DNA from: Proteinivorax tanatarense
Lineage (GTDB): Bacteria; Bacillota; Proteinivoracia; Proteinivoracales; Proteinivoracaceae
Direction of reading: 5' to 3'
Length of the DNA stretch: 64,000 bases
NCBI RefSeq assembly: GCF_040267685.1
Contig: NZ_CP158367.1
Location: 1,798,001 to 1,862,000 of the forward strand
The translations under genes were made by a program, and so were the position numbers. Shown here one piece after another: positions 1 through 64,000 of the stretch. Within the stretch, counting starts at the first letter, position 1, and every line of letters begins with the position of its first letter. The notes under the pieces are model-generated. The model ran no database searches and was not told the origin of the DNA. It worked only from the letters and a program-made list of their open reading frames with translations.

Positions 1-590
1 TTTCGAGAAGCTATTATTATAAAAGAACTTAACACCAATAAATAAACTGAATATTCATTTGCATAAAAAAATGAGTATATAGAAATCCCCAATAATAGTA
101 TTCCACAAAAAAATCCCATTAGAACTGCAAATTTGTTAGCTTGACTCAATGATGTTTTATTTGATAAGTAAGCTCTTAAAACTCTTCCACCATCTAGCGG
201 GAAAGCTGGAAGTAAGTTAAATAAAAACAATATTAAGTTAGCATTTAAAATAACAGTAAAATAATTTAGATGTGATTTAAATATGAAGCATATAAAGATC
301 ATAATTAAATTATTAAAGGGGCCAGCTAAAGCAATAAACCATTCATCCCTAGAGTTAAATTCTAGGGGTTGATTTATTACAGCTACCCCTCCTACAGGCA
401 GTATTTCCACTTTCTCAATATCATAGCCCAATATTTTTGCTACAACTATATGACCAAACTCATGAAACATCACCACAAAAAATAAAATTAAACCTTCAGC
501 TAAAAGTTGAGTAACAGAAAACAAAATAATGACAACCAAAAAAAGTGGGTTTAAATAAATTTTAACCTTAAATAATTTCATCAAAAACAT
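1..590 (-). CDS. spoIVFB: SpoIVFB-like site-2 metalloprotease (M50), C-terminus cut off by window edge
   Basis: Translation of the minus strand from the ATG at 590 gives a membrane protein that is still open at position 1, so about 196 residues are visible. It contains the zinc site HEFGH at about residue 43 and the second M50 signature, LLPAFPLDGGRVLR, at about residue 127. Several hydrophobic segments surround both motifs. Members of this family cut membrane-bound substrates; SpoIVFB of Bacillus activates pro-sigma-K in the mother cell. The position next to min/mre genes and directly after a SpoIVFA-like gene matches the spoIVFAB arrangement. A short Shine-Dalgarno-like AAGGAAA lies about 10 nt upstream, inside the end of the preceding gene. 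The exact substrate is inferred, not seen. Confidence 0.88.
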   Translation of the reverse strand, partial: MFLMKLFKVKIYLNPLFLVVIILFSVTQLLAEGLILFFVVMFHEFGHIVVAKILGYDIEKVEILPVGGVAVINQPLEFNSRDEWFIALAGPFNNLIMIFICFIFKSHLNYFTVILNANLILFLFNLLPAFPLDGGRVLRAYLSNKTSLSQANKFAVLMGFFCGILLLGISIYSFFYANEYSVYLLVLSSFIIIASR

Positions 591-596
591 AATTTT

Positions 597-941
597 TTAA
601 TTTTCCTTTGAAAAATGAATCTTTCTAAGTTCGTTAACCCACTCTTCTACTAGCTCCCAAGTTATTTGCCCACCTTCTGTGAGAGCATTTGAAACTTTGC
701 TATCTATGTATTGAGGCACGCTACCAATAGGTAAAGTCGAAAAAAGGATAATTACTAACCCAAGTCCAACTGCCGCAACCCATTGAAAAATGTGACCATA
801 GAAAATTGTTAAAGAAAAAATGTCCCTGTTGTCTTCATCTTTATAGTTTGGAACTGAGTAACTAATTTTTTCTCGATGCATAGAGTCAAGTCTTTTTTTT
901 AAGCTTGAATCGGGTAGTTTGTGTTGTGCACTTCTTTCCAT
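597..941 (-). CDS. Short SpoIVFA-like membrane protein lacking the LytM domain
   Basis: This 114-residue protein has a charged N-terminal half, one transmembrane helix at about residues 52-70, and then a short amphipathic tail containing ALTEGGQITWELVEEWV. The helix and tail resemble the membrane segment and juxtamembrane region of SpoIVFA, which inhibits and anchors SpoIVFB. SpoIVFA normally continues into an extracellular LytM (M23-like) domain, which is absent here. The gene ends 6 nt before the SpoIVFB-like start, so the two are surely co-transcribed. The ribosome site is very strong (AAAGGAGGAGGAGG). The assignment rests on position and weak similarity; it may instead be a lineage-specific partner of the protease. 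Confidence 0.6.
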   Translation of the reverse strand: MERSAQHKLPDSSLKKRLDSMHREKISYSVPNYKDEDNRDIFSLTIFYGHIFQWVAAVGLGLVIILFSTLPIGSVPQYIDSKVSNALTEGGQITWELVEEWVNELRKIHFSKEN

Positions 942-1002
942 TTCCTCCTCCTCCTTTAATAAGATTTATATTTTTCCTTTTTAATTTTTATGTTTATTTG
1001 AC

Positions 1003-1028
1003 AAAAAAAAATCCGCGTGTGCGGATTT
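1003..1028 (-). terminator. Rho-independent terminator after rodA
   Basis: Perfect 8-bp stem AAATCCGC/GCGGATTT with a 4-nt loop. Read on the minus strand it is followed by eight T residues. It begins at the rodA stop codon and separates the min-rodA transcript from the spoIVFA/B-like pair. Confidence 0.85.
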
Positions 1029-2182
1029 TAAAATAAGTGATCTTTTTCTCTTCGCATTCCCACGTTTAAAACTAGGCCAATACCTATAGCAGATGAAAGA
1101 TAGGTACTGCCACCGTACGTTATAAAAGGCAGTGGAATTCCTGTTACTGGCATTATTGAAAGGGTCATGCCAACATTAATTAATAGCTGAAATGCCATTA
1201 TTGCCACAACTCCTACACAAATATAAGTTCCAAAGGTATCTGCTTGAACAGCTATAAGTAAGATCCGATAAATAATAAATAAAAACAAAAATAAAACAGT
1301 TATAGCTCCAATCATCCCCATTTCCTCAGCTATAACAGCAAAAACAAAGTCTGTATGTGCCTCAGGAAGAAAGTTTAATTTACTCTGTGCACCTTGAAAT
1401 ATACCTTTTCCCCATAGTGACCCATCTGCTATTCCTCCAGCTCCAACGGCTATCTTTGATTGTATAAGCTGAAACCCTGCGTCAAAATAGTGAGCTTCTG
1501 GATTAGTAAAAACTACCAACCTCTGTTGCTGATATGGCTTTAAAATATTAAAAAAAGCAAAAACAGCACCAGCTATACCAGTTCCTAGACAAAGTAGGAT
1601 ATATCTCCATTTTAACCCAGCTGCAAATACCATAGCAAATACAATAGCTGAAAAAACTAACGAAGTGCCCAAGTCAGGTTGCATAAAAATTAACAACATA
1701 GGGATTCCAACATGTATCCCCGGAACAACTAAGTCAGCCAAATTTTCCAGTTTCACATCTTCTCTCGAAATATACTTTGCTAAAGTTATGGTAATAGCTA
1801 TTTTAGCAAATTCTGAAGGTTGTAAACGAAAAAAACTAATTTGTACCCATCGCTGTGCACCCATACTTTTTTCACCGGCAAATATAACCATAAGTAACAA
1901 GCCTAAGTTAACTAGGTAAATTAAAACCGATAATCTACCAAAATCTCTATAATCAAAAAAACAAATAAATCCTATTACAAATATACCTACGGCAACCCAA
2001 ACTAACTGTCTTGACAGATAGTTTACAGGCATCTCCGATAATGCTTGTATTAACTCCCCAGGAGAACTAACGGTATATGGAAGAGAAGCTGAGGTAACAG
2101 TGATTATTCCTATAATTGAAAGTAGAAGCATTGCAACAAATAGTGGAATGTCGAAATTAGATAGTTCATTTTTATTAACCAA
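1028..2182 (-). CDS. rodA: Peptidoglycan polymerase RodA (SEDS family)
   Basis: This 384-residue polytopic membrane protein belongs to the FtsW/RodA/SpoVE family of glycan-chain polymerases, which use lipid II outside the membrane. Visible family motifs are GAQRWVQI with LQPSEFAKI (about residues 108-127), PDLGTSLVF (about 168), and HTDFVFAVIAEEMG (about 276), which holds the conserved Asp of the active site. The C-terminal PVTGIPLPFITYGGS motif is also present. Context (mreBCD, pbp2, minCDE) favours the elongation enzyme RodA over FtsW. RodA works with the class B PBP encoded at 4126-6045 in side-wall synthesis. The gene closes the minC-minD-minE-rodA run and is followed at once by a terminator. 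Confidence 0.93.
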   Translation of the reverse strand: MVNKNELSNFDIPLFVAMLLLSIIGIITVTSASLPYTVSSPGELIQALSEMPVNYLSRQLVWVAVGIFVIGFICFFDYRDFGRLSVLIYLVNLGLLLMVIFAGEKSMGAQRWVQISFFRLQPSEFAKIAITITLAKYISREDVKLENLADLVVPGIHVGIPMLLIFMQPDLGTSLVFSAIVFAMVFAAGLKWRYILLCLGTGIAGAVFAFFNILKPYQQQRLVVFTNPEAHYFDAGFQLIQSKIAVGAGGIADGSLWGKGIFQGAQSKLNFLPEAHTDFVFAVIAEEMGMIGAITVLFLFLFIIYRILLIAVQADTFGTYICVGVVAIMAFQLLINVGMTLSIMPVTGIPLPFITYGGSTYLSSAIGIGLVLNVGMRREKDHLF

Positions 2183-2229
2183 TTTAGTCCTCCTCCATCT
2201 TATACTTATAAATTAATTATACATCATAA

Positions 2230-2472
2230 TCAGTTTTTTAAAATGGGAATGTTTGCTTCCAAAGTCGTTTCGCTACGGTCATCTTTTAACACGATTTCAG
2301 TTCCTTCAGTGTCAATTTCTAAGTATTTATCCAGCACTGCTAACATATCTTTTCTTATTTTTTCTAAGGTGTCTGGAGTAATTTTACAACGATCGTGAAT
2401 AAGCACAAATTTTAAACGATCTTTCGCAATTGACTTTGAGTTTTTCTTGCTTTTTCTGTTAAATAAATTCAC
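2230..2472 (-). CDS. minE: Cell division topological specificity factor MinE
   Basis: This 80-residue protein matches MinE in length and plan. A basic, amphipathic N-terminus is followed by the anti-MinCD segment (AKDRLKFVLIHDR, about residues 17-29) and the dimerising topological-specificity domain (LEKIRKDMLAVLDKYLEID). MinE stimulates MinD ATP hydrolysis and moves the MinCD inhibitor away from midcell. Its presence means this organism uses the MinE oscillator type rather than relying only on the DivIVA/MinJ type of Bacillus. It starts 13 nt after minD ends. Confidence 0.94.
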   Translation of the reverse strand: MNLFNRKSKKNSKSIAKDRLKFVLIHDRCKITPDTLEKIRKDMLAVLDKYLEIDTEGTEIVLKDDRSETTLEANIPILKN

Positions 2473-2484
2473 AGATACTCCCCC

Positions 2485-3279
2485 TTAACTTGATAAGCCC
2501 ATTTTTTTAAGGATTTTCTTAAAAGTACTTTCACCTTCTAGCGGCATTAATGGAACTTTTTTTCCCATTACTCTATGAGCTATATTTTTATAACCTGTAG
2601 AAGCCCTACAACTGTGGTCCATAACCACAGGTTCTCCTTTATTTGTAGAAACAATAATTTTTTCTTCGTCAGGAATTACTCCCAGAAGATCAATTGATAA
2701 AATATCAACAATGTCACTTATATCCATCATATCACCACGCTGAACCATATCGGGTTTTATTCTATTTATAAGTAAATTAACTTTTTCAACTCCTGAAGCT
2801 TCTAAAAGTCCAATTACTCTATCACCATCCCTTACAGCGGAAACCTCAGGGGTAGTAACAATTATACCCTGTTTAGCTGGAGCTATTGCATTTTTAAAAC
2901 CTTGCTCTATGCCAGCAGGGCAATCAATTAAAATATAATCGAATTCTTCTTCCAGTTCACTACAAATTTTAACCATCTGTTCAGATTCTAAAGAATCCTT
3001 ATCTCTTGTTTGAGCAGCCGGTAATAGATAAAGGCTGTTAAATCTTTTGTCTTTTAATAAAGCTTTCTTTAGTGGACACCTTTTTTCAGCAACATCGATT
3101 ATATCATATACAATCCTATTTTCCAGTCCCATAACAACATCTAAGTTACGCAAGCCTATATCAGCATCAATCAGCACGACTTTGTTATTTAACATAGCTA
3201 AAGCCGTACCTAAATTAGCAGTTGAGGTAGTTTTTCCTACCCCACCTTTTCCTGAAGTAACTACAATTGTTTGTCCCAT
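2485..3279 (-). CDS. minD: Septum site-determining ATPase MinD
   Basis: A 264-residue ParA/MinD-type ATPase. The deviant Walker A motif KGGVGKTT is at residues 11-18, the switch I region contains VVLIDADIGLRNLD, and Walker B is FDYILIDCPAGIE near residue 115. The C-terminus ends in an amphipathic membrane-targeting helix (FKKILKKMGL). MinD recruits MinC to the membrane and is displaced by MinE. The start lies 3 nt downstream of the minC stop, so translation is probably coupled. No unusual features. Confidence 0.96.
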   Translation of the reverse strand: MGQTIVVTSGKGGVGKTTSTANLGTALAMLNNKVVLIDADIGLRNLDVVMGLENRIVYDIIDVAEKRCPLKKALLKDKRFNSLYLLPAAQTRDKDSLESEQMVKICSELEEEFDYILIDCPAGIEQGFKNAIAPAKQGIIVTTPEVSAVRDGDRVIGLLEASGVEKVNLLINRIKPDMVQRGDMMDISDIVDILSIDLLGVIPDEEKIIVSTNKGEPVVMDHSCRASTGYKNIAHRVMGKKVPLMPLEGESTFKKILKKMGLSS

Positions 3280-3282
3280 GTT

Positions 3283-3882
3283 TCAATCCCCTTTCATATT
3301 TGCATCTTCAAATCCTGATATAACCATTTCCTCATTGTTTATTGAAATAAAAGCTCTTTCAGAAATTATATCACCGTTAGAGACGTAATCACCTATTCTT
3401 AACTGTGGAGACATCAGCTTTTCTGCAACGATAAAGGATTTTTTATTGCCATTATATCCTGCATGCACCAGCCCCCCCACACTTTTAGTTATTGTTATAC
3501 TACCAGAAGCTAATATTTCACCCCCACTATTAACATTACCCATAACAACCACATCTCCTGCATAAAAAAAACGCTGTCCTGATCTAATAGTTTTTAGGTG
3601 ATAATATGTAGTATTAGAAGATGTAAGGTAGTTCTGCATCTGATTGGTTGTACCTCCGTTTAACCGTATAGATAGTCCGTATGTATCTTCTATATATTTT
3701 TTAGGACTATCGTCAAAATCTATTGGCAGACCATCTATGAGAAAAGAAGAGTCTCTAAAAAATTTTTCATTTTGTCTTATATAGTCCTCTAGTTCACTCC
3801 AAAAATCGTTGGTATTTTTCCCCGTTAAAGTGATTTTGACAGTATTGTTTTTGCCTTTTACATTAAAACTAGTAATTTTCAT
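3283..3882 (-). CDS. minC: Septum site-determining protein MinC
   Basis: A 199-residue protein. The first 90 or so residues form the variable FtsZ-inhibiting domain. From about residue 105 the sequence shows the repeating glycine-rich beta-helix of the MinC C-domain (GDVVVMGNVNSGGEI, SGSITI, GGLVHAGYNG), which dimerises and binds MinD. The gene is first in minC-minD-minE-rodA. The 178 bp upstream contain no gene. They begin, on the transcription side, right after the terminator of the pbp2 unit, so minC must have its own promoter, although I see no convincing consensus there. Confidence 0.93.
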   Translation of the reverse strand: MKITSFNVKGKNNTVKITLTGKNTNDFWSELEDYIRQNEKFFRDSSFLIDGLPIDFDDSPKKYIEDTYGLSIRLNGGTTNQMQNYLTSSNTTYYHLKTIRSGQRFFYAGDVVVMGNVNSGGEILASGSITITKSVGGLVHAGYNGNKKSFIVAEKLMSPQLRIGDYVSNGDIISERAFISINNEEMVISGFEDANMKGD

Positions 3883-4060
3883 TATTTATAGCCCCTAAAA
3901 TTTTATTCACTAACTTTATTCGTCAATTTTTTGCAAAATCCTTCTTTAGCTACCCAATGTTTTAAAAACTAAGATAAGTAATTGATAGATGTTAAAATCT
4001 CAGTTGGATATACTTACCAACAGAATATAACTAACTGACGTTTATCTTCTTTGCTCAACT

Positions 4061-4104
4061 AAAAAAGGCTGTCTCAGATTATCTTTTAGCACTTTGAGAC
4101 AGCC
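4061..4104 (-). terminator. Rho-independent terminator after pbp2 (GGCTGTCTCA-type hairpin)
   Basis: Perfect 10-bp stem GGCTGTCTCA (4067-4076) / TGAGACAGCC (4095-4104), followed on the minus strand by six T residues. It lies 22 nt beyond the pbp2 stop. The same stem, with two changes, recurs downstream of clpX at 59983-60024. Confidence 0.88.
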
Positions 4105-4125
4105 CGGTTACATCTAGTTTATACT

Positions 4126-6045
4126 CTAATCTTCATCATTCTCATCTCGGTCTAAGTCTTCTAAATCTTCTTCGTCACCAAAAAAGTAATCTTCAATTAT
4201 CATGCTAGCAACTTGTGAAGCATTCGTTGAGCTTCTACCGTGCTCCAGCATTACAATCACCGCTATTTCTGGGTCATCATATGGTGCAAACCCCGTCCAC
4301 CAAGCATGAGAATACGCAGTACCAACATGAGAAGTACCAGTTTTCCCAGCTACATCAATATCCATGTGATGAAAAAACGCGGCACTTGTTCCATTTCTAT
4401 TTCCATGATAACCGTATTTAGTAACACCTTTCATTGATTCCTTTATAGCTTGAAAGGTATCTGTGGAAATTTCATCTTCTGAAACCTCTCGTAAAACTTC
4501 TTTCTCGAATTCTTCTAAAACATTTCCTTCAGTATCTGTTATTTTCTGTACTAAGCGAGGACGATACTGTACACCTTCGTTAGCTATCATTGCAATATAA
4601 TTGGCCATTTCCATAAGGTTAAACCTTGTTGTACTGTGAGCACCTATAGTAAAACTTAACGCACTTTGGTTGTTAGGATCAAAAACAGTACCTGGCTCAT
4701 CCCTAACTCCAATTAAGTCAGAACCTTCTCCCAAACCCATAAGTGAAGAGTAATGGCCTAAAATTTCCATCTGGTCGCGAAAGTTTCCTGCCAATTGTTC
4801 GGTGACCCATAGAAAATATGCATTTGATGAAACAGTCATCGCCTCATAGAGATTCACCCTGCCAAAAGCTCTGTTGTTAAAGTTTGAAATTGAGGGACGG
4901 CCGGGCTCATCTTGAGGGTTGTATACACCTCTATCTAAATAAGTAGTAGATGGTGTAATAACTCCTTCTTCCAAACCTGCAATCGATGTTAACATTTTAG
5001 CAGTTGATCCAATTCCACGATTCCAACGCAAAGGCCTAAAAACTTCCCAATTGGTAGTTGGTGCACCACCAGTCCCTTTTTTATTTAATTCTTCGTCAAG
5101 TTCTCGGAATTCCATGGTTAATTGATTATATTCCCGGTTCAATCTGTTTGCATCAAAAGTAGGGTAAGAAGCTATACTTAACACTTCCCCTGTTTTAACA
5201 TCCATTACAACTGCCGCTCCGTTTCTCATAACCCCATAGTTGTTGTTATCATTTAATTGATATTCCTGCTCTTTTATTATTACCTCTTCTAAGGCTTTTT
5301 GAGTGTTTTTTTGTAACTCAGAATCAATAGTTAAAACAAGATTATTGCCAGGAATTGCTTCTTGCCTCTCTACAACGTTTATCGGCCTACTATTTCCATC
5401 AACCTCCCAAAGAGTATACCCTTTTTCCCCGGTCAGGTCATCATTCCAGTAAGCTTCCAAAGTGTTTTTGCTATTTGTAAAAGTTTGAGTTTCTTCGTCT
5501 AATTCAATACCTCTAGGCAACCCATCACTTTTGATTCCACCTAGAAGCTGTGGAAACATATCAACCTGAGGGTAATTCCTTTCTGGATTAGCTACTATTT
5601 CGATGGCAGGATATTTCCATATTTCTTCTTCTAAAGCAAATAGCGTTTCCTGATCTTGAATGTTTCTGGCACCCTCTAATTCTACTGGCTCGTGAAATCG
5701 TTTGTGAGTGTCTAACCTTTCTCTATTTCTCTTTTCAGTGTCATCATCCCAATCGAAAAAATTACTTAAAAAATCAAATGCTTTATCTTGCTCTTCAGGG
5801 TTAATAAAATTAATTCGAACATCATAGCTAGGCTTACTATTAGCAACCACCTCACCATCTGCTGTTAAAATAAGACCCCTAGGAGCAGGCTCATATATAA
5901 ATCTTTGACTATTCCTATCTGCTCTTGCACTTAATTCTTCCGCTTGAATTACTTGTAAAAAAGCCAAACGAATAATTAATATCGCAACAATGATACAGCT
6001 TCCCAACATAATACCGTTAATTCTACTTGACTTTACTTCCGCCAT
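4126..6045 (-). CDS. mrdA: Class B penicillin-binding protein 2 (elongasome transpeptidase)
   Basis: A class B PBP of 639 residues from the chosen ATG at 6045. That start is preceded by GAGAGGT at good spacing and gives the usual short cytoplasmic tail before the single N-terminal transmembrane helix; a start at 6087 would overlap mreD by 26 bp. The pedestal domain follows. The transpeptidase motifs are all present: SxxK as STAK (Ser347), SSN in VSSNAYF, and KTGT in VAGKTGTSH. It cross-links side-wall peptidoglycan together with RodA and the MreBCD scaffold. The C-terminus is a strongly acidic tail (EEDLEDLDRDENDED). The gene is last in mreB-mreC-mreD-pbp2 and has its own terminator. Confidence 0.93.
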   Translation of the reverse strand: MAEVKSSRINGIMLGSCIIVAILIIRLAFLQVIQAEELSARADRNSQRFIYEPAPRGLILTADGEVVANSKPSYDVRINFINPEEQDKAFDFLSNFFDWDDDTEKRNRERLDTHKRFHEPVELEGARNIQDQETLFALEEEIWKYPAIEIVANPERNYPQVDMFPQLLGGIKSDGLPRGIELDEETQTFTNSKNTLEAYWNDDLTGEKGYTLWEVDGNSRPINVVERQEAIPGNNLVLTIDSELQKNTQKALEEVIIKEQEYQLNDNNNYGVMRNGAAVVMDVKTGEVLSIASYPTFDANRLNREYNQLTMEFRELDEELNKKGTGGAPTTNWEVFRPLRWNRGIGSTAKMLTSIAGLEEGVITPSTTYLDRGVYNPQDEPGRPSISNFNNRAFGRVNLYEAMTVSSNAYFLWVTEQLAGNFRDQMEILGHYSSLMGLGEGSDLIGVRDEPGTVFDPNNQSALSFTIGAHSTTRFNLMEMANYIAMIANEGVQYRPRLVQKITDTEGNVLEEFEKEVLREVSEDEISTDTFQAIKESMKGVTKYGYHGNRNGTSAAFFHHMDIDVAGKTGTSHVGTAYSHAWWTGFAPYDDPEIAVIVMLEHGRSSTNASQVASMIIEDYFFGDEEDLEDLDRDENDED

Positions 6046-6061
6046 AACCCTTACCTCTCTT

Positions 6062-6559
6062 TTACAGTTGGTAAAAATTTTTATCACTAATCAACTTTTT
6101 TAATGGTACATAAAACAAAATCATCACTATTAAGTTTTGAATTAATAATGGAACAAACTGGTTAGTTAAAACATCATAGAAACTAATACTAACCACATCT
6201 AAAAAGACCATAAAAAATTGCATAACCCACTGATGTATAAAAGTCGCAAAAACCAAACTCAACAAAATCATAAGCAAGTTTTCCTTATAAAAATAATCCT
6301 TAAAGTTAATAATGATATAGCATGTAAACAACTTCGCTGCTATATGGATACCAATAAAATCTAATAAAACAACATCCTGTAAAAATCCTGCCCATATGGC
6401 CAGCAGCAATGTATACACATTTCCTTTTTGTAAAGACAAAAGCACTAAAAAAACTAGAGATAAGTCTGCAACGATGCCATTGATAGAAAACAAGGGCAGA
6501 AAACTGCCCTGAATAGTTACTAAAAGTAAAATTATAATAATCGAAATTAAACCACCCAT
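6062..6559 (-). CDS. mreD: Rod shape-determining protein MreD
   Basis: A 165-residue, very hydrophobic protein with about five predicted membrane helices, the usual size and plan for MreD. Typical family features are the N-terminal helix followed by PLFSINGIVADLSLV and a cluster containing WAGFLQDVVLLD. It links MreC to RodA/PBP2 in the elongation complex. Its start codon overlaps the mreC stop region (both at 6559), indicating coupled translation. Identification depends as much on the mreB-mreC-mreD-pbp2 order as on sequence, since MreD is poorly conserved. Confidence 0.9.
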   Translation of the reverse strand: MGGLISIIIILLLVTIQGSFLPLFSINGIVADLSLVFLVLLSLQKGNVYTLLLAIWAGFLQDVVLLDFIGIHIAAKLFTCYIIINFKDYFYKENLLMILLSLVFATFIHQWVMQFFMVFLDVVSISFYDVLTNQFVPLLIQNLIVMILFYVPLKKLISDKNFYQL

Positions 6560-7413
6560 TATTCTTCACCTTCTAATTCTTCCGTAGCATGTTTATAATC
6601 AGTGACTATTAATACTTCCTCCAGTCGCTCAAAGTCAACAGAGGGTCTAATTATTGCGGTTTTTTCCACAGCATTAGGGTCATCAACTAAGTCAACCACC
6701 TCACCAATTACAATCCCTTTTGGATAAACACCTGTAAGGTCGGAAGTTATAATAGTGTCTCCTTTTTTGACATCCCCATCATAAAACATCCTACTAGCTT
6801 GTAGGTATCCTAGAGTTTCTTTATAAGAAGTGATTAAGGCATTATCTCTACTTCTTTGAACAAGACCACTTACACTACTATTTGGACTGATGGCTAGCAT
6901 TACTTTAGAAGTATTGCTGGATACCTCCACTACTTTCCCAACAAGCCCAGCATTTGTGACCACCGGCATATCCACATCAATCCCATGGGCACTGCCTTTG
7001 TCAATTGTAATAGTAGAGTACCATGCTTGGTGGCTTCGAGATATAACCCTTGCAGGCGTGGTTGTGTACTCATGTGACTGATGAAGTTCTAGTAAATCAT
7101 TTAAACGACTATTCTCCTGCTTTATTTCATCTACCTCAACTTTAAGATGTTTTAGTTTATCCACTTCTTCTTTAAGCTGTTTATTTTCATGATAAACATT
7201 TCGGATATCAACAAAAAAATTAAATGTATCTCTGGTCAAATTACTAGCAAAAGTCATGGTTTTTTGAAAGGGAAGAACTAACTGGTTGATAGATTTCTCA
7301 ATAAAGGATACTCTTGTAGGATTGTTAGTAGACCAACTCATCAACAGGCTTAATATAACAAATACCACTACTAAATTTAATATTTTCTTATATTTTGGTT
7401 GAATATTATGCAT
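6559..7413 (-). CDS. mreC: Rod shape-determining protein MreC
   Basis: A 284-residue bitopic protein: a short cytoplasmic tail, one transmembrane helix at about residues 12-30, then a coiled coil (NVYHENKQLKEEVDKLKHLK, about residues 73-110). The extracytoplasmic beta domain follows, with the family segment ARVISRSHQAWYSTITIDKG. MreC dimers bind PBP2 and transmit MreB position to the wall synthases. The gene lies 31 nt after mreB. The C-terminus is acidic. Confidence 0.94.
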   Translation of the reverse strand: MHNIQPKYKKILNLVVVFVILSLLMSWSTNNPTRVSFIEKSINQLVLPFQKTMTFASNLTRDTFNFFVDIRNVYHENKQLKEEVDKLKHLKVEVDEIKQENSRLNDLLELHQSHEYTTTPARVISRSHQAWYSTITIDKGSAHGIDVDMPVVTNAGLVGKVVEVSSNTSKVMLAISPNSSVSGLVQRSRDNALITSYKETLGYLQASRMFYDGDVKKGDTIITSDLTGVYPKGIVIGEVVDLVDDPNAVEKTAIIRPSVDFERLEEVLIVTDYKHATEELEGEE

Positions 7414-7444
7414 TAGTTCCTCCTCCCCAAAGTTAAAACTTATC

Positions 7445-8479
7445 TTATCGTGCAGGTCTTGAGTCTAACGATACCCTTTTTAGTAGTTCTAGATTATCCA
7501 AAACATTACCCGCTCCCAAAACTACTGAATCTAGTGGGTTTTCTGCGACCATCACTGGCATACCTGTTTCCTCTGAAATTAGGCGATCCAAATCGTTTAG
7601 CATAGCTCCCCCACCAGTCATAACAATACCTTTATCCATAATGTCAGCGGCTAACTCCGGTGGAGTTTTTTCTAAGGTGATTTTGATTGCTTCTAAAATT
7701 GCAGTAATAGGTTCTTTCATGGCAGCATTTATCTCGTTTACTGTTATAGATTGATTTTTGGGAAGACCTGTTACAAGGTCTCTTCCTCTTATATCCATAG
7801 TCTCATTTCCTTCATCAGGATAAGCAGAGCCTATTGTCGTTTTTACATCTTCTGCAGTTCTGTCGCCAATCATCAAGTTATATTTTCTTTTAATATAGTG
7901 TACAATCGATTCGTCCATCTCATCGCCACCAATTCTTATAGAACGATGAGTTACAATTCCACCTAAAGATATAATGGCAACATCAGTAGTTCCCCCACCA
8001 ATATCTACTATCATGCTACCTGTTGGCTCGCCAACAGGTAAACCTGACCCTATTGCAGCAGCCATAGGCTCCTCAATTAAGTGAGCTTCCCTAGCTCCTG
8101 CTTGTTCCGTAGCTTCCTGCACAGCTCTTTTTTCCACCTCTGTAACTCCAGAGGGGACACAAACAACAACCCTTGGCTTTCTTTTTAAGACGTTCTTTTT
8201 ATAGGCCTGCCCTATAAAGTACTGAAGCATCTCTTGAGTTATATCAAAATCTGCAATAACACCATCTTTCATGGGCCTAATAGCCACAATATTCCCTGGT
8301 GTACGCCCAATCATTTTTTTAGCGTCTTCCCCAACAGCTAACACTCTTTCTTTCTCTTTGCCTTTTTGAATTGCAACAACAGAAGGCTCTCTTAACACAA
8401 TACCTTTTCCTTTTACATATACAAATGTATTAGCTGTTCCTAAGTCTATACCTATGTCGCTTGAAAAATAGTTAAACAC
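7445..8479 (-). CDS. mreB: Actin-like cell-shape protein MreB
   Basis: A 344-residue actin-fold ATPase. Phosphate-binding motif 1 ([20 protein letters not shown]) is at the N-terminus, phosphate 2 is [16 protein letters not shown] near residue 158, and the adenosine motif is [15 protein letters not shown] near residue 285. MreB filaments under the membrane guide RodA/PBP2. It is the first gene of the mreBCD-pbp2 operon and follows a promoter-bearing gap of 116 bp after radC. Confidence 0.97.
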
Positions 8480-8530
8480 TTTGTCATTCTCCCTTCAAAT
8501 TATAAGCTATCTATATTTTAATATGAATTA

Positions 8531-8559
8531 AGTTTAATTTGTAATGTTTTTTTTGTCAA
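8531..8559 (-). promoter_or_regulatory. Sigma-A-type promoter of mreBCD-pbp2
   Basis: Minus-strand TTGACA (8554-8559), 17-bp spacer, TAAACT (8531-8536). The -35 is perfect and the -10 matches 4 of 6. It sits about 50 nt upstream of mreB in the only gap between radC and mreB. Confidence 0.55.
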
Positions 8560-8595
8560 TTTAAGAAAATTTATCTAATTTCATCACCCCTTACC

Positions 8596-9282
8596 CTAAA
8601 ACAAGCCCTTGTCTTTTAAACTTACATATCCATTTTGACCTACAATAAGATGATCAAGAACTTTTATCCCTAATTCATCTCCAGCTTTGGCTAGCCTTTT
8701 TGTTATTGCAATATCTTCAGGGCTTGGGGTTGGATCACCACTAGGATGGTTGTGACACAAAATCAGTCTAGCAGCATTTTTGATAATTGCTTTATTAAAA
8801 ACTTCCCTAGGAAACACACTGGCAATATTTATCCCACCTTTGGAAATTTCCTCAAGAGAAATAATTGTATTTTTAGTTGTTAATAATAACACAATAAAGT
8901 GTTCCTGTCTTTTTGTTATATACTGGTTAACCGCCTCAAAAACATCATCAGGGCAAGTAATAGGCCCATTATAACGCCCAGCTATTTTTCCCCTTCCTCT
9001 TTTAGCTAACTCTAAAGATGCTTTTACTTGAATAGCTTTTGCAAACCCTATGCCTTTTATTTCACAAATTTGTTCTACTTCAGCCTCTATCAAGTTTTCT
9101 AAACCATTAAATTGAGTTAATAAATCTCTAGCAAGGTCTAAAACCGAGTTTCCAGCTGTTCCAGTTCGTAAAATTATTGCAAGTAATTCTGAATCAGAAA
9201 GAGATTGGCTCCCATACTTCAGCAGCCTTTCCCTTGGTTTTTCTTCATCAGGCAAATCCTTTAAAGTATAGTTTCGAGTCAC
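8596..9282 (-). CDS. radC: RadC-family JAB-domain protein
   Basis: A protein of 228 residues from the GTG at 9282, chosen because AAGGAGTGG lies about 7 nt upstream; an ATG at 9315 is possible but overlaps maf. An N-terminal helix-hairpin-helix segment (IKGIGFAKAIQVKASLELAKR) precedes the JAB1/MPN-type metal site, seen as the HNHPSGDPTPSPED motif near the C-terminus. The old link to DNA repair in E. coli is not accepted; the biochemical role of housekeeping RadC (UPF0758) is unknown. The maf-radC-mreB order is common in Firmicutes. Confidence 0.9.
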   Translation of the reverse strand: MTRNYTLKDLPDEEKPRERLLKYGSQSLSDSELLAIILRTGTAGNSVLDLARDLLTQFNGLENLIEAEVEQICEIKGIGFAKAIQVKASLELAKRGRGKIAGRYNGPITCPDDVFEAVNQYITKRQEHFIVLLLTTKNTIISLEEISKGGINIASVFPREVFNKAIIKNAARLILCHNHPSGDPTPSPEDIAITKRLAKAGDELGIKVLDHLIVGQNGYVSLKDKGLF

Positions 9283-9302
9283 TCGACACCACTCCTTAAA
9301 TA

Positions 9303-9872
9303 TTACTTGCCCCAATCAATTAATCCATGGTGTCCAAGTAACTCTGCTGTTCTACTAAGGGGCAGTCCCATAACATTGTAAAAACATCCTTCAAGTTTTT
9401 CTACAAAAACTCCACCTTTTCCTTGTATACCATACCCACCGGCTTTATCAAAAGGTTCTTTAGTAGAAATATACCAGTTTATTAGGCTATTTGACAGTGG
9501 TCGAAAATATACCCAGGTTATTACATGAAAGGTATAGACCACATCACCATTTAAGCAAAGAGAAACACCTGTGATAACTTGATGCTTATTAGCCGATAAC
9601 TTCATTAACATATCTCTACAATGCTCGGAGTTAGTAGGCTTTCCTAAGGTAACTCCATTAAAGCTTACTACTGTATCCGCAGCTAACACATATTCTTTTG
9701 AGTTATTACTAACTTTTAAACCTTTTGCTTCGGCTAACTTTTTACTTAACTTTACAGGATTATCAGCTGTTATTTTTTTTTCGTCCATATCTGAACTTAT
9801 CACCCTGTAATCCACAGGTAGTTTATCTAAAATTTCTTTTCTTCTTGGTGATTTTGAAGCTAAAACCATCAT
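9303..9872 (-). CDS. maf: Maf family nucleotide pyrophosphatase
   Basis: A 189-residue Maf/Ham1-fold protein. The N-terminal substrate loop LASKSPRRKEIL, the catalytic VLAADTVVSFNGVTLGKP region with its Asp, and the DKAGGYGIQGKGGVFVEKLEGCFYNVMGLPL signature region are all recognisable in order. Maf proteins hydrolyse non-canonical or modified nucleoside triphosphates (dTTP/UTP type in the YhdE subgroup) and affect septum formation when overproduced. The position between a DUF4321 gene and radC-mreB is typical. Two consecutive ATG codons are possible starts. Confidence 0.93.
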   Translation of the reverse strand: MMVLASKSPRRKEILDKLPVDYRVISSDMDEKKITADNPVKLSKKLAEAKGLKVSNNSKEYVLAADTVVSFNGVTLGKPTNSEHCRDMLMKLSANKHQVITGVSLCLNGDVVYTFHVITWVYFRPLSNSLINWYISTKEPFDKAGGYGIQGKGGVFVEKLEGCFYNVMGLPLSRTAELLGHHGLIDWGK

Positions 9873-9891
9873 AGTAGGATATATCTCCTTT

Positions 9892-10143
9892 TTAAATAAA
9901 CTTTTTATAAAAAATTACCGATAGAAAAATTCCAATTATACTTGCTAGGTTTAAAGTTATTTTAAAACCAAAATCTAAAGAAAAAACCATTAAATCAAGC
10001 GTAGTAGTATCTAATCCTACTGTCTGCCCTTTTCCTAGTAATGGTATAGCATCCCCTAAAATTAAAGCAATAACATTACCCAGCATTGCTCCTATTACTA
10101 TAAATAACATCAATAAAAATGGATTTAAAGCACTATTTCTCAT
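9892..10143 (-). CDS. DUF4321-type small membrane protein
   Basis: An 83-residue protein with two predicted membrane helices (about residues 8-30 and 62-80) joined by a loop containing a DLMVFSLDFGFKITLNL stretch that I associate with DUF4321. These proteins are common in Clostridia beside maf and have no known function. It starts 76 bp after the preceding Gx-type gene and ends 19 bp before maf. Confidence 0.7.
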   Translation of the reverse strand: MRNSALNPFLLMLFIVIGAMLGNVIALILGDAIPLLGKGQTVGLDTTTLDLMVFSLDFGFKITLNLASIIGIFLSVIFYKKFI

Positions 10144-10219
10144 CTTCTCCCGCCTTTAGTAAATTTTAAATTGTTTGAATTTAGTTGTTCCACATTTATT
10201 AGTTATTCCACATTCTTTT

Positions 10220-10753
10220 TTATTTTCCTGCTATTTTAGCGCCATTTAATGCCTTTGTAATAAAGTTTGTGGAAATCCCAACAAAAATTCCTGTAGGAAT
10301 GGCAAGAGCTATTAAAAGTGGCTGTGAAATAGCAGCTAAACGGGTATCTAGTAGATAAATCACAACGGCAATTTGAGCTAAGTTATGTGTTATGGCTCCA
10401 ATTATACTTATCCCAATATTACTCAAATGTTTATTGAACAATTTCATAGCAATTGCCATACTTAAAGTACTAACTATAGCACCACCTAAGCTTAAATAAA
10501 AAACAGGGCTTAAAAATTTCCCAGATAATAAAGAGGCAAGGATTACCCTCATTACACCTACTGCAAAGCCACTTTTCAAGCCAAACATATTTAATGTTGT
10601 TAAGGTAAATATATTGGCTAAACCGAGCTTTACAGGCATTCCCATAAATATTGAAGCTAAAGGGGCTATTCTCCCTTCAATAATTGTAAGGATTGTTGCC
10701 ATAGCTATAAACAACGATAATAAAACTAATTGCTTTACAAAACCTTTTTGCAT
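10220..10753 (-). CDS. Gx-transporter/heptaprenyl diphosphate synthase component I family membrane protein
   Basis: A membrane protein of about 177 residues with five to six hydrophobic segments. Features include IEGRIAPLASIFMGMPVKLGLANIFTL and GAITHNLAQIAV, typical of the family labelled heptaprenyl diphosphate synthase component I, now usually treated as an S-component-like Gx transporter. The ATG at 10753 has AAGGGTGAGG just upstream; a GTG at 10762 is the alternative. In Clostridia it is often beside a NusG-domain-II protein and ApbE, near rnf genes, exactly as here. Its substrate is unknown; a redox-cofactor precursor is a guess. Confidence 0.78.
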   Translation of the reverse strand: MQKGFVKQLVLLSLFIAMATILTIIEGRIAPLASIFMGMPVKLGLANIFTLTTLNMFGLKSGFAVGVMRVILASLLSGKFLSPVFYLSLGGAIVSTLSMAIAMKLFNKHLSNIGISIIGAITHNLAQIAVVIYLLDTRLAAISQPLLIALAIPTGIFVGISTNFITKALNGAKIAGK

Positions 10754-10775
10754 TTTCCTCACCCTTAAATTGTTA

Positions 10776-11150
10776 TTAAAAATCTACATCTGGTTGTTCC
10801 CCACCTTCAATTCTAACAAATACCCTATTGGGTAAACATGTTATACTTTGTCCAGGCCTCGTTGCTCTGCCAAAATTTACACATATTTGGTCAGGGCAGT
10901 CTGAATGCTTTACAGTCACATAGTCTTCACCAAGCAAAACAACAGTTTCACCAACAGGACCGTTAAAAACAATTTCTTCTGACCTATCTTCTTCAAATAA
11001 AGGTACACTACCCCATTTTTCACCTTCTTGTTCAATGATAACTCGCGCTCCTTCTACTTCTTGGCCTGAAAGAAATAGATAATACATCCCTATACCAAAA
11101 AGAGAAAGAATTAAAACTATACCTATTAAAATTAAATCACCTTTTTTCAT
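10776..11150 (-). CDS. NusG domain II-containing membrane-anchored protein
   Basis: A 124-residue protein: N-terminal membrane anchor (about residues 5-27), then a small beta-rich extracytoplasmic domain with HSDCPDQICVNFGRATRPGQ and SITCLPNRVFVRI. Those cysteine-bearing motifs are diagnostic of the NusG domain II (KOW-like) family found near ApbE and FMN-binding proteins. The function is unknown. The two conserved cysteines and its position suggest a role in the extracytoplasmic flavin/Rnf system, which is inference. AGGAGTG precedes the ATG at good spacing. Confidence 0.8.
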   Translation of the reverse strand: MKKGDLILIGIVLILSLFGIGMYYLFLSGQEVEGARVIIEQEGEKWGSVPLFEEDRSEEIVFNGPVGETVVLLGEDYVTVKHSDCPDQICVNFGRATRPGQSITCLPNRVFVRIEGGEQPDVDF

Positions 11151-11170
11151 TAAACCACACTCCTAATGGA

Positions 11171-12199
11171 CTACTCTAAGCTCTGATTAGGTTGAAACTT
11201 CTCTTTCATGTTTGAACTTTTAAATACATTTCCTTCTGAATCTACAATTAAAACCTCTACTTCATCAATCTCTTCAACAAAATCAACAGCTTGTTCAGGG
11301 TCATAATTAAATAATGCTGTTGATAAAGTGTCTGCTATTGTAGCATTAGGAGCTGAAATCGTTACTGATTGAATTTTTTGAGATGGGTAACCTTTTTTAG
11401 GATCAATTATGTGATGAACCCGAATATCATCCGCCATAAAGTAACGTTCATAATCACCAGAAGTAACAACAGAATTAGAGTTTGTGTTTACAACTCCTAT
11501 AAAGTTTCCCCTCTCCATACGAGGGTGTTGCACACCAATACGCCATGGTGTGCCATCAGGCTTATCCATTAAATAGACATCTCCACCCCCGTTTACAGAC
11601 CCATATTTAATTCCGTGTTCCATCATTTCTTCTGCTGCTTTATCAACAATATAACCTTTGGCAATTGCACCTAAGTCTAGTTTCATACCTTCAGTTTCTA
11701 GGAAAGCAGTATTTTTTTCATTATCCAAAACTAGTTTATTATAATCCACCAGTTCTTTTAAATGCTCTACCTCTTTTTCCGACGGAACCACTTGATTACT
11801 CCAACTATATGCTTCTAGTAATGGACCAATGGTTATATCAAACCTTCCTTCTGTCTTTTCTCCATAATTCTTGCCTTTTTCCAGAAGATTAAAAGTTTCT
11901 TCGGAAACCTTGACTGGTTCAATACCTGCGTTATTTGTGATGTTATAAACATCGCTACCCTCGATATGGGCACTCAATAGCTTTTCCAAACGTTCTACTT
12001 CCTTTTGAGCGGCTTGAAATGCTTCTTCAGCTTTTTGGGGATCATCTGTATGACCTGTAAGTTCTACTAGTGTATCCATTGCAAAAAAATGGTGATTGTA
12101 TACTTCCAGTTCAGCACTGGAAGAACTACAACCAACAATAGCTAAAGACATAAAAAGTAAAGCTGCAAGATATTTTGTTGTTTTCATTATTGTTCCCAT
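11171..12199 (-). CDS. apbE: FAD:protein FMN transferase ApbE (lipoprotein)
   Basis: A protein of 342 residues from the ATG at 12199, which AAAGG precedes by 11 nt. It has a lipoprotein signal with lipobox IVGC, so the enzyme is anchored outside the membrane. ApbE motifs include FAMDTLVELTGH near the mature N-terminus, GAIAKGYIVDKA and SVNGGGDVYL in the middle, and STALFNYD near the C-terminus. ApbE uses FAD to attach FMN through a phosphoester bond to Thr in D-x-x-(S/T)-G-A-(S/T) motifs. The obvious clients are encoded nearby: RnfD (one site) and the four-domain RnfG (four sites). Confidence 0.95.
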   Translation of the reverse strand: MGTIMKTTKYLAALLFMSLAIVGCSSSSAELEVYNHHFFAMDTLVELTGHTDDPQKAEEAFQAAQKEVERLEKLLSAHIEGSDVYNITNNAGIEPVKVSEETFNLLEKGKNYGEKTEGRFDITIGPLLEAYSWSNQVVPSEKEVEHLKELVDYNKLVLDNEKNTAFLETEGMKLDLGAIAKGYIVDKAAEEMMEHGIKYGSVNGGGDVYLMDKPDGTPWRIGVQHPRMERGNFIGVVNTNSNSVVTSGDYERYFMADDIRVHHIIDPKKGYPSQKIQSVTISAPNATIADTLSTALFNYDPEQAVDFVEEIDEVEVLIVDSEGNVFKSSNMKEKFQPNQSLE

Positions 12200-12236
12200 T
12201 ATTAAATTCACCTTTCTTATATACAGTATTTAATAG

Positions 12237-13151
12237 TTACCGTCCACAATCCTGAGTTTTTCCTTGTAGGGTTTCCAAAGCATGTTCTAATATTGGAGAT
12301 ATTATACCCATACTTTCCTTTACAGCTTTTTCACTTCCCGGCAAGTTAATAATTAATGTATTGTCGCTGATGCCACATATCCCCCTAGTCAAGTAAGCTT
12401 TAGGGGTATATTTTGAAGAATTAGATCTAATCATCTCCATGATTCCTGGTACCTCTTTATCAACAAAAGACTGAGTAGCTTCTGGAGTAATATCTCTTGG
12501 AGATAAACCAGTGCCTCCAGAAGTAATTACAATAGATAAGTTAGAGTCAACCCACGTTTGTAGTTTTTCTGTTATCTTATCATGCTCATCAGGCACAATA
12601 TCCATTTGCTCTACTTTTATCCCAATTTGAGCCAGTCCCAGTTTTGCTGCAGGCCCAGCAGTATCCACGCGTTCACCATTAAATCCTTTATCGCTTACTG
12701 TTAATATAGCTGCTGTATAGCTAGGGATTATTTCTATAGGATCACCAGGCTTTATTTTACCTTCTTTTAAAACAGTGGCGAATATACCTTCTTTAGGCAT
12801 AACACAGTCACCAGCTTGGTAGTAGATTGCACACCTTTCATGACATGTTTTCCCAATCTGTGTTACTCCTAAAACAACTTCACCTCCTATTTTTAACCTT
12901 GTCCCTAACTCAAGTTTATTAAGTTCAATACCTTCTGTAGCAATATTTTCAGCGAAACTTCCGAACGTTACATCTAACCCTTGTCGTCTCATTTTTTCTA
13001 TACTCTCATTGGCTAACAAACTTATTTGCCTATGCCAGTTCCCACCATGAGCATCATTTACAATGCCATATCCTTTTTTAATTATAACTTCTGGTTGTAC
13101 TGTTTTTTTTACCCCTTTTTTCTCACTGATAGCGATTGCTAGTACTTTCAC
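12237..13151 (-). CDS. MOSC domain - MogA/MoaB molybdopterin biosynthesis fusion
   Basis: A 304-residue two-domain protein. Residues 1-145 form a MOSC domain (sulfur-carrier family related to the Moco sulfurase C-terminus), with conserved GIVNDAHGGNWHRQISLL and a Cys in GKTCHERCAIY. Residues 148-300 are a MogA/MoaB domain with the molybdopterin-binding SGGTGLSPRDITPEAT and NLPGSEKAVKE motifs; this half adenylates molybdopterin before metal insertion. Such fusions are known in Clostridia. It should serve the molybdenum or tungsten cofactor of the formate dehydrogenase at 21.4-24.1 kb. The start is GTG, with GAGGAGTG about 8 nt upstream. Confidence 0.9.
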   Translation of the reverse strand: MKVLAIAISEKKGVKKTVQPEVIIKKGYGIVNDAHGGNWHRQISLLANESIEKMRRQGLDVTFGSFAENIATEGIELNKLELGTRLKIGGEVVLGVTQIGKTCHERCAIYYQAGDCVMPKEGIFATVLKEGKIKPGDPIEIIPSYTAAILTVSDKGFNGERVDTAGPAAKLGLAQIGIKVEQMDIVPDEHDKITEKLQTWVDSNLSIVITSGGTGLSPRDITPEATQSFVDKEVPGIMEMIRSNSSKYTPKAYLTRGICGISDNTLIINLPGSEKAVKESMGIISPILEHALETLQGKTQDCGR

Positions 13152-13190
13152 TAAAAGTCACTCCTCTAACTATAATAATCGTGCAAAACA

Positions 13191-13219
13191 ATTATATCAC
13201 ATTTACGATAGGTAGTTAA
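13191..13219 (-). promoter_or_regulatory. Promoter of the MOSC-MogA/apbE gene run
   Basis: Minus strand TTAACT (13214-13219), 17-bp spacer, perfect TATAAT (13191-13196), between the rnfB terminator and the GTG start at 13151. Confidence 0.6.
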
Positions 13220-13230
13220 ATAAAGACTAA

Positions 13231-13266
13231 AAAATAAGCGCCCTAATTTTAAGGACGCTTATTTTT
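13231..13266 (-). terminator. Terminator of the rnf operon
   Basis: Stem AAAATAAGCG...CGCTTATTTT extended by TCCT/AGGG wobble pairs, with T residues on the minus-strand side, located 2 nt past the rnfB stop codon. Confidence 0.82.
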
Positions 13267-13267
13267 A

Positions 13268-14068
13268 TTATAACTGTTCTATTGCATGAGTTGGACATTC
13301 CTTTACACAAATTCCGCAACTAATACAAATAGTATTGTCTATCTTTGCCAACCCATCTTCCATTTTAATACAATCTTTAGGGCAGGCTTTTGCACACTTA
13401 GAACATCCTATACAACCCACTTTACATACTTGCATTACTTTCTTAGCTTTATCATTCGAGTTACACATAACATGCACGTCAGAACCTTGTGGAATCATTC
13501 CTATGACATCTTTAGGACAAGCAACTACACATTTTTTACATCCAGTACAAAGTTCTTGATCTATTATAGGTAACCCATTATCTCCCATAACTATAGCATC
13601 AAAGGGACAAATTCGTTCACATGTTCCAAGACCCATACAACCATAGCTACAAGCCTTGGGTCCACCATCAATGAGCATTGCTGCCTTACAATCTTTTACA
13701 CCTTCGTAACGAAATTTATCTTTGGCTACTTCACTAGTACCATGACACTTTACTTTAGCCACCATTGGTGTATCTGAAGCAGCTTCCATATCGGTCTTTC
13801 CAATTATGTCAGCCAATTCATTGGCTACCTTTTTCTTTCCAACAGGACATCCATCTACCGGTGCCTCACCTTTAAGTACTCCTTCGGCAAAACCACTGCA
13901 ACCTGGATAACCACAGGCTCCACAATTAGCACCTGGTAGTGCTTCTATTAACTCATCAAGCTTAGGGTCAGTTTCAACCGCAAATACTTTTGAAGCTCCC
14001 GCCAAAATTGCTCCAAAAATAATACCTATAGACCCTAAAGCAATAACTGCGCTTAACATATTTAACAC
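13268..14068 (-). CDS. rnfB: Rnf complex subunit RnfB (polyferredoxin)
   Basis: A 266-residue subunit with an N-terminal membrane helix, then the CGACGYPGCSGFAEG iron-sulfur domain (about residues 48-85). Four ferredoxin-type CxxCxxCxxxCP-like motifs follow (GTCERICPFDAI, CTGCKKCVVACP, CIGCSKCAKACP, CISCGICVKECP). This predicts about five [4Fe-4S] clusters, more than in proteobacterial RsxB and like the larger RnfB of acetogens. RnfB is the entry point for electrons from reduced ferredoxin. It is last in rnfCDGEAB. Confidence 0.96.
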   Translation of the reverse strand: MLNMLSAVIALGSIGIIFGAILAGASKVFAVETDPKLDELIEALPGANCGACGYPGCSGFAEGVLKGEAPVDGCPVGKKKVANELADIIGKTDMEAASDTPMVAKVKCHGTSEVAKDKFRYEGVKDCKAAMLIDGGPKACSYGCMGLGTCERICPFDAIVMGDNGLPIIDQELCTGCKKCVVACPKDVIGMIPQGSDVHVMCNSNDKAKKVMQVCKVGCIGCSKCAKACPKDCIKMEDGLAKIDNTICISCGICVKECPTHAIEQL

Positions 14069-14080
14069 CCCCAGTAACTA

Positions 14081-14650
14081 TTAAATTACAAAACCTGCAA
14101 AAGCCATTGCCAATATAGCAGCTGCTATAAACGCTGATGGCACACCAGCAAAATATTTATTCGAACCAGTTAATTCTAGTCTTTCTCTAATACCAGCAAG
14201 CACAACCAACGCTAAAGTGAATCCTAAAGCAGCTCCTACTGCATGAATGATAGTTTGAGTTAAGGTATAACCAAGGTCAATATTTAAAATAGCCAACCCT
14301 AAAACAGCACAGTTCGTTGTTATTAACGGTAAAAAGATACCTAGAGCTTGATAAAGGGTAGGACTTACCTTTTGAATAACCATTTCTACAAACTGCACCA
14401 ATGAAGCAATTACCAGAATAAAAGCAATTGTTTGTAGATATTGTAAATCAAAGTTTTCTAAAATCAATCTATCAATATACCAGGTGATAATAGAAGCGAT
14501 GGTCATAACAAACATAACCGCCATACCCATCCCGATAGATGTTTCTATTTTTTTAGATACTCCAAAAAACGGGCAAATACCTAAAAACTGATTTAACACA
14601 AAGTTGTTTACAAAAATAGCGGCAAAAAAAATAGATAACAATTCAGTCAT
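14081..14650 (-). CDS. rnfA: Rnf complex integral membrane subunit RnfA
   Basis: A 189-residue protein with six predicted membrane helices. Conserved segments include NNFVLNQFLGICPFFGVSKK, holding the Cys that in Rnf/Nqr structures helps ligate an intramembrane iron-sulfur cluster, and TTNCAVLGLAILN, holding its partner Cys. RnfA and RnfE form the pseudo-symmetric core that couples electron flow to Na+ or H+ transport. The gene lies between rnfE and rnfB with short gaps and a good ribosome site (GGGAGGA). Confidence 0.96.
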   Translation of the reverse strand: MTELLSIFFAAIFVNNFVLNQFLGICPFFGVSKKIETSIGMGMAVMFVMTIASIITWYIDRLILENFDLQYLQTIAFILVIASLVQFVEMVIQKVSPTLYQALGIFLPLITTNCAVLGLAILNIDLGYTLTQTIIHAVGAALGFTLALVVLAGIRERLELTGSNKYFAGVPSAFIAAAILAMAFAGFVI

Positions 14651-14668
14651 TTATTTATATCCTCCCTT

Positions 14669-15262
14669 CTACTGTTTAGAGGTTCGTCTCATAGTGACAG
14701 CATTTACTATTCCTAGCAGTAATCCTAAACTTAGAAAAGCACCAGCAGGCTGCAAAAATAGTAAAGCCCCTTCAAATAGCTGAACACCAAAAAGTTCACC
14801 TGTTCCTAAAAAGTGTCTGAAAAATCCTAGTACAGTTAAGCTCAAAGTAAACCCTAGACCCATGCCCAAAGCATCGACTATAGAAGGCATTACTTTTTCT
14901 TTAGAAGCAAAGGCCTCAGCTCTTCCTAAAATAGTACAGTTTACTACAATCAAAGGTATAAAAAGACCTAAGTTGTTGTGTAGTTCTACAAAGTAAGCTT
15001 CCATAAACATATCTACCATAGTAACAAAAGTTGCGATAATCACAATATAAGATGGTATTCTTACCCTACTGGGTATAAAGTCTTTAAAAAGAGATACCAC
15101 TATATTTGAGCCTAGCAACACAACTAATGTAGCCATACCCATACCAAACCCGTTTGCTGCGCTAGTAGTTACAGCCAAAGCAGGGCAAAGGCCTAGTAAA
15201 AGCACAAAAACAGGGTTTTCTTTAAATATTCCTTTTAAAAAGTTATTTAGCAACTTGTTCAC
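14669..15262 (-). CDS. rnfE: Rnf complex integral membrane subunit RnfE
   Basis: A 197-residue homologue of RnfA with six membrane helices. It carries the paired cysteine motifs LLGLCPALAVTTSA and VVNCTILGRAEAFASKE. In the assembled complex RnfE and RnfA face each other in opposite orientation. Start and stop are within 20 bp of rnfG and rnfA, as expected for a single operon. Confidence 0.96.
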   Translation of the reverse strand: MNKLLNNFLKGIFKENPVFVLLLGLCPALAVTTSAANGFGMGMATLVVLLGSNIVVSLFKDFIPSRVRIPSYIVIIATFVTMVDMFMEAYFVELHNNLGLFIPLIVVNCTILGRAEAFASKEKVMPSIVDALGMGLGFTLSLTVLGFFRHFLGTGELFGVQLFEGALLFLQPAGAFLSLGLLLGIVNAVTMRRTSKQ

Positions 15263-15265
15263 CTC

Positions 15266-16723
15266 CTAGTTAGCTTCTAAAGGCAAAGCATCAATTACAG
15301 CATCAATAAGACCGCTAGCTGAATAAGTGGCCCCAGTCTCTATATCAACAGCAAGAGATTGCTCTGATTTTATTTCTTCTACTATGTGAGGCAACTGTTC
15401 ATCAGCAAAATTTGGAGTATCATCATGATCAAAGGTAAGATCTGTAATTTCTCCACCTTGAACAGTAACCTCTACGGTAATTGTAGATTCGAACCCTTGT
15501 CCTTCACCTGTATAGGTACCATCATCTATATCTGATAGTGTAACTTCTTCTAAATTTAAGCTTACTTCCTCGGCATCATCATCGCTATCATCTTTAGAAG
15601 TAGCAGATCCGCTAGCTTGAAGAAGAGCCTCTTCCACAGCAGCCACTAAGGCCTCACTAGAAACAGTAGCACCTGTGCTTGTATCTACATTAAGACTTTG
15701 CAACTCTTTAATTTCTTGTGCTACCGTTGGCAGTGCATCATCAGCATAATCTGGAGTATCATTGTGAGTGTAAGTTATATCAATTACTTCCCCACCTTCT
15801 ACAACCACTTCAACTTCTAGAACACCACCAAAACCATCAGCTTCCCCAGCGTAAGTTCCGTCTTCAAGATTGTCCATATCAACTTCAGCTTCTCCACCAA
15901 ACTCTGATAAAGCATCTTTTACTGCTTCAATAATTCCTTCACTTGTGGCGGTTGCTCCACTTACTGTATCCACGTCAAGTTCTTGTTCATCAACCATTGA
16001 AGAAGGCACTTGTTCTAGAGCAGGGTCAGCAATCCCATCAGTTTCAGTATGCTCTAGCACTTCAACACTAATTAACTCTCCTCCGCTAACCTCTATAGAA
16101 ACACTTATTTCTCCAGCATATCCTTGACCAGCACCTTCATATACTCCATCTGGGATTTCTGCTAGATCTATAACAACTTCGTCTGTAACTCCTAATGCTT
16201 CAGTAAGATCTTCCAAAGCATTTCTAGCTCCAGTAATTACCGCTCTTGAAGAAGCAGTAGCTCCTGTTATTACATCTATATCACCAAACCCTTGCTCTAG
16301 GTCTCTACCTTCTAACTTCTTTACATATTCATCATCAAAGGCCAGATCACCTAAGCCAGGAGTTTCCGCATGACTTAAAATAGCAATTCCAGTAATTTCA
16401 TAGTCAGTATTTACCCCAACTAGCATATTTATTGGGTCAGTTCCGTAACCTGAAGCTGCAACTTCAACTACGTATCCAACCAAATCACCATTTTTAAAAG
16501 CTTCACTATAAATTTCCTTGGGTTCTTCACCATCTATAGGTTCATCTTCCATCACTGCTTCAAACTTGTCTGCTTCTATTACTTCTGCTAGAAGTTCATT
16601 TCTTCTTTGCTCAATATTTTCTTCTATAATTGGAGCCGTAAAATCGTTAATAGCAGACAAAAGGCCTGCAGATACAGCAGCAATTAAACCAAGTACAGCA
16701 ATCATTTTAATTATATCTTTCAT
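15266..16723 (-). CDS. rnfG: Rnf complex subunit RnfG, enlarged with four FMN-binding domains
   Basis: A 485-residue protein; RnfG is usually about 180-210. An N-terminal membrane anchor (residues 5-25) and a canonical RnfG domain (about 75-175) are followed by three more FMN_bind domains at about 190-275, 286-371 and 398-482. The last two are separated by a Ser/Asp-rich linker. Each carries an ApbE-type site: D150..TGAT156, D252..SGAT258, D347..TGAT353 and D460..TGAT466. RnfG normally holds one covalent FMN outside the membrane and passes electrons towards RnfD/RnfC. Four FMN groups would make an extended flavin wire. The exposed part is very acidic, as in proteins of salty or alkaline habitats. 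The reading frame is continuous and the operon position is normal. Confidence 0.95.
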   Translation of the reverse strand: MKDIIKMIAVLGLIAAVSAGLLSAINDFTAPIIEENIEQRRNELLAEVIEADKFEAVMEDEPIDGEEPKEIYSEAFKNGDLVGYVVEVAASGYGTDPINMLVGVNTDYEITGIAILSHAETPGLGDLAFDDEYVKKLEGRDLEQGFGDIDVITGATASSRAVITGARNALEDLTEALGVTDEVVIDLAEIPDGVYEGAGQGYAGEISVSIEVSGGELISVEVLEHTETDGIADPALEQVPSSMVDEQELDVDTVSGATATSEGIIEAVKDALSEFGGEAEVDMDNLEDGTYAGEADGFGGVLEVEVVVEGGEVIDITYTHNDTPDYADDALPTVAQEIKELQSLNVDTSTGATVSSEALVAAVEEALLQASGSATSKDDSDDDAEEVSLNLEEVTLSDIDDGTYTGEGQGFESTITVEVTVQGGEITDLTFDHDDTPNFADEQLPHIVEEIKSEQSLAVDIETGATYSASGLIDAVIDALPLEAN

Positions 16724-17722
16724 CTACTTCACCTCCCCAAATGTACGAGGAATAGTAAGTCGATCTAAAATCGGCGTTAGAGCATTCATAAATAACACTG
16801 CATAAGTTAATCCCGCTGGTGCTTGGGCATAATACCTAATCAAAATTAAAATTAAGCCACAACCTATTCCGTATATCAACCTAGCATTTTTCGTAGTAGG
16901 GCTAGTAACATAACAGGTTGCCATATAAATAGCACCCATTAAAGCTGAACCCGAAAGCACTTGAAATAATGCTTCATCTAGTCCTGCAGATAAAAATCCT
17001 ACTAAACCTTCAAACTCACCTGCAAAACCGGTGTGAATAAAGGAAAATACAACCATAGCACCTAAAAAACCTCCTGGAATTCTCCAATCTATATGACCCT
17101 TATATAAAAGATAAATACCTCCAATAATAAGTGCCAAAGCAGATGTTTCACCTAAACTACCAGGTACAGTTCCTATAAACAACTCCCATAAGGTAGCAGC
17201 TTCTCCTTGTAATGGAGTTGCACCTGTGGTTGTATCTACAAATGTACCAGTAGGCTCCCAATTTGTCATAAGAGTTAAATAAGAAAATGTTAAAAAGCCT
17301 CGACCCACTAAAGCTGGGTTAAATGGATTTTTACCTAAACCTCCAAAAGCATGCTTTCCGATCAAAATTGCCACAGCACTACCTAAGATTGGCACTGCCC
17401 ATGGAAGTGTCCATGAACCCCCAATAGAAGCCATCATACCAGTTGCAGGCGGTAAACTTAGACCCAACAACAGACCCGTCACAGCAGCACTCCCATCTCC
17501 TAAAAAAGCGCTGATTTTAGGCTTCCTTGAAACTACTAACCATTCAAAAAATAAAGCTGATATTAAACTTAGGGACAATACAATAGCACTAGCCCAACCA
17601 AAGATTATAATAGAGGCAATGGTAGCTGGAACTAAAGCAACTACTACATCCCACATTATATAGTCTATATCTCTAGGACTACGAATATGCGGGGAAGGTC
17701 CCACTACAAACTTTTTGCTCAT
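16724..17722 (-). CDS. rnfD: Rnf complex membrane flavoprotein subunit RnfD
   Basis: A 332-residue polytopic protein of the RnfD/NqrB family. It shows the N-terminal SPHIRSPRDIDYIMWDVVVAL, a GKHAFGGLGKNPFNPALVGR motif (about residues 122-141), and the covalent FMN site DTTTGATPL with Thr169. FMN at this Thr and riboflavin elsewhere in the protein form part of the transmembrane electron path. The gene abuts rnfG (1-bp spacing between stop and start regions). Confidence 0.96.
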   Translation of the reverse strand: MSKKFVVGPSPHIRSPRDIDYIMWDVVVALVPATIASIIIFGWASAIVLSLSLISALFFEWLVVSRKPKISAFLGDGSAAVTGLLLGLSLPPATGMMASIGGSWTLPWAVPILGSAVAILIGKHAFGGLGKNPFNPALVGRGFLTFSYLTLMTNWEPTGTFVDTTTGATPLQGEAATLWELFIGTVPGSLGETSALALIIGGIYLLYKGHIDWRIPGGFLGAMVVFSFIHTGFAGEFEGLVGFLSAGLDEALFQVLSGSALMGAIYMATCYVTSPTTKNARLIYGIGCGLILILIRYYAQAPAGLTYAVLFMNALTPILDRLTIPRTFGEVK

Positions 17723-17744
17723 GTTATTTCCTCCTTCTAAAACC

Positions 17745-19037
17745 CTACTTTTTTGCTTTTTTAGAGCTAACTTCCGCTTTTCCCTGCCTTATTAAATGTA
17801 CTAACGGAATCTTTGATGGACACATATATGAACAGCATCCACACTCTATACAATTAAACAAATGAAGCTCTTCCGCTTCTTTAAACATTTCTTTTCTTGA
17901 ATAAGCTGCAAGATAATTTGGCATCAAGCTCATGGGACATGCGTCAACACATCTTGCACATCTTATACAGGTTCTTTCTTCAACTAACCTAACCTCATCT
18001 TCTGTAAGGACTAGGATTCCCGATGTGCCTTTTGTTATAAATTCGTCATCTAAAGAATCTATAGCTCGTCCCATCATAGGACCACCAGATATTACTTTAG
18101 CAGCATTGTCTTTTAAACCACCACAAGCTTCAACAACTTCCTTGAAAGTCGTTCCCACTTTTACAATGATATTTTGTGGTTTTTCTATGCCATTTCCTGT
18201 AACTGTGATTCCTCTTTCATACAAAGGTTTCCCCTCTTCTATTGCGTCAGCCAAAGCAGCAGCTGTAGAAACATTACTCACTACTGAACCAACATCGACA
18301 GGAAGTCCTCCTACGGGCACTTCTTTGTCTAAAATAGCTTTAATTAACTGCTTTTCCCCTCCTTGAGGGTATTTAACCTCTAACGTTACAAGTTCAACAG
18401 ACGAATCACCTTGTATTGCATTGCCAATAGCTTCTATGGCATTGGGCTTGTTTAGTTCAATCCCAATATATCCCTTAGTAGCACCTGTAGCTTTCATCAA
18501 TGCTTTTAAGCCTTCCACTACCTTTTGTGGCTGTTCTACCATAATTCTATCGTCGATAGTAAGATATGGTTCACACTCAGCACCATTTAAAATAACTGTA
18601 TCAATTTTTTTTCCTTCTGGCGCTTTCATTTTGACATGGGTAGGAAATGCAGCTCCACCCATCCCAACAATTCCAGCTTCTTTGGCAATCTCAATGATTT
18701 CCTGGCTAGAAATTTCTTTTAAACTTCTAGCTTCTTTAGGCTCAAACCTATTATCACCATCACTTTTGATAGTGATACGTTCTTCATTAACATCAACTAC
18801 TTCACCAGAAATACTGGAATGGATAGGTGCAGAAACAAAACCTTTTGCTTCTCCTATTTTTTGTCCAGTTATTACTTGTTCTCCTTTAGATACAAGTGGT
18901 TCGCAAGGAGCACCAATGTGCTGCTGTAGCGGTATCACTACTTGCTTAGGATCATCCATTACATCAATTTGCTTTTTTTCAGAAAGCTCCTTGTTATAAA
19001 GAGGATGAATCCCACCTTTAAAACTTCTCTTTTCCAA
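17745..19037 (-). CDS. rnfC: Rnf complex NADH-binding subunit RnfC
   Basis: A NuoF-like peripheral subunit with an N-terminal barrel-sandwich domain, an FMN/NADH-binding segment around GIVGMGGAAFPTHVKM, an SLBB domain, and two [4Fe-4S] motifs near the C-terminus (CIRCARCVDACPM and CIECGCCSYMCPS). It transfers electrons between NAD and the membrane arm. Start: the first possible codon is a GTG at 19046 fused to the AAAGGGG ribosome site, which leaves no spacing. A TTG at 19037 has 8-nt spacing and gives MEKRSFKGGIHP, close to the usual RnfC N-terminus, so I prefer it. First gene of the operon. Confidence 0.93.
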   Translation of the reverse strand: MEKRSFKGGIHPLYNKELSEKKQIDVMDDPKQVVIPLQQHIGAPCEPLVSKGEQVITGQKIGEAKGFVSAPIHSSISGEVVDVNEERITIKSDGDNRFEPKEARSLKEISSQEIIEIAKEAGIVGMGGAAFPTHVKMKAPEGKKIDTVILNGAECEPYLTIDDRIMVEQPQKVVEGLKALMKATGATKGYIGIELNKPNAIEAIGNAIQGDSSVELVTLEVKYPQGGEKQLIKAILDKEVPVGGLPVDVGSVVSNVSTAAALADAIEEGKPLYERGITVTGNGIEKPQNIIVKVGTTFKEVVEACGGLKDNAAKVISGGPMMGRAIDSLDDEFITKGTSGILVLTEDEVRLVEERTCIRCARCVDACPMSLMPNYLAAYSRKEMFKEAEELHLFNCIECGCCSYMCPSKIPLVHLIRQGKAEVSSKKAKK

Positions 19038-19054
19038 GTTTTTCACCCCTTTAA

Positions 19055-19072
19055 TTATTAAATATTTAATGA
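19055..19072. promoter_or_regulatory. Rex-like palindrome upstream of rnfC (weak candidate)
   Basis: TTATTAAATATTTAATGA contains a perfect 14-bp palindrome (ATTAAATATTTAAT) and matches the clostridial Rex form TTGTTAANNNNTTAACAA at all but three outer positions. It lies just upstream of rnfC, and rex is only about 1.5 kb away. AT-rich palindromes arise easily by chance in this genome. Confidence 0.3.
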
Positions 19073-19116
19073 TTTATATAAAGTTAAAGTTATAACATTA
19101 ACTTTATAATCTAAAA

Positions 19117-20529
19117 CTATTTTAACAGTTCTGAACCAGAAATTCCTGGCCTAGTCATATCATAAGGGTTAAGAATTTTTTCTAGTTCTTCTTCTGATAA
19201 TATCCCTCTTTCTAATACTATTTCTTTAATAGGTCTACCAGTTTTTATAGCTTCTTTTGCTACTGTAGAAGCAGTCTCATAACCAACATGAGGGTTTATA
19301 GCAGTTACTATACCTATACTTCCTTCCACTAACTTTTTACACCTTTCTTCATTTACAGTAATTCCTTTAATACACTTGTCAGCAAATACTGTGGTTACAT
19401 TTCTTAGAATATCTAATGATTGTAGCAAGTTGAAAGTTAGCACTGGCTCCATAACATTAAGTTCTAATTGGCCAGCTTCAGAAGCCAAGCAAATGGTATG
19501 ATCATTTCCCATTATTTGAAATGCCACTTGATTTACAACTTCAGCCATAACAGGATTTACCTTGCCAGGCATAATAGATGAACCAGGTTGTACTGGTGGT
19601 AAGTTAATCTCATTTAAACCACATTTGGGGCCAGAAGAAAGCAAGCGTAAATCATTGGCCATTTTTGATAAATTTACAGCACATATTTTTAAAGCTGCAG
19701 AAACGGATACGTAAGCATCAGTATTCTGAGTAGAATCAACTAGGTTAGAAGCTGTCATAAATTCTATCCCACTATTTTTAGTAATTCTTTCTACAACAAC
19801 TTCAATATACTTAGGATCAGCATTTAATCCGGTACCTACTGCTGTTGCCCCCATGTTTATTTCTTTAAGATCTTCTAACGAATTCTCAATTCTTTTTATA
19901 TCTCTAGAAAGCACTTTAGCATAAGCTCCAAATTCTTGCCCAAGCCTAATCGGTACTGCATCTTGCAAGTGTGTTCTCCCCATTTTAAGAACTTCATCAA
20001 ACTCAGCTTCTTTTTCTTTTAAAGCTTCAACTAAATGGTTTAGTGAAGCTAACACACCACTTGCTAATTTTAAAGAAGCTATCGTTATAGCAGTTGGAAA
20101 AGCATCATTAGTTGACTGAGCCATATTAACGTGAGTGTTTGGAGATACTTTTAAATATTCTCCTTTAGTACCACCTAGTAATTCAATGGCCCTGTTAGCT
20201 ATTACTTCATTAGCATTCATATTCATAGATGTCCCTGCACCGCCTTGAATGGCGTCTACTACAAAATATTGGTGAAGATCACCTTGAATTATTTCTTCGC
20301 ACGCTTGACAAATTGCCTGCCCTATTTTTTTATTTAAACGACCAACTTCCATGTTAGCCTCTGCTGCAGACTTTTTTACAATAGCTAAAGCATGAATTAG
20401 GGTTGGATGCGGCTTATACCCAGTAATGGGAAAGTTTTCCATAGCCCTTTGAGTTTGAATACCATAGTACATTTCATTACTTATCTCTTTTTCACCCAAC
20501 AAATCTTTTTCTTTTCTTATGCTGTCCAC
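19117..20529 (-). CDS. aspA: Aspartate ammonia-lyase
   Basis: A 470-residue enzyme of the fumarase II/aspartase superfamily that converts L-aspartate to fumarate and ammonia. The N-terminal EKDLLGEKEISNEMYYGIQT and ENFPITGY are aspartase-like rather than fumarase-like. The active-site region TAVGTGLNADPKYIE and the catalytic loop GSSIMPGKVNP (about residues 318-328) are intact. The start is GTG with GGGAGGA 7 nt upstream. It is separated from rnfC by 70 bp and points to aspartate fermentation, with malate dehydrogenase at 50.6 kb able to link to the same C4 pool. Confidence 0.93.
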   Translation of the reverse strand: MDSIRKEKDLLGEKEISNEMYYGIQTQRAMENFPITGYKPHPTLIHALAIVKKSAAEANMEVGRLNKKIGQAICQACEEIIQGDLHQYFVVDAIQGGAGTSMNMNANEVIANRAIELLGGTKGEYLKVSPNTHVNMAQSTNDAFPTAITIASLKLASGVLASLNHLVEALKEKEAEFDEVLKMGRTHLQDAVPIRLGQEFGAYAKVLSRDIKRIENSLEDLKEINMGATAVGTGLNADPKYIEVVVERITKNSGIEFMTASNLVDSTQNTDAYVSVSAALKICAVNLSKMANDLRLLSSGPKCGLNEINLPPVQPGSSIMPGKVNPVMAEVVNQVAFQIMGNDHTICLASEAGQLELNVMEPVLTFNLLQSLDILRNVTTVFADKCIKGITVNEERCKKLVEGSIGIVTAINPHVGYETASTVAKEAIKTGRPIKEIVLERGILSEEELEKILNPYDMTRPGISGSELLK

Positions 20530-20618
20530 TATTATTTCCTCCCTTAAAGTAATGTTATTCCATTTGCTATATTCTATATTAAGGGATAAAAACCTTTTAG
20601 AAAAGGGTAATATTTATA

Positions 20619-21239
20619 TTATAAGTAATACGATAAGGCTTGTAACTCAGTTGTAACATCAGAGTTCTGCACCTTAACATTTGAAGGGACATGTATCAAA
20701 GTAGGAGCAAAATTTAATATTACTGTTATCCCTGATTCAATCATCTGATCAGCCACTTTTTGTGCAGCTTGTGATGGAACAGTAATTATACCCATCTTTA
20801 CTTTATTTTGCTGCACAAAATCTTCCATATCTTCCATAGGCTTTACTACCATACTCCCAACAGTTTGGCCTACCTTAGATGGATGGCCATCAAATACCGA
20901 AACTATTCTAGTGCTCGGACTTTGATATCTGTTGTATTGACACAAGGCCGCGCCCAGGTTTCCAACTCCCACTAAAATAATTGGTATTTCTTTATCAAGT
21001 CCTAGTATGCTCCTCAATTTTTCAGAGAGATCTGAAACTCGATACCCCATACCTTTTACACCGAAATCACCAAATATAGATAGGTCTTTTCTTATTTGAG
21101 CTGGATTAAGATTTAAATCATCACCCATCTGTTGTGAAGATACGGTTTCTACGTCCATAGCACTTAGTTGATCTAAATAGCGTAAGTATATCGGTAGTCT
21201 TTTTATAACTACATCTGGAATTTTTTGATATTTATCCAT
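20619..21239 (-). CDS. rex: Redox-sensing transcriptional repressor Rex
   Basis: A 206-residue Rex. Residues 1-80 form the winged-helix DNA-binding domain (MDVETVSSQQMGDDLNLNPA, FGDFGVKGMGYRV). From about residue 85 comes a Rossmann domain with the dinucleotide loop GVGNLGAALCQY. The C-terminal swapped helix holds the family ending NVKVQNSDVTTELQALSYYL. Rex releases its operators when NADH/NAD+ rises. Neighbours that fit its regulon are rnf, aspA and the formate dehydrogenase operon. A Rex-like site overlaps its own probable promoter. Confidence 0.96.
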   Translation of the reverse strand: MDKYQKIPDVVIKRLPIYLRYLDQLSAMDVETVSSQQMGDDLNLNPAQIRKDLSIFGDFGVKGMGYRVSDLSEKLRSILGLDKEIPIILVGVGNLGAALCQYNRYQSPSTRIVSVFDGHPSKVGQTVGSMVVKPMEDMEDFVQQNKVKMGIITVPSQAAQKVADQMIESGITVILNFAPTLIHVPSNVKVQNSDVTTELQALSYYL

Positions 21240-21314
21240 AAATAATCCTCCTCATTTTGAATTAAATCAATATATTAAAAGTTACTTCTTTATATTACCA
21301 TAAGTTTTTTAAAT

Positions 21315-21332
21315 TTGTAAATAAAAACACAA
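21315..21332. promoter_or_regulatory. Candidate Rex operator in the rex promoter
   Basis: Read on the minus strand the site is TTGTGTTTTTATTTACAA: TTGT and ACAA ends exactly 18 bp apart overall, the length of a Rex operator. It overlaps a TTTACA -35 element followed after 18 bp by TAATAT, about 55 nt upstream of rex. The central half-sites are imperfect. Confidence 0.35.
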
Positions 21333-21350
21333 GCTTTTTAAGTATAGTTT

Positions 21351-21387
21351 AAAAAAGGAAACCCTTGTTGTCATTAGGGTTTCCTTT
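21351..21387 (-). terminator. Terminator of the formate dehydrogenase operon
   Basis: Perfect 12-bp stem AAAGGAAACCCT (21354-21365) / AGGGTTTCCTTT (21376-21387), continuing into six T residues on the minus strand, about 35 nt after the fdhA stop. Confidence 0.87.
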
Positions 21388-21420
21388 AACTTACAATATA
21401 ATGTTATTTTACAAATTAAA

Positions 21421-24105
21421 TTAAGCTTTTTCAACCCTAACAGAACATGATTTTAATTCTGGTGTCTGCGCTTTTGGGTCAACTGCAGAGTTCGTAAGTA
21501 CATTTGCAGCACTTTCTGCGTAGTGGAATGTCATAAATACTACTTTAGGATCTACTTTTTCTGTTACCTGAACCTTCGTTGTTACTTCTCCTCTGCGAGA
21601 AATTACTTTTGCAGTATCACCTTCTGCCAATCCAAGCTCAGCAGCATCTTTCGGGTTAATTTCCATTAGTTCATGAGGCCTATGTTCTTGAAGACCAACA
21701 GACCTTCTTGTCATAGAACCTGAGTGGTAGTGATATAGGTGACGCCCAGTAGTCAAAATAAATGGATAATCTTCTGTTGGAGTTTCTTGGGAATCTTTAT
21801 GATCTACAGCTGAGAATTTCCCTTTACCTTTAGCAAATTTATCCTTGTGAAGATAAGGCGTTCCAGGATGCTCAGGTGATGGACAAGGCCAATGTAAACC
21901 ATGTTCCTTTAACCTTTCATAAGAAATTCCACCATAAGAAGGAGTTACTTTTGATATCTCCTCCATAATGTCCTCAGCGCTTTCATAGCTCCAGTTAGCA
22001 CCTAAAGAACTTGCAATCAGCTGTAAAATTTCCCAATCAGATTTAGATTCACCTCTAGGACTCACAGCTTTTCTTACCCTTTGTACTCTTCTTTCAGTGT
22101 TTGTAAACGTTCCATCCTTTTCAGCAAAAGACACTGCAGGAAGGACAACATCAGCTAACTCTGCGGTTTCAGTTAAAAAGATGTCTTGAACCACTAAAAG
22201 ATCTACGTTATTTAAAGCATCTATTACATGGTTAGAATCTGGATCAGTTAGCACTGGATTTTCTCCCATTACATACATAGCCTTCAGATTCTGCTCACTG
22301 GCTGCTTTAATCATGCCGGAGATTGTTAACCCTGGCTCACTTGGAAGTTTTTTGCCCCAGTACTTCTCAAATCTTTCTCTAGTTTTATCGTCTGCAACTG
22401 CTTGGTAACCAGTGTAAACGACTGGCAATGCTCCCATATCACAGGCACCTTGAACATTGTTCTGCCCCCGCAGTGGGTTAACACCAGCATTTTCTTTACC
22501 AACATTCCCAGTAGCCAAAGCCATATTTGCTATAGCCAATACACTATCTGTTCCAGTCGTATGTTGAGTAATACCCATTGTATAAAGAATAGAAGCAGCT
22601 TCCGCTTCTCCATAGCAATGAGCAGCCTTTACTATGTCTTCAGCTTTTACATCACAAATTTTAGCAACTTTTTCTGGAGTATATTCTTTAACTTTTTCTG
22701 CTACATCTTCAAAATCCTCAGTTCTAGCTTTAATATAACTCTCATCAATCAATCCGTCTCTTATAATCACATGAAGAAGACCGTTTAAGATAGCTACATT
22801 AGTGCCAGGCTTTATTTGTAAAAATACATCAGCATAATTAGAAAGTTCAATCTTTCTTGGATCAACAACCACTAGTTTAGCACCTTTTTTAACAGCCTTT
22901 TTAACTCTAATGCCTATTACAGGGTGAGCTTCTGTGGTGTTTGACCCAATTATTAAGATAGCATTTGTATCTTCAATTTCTGCAATAGTATTTGTCATTG
23001 CACCACTACCAAATGAGGTGGCTAGACCAGCCACAGTAGGGGCGTGTCAGAGTCGCGCGCAATGATCAATACTGTTTGTTCCCAGCTCAGCTCTAAATAA
23101 CTTTTGGAACAAGTAATTTTCTTCGTTAGTACATCTGGCGGAAGCTAAGCCACCTATTGCATTAGGACCATGCTCTTTTTTTATATCCTGAAGTTTAGAA
23201 CTAATCAGTTCAATGGCTTCATGCCAAGTGCTAGGCTCAAGCTTCCCATTTTTACGAACCAAAGGTTGTTTTAAACGCTCTGGACTATTTACAAAGTCCC
23301 AACCAAATCTACCTTTTACACATAAATTCCCTTGATTAACTTGACTGTCAATATGAGAGTCAACACCCACTACTTCATCATCTTTAACTTCTAAATAAAA
23401 GTTGCAACCTACTCCACAATATCCGCATGTTGTAAGAACTTTTTCCTTTTCCCAAGCCCTAGCTCTTCCTTTAGAAACTTTTGAGTATAGTGCTCCTGTT
23501 GGACAAACAGAGATACACTGCCCACAATAAACACAGTTGCCCAAGTCCAGCTCCTCATCAAAAGGTGCAGAGACGGTGGTGTTAAATCCTCTATTAGTGA
23601 AGTCTATTACATTATTACCCTGAACCTCATCACAGATCCTTACACAACGACCACATAAAATACACTTCTCATAATCTCTTTCAAAAAAAGAATTATCATC
23701 CATGTGTAGCTTATCAGTTCTAGCACCTTCAAATCTACTATCTGCTACTCCATAATCGTAGCTATACTCCATTAGTTTACAGGTACCAGAAGCTTCACAG
23801 GTCATACAGTCAGCTGGATGGTTAGCTAAAAGTAGCTCCAAAAGAGTTTTACGGGCTTGTTTCACCTTTTCACTTTTTGTGTTAATATTCATTCCATCAT
23901 TTACAGGGAAAACACAAGATGCTGCAAGGGTGTTGCTTCCCTCTACCTCTACTACGCACATACGACATGCTCCTGAATTGGAGATATGAGGGTGATGACA
24001 GAAAGTAGGTATTTCAATATCAGCCTTCTTTGCCGCATCCAAAATCGTGCTGTCTTTAGACACGGAAATCCTTTTACCATCAATTGTTACTGTAATAGTC
24101 TCCAC
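21421..24105 (-). CDS. fdhA: Selenocysteine-containing formate dehydrogenase alpha subunit (UGA read as Sec353)
   Basis: One 894-residue protein, although a UGA at 23047-23049 splits it into ORFs of 352 and 537 residues. The frame reads DHCAR-L-(UGA)-HAPTVAGL; in formate dehydrogenases this position is the catalytic Sec or Cys (E. coli FDH-H has CARV-U-HGPSVAGL). A SECIS hairpin follows. Domains in order: NuoG-like [2Fe-2S] (C36, C47, C50, C64), H96-C100-C103-C109 cluster, two [4Fe-4S] (C148-158, C191-201), a molybdopterin-domain [4Fe-4S] (C227, C230, C234, C262), the bis-MGD core with Sec353, and the C-terminal MopB domain. It oxidises formate or reduces CO2. With the NuoF/NuoE-like genes upstream it should form an NAD-linked, possibly bifurcating complex. 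Selenocysteine insertion genes are not in the window. Confidence 0.95.
23018..23049 (-). promoter_or_regulatory. Bacterial SECIS element and UGA(Sec) codon in fdhA
   Basis: On the minus strand, UGA is followed after 12 nt by the perfect hairpin GTGGCT-GGTCT-AGCCAC (23018-23034). The loop holds the GGUCU seen in the SelB-binding apical loop of E. coli fdhF, with nearly the same distance from UGA. Confidence 0.93.
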
Positions 24106-24121
24106 TGTTATCCCTTCCTTT

Positions 24122-25915
24122 TTAACCTTTTTTTATAGCATCAAACTTACACTTTTCTACACAAACTCCACAAGCTGTACAAACTTCTGGGTCAATTTTA
24201 TGAACTTCCTTAGGTTTCCCTTCAATTGCACTTACTGGGCAAACCTTAGTACAAAGTGTACATTTCTTACATAAATCTTGATCAATAACATATTTCGCTA
24301 AAGCAGAACATGCACCTGCAGGGCATCTTTCATCATTTATGTGAGCTTCATACTCATCTCTGAAGTATTTTAGAGTACTTAGTACAGGGTTAGGCGCTGT
24401 TTGTCCAAGTCCACAAAGAGAAGTGGTTTTAATCGTTTCACCTAACTCTTCAAGTAACTCTATATCTCCTTTTCTACCTTCTCCATCAACTATTCTTTCA
24501 AGAATCTCTAACATCCGCTTTGTACCTTCTCTACATGGGGTACATTTACCACAAGACTCATCTTGAGTAAAGTTTAAAAAGAATCTTGCTAGGTCAACCA
24601 TACATGTATCTTCATCCATTACAACCAATCCACCAGAGCCCATCATTGCTCCAGCTTCGATTAAAGAATCATAGTCTACAGGAAGGTCTATAAGATTTTC
24701 TGGCAAACAACCACCTGAGGGCCCACCAATTTGCACTGCTTTAAATTTCTTGTTATCAGTAATGCCACCACCGATGTCATAAATTATTTCTCTTACTGTA
24801 ATACCCATTGGCACTTCTGCTAAACCTGTATTATTAATTTTACCAGTTAAAGCGAACACCTTAGTACCTTTACTTTTTTCAGTACCTAAGCTAGCAAACC
24901 AGTCAGCACCTTTTTCAAAAATAACAGGAACATTAGCAAAGGTCTCTACGTTATTTATATTTGAGGGTTTTTCCCATAAGCCTTTTACAGCAGGGAAAGG
25001 AGGTCTTGGTCTAGGCATTCCTCTTTTGCCTTCAATTGAGTGCATTAAAGCAGTTTCTTCACCGCACACAAAGGCTCCAGCCCCTTCTTTAATATGCAGT
25101 TCAAAATTAAAGCCAGTCCCTAAAATATTTTCCCCTAACATTCCATATTCTCTAGCCTGATCTAGAGCAGTTTTCAATCTATTAATTGCTAATGGATACT
25201 CTGCTCTTATATATATATACCCCTCATCAGCTCCTGTAGCATAGCCACCTATCACCATGCCTTCTATGATACTATGGGGGTCTCCCTCTAGTATACTTCT
25301 ATCCATAAAAGCACCAGGATCTCCTTCGTCAGCGTTACAAATCATATATTTCTTATCACTTTCAGACTTGCTAGTAAACTCCCATTTTAAGCCCGTAGGA
25401 AATCCACCGCCGCCTCGACCTCTTAACCCGGATTTTTTCATATCATCTATAACCTGGTCTGGAGTCAATTCAGTTAAAACTTTACCTAAAGCTTCATAGC
25501 CACCTTTAACTATATATTCATCAATATCCTCGGGATTTACATACCCGCAGTTTCTAAGAGCTATGCGGTGCTGTTTTTTATAAAAAGCAATTTCTTTATA
25601 AGATGGAATTTTGTCTTCACTATGGGGTGGGTTATAAAGCTTGTCCTGCACTAACCTTCCTTTAATCAAGTGTTCATCTACTATGGTCTTAACATCTTCA
25701 TCTTCCAATCTACAATAAAAAGTTCCTTCAGGATAAACAATAGCTATAGGACCCATCTCACAAAAACCATGACACCCAGTTTCAATAACCTTAAATTCCT
25801 TGGCTAAGTCCTTTTCTGCTAATTGTTGCTCAAAAGCATCTTTAATACTATTCGCTCCCGAAGAAATACAACCAGTTCCTGAGCAAATTAGTATATGACC
25901 TCTATAAAGTTCCAT
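24122..25915 (-). CDS. NuoF/HydB-like NADH-binding flavoprotein subunit
   Basis: A 597-residue HydB-type subunit. Residues 1-90 are a thioredoxin-fold [2Fe-2S] domain (CSGTGCISSG, ETGCHGFCEMGP). The FMN/NADH domain carries GRGGGGFPTGLKWEF and GAGAFVCGEETALM with the Glu pair. An SLBB domain and a NuoF [4Fe-4S] site (SCGKCTPCREG...SLCGLG) follow. The C-terminus adds two ferredoxin clusters (CKKCTLCTKVCP, CTACGVCVEKC). This plan is shared by bifurcating hydrogenases (HydB) and NAD-dependent formate dehydrogenases. Here no catalytic hydrogenase gene is present and fdhA follows after 16 bp, so the partner is FdhA. Confidence 0.93.
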   Translation of the reverse strand: MELYRGHILICSGTGCISSGANSIKDAFEQQLAEKDLAKEFKVIETGCHGFCEMGPIAIVYPEGTFYCRLEDEDVKTIVDEHLIKGRLVQDKLYNPPHSEDKIPSYKEIAFYKKQHRIALRNCGYVNPEDIDEYIVKGGYEALGKVLTELTPDQVIDDMKKSGLRGRGGGGFPTGLKWEFTSKSESDKKYMICNADEGDPGAFMDRSILEGDPHSIIEGMVIGGYATGADEGYIYIRAEYPLAINRLKTALDQAREYGMLGENILGTGFNFELHIKEGAGAFVCGEETALMHSIEGKRGMPRPRPPFPAVKGLWEKPSNINNVETFANVPVIFEKGADWFASLGTEKSKGTKVFALTGKINNTGLAEVPMGITVREIIYDIGGGITDNKKFKAVQIGGPSGGCLPENLIDLPVDYDSLIEAGAMMGSGGLVVMDEDTCMVDLARFFLNFTQDESCGKCTPCREGTKRMLEILERIVDGEGRKGDIELLEELGETIKTTSLCGLGQTAPNPVLSTLKYFRDEYEAHINDERCPAGACSALAKYVIDQDLCKKCTLCTKVCPVSAIEGKPKEVHKIDPEVCTACGVCVEKCKFDAIKKG

Positions 25916-25927
25916 TTTTTTACCCCC

Positions 25928-26302
25928 CTACTCTTCTATTTTTCCTACAACATTTTGCTGCACTATTTGCCCATTTGCTAAATGTTGAGATACTATATTT
26001 TTTGCCACATCAGCCGTTACGTTTCCATAGGTTATTCTAGACTTTCCAGGAACTATTACATCAATAAGTGGTTCCTTTTCACACATGCCTATACATCCTG
26101 TTTGAGTTACATTTACCTTCAAGTTTTTTTTGTTAATTTCATCTAGCAGCGCAAGCATTGCATCTCTAGCACCTGCTGCTATACCGCAAGTTCCCATACC
26201 AACAATAACTTGAATATTATCTCCTTCCCTTGGAGATGTAAGTTTTTCTTTTTCAGCTCTCAGTTTTCTTAAGTCTTCCAAAGAATTAATTTTTTTACTC
26301 AC
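25928..26302 (-). CDS. Thioredoxin-like [2Fe-2S] ferredoxin subunit (HndB-like)
   Basis: A 124-residue protein. After a charged N-terminal helix it has a thioredoxin-like [2Fe-2S] fold with the four expected cysteines in GMGTCGIAAGARD and TQTGCIGMCEKEP. It resembles the HndB subunit of NADP-reducing hydrogenase clusters and the N-terminal domain of the neighbouring NuoF-like protein. It probably shuttles electrons within the formate dehydrogenase complex. It begins 2 nt after the HATPase gene ends and lies 12 bp before the NuoF-like gene. Confidence 0.88.
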   Translation of the reverse strand: MSKKINSLEDLRKLRAEKEKLTSPREGDNIQVIVGMGTCGIAAGARDAMLALLDEINKKNLKVNVTQTGCIGMCEKEPLIDVIVPGKSRITYGNVTADVAKNIVSQHLANGQIVQQNVVGKIEE

Positions 26303-26304
26303 AG

Positions 26305-26853
26305 CTATCCCTCCTTCAAAGTATTCACCAAGTTTTTCTCAAAATACTCTCTTACCCACTCTATTACCCACTGTTCTGTGATTTGGCTAGCTGATAGTTC
26401 CTTGTATATTTCTTGATTGCTTAAAGTAAAACTTCCATCATCACTCTTCACTTTAAAAATTACCAAAATTTCTTTATGAAATATAAAGAGCGACACAAAA
26501 GTTGCTGACAAATCTCCAATAGGCGGACAATCCCAATGTGATAACCTAAAAGAAAAGTAAACATTTGTTCCTTTACTAGGCTTGGATAATATTTTAAAAT
26601 CTCCATTAGCTTGTTCCGCCATCATTTTGGCAAAAGGTAACCCTAAACCAATATCTCTAGTTTCTCGGGTGGAATAAAATGGATTAGTTGCTTTTCTAAC
26701 TTGTTCCTCATCCATACCTTTGCCATTATCAGAAATCAATACAGATAACAAATCTTGCCTTTTAGAAGCAGTAAGCTTTATTTCAACCTTATCAGCCTTA
26801 GCAGATACAGAGTTTTGTACTAAATCTAAAATAACATGAGACACATCTTGCAT
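26305..26853 (-). CDS. HATPase-domain protein of hydrogenase/formate dehydrogenase operons
   Basis: A 182-residue protein whose first 115 residues are a GHKL ATPase domain: N box LDLVQNSVSAKADKV, G1 SDNGKGMDEEQ, and G2 RDIGLGLPFAKMM. No dimerisation or phospho-accepting His domain is present, so it is not an ordinary sensor kinase. A beta-rich C-terminal third is unrecognised. Genes of this kind sit regularly between the NuoE-like and ferredoxin genes of Clostridial hydrogenase operons; their role is unproven. It is translationally close-packed with both neighbours. Confidence 0.85.
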   Translation of the reverse strand: MQDVSHVILDLVQNSVSAKADKVEIKLTASKRQDLLSVLISDNGKGMDEEQVRKATNPFYSTRETRDIGLGLPFAKMMAEQANGDFKILSKPSKGTNVYFSFRLSHWDCPPIGDLSATFVSLFIFHKEILVIFKVKSDDGSFTLSNQEIYKELSASQITEQWVIEWVREYFEKNLVNTLKEG

Positions 26854-27357
26854 TTATTTTCTATACTTCTTTAAAACTTCTGATACAGAATCAGCATTTA
26901 ATCTTCCATGGGTATTATCATTAACCATTATTACAGGCGCCAAACCGCAAGCTCCTATACATGCAACTGATTCTAAAGTAAACTTCAGGTCTTCAGTGGT
27001 GCCACCTGGCTCAACACCAAGTTCCTCTTGTAATCTATCTAAAACTTTGTCTGCTCCTCTTACATGACAGGCTGTCCCCATACACACTCTTATAATGTTT
27101 TCACCCCTAGGATTTAGGTGGAATTGGGAGTAGAATGTACACACTCCATAAACTTGGCTTAATGGTAAGTCTAATCCATCGGCAATATCAGCTATAACCT
27201 CTTTTGGTAGATAACCATAAATATCTTGTGCTTTTTGAAGCACTGGGATTAGTGCACCTTTTTTTCCTTTATACTGCTCAAACAATTTTTCCAGTTCAAT
27301 CTTTTTTTCATCTTTTTCATTTTCACTTCCACAACAGCATTTGTTTACATTTTCCAT
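26854..27357 (-). CDS. nuoE: NuoE/HydC-like [2Fe-2S] subunit
   Basis: A 167-residue thioredoxin-like [2Fe-2S] subunit starting at the ATG at 27357, which has AAAGGAGTGG at ideal spacing; a longer frame to 27429 would overlap the PHP gene. The helical segment GALIPVLQKAQDIYGYLP leads to the cluster ligands in RVCMGTACHVRGAD and SVACIGACGLAPV. A Cys-rich CCCG motif near the N-terminus is extra. It pairs with the NuoF-like subunit in NADH-linked hydrogenases and formate dehydrogenases. Confidence 0.94.
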   Translation of the reverse strand: MENVNKCCCGSENEKDEKKIELEKLFEQYKGKKGALIPVLQKAQDIYGYLPKEVIADIADGLDLPLSQVYGVCTFYSQFHLNPRGENIIRVCMGTACHVRGADKVLDRLQEELGVEPGGTTEDLKFTLESVACIGACGLAPVIMVNDNTHGRLNADSVSEVLKKYRK

Positions 27358-27397
27358 TTTTCCCACTCCTTTCATCTTTTCCAGTGTAACTATGGTA

Positions 27398-28147
27398 CTA
27401 CTCACTTGGAATCCACCACCTCCTGCCAAGTTGATTTAAAAAAGCTAATTTTATATTACCAAAGGTCGGCTTAGGTACATCAAAATAAATTGAAACCTTT
27501 CCTACCTCATTTAAACTGTGAGCATCAGAACTAGTAATTAGGTTTTGCCCTTTTAAAGTTGGATTAGATAATGCTAATTCTTTTATTTCAGATTTAGCAC
27601 TAATCTCTATGGCGTCGAATTTTATATCTTCAGGTATAAAACCTAAATTCGTAAGTAAACCATTGCTTTTTCTATCTACATGTGCTGGAACAATCATGCC
27701 ACCAAATTGAATAACCTTAGCAGCAATTTGGTTTAATGTTAAGTTGGATCTCTGTAGCAAAAGTGTTTCTTCATAGCCTATTATTTCTTCTTTTTGGTTA
27801 ACAATTATTTGCTCCCCAAAAAAGTCCGGTTTGTTACTTATGTTTTGTAAACTAGCGTAAATTATTGCATCAAAATCTAAAATAGTTTCTAGGGTTTCAA
27901 AAAAACATAGAACGTGTATTTCTTCAAAAGTTTCTACTTCTATTCCAAATAATATACTAATATCTTTATCAAGTTTTGCAATTTCATCAAAAGCTTGCAA
28001 GTTCTTAGCTGAATTATGATCTGTTATGCCTATAATATCAATACCTCTATCTTTTGCAACACTAATTATATCTTTAGGACCCATAGATAAATCTGAACAT
28101 GGAGATAACACAGTGTGAATGTGTAAATCCCCTTTATACAGAGGCAT
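27398..28147 (-). CDS. PHP-domain phosphoesterase
   Basis: A 249-residue PHP-superfamily metal-dependent hydrolase: DLHIHTVLSPCSD (residues 7-19), GIDIIGITDHNSAKN (about 35-49), GIEVETFEEIHVL, VPAHVDRKSNG, and the final SSDAHSL supply the expected His/Asp metal ligands. Substrate unknown; related proteins act on small phosphodiesters or nucleoside phosphates. It overlaps the DRTGG gene upstream by 14 bp, so it belongs to the regulatory front half of this operon. Confidence 0.9.
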   Translation of the reverse strand: MPLYKGDLHIHTVLSPCSDLSMGPKDIISVAKDRGIDIIGITDHNSAKNLQAFDEIAKLDKDISILFGIEVETFEEIHVLCFFETLETILDFDAIIYASLQNISNKPDFFGEQIIVNQKEEIIGYEETLLLQRSNLTLNQIAAKVIQFGGMIVPAHVDRKSNGLLTNLGFIPEDIKFDAIEISAKSEIKELALSNPTLKGQNLITSSDAHSLNEVGKVSIYFDVPKPTFGNIKLAFLNQLGRRWWIPSE

Positions 28148-28478
28148 TTTCAGTGCTTACTCCTAAAGAGTATAATTTGCCTACTATATCGAACAAAGAC
28201 TTTTGTGTAGAAAAAACATTCATTCCCTTTTCTTTAGCAGCTTTGATGGTTTCTTCTTCCACTTCCCCTACAACAATAATTGCAGATAACTCGGCAAGTA
28301 GCGCTACAGCAATAATATTAGGGTGATTTTGGTGTGTTACCCAAATGCTACCTGGACTACTATGAGAAAAAACTAAACTTAACAAATCAGTACATAGTCC
28401 ACCTTTTACCTCTGAGCTTGAATCACAAACATTTACCTCTATTAAGTTTAATTTGTCTACCAGATCTTTTAACACCAT
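28134..28478 (-). CDS. DRTGG-type regulatory domain protein (second copy)
   Basis: A 114-residue single-domain protein of alternating strands and helices (IWVTHQNHPNIIAVALLAELSAII, then EETIKAAKEKGMNVFST). This pattern resembles DRTGG/HPr-kinase N-terminal-like domains annotated in Clostridial hydrogenase clusters. It looks like a distant paralogue of the protein at 30192-30551. No catalytic motif is visible. Probably a ligand- or partner-binding regulator; function inferred from context only. Confidence 0.65.
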   Translation of the reverse strand: MVLKDLVDKLNLIEVNVCDSSSEVKGGLCTDLLSLVFSHSSPGSIWVTHQNHPNIIAVALLAELSAIIVVGEVEEETIKAAKEKGMNVFSTQKSLFDIVGKLYSLGVSTENASV

Positions 28479-28509
28479 TTTATCCCCTCACATTCATAAA
28501 AGAGTATTA

Positions 28510-29730
28510 TTATTTTTTAAACACACATCTTGTGGACTGGATACTACCTTGAACAAAATCTTCTGCGTGTGCTCTGCACGTTGGTGCACCACAGGCACCA
28601 CAGTCATATCCAGGTAGTTTACTTAAAATTTCCTGTAGCTTTTTACCTTTACTTATCGCTACAGTCATGTTATTGTCTAACGACATAATTTGCCGTGGTT
28701 TAATTTCTTCTTCCCACTCAAAGATAGAGTGGTCTAATTTATCGATTCCACTACTTTGTACATTATTATTAAGCAATTCTGCCTTTTTTCTAATTTTCAC
28801 TCTTGCAATAAAAGGATTTTCCACCACCAGTGGACCACCTACACACCCTCCTACACAAGCCCAACACTCTATATAATCAACATTAGGTAGTTTACCTATT
28901 TCTATCTCACCTAATACCTTTGTTACATGTTCAATACCGTCAACCACAACATTATTATATGCTCCCACTGCCAGAGATTCTCCTCCTGCTCTAGCCCAAC
29001 CATACCCTTTGCCTGAAGCTTTTAATTGTAGGGTTTTTGTATTTTTCATGTTAGCAAATTTTAATATATTGCCGTATAAATCCACTATAGATAATACTTT
29101 ATTGACACTGGACTTCTTTCTAGCCACAGGTCTTTTTACAGCCGTCACCTTTGCCGGGCATGGTGAAATATAAAAAATCCCTATGTCTTCAGAATCTAGC
29201 CCTCGTTCTATAGCCTTTTTTCTTGCTAATTGCCCTGCCACTTCCAAAGGAGCTTCGATTGTAACCAAATTTTTAATTAAATCTGGATATAAAGCTTGTA
29301 TTAAACGGATAACAGCGGGACAAGAAGCTGATATTAGCGGGTGGTTAGTTTTTACTATTTTTTCTTTGATTTTTTTAGAAACTAAATCACAAGCAGTAGC
29401 TACATCAAAAACTTCATCAAACCCTAGAGATAAAAAACTACCTAATATCCTTTCAGGCTGAACATCAGGAGCAAATTGCCCAAATATTGCAGGATCTGGA
29501 AGGGCAATTTTATACTTATAATTATCTAAATCCTTCATATTATCAACTCTACCGGTTTTTGCATGGTTTGGGCAAGCCCTTAGGCAAGCACCACAGTCGG
29601 TACATCTAGTTGTCATGATTTCTGCCTTTTGAGAATTAACGCGCACTGCTTCAGTGGGGCAGACTGTAACACAAGCTGTGCAACCATTGCACAATCCCTC
29701 TCTAAGATTTACAGAATGGAAATTAGACAT
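28510..29730 (-). CDS. HsfB-like [FeFe]-hydrogenase-related iron-sulfur protein
   Basis: A 406-residue protein. Two N-terminal ferredoxin motifs (CNGCTACVTVCP, CTDCGACLRACP) precede a hydrogenase-like large domain, which keeps the four cysteines corresponding to H-cluster motifs: one in ISASCPAVIR, one in ISPCPAKVT, two in ECWACVGGCVGGP. The catalytic flanks differ (no TSCCPxW, and the L2 motif lacks its Lys-Glu pattern). The C-terminus adds a four-Cys CGACGAPTCRAHAEDF domain ending in a further Cys. Proteins of this type are thought to sense redox state or hydrogen rather than evolve H2. It sits between regulatory genes, supporting a sensor role. Confidence 0.82.
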   Translation of the reverse strand: MSNFHSVNLREGLCNGCTACVTVCPTEAVRVNSQKAEIMTTRCTDCGACLRACPNHAKTGRVDNMKDLDNYKYKIALPDPAIFGQFAPDVQPERILGSFLSLGFDEVFDVATACDLVSKKIKEKIVKTNHPLISASCPAVIRLIQALYPDLIKNLVTIEAPLEVAGQLARKKAIERGLDSEDIGIFYISPCPAKVTAVKRPVARKKSSVNKVLSIVDLYGNILKFANMKNTKTLQLKASGKGYGWARAGGESLAVGAYNNVVVDGIEHVTKVLGEIEIGKLPNVDYIECWACVGGCVGGPLVVENPFIARVKIRKKAELLNNNVQSSGIDKLDHSIFEWEEEIKPRQIMSLDNNMTVAISKGKKLQEILSKLPGYDCGACGAPTCRAHAEDFVQGSIQSTRCVFKK

Positions 29731-29754
29731 TATCCCCCTCCTTGTATTAAATAG

Positions 29755-30177
29755 TTAACTTAAATACACCGTGGCCACTAACTCTGTCCCCTCTTCTTCA
29801 CTGGACTGTAAATCCAGCTTATCTGCGCTGCGCTTGATATTGGGCAAACCCATCCCGGCACCAAAACCCAGCTCTCTAACTTCAAGAGGAGCGGTTGAAA
29901 AACCTGCTTTCATGGCTTTAGAAAGGTCTTCTATACCTGGACCCTTATCTTTTGCAGTAACCACAACCTTATCGGGAAATACTTCTCCTTGGAGCACACC
30001 ACCAAAGCTATGAATAACAAGATTCACTTCTGCCTCATAGCTAATTATTGCGACTCTTCTCATAATGTCCGGTCGAATACTGAATTGATGCAACATCTTT
30101 TTAATCTTACTTGAACCTTCACCTGCTCTAGTAAAATCCATCTTTTCTACTTGCCAAACAACTTTTAAAGTTTCCAT
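29755..30177 (-). CDS. RsbW-like anti-sigma/serine kinase-type ATPase
   Basis: A 140-residue GHKL ATPase starting at the ATG at 30177 (AAGGTGG 9 nt upstream; the longer frame to 30243 would run into the DRTGG gene). N box YEAEVNLVIHSFGG, G1 DKGPGIEDL and G2 GAGMGLPNIKRSADK are intact. Size and layout match anti-sigma factor/serine kinases such as RsbW and SpoIIAB. With the DRTGG, HsfB-like and PHP proteins it could form a phospho-switch that controls this operon. That is inference. Confidence 0.82.
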   Translation of the reverse strand: METLKVVWQVEKMDFTRAGEGSSKIKKMLHQFSIRPDIMRRVAIISYEAEVNLVIHSFGGVLQGEVFPDKVVVTAKDKGPGIEDLSKAMKAGFSTAPLEVRELGFGAGMGLPNIKRSADKLDLQSSEEEGTELVATVYLS

Positions 30178-30191
30178 AATTTTTTTCCACC

Positions 30192-30551
30192 TTAATTTGC
30201 GTAACCACAAGGTTTTAAACCATGGTGAAATAATATTCCACAACTTTCAAACATGGTTTTCTCAGTGGCAATTATAGTTATATTACACTCTTCGGCTAAC
30301 TCTAAAGTATGGTCTTCTACAGTTTCTATTTTTCCTCTAACTACTACTATACCACTTAAATCAAGCATCTCCGCAGTTCTAACCACTTGGCTATTAACTA
30401 ACCCAGTTAATAGTAGTGTATTACTTTCAGTAAAAGCAAGTACATCACTTAAAAGGTCAGCACCATAAGCAGCTTTTATCTCTCTATTTAGGAATTCTTC
30501 ACCTGCCACTACTTTTCCTTCTACAAGTTGGTTAACTTTTTTTAAATTCAT
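30192..30551 (-). CDS. DRTGG-domain regulatory protein (first gene of the operon)
   Basis: A 119-residue protein starting at the ATG at 30551 (AGGAGGAG 5 nt upstream). The fold pattern (VVAGEEFLNREIKAAYGADLL, LLLTGLVNSQVVRTAEMLDL, GIVVVRGKIETVEDHTLELA) is that of a free-standing DRTGG domain. Such proteins lead or precede hydrogenase-linked operons in Clostridia and probably bind a small ligand or a partner. No enzymatic motif seen. It is the first gene after the strong promoter at 30618-30646. Confidence 0.78.
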   Translation of the reverse strand: MNLKKVNQLVEGKVVAGEEFLNREIKAAYGADLLSDVLAFTESNTLLLTGLVNSQVVRTAEMLDLSGIVVVRGKIETVEDHTLELAEECNITIIATEKTMFESCGILFHHGLKPCGYAN

Positions 30552-30617
30552 ATACTCTCCTCCTGTGAAACATTTCACTATAATTTCTAAAAAAAATGCA
30601 ACCTGATACTTGCTAAA

Positions 30618-30646
30618 ATTATATCATCCACAGGTGCATATATCAA
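30618..30646 (-). promoter_or_regulatory. Promoter of the formate dehydrogenase operon
   Basis: Minus strand TTGATA (30641-30646), 17-bp spacer, perfect TATAAT (30618-30623), about 70 nt upstream of the first gene. One mismatch in -35 lies at a tolerated position, so this should be strong. Confidence 0.75.
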
Positions 30647-30669
30647 TATTTTTTTTGTCAGTCATTATG

Positions 30670-31290
30670 TTAAAATAATGTTTCAAATATCAACTTATGG
30701 TATGTGTTTTTATATATTAGTTCTTCTGACTCTTTCCACTTGGTATAGTTTGTAATAATTTCTAAAATGACATCCGATGAGCCTTCAGGAACATCAATTT
30801 CACTCTCTTGTCCATCTACCAACTGAAAAAGATATTTTGCTTCTTCATTTTTATTAAAACTTACTTCTTGACTTACTAAGTAATTATCTATCCCTTTATC
30901 CTTTTGCTGCTTTTGAATTGTACGAATAACATCTTCTGTATTGTTAATATTAGAATAAACTTTGTATTCACCATCCTCTTTTACCTTAAAGGACGGAAAA
31001 CCATGATAATTAATTGCATCTACTAAATTTCCTGCTCCCTCCTCACTTTCAAAAACGCCATTTTGAATCACGTATATTGTTTCTTCTTTTACGTCTTTTT
31101 GTTCAACTTGTCCACTTTCGTCTTTTTCCTCATCCTTATTGTTTGGGGAAGCTGATACCTGTTCAGTGGCTGTTGGGGCATTACCATGCTGAGCAATAAG
31201 AGCTAACATGGAGTTTGACATTATATAAGTACTGATAACTGCAATCACTGTTAATATTATTAATTTGTTCACTTCTCCTCCCATTACCAT
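30670..31290 (-). CDS. Membrane-anchored SPOR-like domain protein
   Basis: A protein of 200-206 residues with an N-terminal membrane helix and a low-complexity, Glu/Lys/Gln-rich linker (about residues 45-70). A domain beginning YVIQNGVFESEEGAGNLVDA and continuing through KVYSNINNTEDVIRTIQKQ has the YxxQxGxF plus helix-strand pattern of SPOR/sporulation-related peptidoglycan-binding repeats. The end is not recognised. A GTG at 31272 with GGAGG just upstream may be the true start. It is adjacent to pdaB, so a role in sporulation or cortex remodelling is plausible but unproven. Confidence 0.65.
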   Translation of the reverse strand: MVMGGEVNKLIILTVIAVISTYIMSNSMLALIAQHGNAPTATEQVSASPNNKDEEKDESGQVEQKDVKEETIYVIQNGVFESEEGAGNLVDAINYHGFPSFKVKEDGEYKVYSNINNTEDVIRTIQKQQKDKGIDNYLVSQEVSFNKNEEAKYLFQLVDGQESEIDVPEGSSDVILEIITNYTKWKESEELIYKNTYHKLIFETLF

Positions 31291-31298
31291 CCCCCCAA

Positions 31299-32042
31299 TT
31301 ATTTTTTGATTTGCTGCCCTTGATGATCTATATAATAATTTTGTTTGTATATCAACTCAGAAATAGGAACAACTTCCCAACCTCTATCTTTTATAAGATA
31401 ATCTAAAACCAAAGGTAAAGCTTCTGCAGTATACTTACCATTGTTATGAAACAGAATTATAGAACCTTCAGAAGTCTTGGCTTTTATCCTTTCGACTATA
31501 TCCATTACTCCTCTTTCTTTCCAATCCAAAGAATCTACATCCCACTGTATTGTATGATAACCTACTTTCTTTGCTGTGTTTATTAAATTATCATTATAGT
31601 CACCAAAGGGTGGTCTAAAAATGCTTGCTTTTTGACCAGTTAACTCATAAATCTTTTCCTCTGTTGTTAATAACTCTGTTTTTATTTGCTCTGATGTAAG
31701 CTTGCTCATCTGTGGATGTGTAGTGGAGTGATTCCCAATTTCATGACCTCGTTTATGTATTTCTTTAACTATCTCAGGGTACTCATCTACCCAAAAACCA
31801 ACCAAAAAGAAAGTAGTCTTTACATCATATTCATCTAAAATATCTAAAATTTCTTTAGTGTAATCAGCCCCCCAAGCTGCATCAAAAGAGATAGCCACTT
31901 GAGGTTTGTCTGTTTGTACACTATATATAGGAAGTTGTCTTTCTTGAGTCATTGCCATTTTATTCCCAGAAGAAAAATTGTAAAGTAAACTACCCATTAT
32001 TAAGGCTAACAGAATAATTGAAAACACTCTTTGAAAATTCAA
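31299..32042 (-). CDS. pdaB: PdaB-like polysaccharide deacetylase
   Basis: A carbohydrate esterase family 4 protein of 247 residues with an N-terminal membrane/signal segment. NodB-homology motifs: SFDAAWGADYT (the first motif, with Asp pair replaced by DAAWGAD), HEIGNHSTTHPQM (metal-binding HxxxH), RPPFGDYN, and LFHNNGKYT. The SFDAAWG form and short length are those of PdaB, a sporulation protein needed to keep spores stable in Bacillus. The best start is a TTG at 32042, 7 nt after AAAGGAGGTG; a GTG at 32051 lies inside the ribosome site. Confidence 0.88.
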   Translation of the reverse strand: MNFQRVFSIILLALIMGSLLYNFSSGNKMAMTQERQLPIYSVQTDKPQVAISFDAAWGADYTKEILDILDEYDVKTTFFLVGFWVDEYPEIVKEIHKRGHEIGNHSTTHPQMSKLTSEQIKTELLTTEEKIYELTGQKASIFRPPFGDYNDNLINTAKKVGYHTIQWDVDSLDWKERGVMDIVERIKAKTSEGSIILFHNNGKYTAEALPLVLDYLIKDRGWEVVPISELIYKQNYYIDHQGQQIKK

Positions 32043-32151
32043 TTTACACACCTCCTTTTCAACATTCTATTGCTAAAACTATTAAAATATAACTGCAAAA
32101 AAGTAAAAGCTTCAATCAGAGGGAGTAACACTAAAGTAAGTCGCTATAGAA

Positions 32152-32191
32152 AAATCCCCCCTTTAGTCAATAGTCACTAAAGGGGGGATTT
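32152..32191 (-). terminator. Terminator of the arsR-permease-thioredoxin operon
   Basis: Perfect 15-bp stem AAATCCCCCCTTTAG / CTAAAGGGGGGATTT with T-rich minus-strand tail, 8 nt past the thioredoxin-like gene. Confidence 0.9.
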
Positions 32192-32198
32192 ATTCTTT

Positions 32199-32438
32199 TT
32201 AAATTTCCTCTTCAATAAATTTAACTATTTCCTTAGTTTTTGGAACCTTGCCAGTTACTTTAATATTATCATTGATAATAAGACCTGGTGTCATCATAAC
32301 TCCAAGATTAATAATTTCGTCAAGGTCAGTAACTTTTAAGACCTCTCCTTCAATTTCTAATTCTGTCAAAGCTTCTCTTGCTCTTTCTACCACCACTTCA
32401 CAGTTTTTACATCCTGATCCTAATACTTTAATCTTCAT
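32199..32438 (-). CDS. Small thioredoxin-like redox-active disulfide protein
   Basis: A 79-residue thioredoxin/glutaredoxin-fold protein with active site GSGCKNCEVV (Cys10, Cys13) and the cis-Pro loop in MMTPGLIIND. Family members (redox-active disulfide protein 2 type) are often next to ArsP/YraQ-like permeases. It may deliver electrons or handle a thiophilic metal or metalloid for that permease. It ends the operon, 26 bp after the permease gene. Confidence 0.88.
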   Translation of the reverse strand: MKIKVLGSGCKNCEVVVERAREALTELEIEGEVLKVTDLDEIINLGVMMTPGLIINDNIKVTGKVPKTKEIVKFIEEEI

Positions 32439-32464
32439 AAAACATCTCTCCTTTTTTTATTTTA

Positions 32465-33583
32465 TTAACTTACTATAGCACCAAAAAACATTCCTGCTAT
32501 AGTAGCCATTACTATCACCAATCCCGCATACACAGCTGTTTTTTTTGTTCCTAGTACATTCCTTATTGAAAGCAAGTTGGGTAAGCTTAAAGCAGGACCA
32601 GCAAGAAGTAGAGATAGGGCCGGCCCTTGACCCATACCTAAATCCATAAAACTCTCCAATATCGGTATTTCTGTTAAAGTTGAAAAATACATCAACATTC
32701 CAAAAATTGCCGCTATAAAGTTTGCTGCAAGTGAATTACTGCCAACTAGACTTGTAATAACTTCACTGGGTATGGCAACTTTAATAACCCCCGCAATAAA
32801 AACACCTAAAAGAAGCATAGGAAAAATAAGTTTCATTAATCCAAAGGTTTCATCAACCCAACCTTGCCTTTCCTCTTTATCAAATAAGCGCTTTGTCACA
32901 ATACTAACTACAATAATTAACGCTATTAAGATGGTATATTTAACTACCAATTCTACAATCGGCGTGCTTGTAAAAGTTGATTCACTGGTTCCAAAAACTG
33001 CTGCTATGGGAGTATTTGATACAAAACTATAATCTAATGTGCCGAAAAATAAAATTCCTATTAACAAGGCAAAGAAACCTGCAACTGCTTTTTTACTCTT
33101 TTCTTGTTCTTGTTGCCCACTGAATAAATTGCTATCCTGTTTATGCTCTTCTGGGAAAATTAAAGACATTAGCAATCCTATAACAATTGCAAAAACTACT
33201 GCTCCAATTATTCTAGCCAAACCCATCTGCCAGCCAAGAACGGAAGATGTAAGGGTTATGGCAAGTAAGTTAATGGCAGGTCCTGAGTATAAAAAAGCAA
33301 TAGCCGGACCAAGTCCTGCCCCTCTCTTATAAATTCCTGCAAAAAGAGGAATAATGGTACAAGAACATACAGCCAACAAAATGCCTGATACCGAACCTAT
33401 AGAATATGAAATATATTTTTTTGTTTGAGCTCCAAAATATTTAAGTACAGCATTTTTTGATAAAAACATAGCAATGGCTCCTGCAATAAAAAATGCCGGT
33501 AATATACATGTTAAAAAATGATTAGTCATATAATACCATACCTCGTTAATACCACTTAGAAACCACTCAATAATTAAAGTCAT
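32465..33583 (-). CDS. ArsP/YraQ-family permease
   Basis: A 372-residue permease with eight to ten membrane helices. Two inverted-repeat halves carry the family signatures VCSCTIIPLFAGIYKRGAGLG with SGPAINLLAI (about residues 60-105) and STLTEIPIL with LLAGPALSLPNLL in the second half. The CSC motif is typical of ArsP-like/DUF318 permeases that export organoarsenicals or metals. An intervening charged loop holds GQQEQEKSKK. Regulation by the ArsR-type gene 2 bp upstream suggests metal or metalloid export; the exact ion is unknown. Confidence 0.85.
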   Translation of the reverse strand: MTLIIEWFLSGINEVWYYMTNHFLTCILPAFFIAGAIAMFLSKNAVLKYFGAQTKKYISYSIGSVSGILLAVCSCTIIPLFAGIYKRGAGLGPAIAFLYSGPAINLLAITLTSSVLGWQMGLARIIGAVVFAIVIGLLMSLIFPEEHKQDSNLFSGQQEQEKSKKAVAGFFALLIGILFFGTLDYSFVSNTPIAAVFGTSESTFTSTPIVELVVKYTILIALIIVVSIVTKRLFDKEERQGWVDETFGLMKLIFPMLLLGVFIAGVIKVAIPSEVITSLVGSNSLAANFIAAIFGMLMYFSTLTEIPILESFMDLGMGQGPALSLLLAGPALSLPNLLSIRNVLGTKKTAVYAGLVIVMATIAGMFFGAIVS

Positions 33584-33585
33584 CG

Positions 33586-33900
33586 TTATTCCTCCTCATA
33601 GAATAATCTTTGTAATGCTTTTATTTCTTTTTCTTGTATGTTATCAATAATCTGCAAAAGTGATAATATTTCTTTGTGCTTAATCATGTATATGACTTTA
33701 AGTCCGTCTTTTTTGCTAACTAAAATACCCGCCTTTTTTAGCACACCTAAATGCTTTGATAGATTAGATTGCTCACAATCAAGAGCCGGAGCTAACTCAC
33801 AAACACATTGCTCCCCTTTTAATAATTTTTTCACTACCTTAAGCCTTAGGGGGTGACCCAGTGCTTTTAATAATTGACTTTGAAACTGATTTTTTTCCAT
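33586..33900 (-). CDS. ArsR/SmtB-family metalloregulator
   Basis: A 104-residue winged-helix repressor. The alpha-3 metal site reads GEQCVCELAPALDC, close to the ELCVCDL motif of As(III)-sensing ArsR proteins. The recognition helix contains CEQSNLSKHLGVLKKAGILV. It should be released from DNA by a thiophilic metal or metalloid. It is first in the operon arsR-permease-thioredoxin and has a clear palindromic operator overlapping its promoter. Confidence 0.92.
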   Translation of the reverse strand: MEKNQFQSQLLKALGHPLRLKVVKKLLKGEQCVCELAPALDCEQSNLSKHLGVLKKAGILVSKKDGLKVIYMIKHKEILSLLQIIDNIQEKEIKALQRLFYEEE

Positions 33901-33916
33901 TTTTACTTCCCCTTTT

Positions 33917-33946
33917 TATATGACTATATTACCCTTTAGTCATATA
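33917..33946. promoter_or_regulatory. Palindromic ArsR operator
   Basis: Perfect 10-bp inverted repeat TATATGACTA - 10 nt - TAGTCATATA. It lies between the promoter -10 and the arsR start and overlaps the -10 by 3 bp, ideal for autorepression. Confidence 0.75.
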
Positions 33947-33972
33947 TTAGCGCAACAATAATCTAATGTCAA
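33944..33972 (-). promoter_or_regulatory. Promoter of the arsR-permease-thioredoxin operon
   Basis: Minus strand: perfect TTGACA (33967-33972), 17-bp spacer, TAATAT (33944-33949). Confidence 0.8.
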
Positions 33973-33990
33973 CCCTTTACTTTTCACTTA

Positions 33991-34025
33991 AAAAAAGGTC
34001 TTAAACTAAAATAGTCTAAGACCTT
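33991..34025 (-). terminator. Terminator of the cbiMQO operon
   Basis: Stem AAGGTCTTA / TAAGACCTT followed by seven T residues on the minus strand, 4 nt beyond the cbiO stop. Confidence 0.86.
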
Positions 34026-34028
34026 GTA

Positions 34029-34883
34029 CTATGATGATATTTTATTTTGTTTCACTAGTTGAGTATACAATTGATAAATTTGCTCTGCGCCGTCATTTGC
34101 GTTTTGGGGATGTTTTAAAGGCAGTTGTCTTTTTATCAAAATAGAAAATAGCTGATGAAGTTGTGGCTGCAGAAGTTTAGCTTTATTTAAGACTTCTGAT
34201 TGTGCAAAAATCTCCTTAGGATTTCCCCTTGCAATCACTTCTCCATCGCTTACTATATATACCTCATCGCTGATGGCAAAAACAGTCTCTACATCATGGG
34301 TGGTGGTAATTATAGCTGTATTATACTTCTTATTAAAATAATTAATAATCTTAAGCAAACTTTCTTTGGATTTAGGATCCAAGCCGGTAAAAGGTTCATC
34401 TAAAATTAATAGCTTAGGATTCATAACTAATGCTCCAGCTAGCACAACTTTCTTCTTTTCTCCTCCACTTAAGTAGTGGGGAACCTTATGAACAAGGTGA
34501 GTAAGTTGTAATTCTTCTAGCACCCAGTTAACTTTCTCTGCAATCTCCGACTCTTTTAAGCCTGCCCCTCTAGGCATCAAAGCTATATCATCATAAACTG
34601 TTGGTGCTATAATTTGTTCTTCGGCATTTTGAAAAACCACTCCCACTTTATACCTAAACTGTGAAAACTCTTTACTAGGGGTAAGATCAAAAACCTTTAA
34701 CTTACCTTTATTTGGTTTTGTTATTCCTACTAAACTTTTTAGCAATGTTGTTTTTCCCGAGCCGTTTGCTCCTAACACTACCACCCGTTGACTTTTTTTA
34801 ACGGATATTTCTCCGTTAATTTTTACATCAGTTTTGTCTGGGTAAGTAAAATTAAGATCTTTTGCATAAATTAATTGTTCCAT
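34029..34883 (-). CDS. cbiO: ECF transporter ATPase (CbiO-type)
   Basis: A 284-residue ABC ATPase: Walker A GANGSGKTT (about residues 34-42), Q loop VVFQNAEEQ, signature LSGGEKKKV, Walker B LLILDEPF, and switch His in TTTHDVETV. It powers uptake by the CbiM/CbiQ pair encoded just upstream. Only one ATPase gene is present, so it should act as a homodimer, as usual for group I ECF metal importers. Last gene of cbiM-cbiQ-cbiO. Confidence 0.93.
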   Translation of the reverse strand: MEQLIYAKDLNFTYPDKTDVKINGEISVKKSQRVVVLGANGSGKTTLLKSLVGITKPNKGKLKVFDLTPSKEFSQFRYKVGVVFQNAEEQIIAPTVYDDIALMPRGAGLKESEIAEKVNWVLEELQLTHLVHKVPHYLSGGEKKKVVLAGALVMNPKLLILDEPFTGLDPKSKESLLKIINYFNKKYNTAIITTTHDVETVFAISDEVYIVSDGEVIARGNPKEIFAQSEVLNKAKLLQPQLHQLFSILIKRQLPLKHPQNANDGAEQIYQLYTQLVKQNKISS

Positions 34884-34902
34884 TTATATGTCCCCCTACT
34901 TA

Positions 34903-35604
34903 TTAAACCCATAAGTAACTAAGGATAAATATTATAGTTAACCCTATAGGGTAAGAATCCCATACACTTACTTTAAAACTCTCTGTTTCTTTTAAAGTAC
35001 CACAACTATATCCCCTAACTCTCATGGCATCAGCCATATTATGAGCTGAGTCCAAAGCTTTTATAAACGTTATTGCCACTAATGCTCCCATATTTTTCAT
35101 GTTGGGTATCATTCTTTTTCGATTAAAGCCTCCTTTGAGTTTAAGAACGGTAAAAAGATTGCTAAAAAGATTGTGAAAAATAAAAAACGACCTATATGTG
35201 AAGAAAAGCCCGTCTACAAAGAGAGTTGGCAGAATTTTTTGCATAATGGCAAACAAGTTATATAAAGGTGTAGTAGTTATAAAAAATATTAAACTTAGTG
35301 CAATTGCACAAGACTTAGAAATAAGCCATAAACTTTGGTTCAGTGGTAATCCAGATATTAAAGTAAAAAGCCCTGTAAAAAAGAAAGGATAAAACAACAA
35401 TGGCAGCACTTTTAGCAAAGGCACTTTATTTGCCATCATTGTGGCAATTAACATACAAAATATCATCAAAGGATAAATTGTAGACTTTGTAGCTATTAAT
35501 AGAATTACTGTTATAGTTACAAATAATGCTTTTACAATAGTGCTGCTTAAGCAAAAAGGCGCCTTGTTATTCACTGCTAAGTGATCTAAATTGGCTAAAT
35601 CCAA
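34903..35604 (-). CDS. cbiQ: ECF transporter transmembrane protein (CbiQ-type)
   Basis: A 233-residue T-component with about five membrane helices. The cytoplasmic coupling helices include the AMRVRGYSCG motif (about residue 190), the Ala-Arg-Gly signature that contacts the ATPase. It starts 3 nt after cbiM ends. Substrate choice lies in CbiM, not here. Confidence 0.9.
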   Translation of the reverse strand: MDLANLDHLAVNNKAPFCLSSTIVKALFVTITVILLIATKSTIYPLMIFCMLIATMMANKVPLLKVLPLLFYPFFFTGLFTLISGLPLNQSLWLISKSCAIALSLIFFITTTPLYNLFAIMQKILPTLFVDGLFFTYRSFFIFHNLFSNLFTVLKLKGGFNRKRMIPNMKNMGALVAITFIKALDSAHNMADAMRVRGYSCGTLKETESFKVSVWDSYPIGLTIIFILSYLWV

Positions 35605-35607
35605 AGC

Positions 35608-36288
35608 TTAACTTCCACCTTTCACTAAATAATCGGGTCTAACTTTTCTTATATACCCTACAATTGCTGTTACTATAAGAACTTCTATTATTATACCAAC
35701 CATAACTATACCTAATATAGCCACTAGACCTCCATGAAAGTGATTGCCTTCATCTATAGTTTGGGGTTCATGACTACAGGAGCTAAAAGCTTCTGTTAGG
35801 TCTTGTCCGGCAAAAGTTAAGGTTATAAGCATTAAAATTACAGATACTATTAACCCCATTGAAACACCTATCGCTATAGCTTTTCTCCAACTAACTTTGG
35901 AAAGCATTAAGCTAAACAAATGATAGCCAATTACTAACTCAGCTCCCATTATCATAGTGTTAAGCCCAACTACAGTGATACCTCCATGTCCAAATAGAGC
36001 AAGAATGAGATTAACTATAAAAAGTGAAATAAAGCCAAGCTCAGGCCCTAATAACAAAGCTGCTACTAATATTAAGCTCAAGTGAGCAGGAACTGGTCCT
36101 AAAGGTATCGACATAGCAATTAGCATAAGAGCAGAAACTACACCTAACTTTGCTAGATTATTATAAAACTTATCTTCCTTTTTGATTACTTTGTAACTTG
36201 TAAAAAACAGCAATGACAAAGCTATGATATTTGAACTTATCACAAGCCATATTGCCAGCACACCATCAGTTACATGTAAATGACTCAT
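35608..36288 (-). CDS. cbiM: CbiM-type cobalt/nickel S-component, extended N-terminus
   Basis: A 226-residue CbiM/NikM-family protein with six to seven membrane helices. The canonical N-terminal M-H-(I/L)-x-D-G metal site is here preceded by extra residues: MSHLHVTDGVL, with His3 and His5. Internal conserved segments are LGPVPAHLSLILVA and GLNTMIMGAELV. No separate cbiN is found; a C-terminal helix after EGNHFHGG may replace it. Start: AGGAGGT 6 nt upstream fixes the ATG. It is first in cbiMQO. Cobalt or nickel cannot be told apart, and no cobalamin riboswitch is visible upstream. Confidence 0.88.
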   Translation of the reverse strand: MSHLHVTDGVLAIWLVISSNIIALSLLFFTSYKVIKKEDKFYNNLAKLGVVSALMLIAMSIPLGPVPAHLSLILVAALLLGPELGFISLFIVNLILALFGHGGITVVGLNTMIMGAELVIGYHLFSLMLSKVSWRKAIAIGVSMGLIVSVILMLITLTFAGQDLTEAFSSCSHEPQTIDEGNHFHGGLVAILGIVMVGIIIEVLIVTAIVGYIRKVRPDYLVKGGS

Positions 36289-36385
36289 AGCTTACCTCCT
36301 AAAAGCATTTATATTAAATTATTCCTATATTTTATGTAGTATAACCCAAAAATTAAAAATATTGCATCAAAGATATAACTTGTTT

Positions 36386-36682
36386 TTACGCTGAGCATGC
36401 CTCTATAAGATCTTTATAATCAAATTTTCCAAATAGCTTTGGTAATCCATTGACAAGAACTATCGGTAAACTTAAAAGTCTTTTTTCAACAGCCAATAAT
36501 AACTCCTTATTATTATGATTTTTAATAAAATAATCATAACCTATAATTTTAATATTTACGTCTTTACTACTAGCTAACTTAAAGTCGTCAATCACCTTAT
36601 TAATCTTTAACTCTTCACAATTGGCACCTTTAGAACAGCATTTTTTAGGGGTATCATCAATAACAATTTCTATATTTAACAT
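36386..36682 (-). CDS. ArsD-like small cysteine-pair protein
   Basis: A 98-residue protein with a thioredoxin-like layout: strand, CCSKGANC cysteine cluster (residues 15-22), helix, KIIGYDYF strand, helix, then LPIVLVNGLPKLFGKFD. The N-terminal vicinal Cys pair, the LPxxLVNG segment and the final helix recall ArsD metallochaperones, though overall similarity is low. It might bind a soft metal. AAAGGAG lies 9 nt upstream of the ATG. It is 97 bp before cbiM and could be co-transcribed with it. Confidence 0.5.
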   Translation of the reverse strand: MLNIEIVIDDTPKKCCSKGANCEELKINKVIDDFKLASSKDVNIKIIGYDYFIKNHNNKELLLAVEKRLLSLPIVLVNGLPKLFGKFDYKDLIEACSA

Positions 36683-36952
36683 TTTGGTCTCCTTTAGTTT
36701 TTGAGATTTGTGGAAAGCTAATAACTCCTAACATAACGTAAAACTTCATGGGCTTATATCCCGGTTTACTGGAATAAAAACTAAATCATATCTTTTTATA
36801 AGGCGCTTTTTTTAACATTTAAGATTTACTTTCGTCCAGTTACACATATTACGCTTTAACTTTTATAAATAATAATTGCAGCTTCGCCTATGGCTCTAAT
36901 CTGAGATATATCTATAGGTTTTTACTAGCTAAAAATTTGGATTTAGCATTGG
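36683..36952. other. Gene-free gap
   Basis: About 270 bp without a credible ORF on either strand. I see no clear terminator, riboswitch or repeat. Confidence 0.5.
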
Positions 36953-37249
36953 TTATTGGGATTCTATTATATTCCCTTCCGGAAAGTCAAAACTAAAGTC
37001 TAAGACATTTCCAATAAGAACACCTTCTTCAATCTATGACTTTTCTACCAGATATACCTTTGACCATTTAAAACTATGTAGATCTTTAGCAAGTTTATTA
37101 ACAAATTTAGGATTGTCTACAGTTAGTGAGTCGCCAATTTTATGCACTTCACCTAAGGTAAAGTATTTGACGTTTTTTTCAAAAATCTCCACGGCGGTAA
37201 CTTGTTTTTTAAAATTATCTCTTTTACTTTCCCTATATTTTTCAATCAC
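36953..37249 (-). pseudogene. Decayed ORF with in-frame TAG, possible PRC-barrel remnant
   Basis: A 71-codon ORF (37034-37249) ends at TAG, but the same frame continues for 26 more sense codons (IEEGVLIGNVLDFSFDFPEG...) to a TAA at 36953-36955. The continuation has the alternating hydrophobic and glycine pattern of a PRC-barrel strand pair (GxVxDFxFDxxxG), and the first part contains a similar TLGEVHKIGDSLTV segment. I read this as one former gene of about 98 codons broken by a nonsense mutation. The alternative is a short intact 71-residue protein. Confidence 0.4.
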
Positions 37250-37374
37250 TTAAATTAAACACTCTAATCCTATAACTTTTTTGAACTTATCATATTTATT
37301 TCATCTTATAAAAGTTATTAAGTTAAATTACTATTGTCAGTAAATTATATCATATTTTAAATTAAAATTGTAGC

Positions 37375-37404
37375 AATAAAAAACCACAACATTTATGTTG
37401 TGGT
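37375..37404 (-). terminator. Terminator of the TPR gene
   Basis: Perfect 10-bp stem ACCACAACAT / ATGTTGTGGT with a T tract on the minus strand, 5 nt past the stop of the TPR gene. Confidence 0.87.
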
Positions 37405-37409
37405 AAAGT

Positions 37410-39053
37410 TTAAAAGCTTTTCAGACCTTTCTTTAATTTACGTACTTTTGTGGTGACTCCTTTACAATTAACAGAAAAATGGTTAAAAACCTCTCCCTTT
37501 GTTTCTTCGCCGCAATTACTGGTCTCTAAAACAACTAAAACTACCAAAGAAGCAGCCCAAAGATCTGTCTTTTTTATTATAGGATTATTTTCTTTGACAA
37601 ATTCTAGCCAGATACTCTGAGCAGCATATACTTGTGCTAAATCAAACTCACCTTGTAAATATTTTAAAGCCTCCTCTAAAACTTCCTGTTGTTTAGAAGT
37701 AAACTTTTGTTTTTTTAATCTTGGCGCCCAGTTTGAGCTTTCAGCAAAAGAGATTTCTTGATTTGACATTTCATTAAAAGCATAATTTCTATCCTCATAC
37801 TTAATTTGCAAGTCATAGATAAATCCAATCAAAATTGAATTTAGCATAGAATTTCCCATGCTTACAATTAGGTCGATAATAATCTTTGTCATAGTTTCTT
37901 CTTTTTTTAATGCCCATTTTATATCTTCGATAAGCTTTGTATCATCAATTGTTTTCTTAAGCTGCCCTTCGTCACTTTTACCCAATTTTTTAATAATTTC
38001 TAACACAGAATTATACGGCAATTTAATTTCATATGAAATTGGTTTAAATAGTGACTTTCCCTCCACTATATCTTTTATATAGCCTTCATATAATTCGGTG
38101 TAAGGATTTTGGGGTTCAATCTCTTTAAGGCGATTAAGATGCTTTTGGGCCAACTTAAATTTTCTCATGTTAAAAGCTGCAACAGCAGAAAAGTAAACAA
38201 TCTGAAAATTTCTAGGCTCCTCTTCTACAATCGAATTAAACATAGCATATGCCCAACTGTGCTTCCCTACCGTTCCATATGTCATTCCTAACTTTATTTC
38301 TTCATCTATATGCATAGGCTCTAACGAGGTGAGGCTATTTAAAGTGTTTTTAAAAGCCACCTCATTGCCTAATTTATAATAAAAAATCAACAAATTACTG
38401 AGGGAATAAATGTTTTCTGCATCAATCTTCAGCGCTTCCTTACAAGTATTAATTGCCTCTTGTATATTTCCTTTATAAAAATAGCATAGTGCTATATTAT
38501 TCCTAGGGGCTATAAAGTTTTTATTAATATCTACAGCTTTATTAAACATTTTAATTGCTTCATCAAAATTTCCTTGTTCCACTAAGTTAATACCATCAGA
38601 ACAGACTTTTTCAATTTTTTGCAACTCTTGTTGATCTTTCGCTTCAAATTCATATTGAAAGTTTTTTATGTTAGATAGTATTTCCTCTGCTTGAGAGGCA
38701 TACTCTCCTTTTGGTGACAACTGTAAATACTTATCTAAACATTCTTTTACTTTTATATAATTATCAGTTTGCCCATAATTGTATGCTAGATAATACCAAC
38801 ATTCTGGCATACTATTTTCTTTATCCTTCTTAACTATAGATTTCAAAAGTTTATTGGATTCTTCAAATTTTTCTACTTCTGAAAACATAGAAGCTAAATT
38901 AAATTGGTTTATCAAATTATCAGGTTCAACCTGAATGGCTCGTTTTAAATAAGTAATAGCTTCCTCCATGTTATTTTTTAAATAACTGTTATTAGCACGA
39001 GCATAATAAAAATCTGCACCTCTACTAAACGGTATTACATTTGTATAACCCAA
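37410..39053 (-). CDS. Tetratricopeptide-repeat protein of unknown function
   Basis: A 547-residue protein without signal peptide or membrane helix. The N-terminal 330 residues are TPR units: for example MEEAITYLKRAIQVEPDNL, FDEAIKMFNKAVDINKN and IQEAINTCKEALKIDAENIYS. The C-terminal 200 residues are helical, with EDRNYAFNEMSNQEISF and a Cys in TSNCGEETKG, and are not recognised. It is probably a cytoplasmic scaffold. It is a single gene: a TTG start (AGGTGG upstream), its own terminator, and a 248-bp gap before folC. Confidence 0.8.
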   Translation of the reverse strand: MGYTNVIPFSRGADFYYARANNSYLKNNMEEAITYLKRAIQVEPDNLINQFNLASMFSEVEKFEESNKLLKSIVKKDKENSMPECWYYLAYNYGQTDNYIKVKECLDKYLQLSPKGEYASQAEEILSNIKNFQYEFEAKDQQELQKIEKVCSDGINLVEQGNFDEAIKMFNKAVDINKNFIAPRNNIALCYFYKGNIQEAINTCKEALKIDAENIYSLSNLLIFYYKLGNEVAFKNTLNSLTSLEPMHIDEEIKLGMTYGTVGKHSWAYAMFNSIVEEEPRNFQIVYFSAVAAFNMRKFKLAQKHLNRLKEIEPQNPYTELYEGYIKDIVEGKSLFKPISYEIKLPYNSVLEIIKKLGKSDEGQLKKTIDDTKLIEDIKWALKKEETMTKIIIDLIVSMGNSMLNSILIGFIYDLQIKYEDRNYAFNEMSNQEISFAESSNWAPRLKKQKFTSKQQEVLEEALKYLQGEFDLAQVYAAQSIWLEFVKENNPIIKKTDLWAASLVVLVVLETSNCGEETKGEVFNHFSVNCKGVTTKVRKLKKGLKSF

Positions 39054-39160
39054 AATTGCTCACCACCTATCTTTACTTTATACAGAAGTTAATTATAGCA
39101 TCTAAAGAACATAAAATGCAATAGGAAAAAAGAGTTCCCGACAAATCTAAATAAAGTAAA

Positions 39161-39195
39161 ATTAATCAGCGGGGACCGTCTCCCCGCTGATTAAT
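39161..39195 (-). terminator. Strong hairpin after folC (terminator, REP-like core)
   Basis: Perfect 15-bp stem ATTAATCAGCGGGGA / TCCCCGCTGATTAAT with loop CCGTC. On the minus strand it is followed by TTTTACTTTATTT, so it can terminate valS-folC about 105 nt past folC. The GGGGA-CGGT-CCCC core also resembles palindromes mobilised by REP-type systems. Confidence 0.7.
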
Positions 39196-39301
39196 AGCTA
39201 ACCCTAACTCTCCTTACAATTTTTGAATTCCCCACCAATTATTGAATTTAAGCTTACAATTTGCTCAACTCAGTAATATTTTCCTACCTTTGAGCTTTTG
39301 A

Positions 39302-40567
39302 TTACAAAGTTAGCTTTGCTGGTCCTACTGTGCTAAAAGACCCAGTTACACAAATTATTTCATAATCCAGTTCCAAAGCTTCTCTAAGTGCATATTTAGG
39401 ATTATCAATAGTTTGGATAACTTCCACCCCGTGTTTAGTCAGTAAGTCAGTCAAAGCCTCTGCAGGCATAGCTCTTTTGTTTACAGGAGTAGTTGTTATG
39501 ATTTTAAAGCTGCTATTTGATAACATTGTTGCTATTTTTTCAATATCTTTATCTGCATAAATGCCTAAAATTATAGCTGTTTTCCTATTGTTAAACATTT
39601 TTGTTAAGTTTTTTAAGAATACTGAATAGCTGCCTTCATTGTGGGCTACATCAAAAATTACTTTCTTATCTTTATAGTTAATTATCTCAAATCTACCTGA
39701 TAATTTAATTTTTGATATAGAATCATAAAACTTTTTATTATCTATTTTAATCCCCTGTTGTTTTAAGACCTCTATTACTTGTAATGCAGTTTTTAAGTTT
39801 TCCAGCTGATGGCTACCTAAGAGGGAAAATTTTGTTTCATATCTTTTATCAATTTTTATCACTTGACTTTCACTTTCCATTTTAAGGAATTCAATATCTG
39901 ATTTTTTCTCAATAAATATAGGAGCTCCTATGCCAGAAGCTATGTTATTTATAGTAGTGTAAGCCCTTTTATCTAAATCACCAAGAACTACAGGTGAGCA
40001 TTTCTTTATTATCCCCGCTTTTTCAGCGGCAATTTCCTCTAAAGTATCTCCCAAAATACTGGTATGATCTTTTGAAATAGATGTAATAACAGATACTAGT
40101 GGCTTATCTATGACGTTGGTAGCATCAAATTTCCCTCCTAAACCCACTTCTAGTATCACTATATCAACCTTTTTATCAATAAAATACATAAAAGCTAGTG
40201 CAGTAACAACTTCAAATTCTGTAGGCTCTCCCAATGGATCATCCTTTAGTTTTTCTATAGCAGAAGAAAGCTTTTTATGGTACTTATTTAACTCATCAAT
40301 TTTGGCATAATTTCCATTAACTTGAATTCTCTCAACAAAGGAAGTTAAGGCAGGGGAAGTGTAAGCCCCCACCTTAAAACCCTCTTGTTTTAAACCGTTT
40401 GCTAAAATTGCAGTAACGGAACCCTTACCATTAGTTCCTGCAACATGTATAACCCTCAGTTTATTTTGTGGTTCTCCTAACAAAGCACAAAGCTTACGCA
40501 TTCTTAAGCACCCTTGGCTATTCATTCCGAAAGTATTTAGGGAGTTTACAAGGTTTATTATTTCCAT
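39302..40567 (-). CDS. folC: Bifunctional folylpolyglutamate/dihydrofolate synthase
   Basis: A 421-residue Mur-ligase-family enzyme that adds glutamates to folates. Motifs: ATP loop HVAGTNGKGSV (about residues 41-51), VILEVGLGGKFDATNV with the catalytic Glu, TSISKDHTSILGDT with the metal-binding His, and GRFEI...FDVAHNEGS. The start ATG overlaps the valS stop (both at 40567), as in many Firmicutes, so it shares the T-box-controlled valS transcript. Confidence 0.95.
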   Translation of the reverse strand: MEIINLVNSLNTFGMNSQGCLRMRKLCALLGEPQNKLRVIHVAGTNGKGSVTAILANGLKQEGFKVGAYTSPALTSFVERIQVNGNYAKIDELNKYHKKLSSAIEKLKDDPLGEPTEFEVVTALAFMYFIDKKVDIVILEVGLGGKFDATNVIDKPLVSVITSISKDHTSILGDTLEEIAAEKAGIIKKCSPVVLGDLDKRAYTTINNIASGIGAPIFIEKKSDIEFLKMESESQVIKIDKRYETKFSLLGSHQLENLKTALQVIEVLKQQGIKIDNKKFYDSISKIKLSGRFEIINYKDKKVIFDVAHNEGSYSVFLKNLTKMFNNRKTAIILGIYADKDIEKIATMLSNSSFKIITTTPVNKRAMPAEALTDLLTKHGVEVIQTIDNPKYALREALELDYEIICVTGSFSTVGPAKLTL

Positions 40568-43194
40568 TAACTTTTAAGCTCCTTAATTCTTTCTTTGACT
40601 TTTAAAAGTTTTTGGTTGTAATTTTCCATTTTTTCCTTTTCTTTTTCAACAACTTGTTTGGGAGCTTTGTTAACGAACCCTGGGTTTTGTAATTTTTTCT
40701 GCACCCTTGTAACTTCTGACTCTAGTTTCTTAACATCTTCTTGCAACCTTTTAATTTCCTCTTCGATATTTATAAGGCCGGCAAGAGGCATATAAAACTC
40801 CCCGATGTTCACGACCTTAGACATAGCTTTTTGTGGTTTTTTACCACTTAGGCTTATCTCAAGGTCTTTTAGTCCGGCTAAAGGTTTTATATAAAGTTCT
40901 CCTTCCTTTACAACCTTAAATCCTTCTGTATCATTAGCTAAGAATATTGCTTCTGCATCTTTATTATTTGCCACATTCATTTCGCTTTTTATATTTCGTA
41001 TAGCGCGAATAACCTCCATTATTGACTCAAATGAAGCCTCTATTTTTTTATCCACAAACCTATTATCTACTTTAGGCCAACTTGATGTGATAAGGTATCC
41101 TTTACTGTATGGAAGGTTACTGTAAATTTCTTCTGAAATGTATGGCATAAAAGGATGCAAAAGCTTCATAGTTTCTTCTAAAACATGATTTAACACCCAC
41201 ATTGCTACTTGTTTTTGGTTAGCATCTTCACCATACAGACGGGGTTTGCTTAACTCAATGTACCAATCACAAAATTCATTCCATAAAAAGTCATATATAG
41301 CTTGCGCACTATTCCCTAACTCATACCTTTCCAACTCTTTTGTAACTTCAGCTTTAGTCGTATTTAACCTACTTAATATCCAGTTATCTGCTAATGACAG
41401 CTGGTTATGTTCAATCTCTTTACCATCAAAGTCTTCTAAATTCATAAGCACAAACTTAGCAGCATTCCAGATTTTATTGGCAAAGTTCCCGCTGCTGTCT
41501 AGCTTTTCTTGGCTAAATCTTGTGTCATTTCCTGGAGCTATACCTGTTATTAAAGCAAAGCGTAAGGTATCTGTCCCTTGCTTTTCAATGACTTCTATCG
41601 GATCTATACCATTTCCTAAAGATTTACTCATTTTTCTCCCTTCGGCATCTCTTATAAGACCATGGATGTATACATCATCAAAGGGGGTTTCATCCATAAA
41701 TTCTATTGAAGTAAAAATCATCCGTGCCACCCAAAAATAAATAATGTCATATCCCGTTACAAGGGTGGATGTAGGAAAATATCTTTTTAAATCTTCGGTT
41801 TGCTCAGGCCAACCCATGGTGGAAAAAGGCCACAATGCTGAAGAAAACCATGTGTCAAGAACATCTTCATCCTGTTTAAGCTGTGTGCCGTTACACTTAT
41901 GACATTTAACTGGCTCCTTTTTCGATACTGTAACTTCTCCGCATCCACAATACCAAGCAGGTATTCTATGCCCCCACCAAAGTTGTCTTGATATACACCA
42001 ATCTCTAACATTTTCTACCCAATTTAAATATATTTTTGTGAATCTTTCTGGTACAAATTGAGTTTCTCCGTCCTTAACCTTTTTAATAGCGGGCTCCGCT
42101 AGCGGCTTCATTTTTACAAACCATTGGTCAGAAAGATAAGGCTCCACTATGGTTTCACATCTTTCACAATGTCCCACGGAGTGGTCATGATCTTCTATTT
42201 CAATTAACAAGCCTTTATTATCAAGTTCTGCTATTAAATTCTTTCTGCACTCAAATCTATCCATTCCTTTAAAGTGAAGGGCTTTTTCTGTCATTACTCC
42301 ATCTTCATCTATTACTACTATATTTTCAAGGCTATGCCTTGTGCCCATTTCAAAATCGTTTGGGTCATGGGCTGGTGTAATTTTAACTGCACCAGAACCA
42401 AACTCAAGATCAACATAATCATCAGCAATAATAGGTATTTGTCTATTAGTAATAGGCAATAGTATTTTTTTGCCTATCAAATGGGCATATCTCTCATCTT
42501 TTGGATTTACGGCTACAGCGGTATCTCCTAGCATAGTTTCAGGCCTTGTTGTTGCTACTACTAGGTATTCATTGGAGTCAACTATAGGGTATTTAATATG
42601 CCATAATTCCCCTTGCTTATCTATATGTTCGACTTCAATATCAGATAAAGCTGTTTTACAACGGGGACACCAATTTATGATGTAATTACCTCTATAGATA
42701 AGACCTTTTTCATAAAGTTGAATAAACACTTCATTAACTGCTTCGGAGCAACCTTTATCTAAAGTAAATCTTTCTCTAGACCAATCACAAGAAACACCAA
42801 GCTTTTTAAATTGAGAAGTAATTCGTTTATGGTAGTCATCCTTCCACTGCCAAACTAGTTTTAAAAACTCTTCTCTGCCTAGATCATGACGAGTTTTTCC
42901 AGTTTCTTTTTTTAAGTGTTCCTCAACTTTTATTTGAGTAGCTATGCCAGCATGATCAGTTCCAGGTATCCAGAGAGTATCAAAACCTTGCATTCTTTTC
43001 CATCTAACCAAAATATCTTGCAACGTTCCGTCCAGCGCATGTCCTAAATGTAGCGCTCCCGTTACATTTGGGGGCGGTATTACTATGCTATAAGGCTCGG
43101 CGTCTTTATCGCCAGATGGAGCAAATAAATTGTTATCCATCCACACATCATACCATTTTTGTTCAAAATTCTGTGGGGTAAATGTTTTGTCCAT
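40567..43194 (-). CDS. valS: Valyl-tRNA synthetase
   Basis: An 875-residue class I synthetase. HIGH motif PPPNVTGALHLGHAL near residue 40, a zinc-type insertion (WCPRCKTALSDIE; CGCGEV...CHKC), the editing domain with TTRPETMLGDTAVAVNP, and the KMSKS motif GRKMSKSLGNGIDP near residue 525. The C-terminal coiled coil (LQEDVKKLESEVTRVQKKL) that binds the tRNA core is typical of ValRS. Expression should depend on uncharged tRNA-Val through the T-box leader. Confidence 0.98.
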   Translation of the reverse strand: MDKTFTPQNFEQKWYDVWMDNNLFAPSGDKDAEPYSIVIPPPNVTGALHLGHALDGTLQDILVRWKRMQGFDTLWIPGTDHAGIATQIKVEEHLKKETGKTRHDLGREEFLKLVWQWKDDYHKRITSQFKKLGVSCDWSRERFTLDKGCSEAVNEVFIQLYEKGLIYRGNYIINWCPRCKTALSDIEVEHIDKQGELWHIKYPIVDSNEYLVVATTRPETMLGDTAVAVNPKDERYAHLIGKKILLPITNRQIPIIADDYVDLEFGSGAVKITPAHDPNDFEMGTRHSLENIVVIDEDGVMTEKALHFKGMDRFECRKNLIAELDNKGLLIEIEDHDHSVGHCERCETIVEPYLSDQWFVKMKPLAEPAIKKVKDGETQFVPERFTKIYLNWVENVRDWCISRQLWWGHRIPAWYCGCGEVTVSKKEPVKCHKCNGTQLKQDEDVLDTWFSSALWPFSTMGWPEQTEDLKRYFPTSTLVTGYDIIYFWVARMIFTSIEFMDETPFDDVYIHGLIRDAEGRKMSKSLGNGIDPIEVIEKQGTDTLRFALITGIAPGNDTRFSQEKLDSSGNFANKIWNAAKFVLMNLEDFDGKEIEHNQLSLADNWILSRLNTTKAEVTKELERYELGNSAQAIYDFLWNEFCDWYIELSKPRLYGEDANQKQVAMWVLNHVLEETMKLLHPFMPYISEEIYSNLPYSKGYLITSSWPKVDNRFVDKKIEASFESIMEVIRAIRNIKSEMNVANNKDAEAIFLANDTEGFKVVKEGELYIKPLAGLKDLEISLSGKKPQKAMSKVVNIGEFYMPLAGLINIEEEIKRLQEDVKKLESEVTRVQKKLQNPGFVNKAPKQVVEKEKEKMENYNQKLLKVKERIKELKS

Positions 43195-43380
43195 TTCAAT
43201 TCCTCCTTCATACTTTTAAATAATAGGCGATGCAAAATTATACTACATTTGATATAGCAGTGTTTTTATAGATAATTTTAAAAAATATTCTCAAACTCCT
43301 AGTATAAGAGTCAAGTGATATAACTGTATAGGAGTTTAAAATTTTATTATTTTGTAATTACCTAACTTCTAAATAACATA

Positions 43381-43612
43381 AAAAACCCCTTTCATCCATA
43401 GGACGAAAGGGGTTCAGCCTCCGTGGTACCACCTAAGTTCTGATATAATATACCAGCTCTCGGATATGATAACGGGCTAAAATGCCCGGCTTCCCTTAGC
43501 AATGCGTAGGGGAAACAGTTCTCAGGCGACTTTCGGAACCACTTATTGGGGAAACTCACAGCTTATAATCTCCCTCTCTGAACAACAGTAAGTACCTACT
43601 CCTCCTGATCAA
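43381..43612 (-). promoter_or_regulatory. T-box leader of valS with terminator
   Basis: On the minus strand the leader ends with the T-box sequence AGGTGGTACCACGG (43421-43434), followed by a terminator hairpin (GGACGAAAGGGGTT pairs with AACCCCTTTCATCC, 43381-43414) and T residues. Upstream lies a long Stem I region (GAGAGGGAGATTATAAGCTG...). A GUC triplet at 43528-43530 is a plausible valine specifier. Uncharged tRNA-Val would stabilise the antiterminator. Confidence 0.9.
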
Positions 43613-43639
43613 AACCTTTATATGTATAGTTTAACAATA

Positions 43640-43668
43640 ATTATAAGCAAAATACATTGTAAAGTCAA
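43640..43668 (-). promoter_or_regulatory. Promoter of valS-folC
   Basis: Minus strand TTGACT (43663-43668), 17-bp spacer, perfect TATAAT (43640-43645), about 30 nt upstream of the T-box leader. Confidence 0.8.
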
Positions 43669-43694
43669 TATTAATTGAGTAATGAGACTGAATA

Positions 43695-44010
43695 ATATAG
43701 AAGATGGTTGGATGGTGGAAAGTATAAAAACAGGTTTTCCTATATGGTCATCTAATGTAAGTAGGGTTGGACCAAACATGTAGCTTGTTCGTAGTGTTTA
43801 CCGTGGCCAACTAAGGTTTGTTCTTAATGTCCTTGCGGGCTAGGCCCTTCGGCGGACCTTGAGAGCAAGTTAACTAATTGCCAATACTAAAAACAATTGC
43901 CGCGAAAACGTACATATTAGCTACATGCTGGGTCTGAAACTCACCCCAAATTTGCTTATTCTGCTTAGGCTTAGATACAGTGGTTAGCAGTTGCAGATAG
44001 AATAGAACAT
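43695..44010 (+). ncRNA. Probable structured non-coding RNA, family not identified
   Basis: A 430-bp gap without an ORF holds a GC-richer block that folds into nested helices: GGGT 43764-43767/ACCC 43943-43946; GACC 43770-43773/GGTC 43931-43934; CATGTAGCT 43777-43785/AGCTACATG 43919-43927; TAGTGTT 43792-43798/AATACTA 43883-43889; GGCCAA 43805-43810/TTGCC 43878-43882; CTTGC 43832-43836/GCAAG 43865-43869; and GGGC/GCCC inside. One G-U pair favours the plus strand. GTCC/GGAC segments could form a pseudoknot. It is not tmRNA, RNase P, SRP or a T-box. The Clostridial raiA-type RNA is one candidate to test. Ends are uncertain. Confidence 0.6.
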
Positions 44011-44112
44011 TAGATCAAAAGCATTGGACACTTTCACTTTAGCACATTACTCTACTCTCCTATAAAAATGTAATTTTTTTAAAGTGCGAAAACTAGATAG
44101 GTATTAATAACC

Positions 44113-45261
44113 CTATACAACAGACGGTTCTTTAATTAAATTACCAGCCTCAAATCTTTTTAATCTAAGCATTGAGATATCAACAGTAGGTTCTTTTCCT
44201 ACTATTGTTTCTGAAATGGCTTTAGCTACAGCAGGGGCAATCATAAATCCATGTCCACTAAAGCCAACTGCCATATAAAAGTTTTCAACTTCCTCTGAGT
44301 TTCCTAATATGGGCTGAGAATCTGGAGTTATATTGTAAGAACCTGCCCATTGTCTTACAACCTTCAAATTTTTAAGAGAAGGTAAGACTGGAAGCACTTT
44401 TTGCGCCATCTCCTCTAAAAAATTCCAAGTAGATGTGGTATCTGTTCCTTTTAATTCATTAGGGTCTCCAAAACCCATTATAAAACTTCCATGGGGAGTT
44501 TGTTGACAGTAGAAGCCATGTTTGAGAGATATAACCATAGGATCTTGGATTTGTTTTATTGATTGAGTAACTAATATCTGGTGGCGTTCTGAAAAAACAG
44601 GAATATCTATCCCTGCCATTTTTGATATACCCTTAGAATATGGACCAGCGGCATTTATAACAAGATCAGCGCTTATATCCCCTTTATCAGTGATAACCTT
44701 TTTAATCTTCCCTTTTTCCCTAACTAAGTCTAATACTCTTGTGTTTTTATAAATTTTTGCTCCTAATCGATTAGCACCAATAGCATAAGTAAGTGTTGTG
44801 GTAAATGGGTTTAAATGGCCATCCTTATCACAGAAAGTGGCACCAATAAGTCCTTCAGTATTTAAGTGAGGAACAATAGTTTTAGCTTCTTGGGGAGTCA
44901 AATACTCAACATCTATACCTAAAGATTGCTGTAATTGTATATTTCTTTTGTATTGATTAACCATTTCATTATCATACGCAAGCATCATATAACCTTTTTG
45001 TTTAAATTCTAAATCATAGTCTGTAGGAATCATTTCATGTAATTGCTCAAATTCCGCTATGCTTTCTTTAGCTAAAAGGCAGTTCATCTTTAAGCCCCAC
45101 TGCTGTCTAACACCTGCCCCACATCTTCCGGTGGACCCAGCAGCAAGATAGTCTTTTTCTAGCAATACAATATCCTTTATTCCCTGTTTAGCAAGATGAT
45201 AAGCAAGAGAAGTCCCCACTATTCCTCCCCCAATTATAATTACGTTAGCATTATTTTGCAC
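44113..45261 (-). CDS. FAD-dependent amine/proline dehydrogenase beta subunit (DAO family)
   Basis: A 382-residue D-amino-acid-oxidase-fold flavoprotein. FAD loop VIIIGGGIVGTSLAYHLAKQG at the N-terminus, GSTGRCGAGVRQQWG (about residues 43-57), and the C-terminal GFSGHGFMIAPAVAKAISE are typical of SoxB/PdhB-like dehydrogenases. It should oxidise a secondary or primary amine such as proline, hydroxyproline, sarcosine or glycine. The four preceding genes supply a 2Fe-2S protein, an NAD(P)-type flavoprotein, a [4Fe-4S] protein and a BFD protein. This matches archaeal four-subunit L-proline dehydrogenase (PdhAFXB) and bacterial HcnABC/hydroxyproline dehydrogenase complexes. Substrate not decided by sequence. 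Confidence 0.85.
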   Translation of the reverse strand: MQNNANVIIIGGGIVGTSLAYHLAKQGIKDIVLLEKDYLAAGSTGRCGAGVRQQWGLKMNCLLAKESIAEFEQLHEMIPTDYDLEFKQKGYMMLAYDNEMVNQYKRNIQLQQSLGIDVEYLTPQEAKTIVPHLNTEGLIGATFCDKDGHLNPFTTTLTYAIGANRLGAKIYKNTRVLDLVREKGKIKKVITDKGDISADLVINAAGPYSKGISKMAGIDIPVFSERHQILVTQSIKQIQDPMVISLKHGFYCQQTPHGSFIMGFGDPNELKGTDTTSTWNFLEEMAQKVLPVLPSLKNLKVVRQWAGSYNITPDSQPILGNSEEVENFYMAVGFSGHGFMIAPAVAKAISETIVGKEPTVDISMLRLKRFEAGNLIKEPSVV

Positions 45262-45529
45262 CTTTATTACCTCCCAAAAACACTTTCATCATTGCTGGTT
45301 TTGCCGGAGGTCTTTTTTGCCAAAGGGAAATTTTGTCAATAGGCTTGTTTAGTTCAGAACTTAATATTTGTTGTAAAATACCACCACATGTTCTGCCTTG
45401 ACAGCAACCCATAGACATTCTAGAGATTCTTTTAATCTCCTCAGCACTATCTATTCCATCGGAAATTAGTTTCTTTATATCTCCAACAGTTACATCCTCA
45501 CATCTACAAACTATAATGTTATCATTCAT
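45251..45529 (-). CDS. BFD-type [2Fe-2S] subunit (PdhX-like)
   Basis: A 92-residue protein with the four cysteines of the BFD/NifU-middle-type [2Fe-2S] domain: VCRCEDVTVGD and MGCCQGRTCGG. The C-terminal 25 residues (SLWQKRPPAKPAMMKVFLGG) are typical of subunits attached to amine dehydrogenase complexes. It overlaps both neighbours by about 10 bp, so it is translationally coupled to the catalytic beta subunit. Confidence 0.88.
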   Translation of the reverse strand: MNDNIIVCRCEDVTVGDIKKLISDGIDSAEEIKRISRMSMGCCQGRTCGGILQQILSSELNKPIDKISLWQKRPPAKPAMMKVFLGGNKGAK

Positions 45530-46019
45530 AAATCTTTTCCCCCTTGAGCTTTATAAATCTAATTTCATCTGCACCTTTTGTAGAAGTCTCGATAGTTATT
45601 AAAGTTGTTTTATTAAAAGATTTACCAGTTCGTATATTGGACACAGTACACTTTTCTACAGGTTTCCCATATCTATTTAATCCAATCACCTCTTCTCCAA
45701 TAGCTGGCAATGGTATAAATTCATATGGCAAAGTTATTTTTCCTTTCTCCCCACTCACATCAACTACAAAAACTGCTAGCCCTGGACACACACTTACACA
45801 TATTGAACAACCATTACATTTTTCAAAATCTATATCAGGGATGTTGTTTATATCTTGACCTATTACCACCGCTTTCTGCGGGCAACTATCTTCACAGGGG
45901 TTACATGGTATAGGTTGAAAACATTCAAAAATAGCAACAGGTCCACGTTCCATGCGCCTTTGACTAGGCATTATTTCTTTTAGGTCCTTCTTTTGAGGAA
46001 CTCCCGTTTTTATTAACAT
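45522..46019 (-). CDS. [4Fe-4S] ferredoxin-like subunit (PdhF-like)
   Basis: A 165-residue protein from the ATG at 46019 (GGGGTGG upstream; the longer frame to 46085 overlaps the flavoprotein gene by 73 bp). Two ferredoxin motifs, CNPCEDSCPQKAV and CNGCSICVSVCPGLAV, are followed by a beta-rich C-terminal domain with IGLNRYGKPVEKC. It likely relays electrons between the two flavoprotein subunits of the complex, or to free ferredoxin. Confidence 0.82.
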   Translation of the reverse strand: MLIKTGVPQKKDLKEIMPSQRRMERGPVAIFECFQPIPCNPCEDSCPQKAVVIGQDINNIPDIDFEKCNGCSICVSVCPGLAVFVVDVSGEKGKITLPYEFIPLPAIGEEVIGLNRYGKPVEKCTVSNIRTGKSFNKTTLITIETSTKGADEIRFIKLKGEKIYE

Positions 46020-47080
46020 TCGACCACCCCAATTCTGTCGAGACCTTTTCGAACATTTTTTGCTACTTCTCCCTTTCTTAACCACCGCAGACTTTGTAAT
46101 ACTAAGTTAAGCTCTTTATTTAAATCCCTATTTGTTATATCCATAGATAAAGCTAGACCCGCCACTTTGCCTTCTACCATTGCACAGCTGGCTTCCTCCA
46201 CTCCTGTAACATCGCCTGCCACATAAATATTATTTATTGTTGTTTGCAAATGACGGTTTCTTAATGGAACATACCCGCCTAGTTCTTTTATATACTGCAT
46301 TTCACACCCTCTTTGCCATAGTAGATCATTAATAGGAGTAAGACCAACCGATAAACAGATTGTATCCACTTCTACATTAAATTCTGTACTTGGCTCAACT
46401 TCCCATTTGTTGTTTAACCTTGCTATTACAGCACCTTCTACCTCAGAGTCTCCAACTGCTTTTATAATTGTATGATTAGTGTAGATAGGAACAGCAGCTC
46501 TTGCAATCTTAGCAGAATGAACCCAATACCCCCCTATGCTATCATTGCCTTCTATTACTGCTACTACATCCACCCCTGCCTGCATAAGCTGGTAGCTTAC
46601 TATTAACCCTATGTTGCCAGCACCAATCATTAAAACTTTTTTACCTGGTAATATTCCTTCTTTATTCATCAGTGTTTGAACAGCACCAGCTCCGTACACT
46701 CCAGGTAAATCGTTACCTTCAAAAGGCAAAAACCTTTCTTGGGCACCTGTAGCTATGACTGTCCCTTTAGGTTTAACCTTTAAGTAAACCTTATCATCTA
46801 ACAACAGTGTAAAAACTCCATCTTCGTAACATCCTATAACAGAAGTATTTAACAACACCTTAACTTGCTCTAAGTCAATTTTATCTGGTATGTCTATCCC
46901 TCTAAGGCCGGCATAGTGTTCCTTAGATCCAAAAAATTTATGGGTTTGTTTGATTAACTGTCCCCCTAACTGATCACTTTCATCTACCAACCAAACTTCC
47001 AAGCCCTTCTCAGCTAAAGTAGAAGCAGCACAGATTCCTGCTGGTCCTCCTCCTACAACCAATGCATCTATTGTTATCAA
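46013..47080 (-). CDS. NAD(P)/FAD-dependent oxidoreductase subunit (PdhA/HcnB-like)
   Basis: A 355-residue pyridine-nucleotide-disulfide-type flavoprotein. FAD loop VVGGGPAGICAASTLAEKG at the N-terminus, IATGAQERFLPFEG, a second Rossmann loop MIGAGNIGLIVSYQLMQAG (about residue 150), and the late IYVAGDVTGVEEAS. This is the alpha subunit of multi-subunit amine dehydrogenases, holding FAD and probably binding NAD(P). The C-terminal Cys-rich BFD extension of HcnB is absent here because that domain is encoded separately at 45251. Confidence 0.87.
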   Translation of the reverse strand: MITIDALVVGGGPAGICAASTLAEKGLEVWLVDESDQLGGQLIKQTHKFFGSKEHYAGLRGIDIPDKIDLEQVKVLLNTSVIGCYEDGVFTLLLDDKVYLKVKPKGTVIATGAQERFLPFEGNDLPGVYGAGAVQTLMNKEGILPGKKVLMIGAGNIGLIVSYQLMQAGVDVVAVIEGNDSIGGYWVHSAKIARAAVPIYTNHTIIKAVGDSEVEGAVIARLNNKWEVEPSTEFNVEVDTICLSVGLTPINDLLWQRGCEMQYIKELGGYVPLRNRHLQTTINNIYVAGDVTGVEEASCAMVEGKVAGLALSMDITNRDLNKELNLVLQSLRWLRKGEVAKNVRKGLDRIGVVEC

Positions 47081-47092
47081 ATTTACCCCTCC

Positions 47093-47380
47093 TTAATGTT
47101 GACTAAATACTTCCATACCAGGTTTAACTTTAGTTGTGCAAATAGGCGTATTAGGAATGTTGTCAACTATCATCAAACATGCAGAGCATTTTCCTATAGC
47201 ACAAAACAACCCCCTATCCCTACCTCGTTTTTGACTTTTAGTTAGTTTCCTATACCCAGCTGCATGTAAAGCACCGGCTATAGTTTCACCTAAATAAGCT
47301 TGTATTTTTCTATCATTATAATGAAAGCTTATCTTTTTCCCCCTTTTAAAACTTTTAATTGGGTGTTTTTTTATCCTCAT
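47093..47380 (-). CDS. [2Fe-2S] ferredoxin-fold subunit (HcnA/SoxX-like)
   Basis: A protein of 95 residues from the ATG at 47380 (CGGGGGA upstream; a TTG at 47398 is less likely). It has a beta-grasp [2Fe-2S] fold (FHYNDRKIQAYLGETIAGAL) with cluster ligands in FCAIGKCSACLMIV and a fourth Cys in NTPICTT. It is first in the five-gene dehydrogenase operon. Its cluster is the likely link between the alpha flavoprotein and the beta subunit. Confidence 0.88.
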   Translation of the reverse strand: MRIKKHPIKSFKRGKKISFHYNDRKIQAYLGETIAGALHAAGYRKLTKSQKRGRDRGLFCAIGKCSACLMIVDNIPNTPICTTKVKPGMEVFSQH

Positions 47381-47491
47381 AAAAATCCCCCGTTTCAATT
47401 TTTAAAATCTTCTCTTTATAAAGATTTCTTTTTTTAATGTGAAATTTCCTCTATTTTCTTAATATTTATTTTATTATTGCTAAAATAATGC

Positions 47492-47530
47492 AAAAAAAAA
47501 GAGCTATCTTAACCACCAAAAAAGATAGTT
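47492..47530 (-). terminator. Terminator after the chemoreceptor gene
   Basis: Stem AACTATCTT / AAGATAGCT (one G-U) followed by nine T residues on the minus strand, about 20 nt beyond the stop codon. Confidence 0.83.
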
Positions 47531-47550
47531 TAAGACACCTCTTCTTAATT

Positions 47551-48882
47551 TTATATTTTAAAAGTTTTAATTTGCTCTTCTAAATCTAAAGAAAATTCTT
47601 CTAGCTTTTCTGCAATCGCATTTATTTCTTCAGTTAGTGCAGTTTGTTCTTCCATTGATGCAGCAACATTTTCAATGTTAGATAAGTTATTATGTGATAT
47701 ATCTTGTGCTTTTTTGGTTTTAGTAATTATAGGTCTAGTTTCTTCCGACAAGCTAGTTATTTTAGCAGTAACTTGTTGAATTTGCCCAACGATCCCTTCT
47801 GTTTGTTGAAGGGTATTTTGTATTACATCCCCTGTTTTTTCAACAGTTTTTACTCCTGTGCTCACAGTATTTCTACTGTCATTCATTTGCTTAACTGTAT
47901 CATCTGTTTTAACCTGTATTTTTTCAACAATAGTTCTAATTTCATCAGTAAAGCTATGGGACTCTTCCGCTAATTTCCTAACTTCATCAGCTACTACTGC
48001 AAATCCTTTGCCATCCTCTCCTGCTCGAGCAGCTTCAATAGCAGCATTTAAAGCTAATAGGTTTGTTTGGTTAGAAATATTAGCTATAATTTCAACTATT
48101 TCATTTATTCTTTCAATCTCAGCACCTAAACCCTTTAATTGTTCAGCTAGACTTATTATGTCATTGCTGATATCATTTATTGATTTAAATACATCTTGCA
48201 CTGATTTTTCACCATCTCCAATATTTTCTATAGCTTTAGCAGTTTGGCTTTCAACGCTTTCTGACTCACTGCTTAATTCCACTAAATTATTCATACTAGC
48301 TGATACTATGCTGTTAACATCATCTAAAAACTCCGATTGAGTTTCTGCCTGAGATGCTACCTGCTGGGTTGTACTAGAAATTTGCTCAGATGATTGGCTT
48401 ACCTCTGAGGTCCCCCTTCTCATTTTTTCCGATGCTTCTGACAGCTCCACCGCCATATTTTTTATACCACTAAGCAACGTTTTATTATTTTCTAACATTT
48501 TGTGCATTTCAAAAGCTAATTTGCCTAATTGATTTTTAGGATAGGTTTCCTGGTCCACCGTTAAATCCCCTTGTGCTATCCTCTGGGCTAACTTTTGAAT
48601 TTTATTTACAGGTCTCATTATCAAGAAATATGTAACTACAAGAACAGTAAGCACATTTAAACCAACTGTAAAACCATTGTTAATGATAACAATCAAAAAA
48701 GATGAAAGTTCCGTACTTTGTGCCAGTTCAAGAGCCTCTAGTTTATTAACCAAAAATGCATTAAGCGGCGTAGTTAAAATAGTAGCGATAACCATTGCTA
48801 TAGTAATTTGAAAACCTAGTCGGTGAGTTAATTTTATATTGAATACTTTGCTGAATTTATTGTTAATTCTTTTATTAGACAT
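47551..48882 (-). CDS. Methyl-accepting chemotaxis protein with almost no external domain
   Basis: A 443-residue chemoreceptor. Two membrane helices (about residues 25-45 and 62-90) are separated by only about 17 residues, so there is no periplasmic-type ligand domain. A HAMP domain ([21 protein letters not shown]) and a long coiled-coil signalling domain follow, with the tip [20 protein letters not shown] and [18 protein letters not shown]. It probably senses an internal or membrane state such as redox or energy. It lies 30 nt after hprK and may be co-transcribed with it. Confidence 0.93.
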
Positions 48883-48912
48883 TATGACTCCTCCTACTTC
48901 TACTGTGATATT

Positions 48913-49854
48913 TTATTGGTTTTGAGTTATTAAAGAATTTAGCTTTTTACTAAATTCTTCTGGTGTGTTAGTTCCTATTTTCTTCGCTCTATGATTCATA
49001 GCTGCAATTTCCATAATAATTGCCAAGTTTCTACCAGGAGCGACAGGAATCGTATGCATTTCGATATTTACACCAAACACCTCAAAATAGTGTTTATCTA
49101 AGCCCAAGCGTTCATAACTCTTCTTATCATCCCAATGCTCTAAATTTATTACAAGTTCCACTTCTTTCTGACTTCTTACACATCCTGTTCCAAATAAACT
49201 TACCACATTTATAAGTCCTACCCCTCTGATTTCTAGCAAGTGCTCTAACACTTTTGGTGCAGCTCCAATAATTGCTCTTTCTCGTATACTTCTCAACTCC
49301 ACAGCATCATCTGAGATTAACCTGTGTCCCCTTTTTATAAGCTCCAAAGCAGTCTCACTTTTACCTATCCCACTTTGCCCTTTTATTAACACCCCTACAC
49401 CATAAATATCAACTAAAACGCCATGGATTGTTTTGGTTGGTGCTAAATCTCTATCTAAAAAATCCGTAGACAAAGCAATAAAATCTGTAGTTGTTCTTTC
49501 AGTTCCTAAGATAGGGATATTACTTTTTTGAGCCAAAGACAGCATGCTTTCTGTTGGCTTAAAACCTCTAGTCAAAATAATACAGGGAACTGTTTCTAAA
49601 AGAAGGTTTTTAAAACGCAATTTTTGAACTTCAGGCTCTAAGCTATACAAAAAAGTAAGTTCCGTTTTTCCCAACACTTGAATTCTTTTTTTGGGGTAGT
49701 ACGCATCGTAACCTGCTAGTTCTAAAGCGGGCCTACTTATATCTTTTATTGTTATATGTTTTTTGTCTAGTAACTCTTCGCCAGAAAAAATAGTAAGATT
49801 AAATTTTTTTTGCAACTTATGTACAGCTACATTTTTCACACACTGAACCTCCAT
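48913..49854 (-). CDS. hprK: HPr kinase/phosphorylase
   Basis: A 313-residue HprK. The N-terminal domain (TIKDISRPALELAGYDAYYP) precedes the kinase domain with Walker A KGQSGIGKSETALEL (about residues 157-171) and the catalytic HRLISDDAVEL. The GAAPKVLEHLLEIRGVGLINV signature and the C-terminal NHRAKKIG complete the fold. HprK phosphorylates and dephosphorylates Ser46 of HPr in carbon catabolite control. The gene follows a lipoprotein gene by 5 nt. Confidence 0.96.
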   Translation of the reverse strand: MEVQCVKNVAVHKLQKKFNLTIFSGEELLDKKHITIKDISRPALELAGYDAYYPKKRIQVLGKTELTFLYSLEPEVQKLRFKNLLLETVPCIILTRGFKPTESMLSLAQKSNIPILGTERTTTDFIALSTDFLDRDLAPTKTIHGVLVDIYGVGVLIKGQSGIGKSETALELIKRGHRLISDDAVELRSIRERAIIGAAPKVLEHLLEIRGVGLINVVSLFGTGCVRSQKEVELVINLEHWDDKKSYERLGLDKHYFEVFGVNIEMHTIPVAPGRNLAIIMEIAAMNHRAKKIGTNTPEEFSKKLNSLITQNQ

Positions 49855-49859
49855 TTTAC

Positions 49860-50576
49860 TTAGTTAGATATATCTAAATCTATTTCCACATTTTTATCTA
49901 AAACTTCAATTTCTTTTAGTAAAGACTTCTTTCCTGATTCACTGTTTACAAAAACCTCTAATTTCTGGAGTTCTATTTGTTCGTTAATATAAAAAGACAC
50001 TCCAACAATAAAATTATCTTTTTTACTTAAATCCTCTTTTTGATCAGTTGATAAAAAATTTATAGTCTCTAAGTATTCTATGATATATTCATCTTTTAAA
50101 GAGCCTGAAATTACAAGTGTTTGTTCATCTTGTACTAAGGCAAAATCTTCCATGATTTCGTACTCGCCCTTATCTATCAAAGTTTTAAAATGAGAAGGCC
50201 CAGAAATAAGACTTATTATACGCTTGTCTCCGTATTCTTTAATGTCAGTCCATTCTTCACTAGCATCCCTTTTAATAAACCTGTCTGTATCCCGTTTATA
50301 AAATTCTACTCTATTTGAGCCAATTTCTCCAATTAAATACATCATATCATCAGCAAATATTTCGACGCCACGTAAAGAAACATTAACTCCAGCACCATTG
50401 TCTTGAGCGCTAGACTGAACACTAAACTGATAGTTATTGTTGTTTTCCATATTTTCTTTTACTTTTGTTAAGACTTCCTCAGGTTCATAGTCTTCTATTG
50501 AAGATAAATCGCATCCTGTTATAAGTAATGGTAAAAATAACGCTACTATAAAAATTTTAATATAAATTGAGTTCAA
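49860..50576 (-). CDS. Putative lipoprotein
   Basis: A 238-residue protein with a signal peptide and lipobox LITGC. The mature part is beta-rich with acidic surface patches (NNNNYQFSVQSSAQDNGAG, then VSFYINEQIELQKLEVFVN). The layout suggests a LolA/LppX-like or DUF6612-like fold, but I cannot assign a family with confidence. Start is TTG, 8 nt after AGGAGGTG. It sits between malate dehydrogenase and hprK in a probable operon. No function proposed. Confidence 0.75.
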   Translation of the reverse strand: MNSIYIKIFIVALFLPLLITGCDLSSIEDYEPEEVLTKVKENMENNNNYQFSVQSSAQDNGAGVNVSLRGVEIFADDMMYLIGEIGSNRVEFYKRDTDRFIKRDASEEWTDIKEYGDKRIISLISGPSHFKTLIDKGEYEIMEDFALVQDEQTLVISGSLKDEYIIEYLETINFLSTDQKEDLSKKDNFIVGVSFYINEQIELQKLEVFVNSESGKKSLLKEIEVLDKNVEIDLDISN

Positions 50577-50594
50577 CGCTATAACACCTCCTGC

Positions 50595-51500
50595 TTAAGC
50601 TTCTATATCATTTAGCATTGATTTTATAATTGATATAGAGTTTTGTAGTTTAACTTGCTTACTTGGACATAAATCAAGTTTTACTTCATGCTCTATGCCA
50701 TTTTTGCCAACTATTACAGGTTCACTATATGTTGTTTCGTTGTTGTGATGATAATAGCACACCGGCAAAATTTCCTTTGTATTTTTATTGATTGCCTCAA
50801 CCACTTTGCAAATTGCTAAGGATACTGAATAAAAGGTACCTCCCTTTCTTTCAATAACTTGAGCTCCTCCTTTAACAGTATCTTCTTTTATTTTGGCTAA
50901 AGTTTGTTGTGAAATTACTTTATACCTATTTAAAGGAACACCAGAAATATATGTATTGTCATCTAATATAACCATAGAATCCCCATGTTCTCCAATTACC
51001 ATAGAGCTAACATTTGCTGGATGTATACCTAAATAATTACCTAACAAAGATTCAAATCTTAATAAATCTAATACATTTCCCAGTCCAAATATCTTTTGGT
51101 ACGGAAGTTTTGACTGCTTAAATGCAATTTGAGTCATTATATCAACAGGATTAGATACCATAATTATATATGGCTCTGAATTGACGCTCATCACTTTATC
51201 TATTATATCTTTAACAACTTGCACATTCTTTTTAGCAAGGTCTAACCTGTTTTCACCTGGCTTTCTTGGAATACCTGCTGTTACTATTACAATATCAGAG
51301 TCAGCAGTTTTTTGGTAACCTCCTGATGAAACAGATATGTTAGGTAGTTGACCTGTTCCGTGCACAATGTCTAGCGCTTCCCCTTTAGCTTTTTCTCCAT
51401 CAACATCAACAAGTACCAACTCTTTTGCTAACCCTTGCAATGCTATAGCATATGCAGTTGTAGTTCCCACCCGTCCACAGCCAATTATTGATACTTTCAA
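50595..51500 (-). CDS. mdh: Malate dehydrogenase (lactate/malate dehydrogenase family)
   Basis: A 301-residue NAD-dependent 2-hydroxyacid dehydrogenase. NAD loop IGCGRVGTTTAYAIA at the N-terminus, substrate loop AGIPRKPGENRLDL (about residues 81-94), catalytic NVLDLLRFE and IGEHGDS. The specificity position in the loop is Arg (P-R-K-P); lactate dehydrogenases have Gln there, so malate/oxaloacetate is the likelier substrate. With aspartase it can connect aspartate, fumarate and malate. First of the mdh-lipoprotein-hprK-chemoreceptor run. Confidence 0.85.
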   Translation of the reverse strand: MKVSIIGCGRVGTTTAYAIALQGLAKELVLVDVDGEKAKGEALDIVHGTGQLPNISVSSGGYQKTADSDIVIVTAGIPRKPGENRLDLAKKNVQVVKDIIDKVMSVNSEPYIIMVSNPVDIMTQIAFKQSKLPYQKIFGLGNVLDLLRFESLLGNYLGIHPANVSSMVIGEHGDSMVILDDNTYISGVPLNRYKVISQQTLAKIKEDTVKGGAQVIERKGGTFYSVSLAICKVVEAINKNTKEILPVCYYHHNNETTYSEPVIVGKNGIEHEVKLDLCPSKQVKLQNSISIIKSMLNDIEA

Positions 51501-51533
51501 TTTGCAGCCTCCTCATATAACTATTCTAAGTTT

Positions 51534-51561
51534 ATTATATCATAACTAACATTGCTTGTAA
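51534..51561 (-). promoter_or_regulatory. Promoter of mdh
   Basis: Minus strand TTACAA (51556-51561), 16-bp spacer, perfect TATAAT (51534-51539), about 35 nt upstream of the start codon in the divergent region. Confidence 0.45.
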
Positions 51562-51610
51562 CAAAAGTCCTAATCCTAAATATAATATTTGTACAAGAAA
51601 GGGTGATGAT

Positions 51611-52627
51611 ATGAAAAAAATAACTTATCTTGCTCTATTATTAGTGCTTTTTATGAGTGCAACTCTATTAAGTGGCTGTAAAGAAAATGATGTAGAAAGC
51701 ATGCCAAAAGTTCGAGTATCTGAAGTAATTCATTCTGTATTTTATGCGCCTCAATATGTTGCTTTGCACAAGGGATACTTTGAAGATGAAGGTCTTGATG
51801 TGGAGTTAGCTATAGCATGGGGAGCTGATAGAGGTGCTGCCGCTCTATTATCAAATAGTGCTGACATTGCTTTGTTCGGGCCAGAAGCAGCTGTTTATAT
51901 AGCTCGCGAGCAAACAGATACTAAACTAGTAGGTTTTGCACAATTAACTCAAAAAGACGGTTCTTTCTTTTTAGCCAGAGAGCCTATGCCAGAATTTGAA
52001 TGGACAGATGTAAAAGGCAAAACAATTATCGGCGGAAGACCTGGAGGGGTTCCGCAAATGGTCCAAGAATATGTTTTATATCATAATGATGTAGTGCCTC
52101 ACCATGATGTAGAAATTATACAAAATATAGACTTAGGAGCAACCGCTCAAGCTTTTGAAAATGATGTGGGAGATTTTGTTCAGCTATTTGAACCCGGTGC
52201 ATCAATAGTAGAAAATACTGGTAGCGGACACGTGGTTGCATCTTTTGGCGAAGCAGGTGGAGATATTCCATATACAGTTTACCATGCAACAGATAGTTAT
52301 ATTGAAGAAAACCCAGACATTATACAAAAATTTACAAATGCAATCTATAGAGCCCAGATCTGGGTCGATAATCACTCTGCAGAAGAGATTGCCGAAGTTA
52401 TACAACCTTCCTTTGCAGAAACTGACTATGATATCCTGGTATCTTCTGTAGAAAGGTACAAAAAACAAGACACTTGGTCTAAAGATCCAATTCTCAGAAA
52501 GGAATCTTTAGATAAGCTCCAAGAAATATGTATCTTTTCAGAGGAATTAGACAAAAAAGTCCCTTATGAAGAGATTGTAAAGACTAAATTTGCCGAAGAA
52601 GCAGTAAAAAGCATTAATATAGATTAA
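51611..52627 (+). CDS. ABC transporter substrate-binding lipoprotein (NMT1/SsuA-like)
   Basis: A 338-residue lipoprotein (lipobox LLSGC) of the NMT1/THI5-like solute-binding family. Characteristic segments: HSVFYAPQYVALHKGYFEDEGL near the mature N-terminus, ADIALFGPEAAVYI, and the central KGKTIIGGRPGGVPQ. The family binds thiamine precursors, riboflavin-like compounds, sulfonates or nitrate. No TPP or FMN riboswitch precedes it, so the ligand is open. AAAGGGTGATGAT contains the ribosome site. It is followed by a terminator and then the matching ATPase and permease. Confidence 0.88.
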   Translation: MKKITYLALLLVLFMSATLLSGCKENDVESMPKVRVSEVIHSVFYAPQYVALHKGYFEDEGLDVELAIAWGADRGAAALLSNSADIALFGPEAAVYIAREQTDTKLVGFAQLTQKDGSFFLAREPMPEFEWTDVKGKTIIGGRPGGVPQMVQEYVLYHNDVVPHHDVEIIQNIDLGATAQAFENDVGDFVQLFEPGASIVENTGSGHVVASFGEAGGDIPYTVYHATDSYIEENPDIIQKFTNAIYRAQIWVDNHSAEEIAEVIQPSFAETDYDILVSSVERYKKQDTWSKDPILRKESLDKLQEICIFSEELDKKVPYEEIVKTKFAEEAVKSINID

Positions 52628-52687
52628 TAAAAATAAATTTCAATCAACGGAAAGTTTACCTGTGATAAGCTTAAAATATAATAAACC

Positions 52688-52726
52688 AAAGAGACTTTCT
52701 CAAGTAAAGAGAGATAGTCTCTTTTT
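52688..52726 (+). terminator. Terminator after the substrate-binding protein gene
   Basis: Stem AAAGAGACT / AGTCTCTTT with a short internal AGAGA region, followed by TTTTTC, about 60 nt past the stop. It may act as an attenuator, leaving more binding protein than ATPase/permease. The rest of the 282-bp gap (52628-52909) holds no gene; TTTACA with TATAGC near 52814-52841 could be a weak promoter for the ATPase gene. Confidence 0.75.
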
Positions 52727-52909
52727 CTTATAACAGCCTAAACATTGAAGTTTAGTTCTCCACTTTTAAAAAAGATCATCATGCACAAGTAAAGTTATTT
52801 GCCTAGATAAGTGTTTACAGTTTGCATTAGGATAGTATAGCACTCTTTTAGGTAATTATCATAATATAAATTAGACCTAATGTAAAGTGTACAGAAAGGA
52901 GGAAGTGTT

Positions 52910-53650
52910 TTGGCAAAAGTAAAAATAAAGAATGCTTCTGTTAATTATATGGGTATAAAAGGAATTACAGAAGCCGTTAAAAATATAAATTTAAATGTAA
53001 ATAAAGGTGAATTTATTTCTATAGTTGGACCTTCTGGATGCGGAAAGTCAACGTTGCTTTCTTTAATAGCTGGTTTAGTAAAACATACTGATGGGGTGGT
53101 GGAAAATACTTTTCTTAGAAGTGGATACATGTTTCAACAAGACCTCTTACTTCCATGGCGCACCGTTTTTGATAATACTATCCTTGGATTAGAAGTTTCC
53201 AAAAAATCAACTGAAGAAAATAAAAGGTACGCTGAACAATTACTAATGTCTATGGGTCTTGAAGATTTCATTAACTTCTATCCCTCAGAGTTATCAGGGG
53301 GAATGAGGCAAAGGGTAGCATTAGCTCGTACGCTGGTGCTCAAACCTGATTTATTATTGTTAGATGAGCCTTTTTCTGCTTTAGATTATCAAACTCGCCT
53401 AAATATGCAGCAAGAAGTAAGCCTCAAATTGCGTACAGAAGGTAAAACAGTAATTTTAGTCACCCACGATATTTCCGAAGCTATTGCTATGACTGATAAA
53501 GTAGTTATTTTAACTAAGCGTCCTGGTCAAATAATTAAGACTATTAATATAGAGTTAAAGTGTCAATTAGAAGAACCTAGATCAAGACGTAGAGCTTCAA
53601 ATTTTGGAAAGTACTTTAATGAAATATGGGAGGTATTAGATAATGCTTAA
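52910..53650 (+). CDS. ABC transporter ATPase (SsuB/TauB/ThiZ type)
   Basis: A 246-residue ATPase with Walker A GPSGCGKST (about residues 42-50), Q loop YMFQQDLLLPWRTVFDN (the LLPW form typical of nitrate/sulfonate/thiamine-precursor importers), signature LSGGMRQRVALAR, Walker B LLLLDEPFSALD, and switch THDISEAIAM. TTG start with AAAGGAGGAAG 5-7 nt upstream. Its stop overlaps the permease start by 8 bp. Confidence 0.92.
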   Translation: MAKVKIKNASVNYMGIKGITEAVKNINLNVNKGEFISIVGPSGCGKSTLLSLIAGLVKHTDGVVENTFLRSGYMFQQDLLLPWRTVFDNTILGLEVSKKSTEENKRYAEQLLMSMGLEDFINFYPSELSGGMRQRVALARTLVLKPDLLLLDEPFSALDYQTRLNMQQEVSLKLRTEGKTVILVTHDISEAIAMTDKVVILTKRPGQIIKTINIELKCQLEEPRSRRRASNFGKYFNEIWEVLDNA

Positions 53651-54470
53651 TATTAAAAAAGCACTAGTACCTAAAGCAGCAAATCAAAAACATCGAGATT
53701 ATATTTTTCAAAAAAAAATTTACAATTTTACTATTATTTTTTCTCAGTTTTTTGTTTTATTTGCGCTATTAGTTTTGTGGGAGTGGGCAGCAAGAGTGGG
53801 TATTATTAACACCTTTCTTACCAGTCAGCCTACGAAGGTGTGGAATACAATATTAACTCTATATGAGAATTCAACTCTTTTTTATCATATAAGAATAACC
53901 ATCTTAGAAACAGGAGTCAGTTTTATTTTAGGCACAATTATCGGAACCCTAATTGCAACAATATTATGGTGGTGGAAGTTTTTAAATAAAGTTATGGATC
54001 CCTATCTTATTATTTTAAATAGTTTGCCTAAGGTTGCTTTAGGTCCTTTATTTATAATAATATTTGGACTGGGTTTTAAAAGTATTATAGCAATGGCATT
54101 AGCCATCTCAGTAATAAGTACCACAATTATTGTGCTCAGCGGCTTTACAAATGTAGACAATAACTATTTAAAACTTGTTAAAACTTTTGGTGCATCTAAG
54201 TATACCACCTTTACCAAAATAATACTCCCTGCAAGCATACCTACAATTGCATCAGCTTTGCGGGTTAGTTTAAGTTTGTCCTGGGTCGGAGTTGTTGTAG
54301 GAGAATTTTTAACGGGAAGGGCAGGCCTGGGATATTTAGCTATCTATGGCGGGCAAACATATCAAATGGATTTGGTCATAACTAGTGTTGTGCTTTTAGC
54401 AATCTGCTCTGCAATATCTTATCAAATTTTAGTTTTTGCAGAGAAAAAAATTCAAAAACGTTACTCATAA
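53643..54470 (+). CDS. ABC transporter permease (SsuC/TauC/ThiX type)
   Basis: A 275-residue BPD-type permease with six membrane helices. The EAA-loop-like segment KTFGASKYTTFTKIILPASIPTIASALRVSLSLSW in the C-terminal half contacts the ATPase. The N-terminal LWEWAARVGIINTFLTSQPTKVW and NSLPKVALGPLFIIIFGLG segments are typical of the family. It completes the importer and is followed by a bidirectional hairpin at 54557-54596. Confidence 0.91.
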   Translation: MLNIKKALVPKAANQKHRDYIFQKKIYNFTIIFSQFFVLFALLVLWEWAARVGIINTFLTSQPTKVWNTILTLYENSTLFYHIRITILETGVSFILGTIIGTLIATILWWWKFLNKVMDPYLIILNSLPKVALGPLFIIIFGLGFKSIIAMALAISVISTTIIVLSGFTNVDNNYLKLVKTFGASKYTTFTKIILPASIPTIASALRVSLSLSWVGVVVGEFLTGRAGLGYLAIYGGQTYQMDLVITSVVLLAICSAISYQILVFAEKKIQKRYS

Positions 54471-54556
54471 GTTAAAGTGCAATCAAGTTAGGCCTACCTC
54501 TGAAATAAAAACCATTCTTTTTTTACTGCGCTGCTGTCCCACTTAATCTGCAATAA

Positions 54557-54596
54557 ATCAAAACAAACACCATATCAAAATGGTGTTTGTTTTGAT
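54557..54596. terminator. Bidirectional terminator between convergent genes
   Basis: Perfect 17-bp stem ATCAAAACAAACACCAT / ATGGTGTTTGTTTTGAT with a 6-nt loop and T-rich ends on both sides. The right arm encodes the last residues of the minus-strand ORF at 54575-54838, whose stop codon is in the loop. Confidence 0.85.
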
Positions 54597-54838
54597 TTTA
54601 AAAATTCATAATAACTTAGCAATCCAATTTCATAATTACTTTTTTGCCTTTTTTTCAACAAAGTAGACTTTTTTATGTCGTTTAGGATATTTGTAGTTTT
54701 TTCAGAGGACTTACATACTTTATCAAGATCAAGATTAAACTTTTGTTCAATATCTATTGCCCAACCCACACGACTAGTAATTCCTTTTTCAGTTAGCTGT
54801 TTAGATTTAAGAAAAGTTCTGAACTGTTTCCTCTTCAA
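54575..54838 (-). CDS. Small basic hypothetical protein
   Basis: An 87-residue protein if started at the TTG at 54838, which has GGGAGGGG about 6 nt upstream; the longer frame to 54907 has no ribosome site. It is Lys-rich, helical in outline (KRKQFRTFLKSKQLT, then SEKTTNILNDIKKSTLLKKRQ) and has no recognised motif. Its end lies inside a terminator hairpin. Two inverted repeats precede it. It might be a small DNA-binding protein, but nothing proves it. Confidence 0.55.
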   Translation of the reverse strand: MKRKQFRTFLKSKQLTEKGITSRVGWAIDIEQKFNLDLDKVCKSSEKTTNILNDIKKSTLLKKRQKSNYEIGLLSYYEFLKSKQTPF

Positions 54839-54909
54839 ATTTACCCCTCCCAAAATCACTGCTATTAAATAATATGCAAATGTTAATGCATTATTCAGGG
54901 TTTGCATTC

Positions 54910-54949
54910 AGCCTTAAATAAATTAGGCAAATCTAATTAAGGCTCTTTT
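54910..54949 (+). terminator. Orphan plus-strand hairpin with T tract
   Basis: AGCCTTAA (54910-54917) / TTAAGGCT (54937-54944) followed by TTTTT on the plus strand. No plus-strand gene ends here. A further inverted repeat ATGCAAA/TTTGCAT lies just to the left (about 54880-54907). The rest of 54950-55089 shows no gene. Confidence 0.5.
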
Positions 54950-55089
54950 TGGGGGGACAACCAGTAAAGCAAAATGAAAATTGTAATCTATGCTAAATAT
55001 ACCTTTATTTTAAGAAATATTTTTCTGTGCCATAATTTTATATAATTACATACAAAAAATTTAGCTATTATACCACCTAAAATCATGAA

Positions 55090-55135
55090 CAACAAAAAGG
55101 CATAATTACACTTAATATATGTAATTATGCCTTTT
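55090..55135 (-). terminator. Terminator downstream of engB
   Basis: 16-bp stem AAAAGGCATAATTACA / TGTAATTATGCCTTTT, T-rich on the minus-strand side. It lies about 105 nt beyond the engB stop, with no gene between. Confidence 0.75.
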
Positions 55136-55241
55136 ACAGTTTTTATTTAACACCTAAGCAGATTAAAACTGCATTAGTTAGTGCCTTCCCATAGTTAGTT
55201 AAACAAAATCGTAACCAGTTAAGTCTTCTTAGAGCTCCCTT

Positions 55242-55832
55242 TCAATTATTTATTTCTACAAGTCCAGATAGAGATTCCCAAACTTCTTCCTTGCCTGTTT
55301 TTGTGTTTGCTGAAAAAACAATTGGGTAATCTTTAGGCACACTTAACACATCACAAACTATTTTTAAATTTTTGTGAATTTGATTTTTCGACAGTTTATC
55401 TGATTTTGTTGCGACTAGCAAAACTGGAAAATTATTTTCTAAAAGCCAAGAAAACATTCCTTGATCTTCTTCAGTAGGCTTATGTCTTAAATCTATAAGC
55501 TGCACTACTCCCTGTAATGGTGTTCTATTTAAAAGATAACTCTCTATCATTTTTTTCCAACCTATTTTTTGCTCTTTAGAAACTTTGGCAAAACCGTAAC
55601 CTGGAAGATCAACAAATCTAAGTTGATTGTTGACATCATAGAAGTTAATTGTCTGAGTTTTCCCGGGTTTTCCACTTGTCCTAGCCATGTTTTTTCGGTT
55701 AACTAAAGTATTTATTATAGATGATTTTCCCACATTAGACCTGCCTACAAAAGCAATTTCAGGATACATTTCTGGAGGATATTGGTGAGGTTTAACGGCA
55801 CTAATCAAATACTCCGCTTGTTTTATCTTCAT
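55242..55832 (-). CDS. engB: Ribosome-biogenesis GTPase EngB (YsxC/YihA)
   Basis: A 196-residue TrmE-Era-EngA-EngB-Septin-type GTPase. G1 GRSNVGKSSIINTL (about residues 30-43), G3 FVDLPGYGFAKVS, G4 VATKSDKL, G5 VFSANTKTG. EngB is needed for 50S subunit assembly. Its ATG overlaps the lon stop by 4 bp, the usual lon-engB pairing of Firmicutes. Confidence 0.96.
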   Translation of the reverse strand: MKIKQAEYLISAVKPHQYPPEMYPEIAFVGRSNVGKSSIINTLVNRKNMARTSGKPGKTQTINFYDVNNQLRFVDLPGYGFAKVSKEQKIGWKKMIESYLLNRTPLQGVVQLIDLRHKPTEEDQGMFSWLLENNFPVLLVATKSDKLSKNQIHKNLKIVCDVLSVPKDYPIVFSANTKTGKEEVWESLSGLVEINN

Positions 55833-58144
55833 TTAGCATCCACCAACGCTATATCCCATACTTCTTCGATAGTTTCAACTAAATGGATTTTCAGTTTTTT
55901 TCTTACATTAGCTGGAATATCATTGACATCTCTTTTGTTGTCTTTTGGTAGAATAACTTCGTTTATAGCAGCTCTGTGGGCGGCCAACACTTTTTCCTTA
56001 ACCCCACCTATAGGCAATACTTTTCCTCTCAAGGTGATTTCACCAGTCATAGCTACATCTCTTCTTATTCTTCTTCCCGATAACACAGAAATTAGCGCAG
56101 TAGACATAGTAATTCCAGCAGAAGGTCCGTCCTTTGGTATAGCCCCTTCTGGAACATGAATATGTATGTCCCTAGTTTTATGAAAGTCTTTTTCAATATT
56201 TAAGTATTTTCCTTTAGCTCTAATCATACTAAGGGCTGCTCTAGCAGATTCTTGCATCACATCGCCAAGTTTTCCTGTCAAAGTTAATTTGCCTGTCCCA
56301 GACATAGTGGTGGCTTCAACTGCTAGTATATCACCGCCTGTTTGGGTCCATGCTAGTCCAGTTGCAACACCTATTTCATCGTTCTTTTCTTTTTCTCCCC
56401 ATCTAAATTTAGGAGTCCCTAAATATGAGTGAATATTTTGAACCGTAATCTTTACCTGTTCTTGCTCATTTGAAACAATTTCTTTAACACCTTTCCTGCA
56501 CAGTGTTCCACATGCTCTCTCTAAATTTCTAACTCCCGACTCTCTTGTATACTCCCTAATGGTTTTAATAATAGCTTGCTTAGAAATTGAAAACTGCTTA
56601 GACTTTAAACCATGTTCTTTCATTTGTCGTGGTATTAAATATTTTTTCGCAATTGATACTTTTTCATCCTCAGTGTAACCTTCAATATTTATTACTTCCA
56701 TTCTATCGAGCAACGGCCTTGGTATTGGATGTAAGGCATTGGCAGTTGTTATAAAAAGTACATTACTTAAATCAAAGGGAAGTTCAATAAAATGATCACT
56801 AAAAGTAGAATTTTGTTCTGGATCTAAAACTTCTAAAAGAGCTGCTGACGGGTCTCCTCTAAAGTCGGTACTCATTTTATCAATTTCATCTAACAAAAAG
56901 ACTGGATTCTTTGTTCCTGCATTTTTTATACCCTGCATAATTCTACCTGGCAGAGCTCCCACATATGTGCGACGATGCCCTCTTATTTCAGCTTCGTCCC
57001 TTACGCCACCAAGAGACATTCTAACAAATTCACGTTCTAGAGATCTTGCAACTGATTTTGCTAAAGAGGTTTTTCCCACTCCTGGGGGGCCAACTAAGCA
57101 AATTATTGGACTTTTCATTTCATCGGCCATCTGTCTAACCGCTAAAAACTCTAAAATTCTTTCCTTCACCTTATCCAGCCCATAGTGGTCTTCATCTAGT
57201 ATTTTCTCTGAGCTGGCTATATCTAACTTATCCTCACTTTCCTCTTTCCACGGCAAGTCCACCACCCAATCAAGATATGTGCGAAGTACCGACCCCTCTG
57301 CAGCATTAGGCGCCATTCTTTCTAACCTATCAATTTCTTTATGTACTTTTTTTAAAGTTTGCTCCGAAAGTCCTAACTTATCAACTTTTTTCCGATATTC
57401 TTCTACTTCTTCTCTTTGTGTATCACCTAATTCTTTTTGTATAGCTTTCATCTGTTCTCTTAGGTAATATTCTTTTTGAGTTTTATCCATTTGATTTTTT
57501 ACTCTATCACTAATCTTCTTTTCAATTTCTAAAACTTGTATTTCATGACTTAAGAACTCCAATAATTTAAGCAAACGATCTTTTGGCTGTATTGCCTCTA
57601 AAATTTTCTGTTTTTGCTCTACTTTTAGAGATAAGTGAGAAGCAACTACATCAGCAAATCGTCCTGGTTCTGAGATATCTTGAACAATATCTAACGACTC
57701 ACCTGCTGTTTTTTTACCTAATTTAATATATTGCTCAAACTGATATAGTGTATTACGCATCAGAGCCTCTATCTCATAATTCTTTTCTTCTTTTTCATCA
57801 TAAACCTCAACCTCAACTTCAGAAAATTTATCTTTATGGTAGAAGTTATTGATTTTAACTCGATTTTCACCCTCTACCAGTACTCTAATTGTGCCACCAG
57901 GTAGTTTTAACACCTGCTTTATTTCAATTAGTGTACCAGTTCTATATAGGTCATTATCAACAGGTTCATCAATATTAGCATCCTTTTGTGGCACCAGTAC
58001 AATTCGACTATTTCTCTCCATAGCCGAATTAAGAGCAGCTATTGACTTTTCTCGACCTACATCCAAATGAATTATCATATTAGGAAACACTATTAAACCT
58101 CTAAGAGGCATAAGTGGATATTTACTTATTGTAGTCTCTTCCAT
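55829..58144 (-). CDS. lon: ATP-dependent protease LonA
   Basis: A protein of 771 residues from the ATG at 58144, preceded by GGGGGTGA; another ATG lies 15 bp upstream. N-terminal LON domain (PLMPLRGLIVFPNMIIHLDVG), coiled-coil region, AAA+ module with Walker A GPPGVGKTSL (about residue 350) and Walker B VFLLDEIDKM. The peptidase domain carries catalytic Ser in PKDGPSAGITM and Lys in RGKVLPIGGVKEKVLAA. It degrades misfolded and regulatory proteins. Confidence 0.97.
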   Translation of the reverse strand: MEETTISKYPLMPLRGLIVFPNMIIHLDVGREKSIAALNSAMERNSRIVLVPQKDANIDEPVDNDLYRTGTLIEIKQVLKLPGGTIRVLVEGENRVKINNFYHKDKFSEVEVEVYDEKEEKNYEIEALMRNTLYQFEQYIKLGKKTAGESLDIVQDISEPGRFADVVASHLSLKVEQKQKILEAIQPKDRLLKLLEFLSHEIQVLEIEKKISDRVKNQMDKTQKEYYLREQMKAIQKELGDTQREEVEEYRKKVDKLGLSEQTLKKVHKEIDRLERMAPNAAEGSVLRTYLDWVVDLPWKEESEDKLDIASSEKILDEDHYGLDKVKERILEFLAVRQMADEMKSPIICLVGPPGVGKTSLAKSVARSLEREFVRMSLGGVRDEAEIRGHRRTYVGALPGRIMQGIKNAGTKNPVFLLDEIDKMSTDFRGDPSAALLEVLDPEQNSTFSDHFIELPFDLSNVLFITTANALHPIPRPLLDRMEVINIEGYTEDEKVSIAKKYLIPRQMKEHGLKSKQFSISKQAIIKTIREYTRESGVRNLERACGTLCRKGVKEIVSNEQEQVKITVQNIHSYLGTPKFRWGEKEKNDEIGVATGLAWTQTGGDILAVEATTMSGTGKLTLTGKLGDVMQESARAALSMIRAKGKYLNIEKDFHKTRDIHIHVPEGAIPKDGPSAGITMSTALISVLSGRRIRRDVAMTGEITLRGKVLPIGGVKEKVLAAHRAAINEVILPKDNKRDVNDIPANVRKKLKIHLVETIEEVWDIALVDAK

Positions 58145-58215
58145 TTCAGTCACCCCCATAATATAGTTACCCTTTCTATTTTATACCAACCTATTTTAAA
58201 AAACAAGGTATCTTC

Positions 58216-59883
58216 TTATGCTTGACTTACAGATACTGCTGAAATCAAAGGCTTTTGGTTAATATTTTCTTTATCTTCTAGAACCTTCTCTATTACTTCA
58301 GCTAATGTTTCAACAGGTACTACCTCTATACCATCTATTTGACTAAGCACATCTTGCCAGTTCTCCCTAGGAATAAATACACGTGTTGCTCCCGCCTGTT
58401 TAGCAGCTTCTACCTTAGGAACTATTCCTCCTACAGGTTTAATATAACCTCTTATAGAAATTTCTCCAGTCATAGCAGTTAAATTGTCAATAGGTTTTTC
58501 CAATATAGCAGAATATATTCCTATAGCTATGGCTACTCCAGCAGAGGGTCCATCCACTGGCGTTCCACCAGGAAAATTAATATGAATATCATAGTTCTCT
58601 ATAGGTACTTTTAGGAACTTTTTTATTGCTGTCAATACATTATCAAGTGACCCCTTTGCCATACTTTTCCTTTTAATGGTTTTTCCAGCATTACCTAATT
58701 GCTCTTCTTCAACTACTCCTGTCATTACAATTTTCCCTTCGCCTAAGGCTTTTGTGGCAGTCACTTCCAACTCTAAAATAGCACCCATGTTAGGTCCATA
58801 AACTGCTAATCCATTTATACACCCAATTTGTGGCTTTTTCTTAACCTTACGCTCAGGTCGTGGAGTAATTTGACTGCTATTTACTACCCATTCGATATCA
58901 GCAGGTATCAGCCTATTTCTTCCATCATTAGTAGCTATTCCAGCAGCTATCTGTATAACATTTACCGCTTCTCTGCCATTAGTAGCATACTTTGTTAACA
59001 CATCTAAGGCTTTTTCTTCAATAGGAAATCTAATCTTATCACTGGCATTTTTAGCAATTAAAGCTATCTCGTCCGGAAGTAGAGAACGGAAAAAAACTTC
59101 AACACACCTTGACCTAATTGCTGGTGGAATATCCTGGGGCTGTCTGGTAGTTGCTCCTACTAACCTAAAATCTGCCGGTAGCCCTTGTTGAAATATTTCA
59201 TGAATATGAACTGGAATATTACTATCCTCAGAGCTATAGTAAGCACTTTCTAAAAAAACTTTCCTGTCCTCTAAAACCTTTAACAACTTATTCATTTGTA
59301 TGTTGTGCAGCTCACCAATTTCATCAATAAACAACATACCACCGTGGGCCTTTGTTACAGCTCCAGGCTTCGGTTGAGGAATGCCGGCCATTCCCATCGC
59401 ACCCGCACCTTGATATATGGGATCGTGAACTGAGCCTATTAAAGGATCTGCAATTCCTCTTTCATCGAATCGTGCTGTTGTAGCATCTAGTTCAAAAAAT
59501 TTAGCCTCACCTTTAAAAGGTGACAATGGATTTCTTTTTGCTTCTTCTAGCACTAGTCGAGCAGCCGCTGTTTTTCCGACACCAGGTGGTCCGTATATAA
59601 TTACATGCTGAGGGTTGCTACCGCATAATGAAGCTCTTAAAGCTTTTAGACCTTGCCCTTGACCGATAATCTCTGAAAAGTTGCTAGGTCTTGTTTTTTC
59701 CGCAAGCGGCTCAGTTAAGCTTATACTTTTCATATTTCTCAGTTTATCTAACTCTTTTCTAGATTCTTTTTCCACAGCATGTTTATTTGACTGTTGTGAC
59801 CTTAATAAATTCCAAAAATACAAACCAATAACAATAGCAAAAAAGATTTGTATAAAAGTCAATATTCCTAAAATTTCTGACAT
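58216..59883 (-). CDS. lonB: ATP-dependent protease LonB (sporulation type)
   Basis: A 555-residue protein lacking the large LON N-domain; instead an N-terminal membrane helix (about residues 4-24) is followed by a charged linker. Walker A YGPPGVGKTAAARL, Walker B GGMLFIDEIGELHNIQ. The peptidase domain has Ser in VDGPSAGVAIAIG and Lys in GYIKPVGGIVPKVEAAKQAG. This plan is that of Bacillus LonB, made in the forespore under sigma F. It lies 72 bp upstream of lonA, as in Bacillus. Confidence 0.95.
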   Translation of the reverse strand: MSEILGILTFIQIFFAIVIGLYFWNLLRSQQSNKHAVEKESRKELDKLRNMKSISLTEPLAEKTRPSNFSEIIGQGQGLKALRASLCGSNPQHVIIYGPPGVGKTAAARLVLEEAKRNPLSPFKGEAKFFELDATTARFDERGIADPLIGSVHDPIYQGAGAMGMAGIPQPKPGAVTKAHGGMLFIDEIGELHNIQMNKLLKVLEDRKVFLESAYYSSEDSNIPVHIHEIFQQGLPADFRLVGATTRQPQDIPPAIRSRCVEVFFRSLLPDEIALIAKNASDKIRFPIEEKALDVLTKYATNGREAVNVIQIAAGIATNDGRNRLIPADIEWVVNSSQITPRPERKVKKKPQIGCINGLAVYGPNMGAILELEVTATKALGEGKIVMTGVVEEEQLGNAGKTIKRKSMAKGSLDNVLTAIKKFLKVPIENYDIHINFPGGTPVDGPSAGVAIAIGIYSAILEKPIDNLTAMTGEISIRGYIKPVGGIVPKVEAAKQAGATRVFIPRENWQDVLSQIDGIEVVPVETLAEVIEKVLEDKENINQKPLISAVSVSQA

Positions 59884-59972
59884 AATAATCCCCCTCGTTT
59901 CACTTAGCTTTTTAAAAAGTATTATTCACCAAACAAGCAGAGTTTATGCCAAAAAATTTAATAGAATTTTAC

Positions 59973-60024
59973 TAAAAGAAAGGGCTACCTCAAAACGGGA
60001 CTTAGCCCTGTTTTTGAGACAGCC
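59973..60024 (-). terminator. Terminator of tig-clpP-clpX (GGCTGTCTCA-type hairpin)
   Basis: On the minus strand GGCTGTCTCAAAA pairs with TTTTGAGGTAGCC (13 bp, two G-U) and is followed by CTTTCTTTTAG, 14 nt past the clpX stop. The stem repeats the one after pbp2 at 4067-4104. Confidence 0.83.
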
Positions 60025-60037
60025 TCTCTAATTACAA

Positions 60038-61300
60038 TTAAGCGGTTTCGTCTTCTTTTTTCTTTTTAGATGTTACTAAAACTGGCTCTTTACCTTCCGT
60101 TAAAACTTCTTTTGTGATAATACACTTTGTTACATTATCTTTTGATGGAATATCATACATTATATCTTGCATTAATTTCTCCATAATTGCTCTAAGTCCT
60201 CTAGCACCAGTTTTCCTCTTTATAGCTTCTTTAGCAATCGCTTCTAAACAATCTTTTTCAAATTCGATTTCTATATTATCAATTTTAAATAGTTTTTCAT
60301 ATTGTTTAACTAAAGAATTTTTTGGCTCCGTTAAGATTTGTATTAAAGCCTCTTCATCCAAAGCTTCTAAAGGAGCTACAACTGGCACCCTACCAACAAA
60401 CTCAGGAATTAGACCAAACTTAAGCAAATCCTCTGGTAAAACGTCTTTTAGTATATCTCCAACGTTTTGCTCTTCCTTTGTTTTAATATCTGCACCAAAA
60501 CCCATTACTTTCTTACCTGTCCTATTTTGAATTATCTTTTCTAAGCCATCGAATGCTCCACCGACTATAAATAGTACATTCGTTGTATCAATTTGAATAA
60601 ACTCTTGGTGAGGATGTTTTCTACCACCTTGAGGAGGTACACTTGCTGTTGTTCCCTCTAGAATTTTTAGTAAAGCTTGTTGAACTCCTTCACCACTCAC
60701 ATCTCTAGTAATTGAAGGGTTATCTGATTTCCTAGCTATTTTATCAATTTCGTCTACATAAATAATGCCTTTTTCAGCTTTTTCTACATCATAATCTGCT
60801 GCTTGAATTAGTTTCAAAAGAATATTTTCAACATCTTCACCTACATATCCAGCTTCTGTTAAAGAAGTTGCGTCAGCAATTGCAAAAGGCACTTTTAGCA
60901 TCCTTGCCAAAGTTTGAGCCAATAAAGTTTTCCCAACTCCAGTAGGACCTATAAATAATATATTGCTTTTTTGTAGTTCTATATCGTCGTTTTCAATTTC
61001 AGCTTGCACTCTCTTATAATGATTATAAACAGCTACTGATAAAGCTTTTTTAGCTTCATCTTGACCAATAACATATGAATCAAGAGCATCTTTTATTTCA
61101 TACGGCTTAGGTACATCTGTTAGCTTAGATTCTTCGTCAAGTACTTGTTCGCTAAATTCTTCTTCAATAATTTCAGTGCATAACTCTATACATTCATCAC
61201 AAATATAAACTCCTGGACCTGCGACAAGTTTTTTAACCTCATCCTGTTCTTTGCCACAAAATGAACATTTTAATTTATGCTTATCTTCATTAAATTTCAT
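60038..61300 (-). CDS. clpX: ClpX, ATPase subunit of the Clp protease
   Basis: A 420-residue AAA+ unfoldase. Zinc-binding N-domain ([11 protein letters not shown]...[11 protein letters not shown]12-C15-C34-C37), Walker [16 protein letters not shown] (about residues 118-132), Walker [10 protein letters not shown], sensor region with [12 protein letters not shown]. It delivers substrates to ClpP. It lies 8 nt after clpP. Confidence 0.97.
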
Positions 61301-61308
61301 AACATCAC

Positions 61309-61902
61309 CTACCCATTAACAGTGTTACGTTCCATTACCTCGTCTACAATACCATATTCCTTCGCCTCATCTGCTGACATAAACTTATCCCTATCAGTAT
61401 CTTTTTCAATTACTTCTATAGGCTGACCAGTTCTTTTAGCTAAGATTTCATTTAATTTTTGCTTTGTTTTAATTATATGTTCTGCATGGATTTTAATGTC
61501 AGTAGCTTGGCCTCGAGCACCACCTAACGGCTGATGTATCATAACTTCACTATTAGGTAGAGCAAATCTCTTTTTTTCCTTGCCAGCAGCAAGTAAAAAT
61601 GCTCCCATACTAGCAGCTAAACCAACGCAAATAGTAGATACATCAGGCTTTATATACTGAATTGTATCATAAATAGCCATTCCTGCTGTGATTGAGCCAC
61701 CAGGGCTATTAATATACAAATATATATCCTTTTTAGGGTCTTCTGCTTCTAAAAACAATAGTTGGGCAATTACTGTATTGGCAACATTGTCATCGATAGC
61801 GCTCCCTATAAAAACAATGCGGTCTTTTAATAACCTAGAATAAATATCGTAAGATCTTTCCCCTCTATTACTCTGTTCCACAACCATTGGCACAAGGTTC
61901 AT
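61309..61902 (-). CDS. clpP: ATP-dependent Clp protease proteolytic subunit ClpP
   Basis: A 197-residue serine peptidase. Catalytic Ser in [15 protein letters not shown] (about residue 98), His in [11 protein letters not shown] (about 123), Asp in [14 protein letters not shown] (about 172). The N-terminal [25 protein letters not shown] is typical and includes a short propeptide. Order tig-clpP-clpX-lonB-lonA-engB is the common Firmicute protein-quality-control block. Confidence 0.97.
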
Positions 61903-61965
61903 AGCACATACCCCTTTCCTTACTTTTTAAATTTTATGTTTATAGTAAAGTTATATTACTATCCT

Positions 61966-63246
61966 TTAGCTATTTTCCAATAAAAATTCAACAGCTTTTC
62001 TCCTTTTTATGCCATCTTCTATACTTTCTTTTTGTCCTGGCATGGAGAAAATTTCCTTGATTTTATCTACTTCTTGTTTATACATTTCTGCTAACTTTTC
62101 AATTTCATTTTCAAAATCTTCTTCAGTTACTTCGATATCTTCATTTTTAACTACCTCTTCAATCACAAGGTTTGTTTTCACATCTTTTTCTGCTTGAGGC
62201 TTAAGCTCAGTTTTCATAGTTTCTAAGTCTCCACCTGTAAATTGCAAATATGTTTCTAGATTCATACCTTGAGCAGATAATCTTTGCTCCATCTCTTTGA
62301 CCATATCTTCCAAACGATTCTCAACCATTACCTCAGGTATGTCAACTTTAGCGTTTTCAGAAACCTTGCCTATAACTTCTTCTTCAAACTCTCTTTGAGC
62401 TTGAGTTTCAGCTTGCTCGTCAAGCTTTTGTTGAACATCTTTTTTTAACTCTTCTAACGTATCAAAATTATTGTCTTTAGCAAACTCATCATTCAGTTCA
62501 GGAAGCTTTTTCTTTTTTATTTCGTTTATTTTCACTTTAAATGTTGCTTCTTTACCAGCTAAGTTTTCAGCATGATATTCTTCAGGGAAGGTTACTTTAA
62601 CATCAACTTCTTCTCCTATTTTCTTGCCAATAAGTTGCTCTTCAAAACCTGGAATAAACGATTTTGAACCAATTACTAACGGATGATTTTCACCTTTACC
62701 ACCTTCAAACGCTTCTTCACCTATGTATCCTTCAAAATCAATAACAGCAGTGTCACCTTCAGAAACTTCCGCTCCCTCATCTGCAACAACTAGCTCAGCA
62801 TTCTTTTCTTGCATACCTTTCAGCTCAGTTTCTACATCTTCTTCGCTAACTTCTTTTACAGTTTTTGTAATGCCTAGCTCCTTATACTCTCCCAGCTCAA
62901 CTTCTGGTTTTACAGTTACATTGGCTGTAAAAATAAAAGGTTTGCCAGCTTCTATCTGCTCTACATCAATTTCTGGTTGAGATACTGGTTCTATATTACT
63001 TTCCTCAACAGCTTTAGGGTAAAATTCTTGAAGCATAAAGTTTGCCGCTTCTTCATAAAACACCTCTACACCAGCTCTGTTTTCGATAATTTTTCTAGGA
63101 ACTCTTCCTTTTCTAAACCCAGGAATTTCAATATCTTTTCTCATTTTTTTGTATGCTTTTTCGATTGCTTGCTCTACATTTTCTGCAGGAACCTCAATAG
63201 TTAATACCCCTTGATTATTCTCCTTCTTTTCCCAATTTACTTTCAT
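61966..63246 (-). CDS. tig: Trigger factor
   Basis: A protein of 426 residues from the ATG at 63246 (AAGGAGG 7 nt upstream; a frame to 63288 exists but lacks a ribosome site). N-terminal ribosome-binding domain with the signature PGFRKGRVPRKII (about residues 39-51), a peptidyl-prolyl isomerase domain (GDTAVIDFEGYIGEEAFEGG...SFIPGFEEQLIG), and a helical C-terminal chaperone domain. It binds nascent chains at the tunnel exit. Strongly acidic, Glu-rich composition. Confidence 0.97.
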   Translation of the reverse strand: MKVNWEKKENNQGVLTIEVPAENVEQAIEKAYKKMRKDIEIPGFRKGRVPRKIIENRAGVEVFYEEAANFMLQEFYPKAVEESNIEPVSQPEIDVEQIEAGKPFIFTANVTVKPEVELGEYKELGITKTVKEVSEEDVETELKGMQEKNAELVVADEGAEVSEGDTAVIDFEGYIGEEAFEGGKGENHPLVIGSKSFIPGFEEQLIGKKIGEEVDVKVTFPEEYHAENLAGKEATFKVKINEIKKKKLPELNDEFAKDNNFDTLEELKKDVQQKLDEQAETQAQREFEEEVIGKVSENAKVDIPEVMVENRLEDMVKEMEQRLSAQGMNLETYLQFTGGDLETMKTELKPQAEKDVKTNLVIEEVVKNEDIEVTEEDFENEIEKLAEMYKQEVDKIKEIFSMPGQKESIEDGIKRRKAVEFLLENS

Positions 63247-63291
63247 TAAAGTAACCTCCTTAGATTGCTTGTATAATCGTTTAACCATCTA

Positions 63292-63321
63292 ATTATAACA
63301 TATAAAAATCTGGTTAGCCAA
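63292..63321 (-). promoter_or_regulatory. Downstream promoter of tig
   Basis: Minus strand TTGGCT (63316-63321), 18-bp spacer, perfect TATAAT (63292-63297), about 45 nt upstream of the tig start. Confidence 0.5.
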
Positions 63322-63324
63322 TAA

Positions 63325-63349
63325 ATCAAGGATTAATATCTCCCTTGAT
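63325..63349 (-). promoter_or_regulatory. Leader hairpin between the two tig promoters
   Basis: ATCAAGG (63343-63349 side) pairs with CCTTGAT (63325-63331) across an 11-nt loop, followed by TTATT on the minus strand. It would lie in the leader of the upstream-promoter transcript only; it may attenuate it. Confidence 0.35.
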
Positions 63350-63361
63350 ACTTTAACCATC

Positions 63362-63390
63362 ATTTTATCAAATATAAGTAAAGTGGTCAA
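63362..63390 (-). promoter_or_regulatory. Upstream promoter of tig
   Basis: Minus strand TTGACC (63385-63390), 17-bp spacer, TAAAAT (63362-63367). Confidence 0.65.
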
Positions 63391-63436
63391 AATTATGTAG
63401 ACAAAAATATGCACTTAAAAATTTTCGATTTAAATA

Positions 63437-63465
63437 CAAAAAAAAAGAGCCTTAGCATCTCTTTT
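63437..63465 (-). terminator. Terminator of the tRNA cluster
   Basis: Stem AAAAGAG / CTCTTTT with a 9-nt loop followed by a long T run on the minus strand, 10 nt beyond the tRNA-Gly end. Confidence 0.8.
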
Positions 63466-63474
63466 ATTACAGTA

Positions 63475-63549
63475 TGGAGCGGAAGACGGGATTTGAACCC
63501 GCGACCCTCGCCTTGGCAAGGCGATGCTCTACCACTGAGCCACTTCCGC
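63475..63549 (-). tRNA. tRNA-Gly (anticodon GCC), CCA encoded
   Basis: Full cloverleaf on the minus strand: acceptor GCGGAAG/CTTCCGC, anticodon loop TTGCCAA, T arm GGGTTCAAATCCC, genomic TCCA end. Confidence 0.97.
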
Positions 63550-63553
63550 AATG

Positions 63554-63638
63554 TGGTGCGAGAGGGGGGAGTCGAACCCCCACGCCTAACGGCACTAGAT
63601 CCTAAGTCTAGCGTGTCTGCCAGTTCCACCACTCTCGC
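63554..63638 (-). tRNA. tRNA-Leu (anticodon TAG), CCA encoded
   Basis: 85 nt with the long variable arm of a class II tRNA. Acceptor GCGAGAG/CTCTCGC, anticodon loop CTTAGGA, T arm GGGTTCGACTCCC, genomic ACCA end. Confidence 0.97.
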
Positions 63639-63639
63639 G

Positions 63640-63715
63640 TGGTGAGCCATCCGCGATTCGAACACGGGACACCCTGATTAAAAGTCAGGTGCTCTACCGA
63701 CTGAGCTAATGGCTC
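63640..63715 (-). tRNA. tRNA-Lys (anticodon TTT), CCA encoded
   Basis: 76 nt. Acceptor GAGCCAT/ATGGCTC, anticodon loop CTTTTAA, T loop GTTCGAATC, genomic ACCA end. Begins 2 nt after the tRNA-Leu span. Confidence 0.97.
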
Positions 63716-63718
63716 AAT

Positions 63719-63794
63719 TGGCTGGGCCGGCAGGACTCGAACCTACGCATGCGGGAGTCAAAGTCCCGTGCCTTACCGACTTGGCGACGGCCCA
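63719..63794 (-). tRNA. tRNA-Gln (anticodon TTG), CCA encoded
   Basis: 76 nt. Acceptor TGGGCCG/CGGCCCA, anticodon loop CTTTGAC, T loop GTTCGAGTC, genomic GCCA end. Confidence 0.97.
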
Positions 63795-63815
63795 GCAATG
63801 TTAAGATATTTTATT

Positions 63816-63893
63816 TGGGGTGAGTGAAGGGATTTGAACCCTCGGCCCCCAGAGCCACAATCTGGTGCTCTAACCAACTGAGCTACACCCACC
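63816..63893 (-). tRNA. tRNA-His (anticodon GTG), CCA and G-1 encoded
   Basis: Acceptor GTGGGTG/CACTCAC, anticodon loop TTGTGGC, genomic CCCA end. An extra 5' G (at 63893) can pair with discriminator C73, the tRNA-His identity pair. Confidence 0.96.
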
Positions 63894-63901
63894 ATGTAAA
63901 A

Positions 63902-63977
63902 TGGCACGCCCGGGAGGATTCGAACCTCCGACTCACGGATTAGAAGTCCGTTGCTCTATCCCCTGAGCTACGGGCGT
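63902..63977 (-). tRNA. tRNA-Arg (anticodon TCT), CCA encoded
   Basis: 76 nt. Acceptor ACGCCCG/CGGGCGT, anticodon loop CTTCTAA, T loop GTTCGAATC, genomic GCCA end. First of the six tRNAs in transcription order within the window. Confidence 0.97.
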
Positions 63978-64000
63978 ACGTTTTTGTCGAACAGTATATA

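Follow-up and report, generated by a model that had tools for sequence, protein, structure and literature searches.

Why would the RnfG subunit of an Rnf complex carry four FMN-binding domains, and where would electrons that reach the outer ones go? The question is raised by rnfG of Proteinivorax tanatarense (15266..16723, minus strand), which lies in the window, by which we mean the whole 64,000-nucleotide stretch of DNA that was analyzed. From an ATG start the gene encodes 485 amino acids, in which the open reading frame, Pfam, NCBIfam and an AlphaFold2 model delineate an N-terminal helix anchor followed by four FMN_bind domains. Our best explanation, which on balance we consider probable, is that this RnfG is the extracytosolic end of the Rnf complex grown to four beads with covalent FMN, and that the added beads form a side branch to acceptors outside the membrane.

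The rnfG gene and its flavin-attachment neighborhood

An earlier note on this DNA had described a normal anchored RnfG domain followed by three further FMN_bind domains and had proposed a domain search, and the search bears the description out. Pfam FMN_bind matches the protein in four stretches (whole-protein E 2.6e-61), and in a whole-genome scan the domains scored singly at E 4e-18, 3e-17, 2.4e-13 and 3e-11, all above the curated cut-off, which rules out chance motifs in rnfG. The NCBIfam model for RnfG (TIGR01947) scores 139.3 bits on the 485-aa protein, against a cut-off of 102. D1 (aa 72-176; 16196..16510, minus strand, as are all features of this region) is the canonical RnfG flavin domain, matched by TIGR01947 over aa 9-171 and by the RnfG structure 7zc6_G with E 3.7e-18. 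The three extra domains are D2 (aa 185-277; 15893..16171), which aligns with PDB entry 8p2b at E 2.1e-14 and ungapped over aa 195-276, D3 (aa 280-372; 15608..15886; FMN_bind E 2.4e-13) and D4 (aa 392-485; 15269..15550; FMN_bind E 3.0e-11), all three being recognized by their pocket residues as well.

The four flavinylation sites named by the note are all threonines within D-x-x-[ST]-G-A-T-x-[ST] motifs, namely DVITGATAS in D1 (Thr156, 16256-16258), DTVSGATAT in D2 (Thr258, 15950-15952), DTSTGATVS in D3 (Thr353, 15665-15667) and DIETGATYS in D4 (Thr466, 15326-15328), so that each extra domain has an intact [ST]GA[ST] core. The whole protein has no cysteine and thus no heme site (CxxCH), which rules out heme as a further cofactor of this RnfG.

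The gene sits in an intact and complete rnfCDGEAB cluster, with rnfC (17745..19046; TIGR01945, 533.8 bits) and rnfD (16724..17722; TIGR01946, 253.4 bits against a cut-off of 207.05) on one side and rnfE (14669..15262; TIGR01948, 247 bits against 213.4), rnfA (14081..14650; TIGR01943, 268.5 bits against 229.3) and a polyferredoxin-type rnfB (13268..14068; TIGR01944, 132.5 bits against 68.7) on the other; RnfD carries its own motif, DTTTGATPL, at Thr169. Directly after rnfB, a terminator-like hairpin of 15 pairs and a T-run (13230..13266) likely marks the end of the operon, a sign that is weak alone because the terminator scan overall finds no more sites than in shuffled sequence. Between rnfB and apbE lies a gene for a MOSC domain fused to a molybdopterin-binding (MoCF) domain (12237-13151, minus strand), and elsewhere in the window there is a T-box leader (43396-43621, minus strand; 118 bits).

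Downstream of the cluster is a set of genes suited to flavin attachment. The ApbE flavin transferase (11171..12211; PF02424, E 5.6e-83) is an apparent lipoprotein, judging from the sequence IVGCSS near its N-terminus, and is the only ApbE in the genome; its distance from rnfG, put at about 3 kb in the note, is confirmed as about 3.05 kb. It is followed by an anchored NusG domain II protein (10776..11150; PF07009, E 1.4e-25), which, by its position, may be EetA-like. Next is an EetB-family ECF-S protein (10220..10762; PF07456, E 3.5e-33), a candidate FAD exporter: EetB, the ECF-S subunit shown to export FAD in Listeria, is represented by PF07456, and EetB-family genes often adjoin rnf in Clostridia (PMC9973259).

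A collapsed or duplicated assembly at rnfG, which the note had raised as a possible source of the repeats, is unlikely, because D2-D4 are only 38-51% identical to one another as protein (61-65% as DNA), a search for long exact direct repeats came back empty, and a comparable multi-domain RnfG architecture is present in 12 other genomes of the class.

Predicted fold and flavin pockets

The AlphaFold2 model of RnfG, built on a 16-sequence alignment (mean pLDDT 81.2, pTM 0.42), has one N-terminal helix (residues 2-45), the RnfG domain D1 and then three compact beads. Its lowest-confidence parts are the linkers, that between D3 and D4 (374-392) being disordered, and the low pTM means that the beads are not fixed in position relative to one another. 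In each domain the flavinylation threonine opens the last helix of the model (H156, H258, H353 and H466).

Foldseek matched the model to RnfG of C. tetanomorphum (7zc6_G, rank 1), A. woodii and A. vinelandii, and also to 8p2b, the crystal structure of CbFMN4 domain 1 with its covalent FMN, at an rmsd of 1.4-1.5 Å, a TM score of 0.88 and 41-42% identity. The residues that contact FMN in that structure (Tyr11, Thr37, Leu40, Thr67 and Ser69) map in the gap-free alignment to Y202, T228, I231, T258 and T260 in D2, and their counterparts are F298, T323, Y326, T353 and S355 in D3 and F411, T436, F439, T466 and S468 in D4. As these are conserved or similar residues, the predicted flavin pocket is kept in all three extra domains, and the loss of the pocket that the note had considered is not what the model and the mapping indicate.

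Distribution of multi-domain RnfG

The length survey of rnfG suggested in the note shows that an extended RnfG is general in this class, being present in 13 of 13 genomes with two to five domains by motif, sequence and profile; the open frames span 277-573 aa in most of them, and up to 587 aa in one that is interrupted by masked bases. Bead number differs even within the genus, since the only congener (G001) has an RnfG with two domains, against four here, and the rest of its operon in the same order. In a sample of the phylum, 44 of 129 RnfG-type frames, or about one third, reach at least 260 aa, as do 35 of the 120 from outside the class. Of these extended frames 20 were inspected: in most of them the extra FMN_bind domains number one to four, a 580-aa protein with five domains being among them, and a few are fusions, or frames that are over-long and have a single domain. 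The extended RnfG is therefore not a novelty. A search of a plasmid collection with rnfG returned nothing that spanned 80% of the query, the matches being about as long as one domain or one RnfG.

Several other forms were noticed. Two single frames, in L028 (G051) and L102 (G227), are apparent RnfD-RnfG fusions, which end in an RnfG domain and also have the flavinylation motif or the N-terminus typical of RnfD. In L107, L108 and L117 RnfG has come to two domains in another way: the place of compact beads is taken by a second full-size RnfG-like domain, which starts about 170 aa after the first; the usual flavinylation motifs are altered in L108 and L117. Contig C2 of G063 holds at least four rnfG-type genes, with open frames of 580, 369, 187 and 177 aa.

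In a tree of the single domains the D1 sequences cluster together, and the D2 sequences of the class are neighbors at the root of the extra-domain section without forming one supported clade; on this placement we rejected the idea that the whole extension is a lineage-specific invention. In this tree, whose deep nodes are weak, the window's D3 and D4 pair as sisters with a support of 95, and one of them therefore arose by later duplication.

Tandem growth of this kind could be neutral or structural, the extra domains, flavinylated or not, merely extending or shielding RnfG, and a bead number that ranges from two to five and varies inside one genus is what such growth would produce, as are the few domains with a lost or changed motif (DTTTTATFT in D3 of G002; SGST in D2 of G008 and G009). 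We nevertheless give this reading little credence. Across the 59 domains compared, extra or stand-alone, the Asp of the motif never varies, and 57 have Thr as acceptor, the other two having Ser. These columns and the pocket rank with the best-conserved positions, and none of the 13 genomes of the class lacks D2, a pattern that would be unexpected for a mere spacer. The conservation of the Asp and acceptor columns, with so few changes, argues for selection on flavinylation of the extra beads.

The acidity of the protein follows another pattern. The note had remarked that the acidic surface would suit a saline or alkaline medium, and a link of acidity to the four-bead design is not borne out by the charge comparison: per 100 residues, the soluble part of RnfG has a net charge of about -21 in the window protein as in the congener with two domains, and of only -6 to -9 in several other relatives with four domains. 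Acidity thus follows lineage or habitat and not bead number, and we rejected it as a specific part of the multi-bead design.

Possible electron exits outside the membrane and comparison with known systems

In the side-branch mechanism that we favor, FAD would leave the cell through EetB and serve ApbE in loading FMN onto Thr156, Thr258, Thr353 and Thr466, as motif, fold and gene neighborhood suggest. D1 would keep the normal role of RnfG, taking electrons from RnfA/E to RnfD, and D2, D3 and D4, on their flexible linkers, would branch off from D1, so that electrons, rather than going back to NAD, could hop from the D1 flavin to one bead after another and reach acceptors outside the membrane. 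A flavin relay of this kind had been proposed in the earlier note; it matches a published proposal (PMC8238504) and the gene content makes it plausible, with acceptors that are so far candidates.

Two such candidates are encoded in the genome, both outside the rnf operon. One is an anchored, extracytosolic NrfA-like pentaheme cytochrome with one CxxCK and four CxxCH motifs (C1:631214-632470; L119:4215-5471), whose gene stands behind those for ResB and CcsA. The other is a 591-aa lipoprotein that joins FMN_bind to FAD_binding_2, a predicted extracytosolic FMN/FAD reductase (C1:2485206-2486981; L064:6207-7982). The remaining FMN_bind proteins are a 118-aa lipoprotein and a 251-aa lipoprotein with two domains, lipoprotein status having been read in each case from the N-terminal sequence. 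The gene of the 591-aa protein adjoins an apparent two-component system.

No match to the UbiA family (PF01040) was found in the genome, all 14 control genomes being positive, and the organism therefore probably synthesizes no quinone; neither was an NrfH/NapC-type quinol dehydrogenase (Cytochrom_NNT) found in it. Quinol is thus an unlikely donor to the outside enzymes, which makes the Rnf flavin chain a candidate donor and NrfA and the lipoprotein reductase plausible acceptors. A NapH-like membrane Fe-S protein (C1:571231) could be an alternative conduit for electrons across the membrane. A stronger form of the idea, which we regard as rather unlikely, is a quinone-independent anaerobic respiration in which the multi-flavin RnfG directly feeds NrfA, without NrfH, and the lipoprotein FMN/FAD reductase in a bacterium without quinone synthesis. 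If true, NADH and a respiratory chain of protein-bound flavins at the cell surface would both be supplied by one ion pump.

Against an outside exit, having these enzymes does not go with having more beads, as the congener G001 has both reductases and only two beads. Relatives in family f2 (e.g., G005, G006, G010 and G011) keep four or five beads, and in this family we found no NrfA and no complete other FMN_bind protein (one partial match, in G007), with at most one FAD_binding_2 protein, of NadB-like size. A lipoprotein FMN/FAD reductase or an FMN_bind partner is consequently rejected as the class-wide reason for the beads, remaining a possible one in the window genome, and the beads would serve something more general, such as diffusible or mineral acceptors or an electron store.

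As a store, the beads would load from D1 at times of strongly reduced ferredoxin and later return their electrons to RnfD, smoothing the pump with no need of an outside acceptor. The f2 relatives, with many beads and neither NrfA, nor a complete other FMN_bind protein, nor a second FAD_binding_2 protein, fit this well. We still hold such buffering to be decidedly unlikely: the three extra flavins would hold at most six electrons, a capacity that is small beside the ferredoxin and NAD pools, and an exit to soluble or mineral acceptors would not depend on a dedicated protein and is thus compatible with the missing partners. The one measured multi-FMN protein, SaFMN3, has a single potential of -184 mV for all its flavins (PMC10339131), which speaks against a directed chain and fits a store better than a directed wire.

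Since flavins that share one potential give a chain no built-in direction, electrons might also run inward, from an outside donor or a partner cell to reduced ferredoxin or NADH, and Rnf is described as reversible (PMC12174285). The genome, in a non-exhaustive search, shows outside reductases, that is, acceptors, and not outside oxidases of donors, and uptake seems very improbable. The same study of SaFMN3 found that the reduced protein reacts readily with O2 (PMC10339131), and the exposed flavins of RnfG would fit a surface sink for oxidants such as O2, which the reduced beads would consume, thereby shielding a strict anaerobe. However, reactivity with O2 in vitro is common among flavins and the locus has no pointer to oxidative stress, and the probability that we assign to this role is low.

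The side branch to outside acceptors remains the reading that we favor, and two features make it open to experiment. A clade with a multi-bead RnfG in every genome and two to five beads is a natural series for testing bead function, and a closed genome with outside reductases but without quinone synthesis removes the usual quinol donor, so that a second exit from Rnf becomes directly testable. A literature search returned no experimental test of the multi-flavinylated RnfG predicted in 2021.

That prediction describes multi-flavinylated RnfG in a number of RNF clusters and holds it likely to give electrons a second way to acceptors outside the membrane (Meheust et al., 2021, eLife 10:e66878, PMC8238504), and the four-bead RnfG is a well-formed case of the kind described there, an RNF cluster whose RnfG has more than one FMN-binding domain, with no difference in kind. 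To this the present analysis adds the class-wide survey with its varying bead number, the pocket mapping, the attachment kit downstream of rnf (ApbE, EetB and the NusG_II protein) and an apparently quinone-less genome with NrfA and a lipoprotein reductase. The Christensenellales forms in the same study add a multi-heme domain, whereas the RnfG of the window has four flavin domains and no heme. A 2024 follow-up gave beads-on-a-string models and called the function unclear.

Single-domain RnfG proteins (C. tetanomorphum 7zc6_G; A. woodii 9eri_G) share the N-terminal anchor, the D1 fold, the motif and the operon partners, but have about 190-207 aa, one FMN and no C-terminal beads. The beads themselves resemble those of CbFMN4 and SaFMN3 (8p2b, 8p2a; PMC10339131) in their compact fold, Thr site, pocket, flexible linkers and dependence on ApbE, whose co-expression leads to covalent flavinylation in both proteins, at three sites in SaFMN3; those proteins are not fused to RnfG, however, and their beads are more than 80% identical to one another, against 38-51% here. 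Flavin-based extracellular electron transfer in Listeria (Ndh2/DMK/PplA/FmnB/EetB) likewise uses an ApbE-type transferase and an EetB-family exporter for extracytosolic covalent flavins, but it is quinone-dependent, whereas in a genome without UbiA electron entry would be through Rnf; RnfG as a PplA was rejected, the PplA model NF041941 scoring 34 against a cut-off of 325. Methanosarcina reportedly (PMC6703419) also pairs Rnf with an extracytosolic carrier able to feed outside acceptors, there a separate multi-heme cytochrome and here flavin domains fused to RnfG itself.
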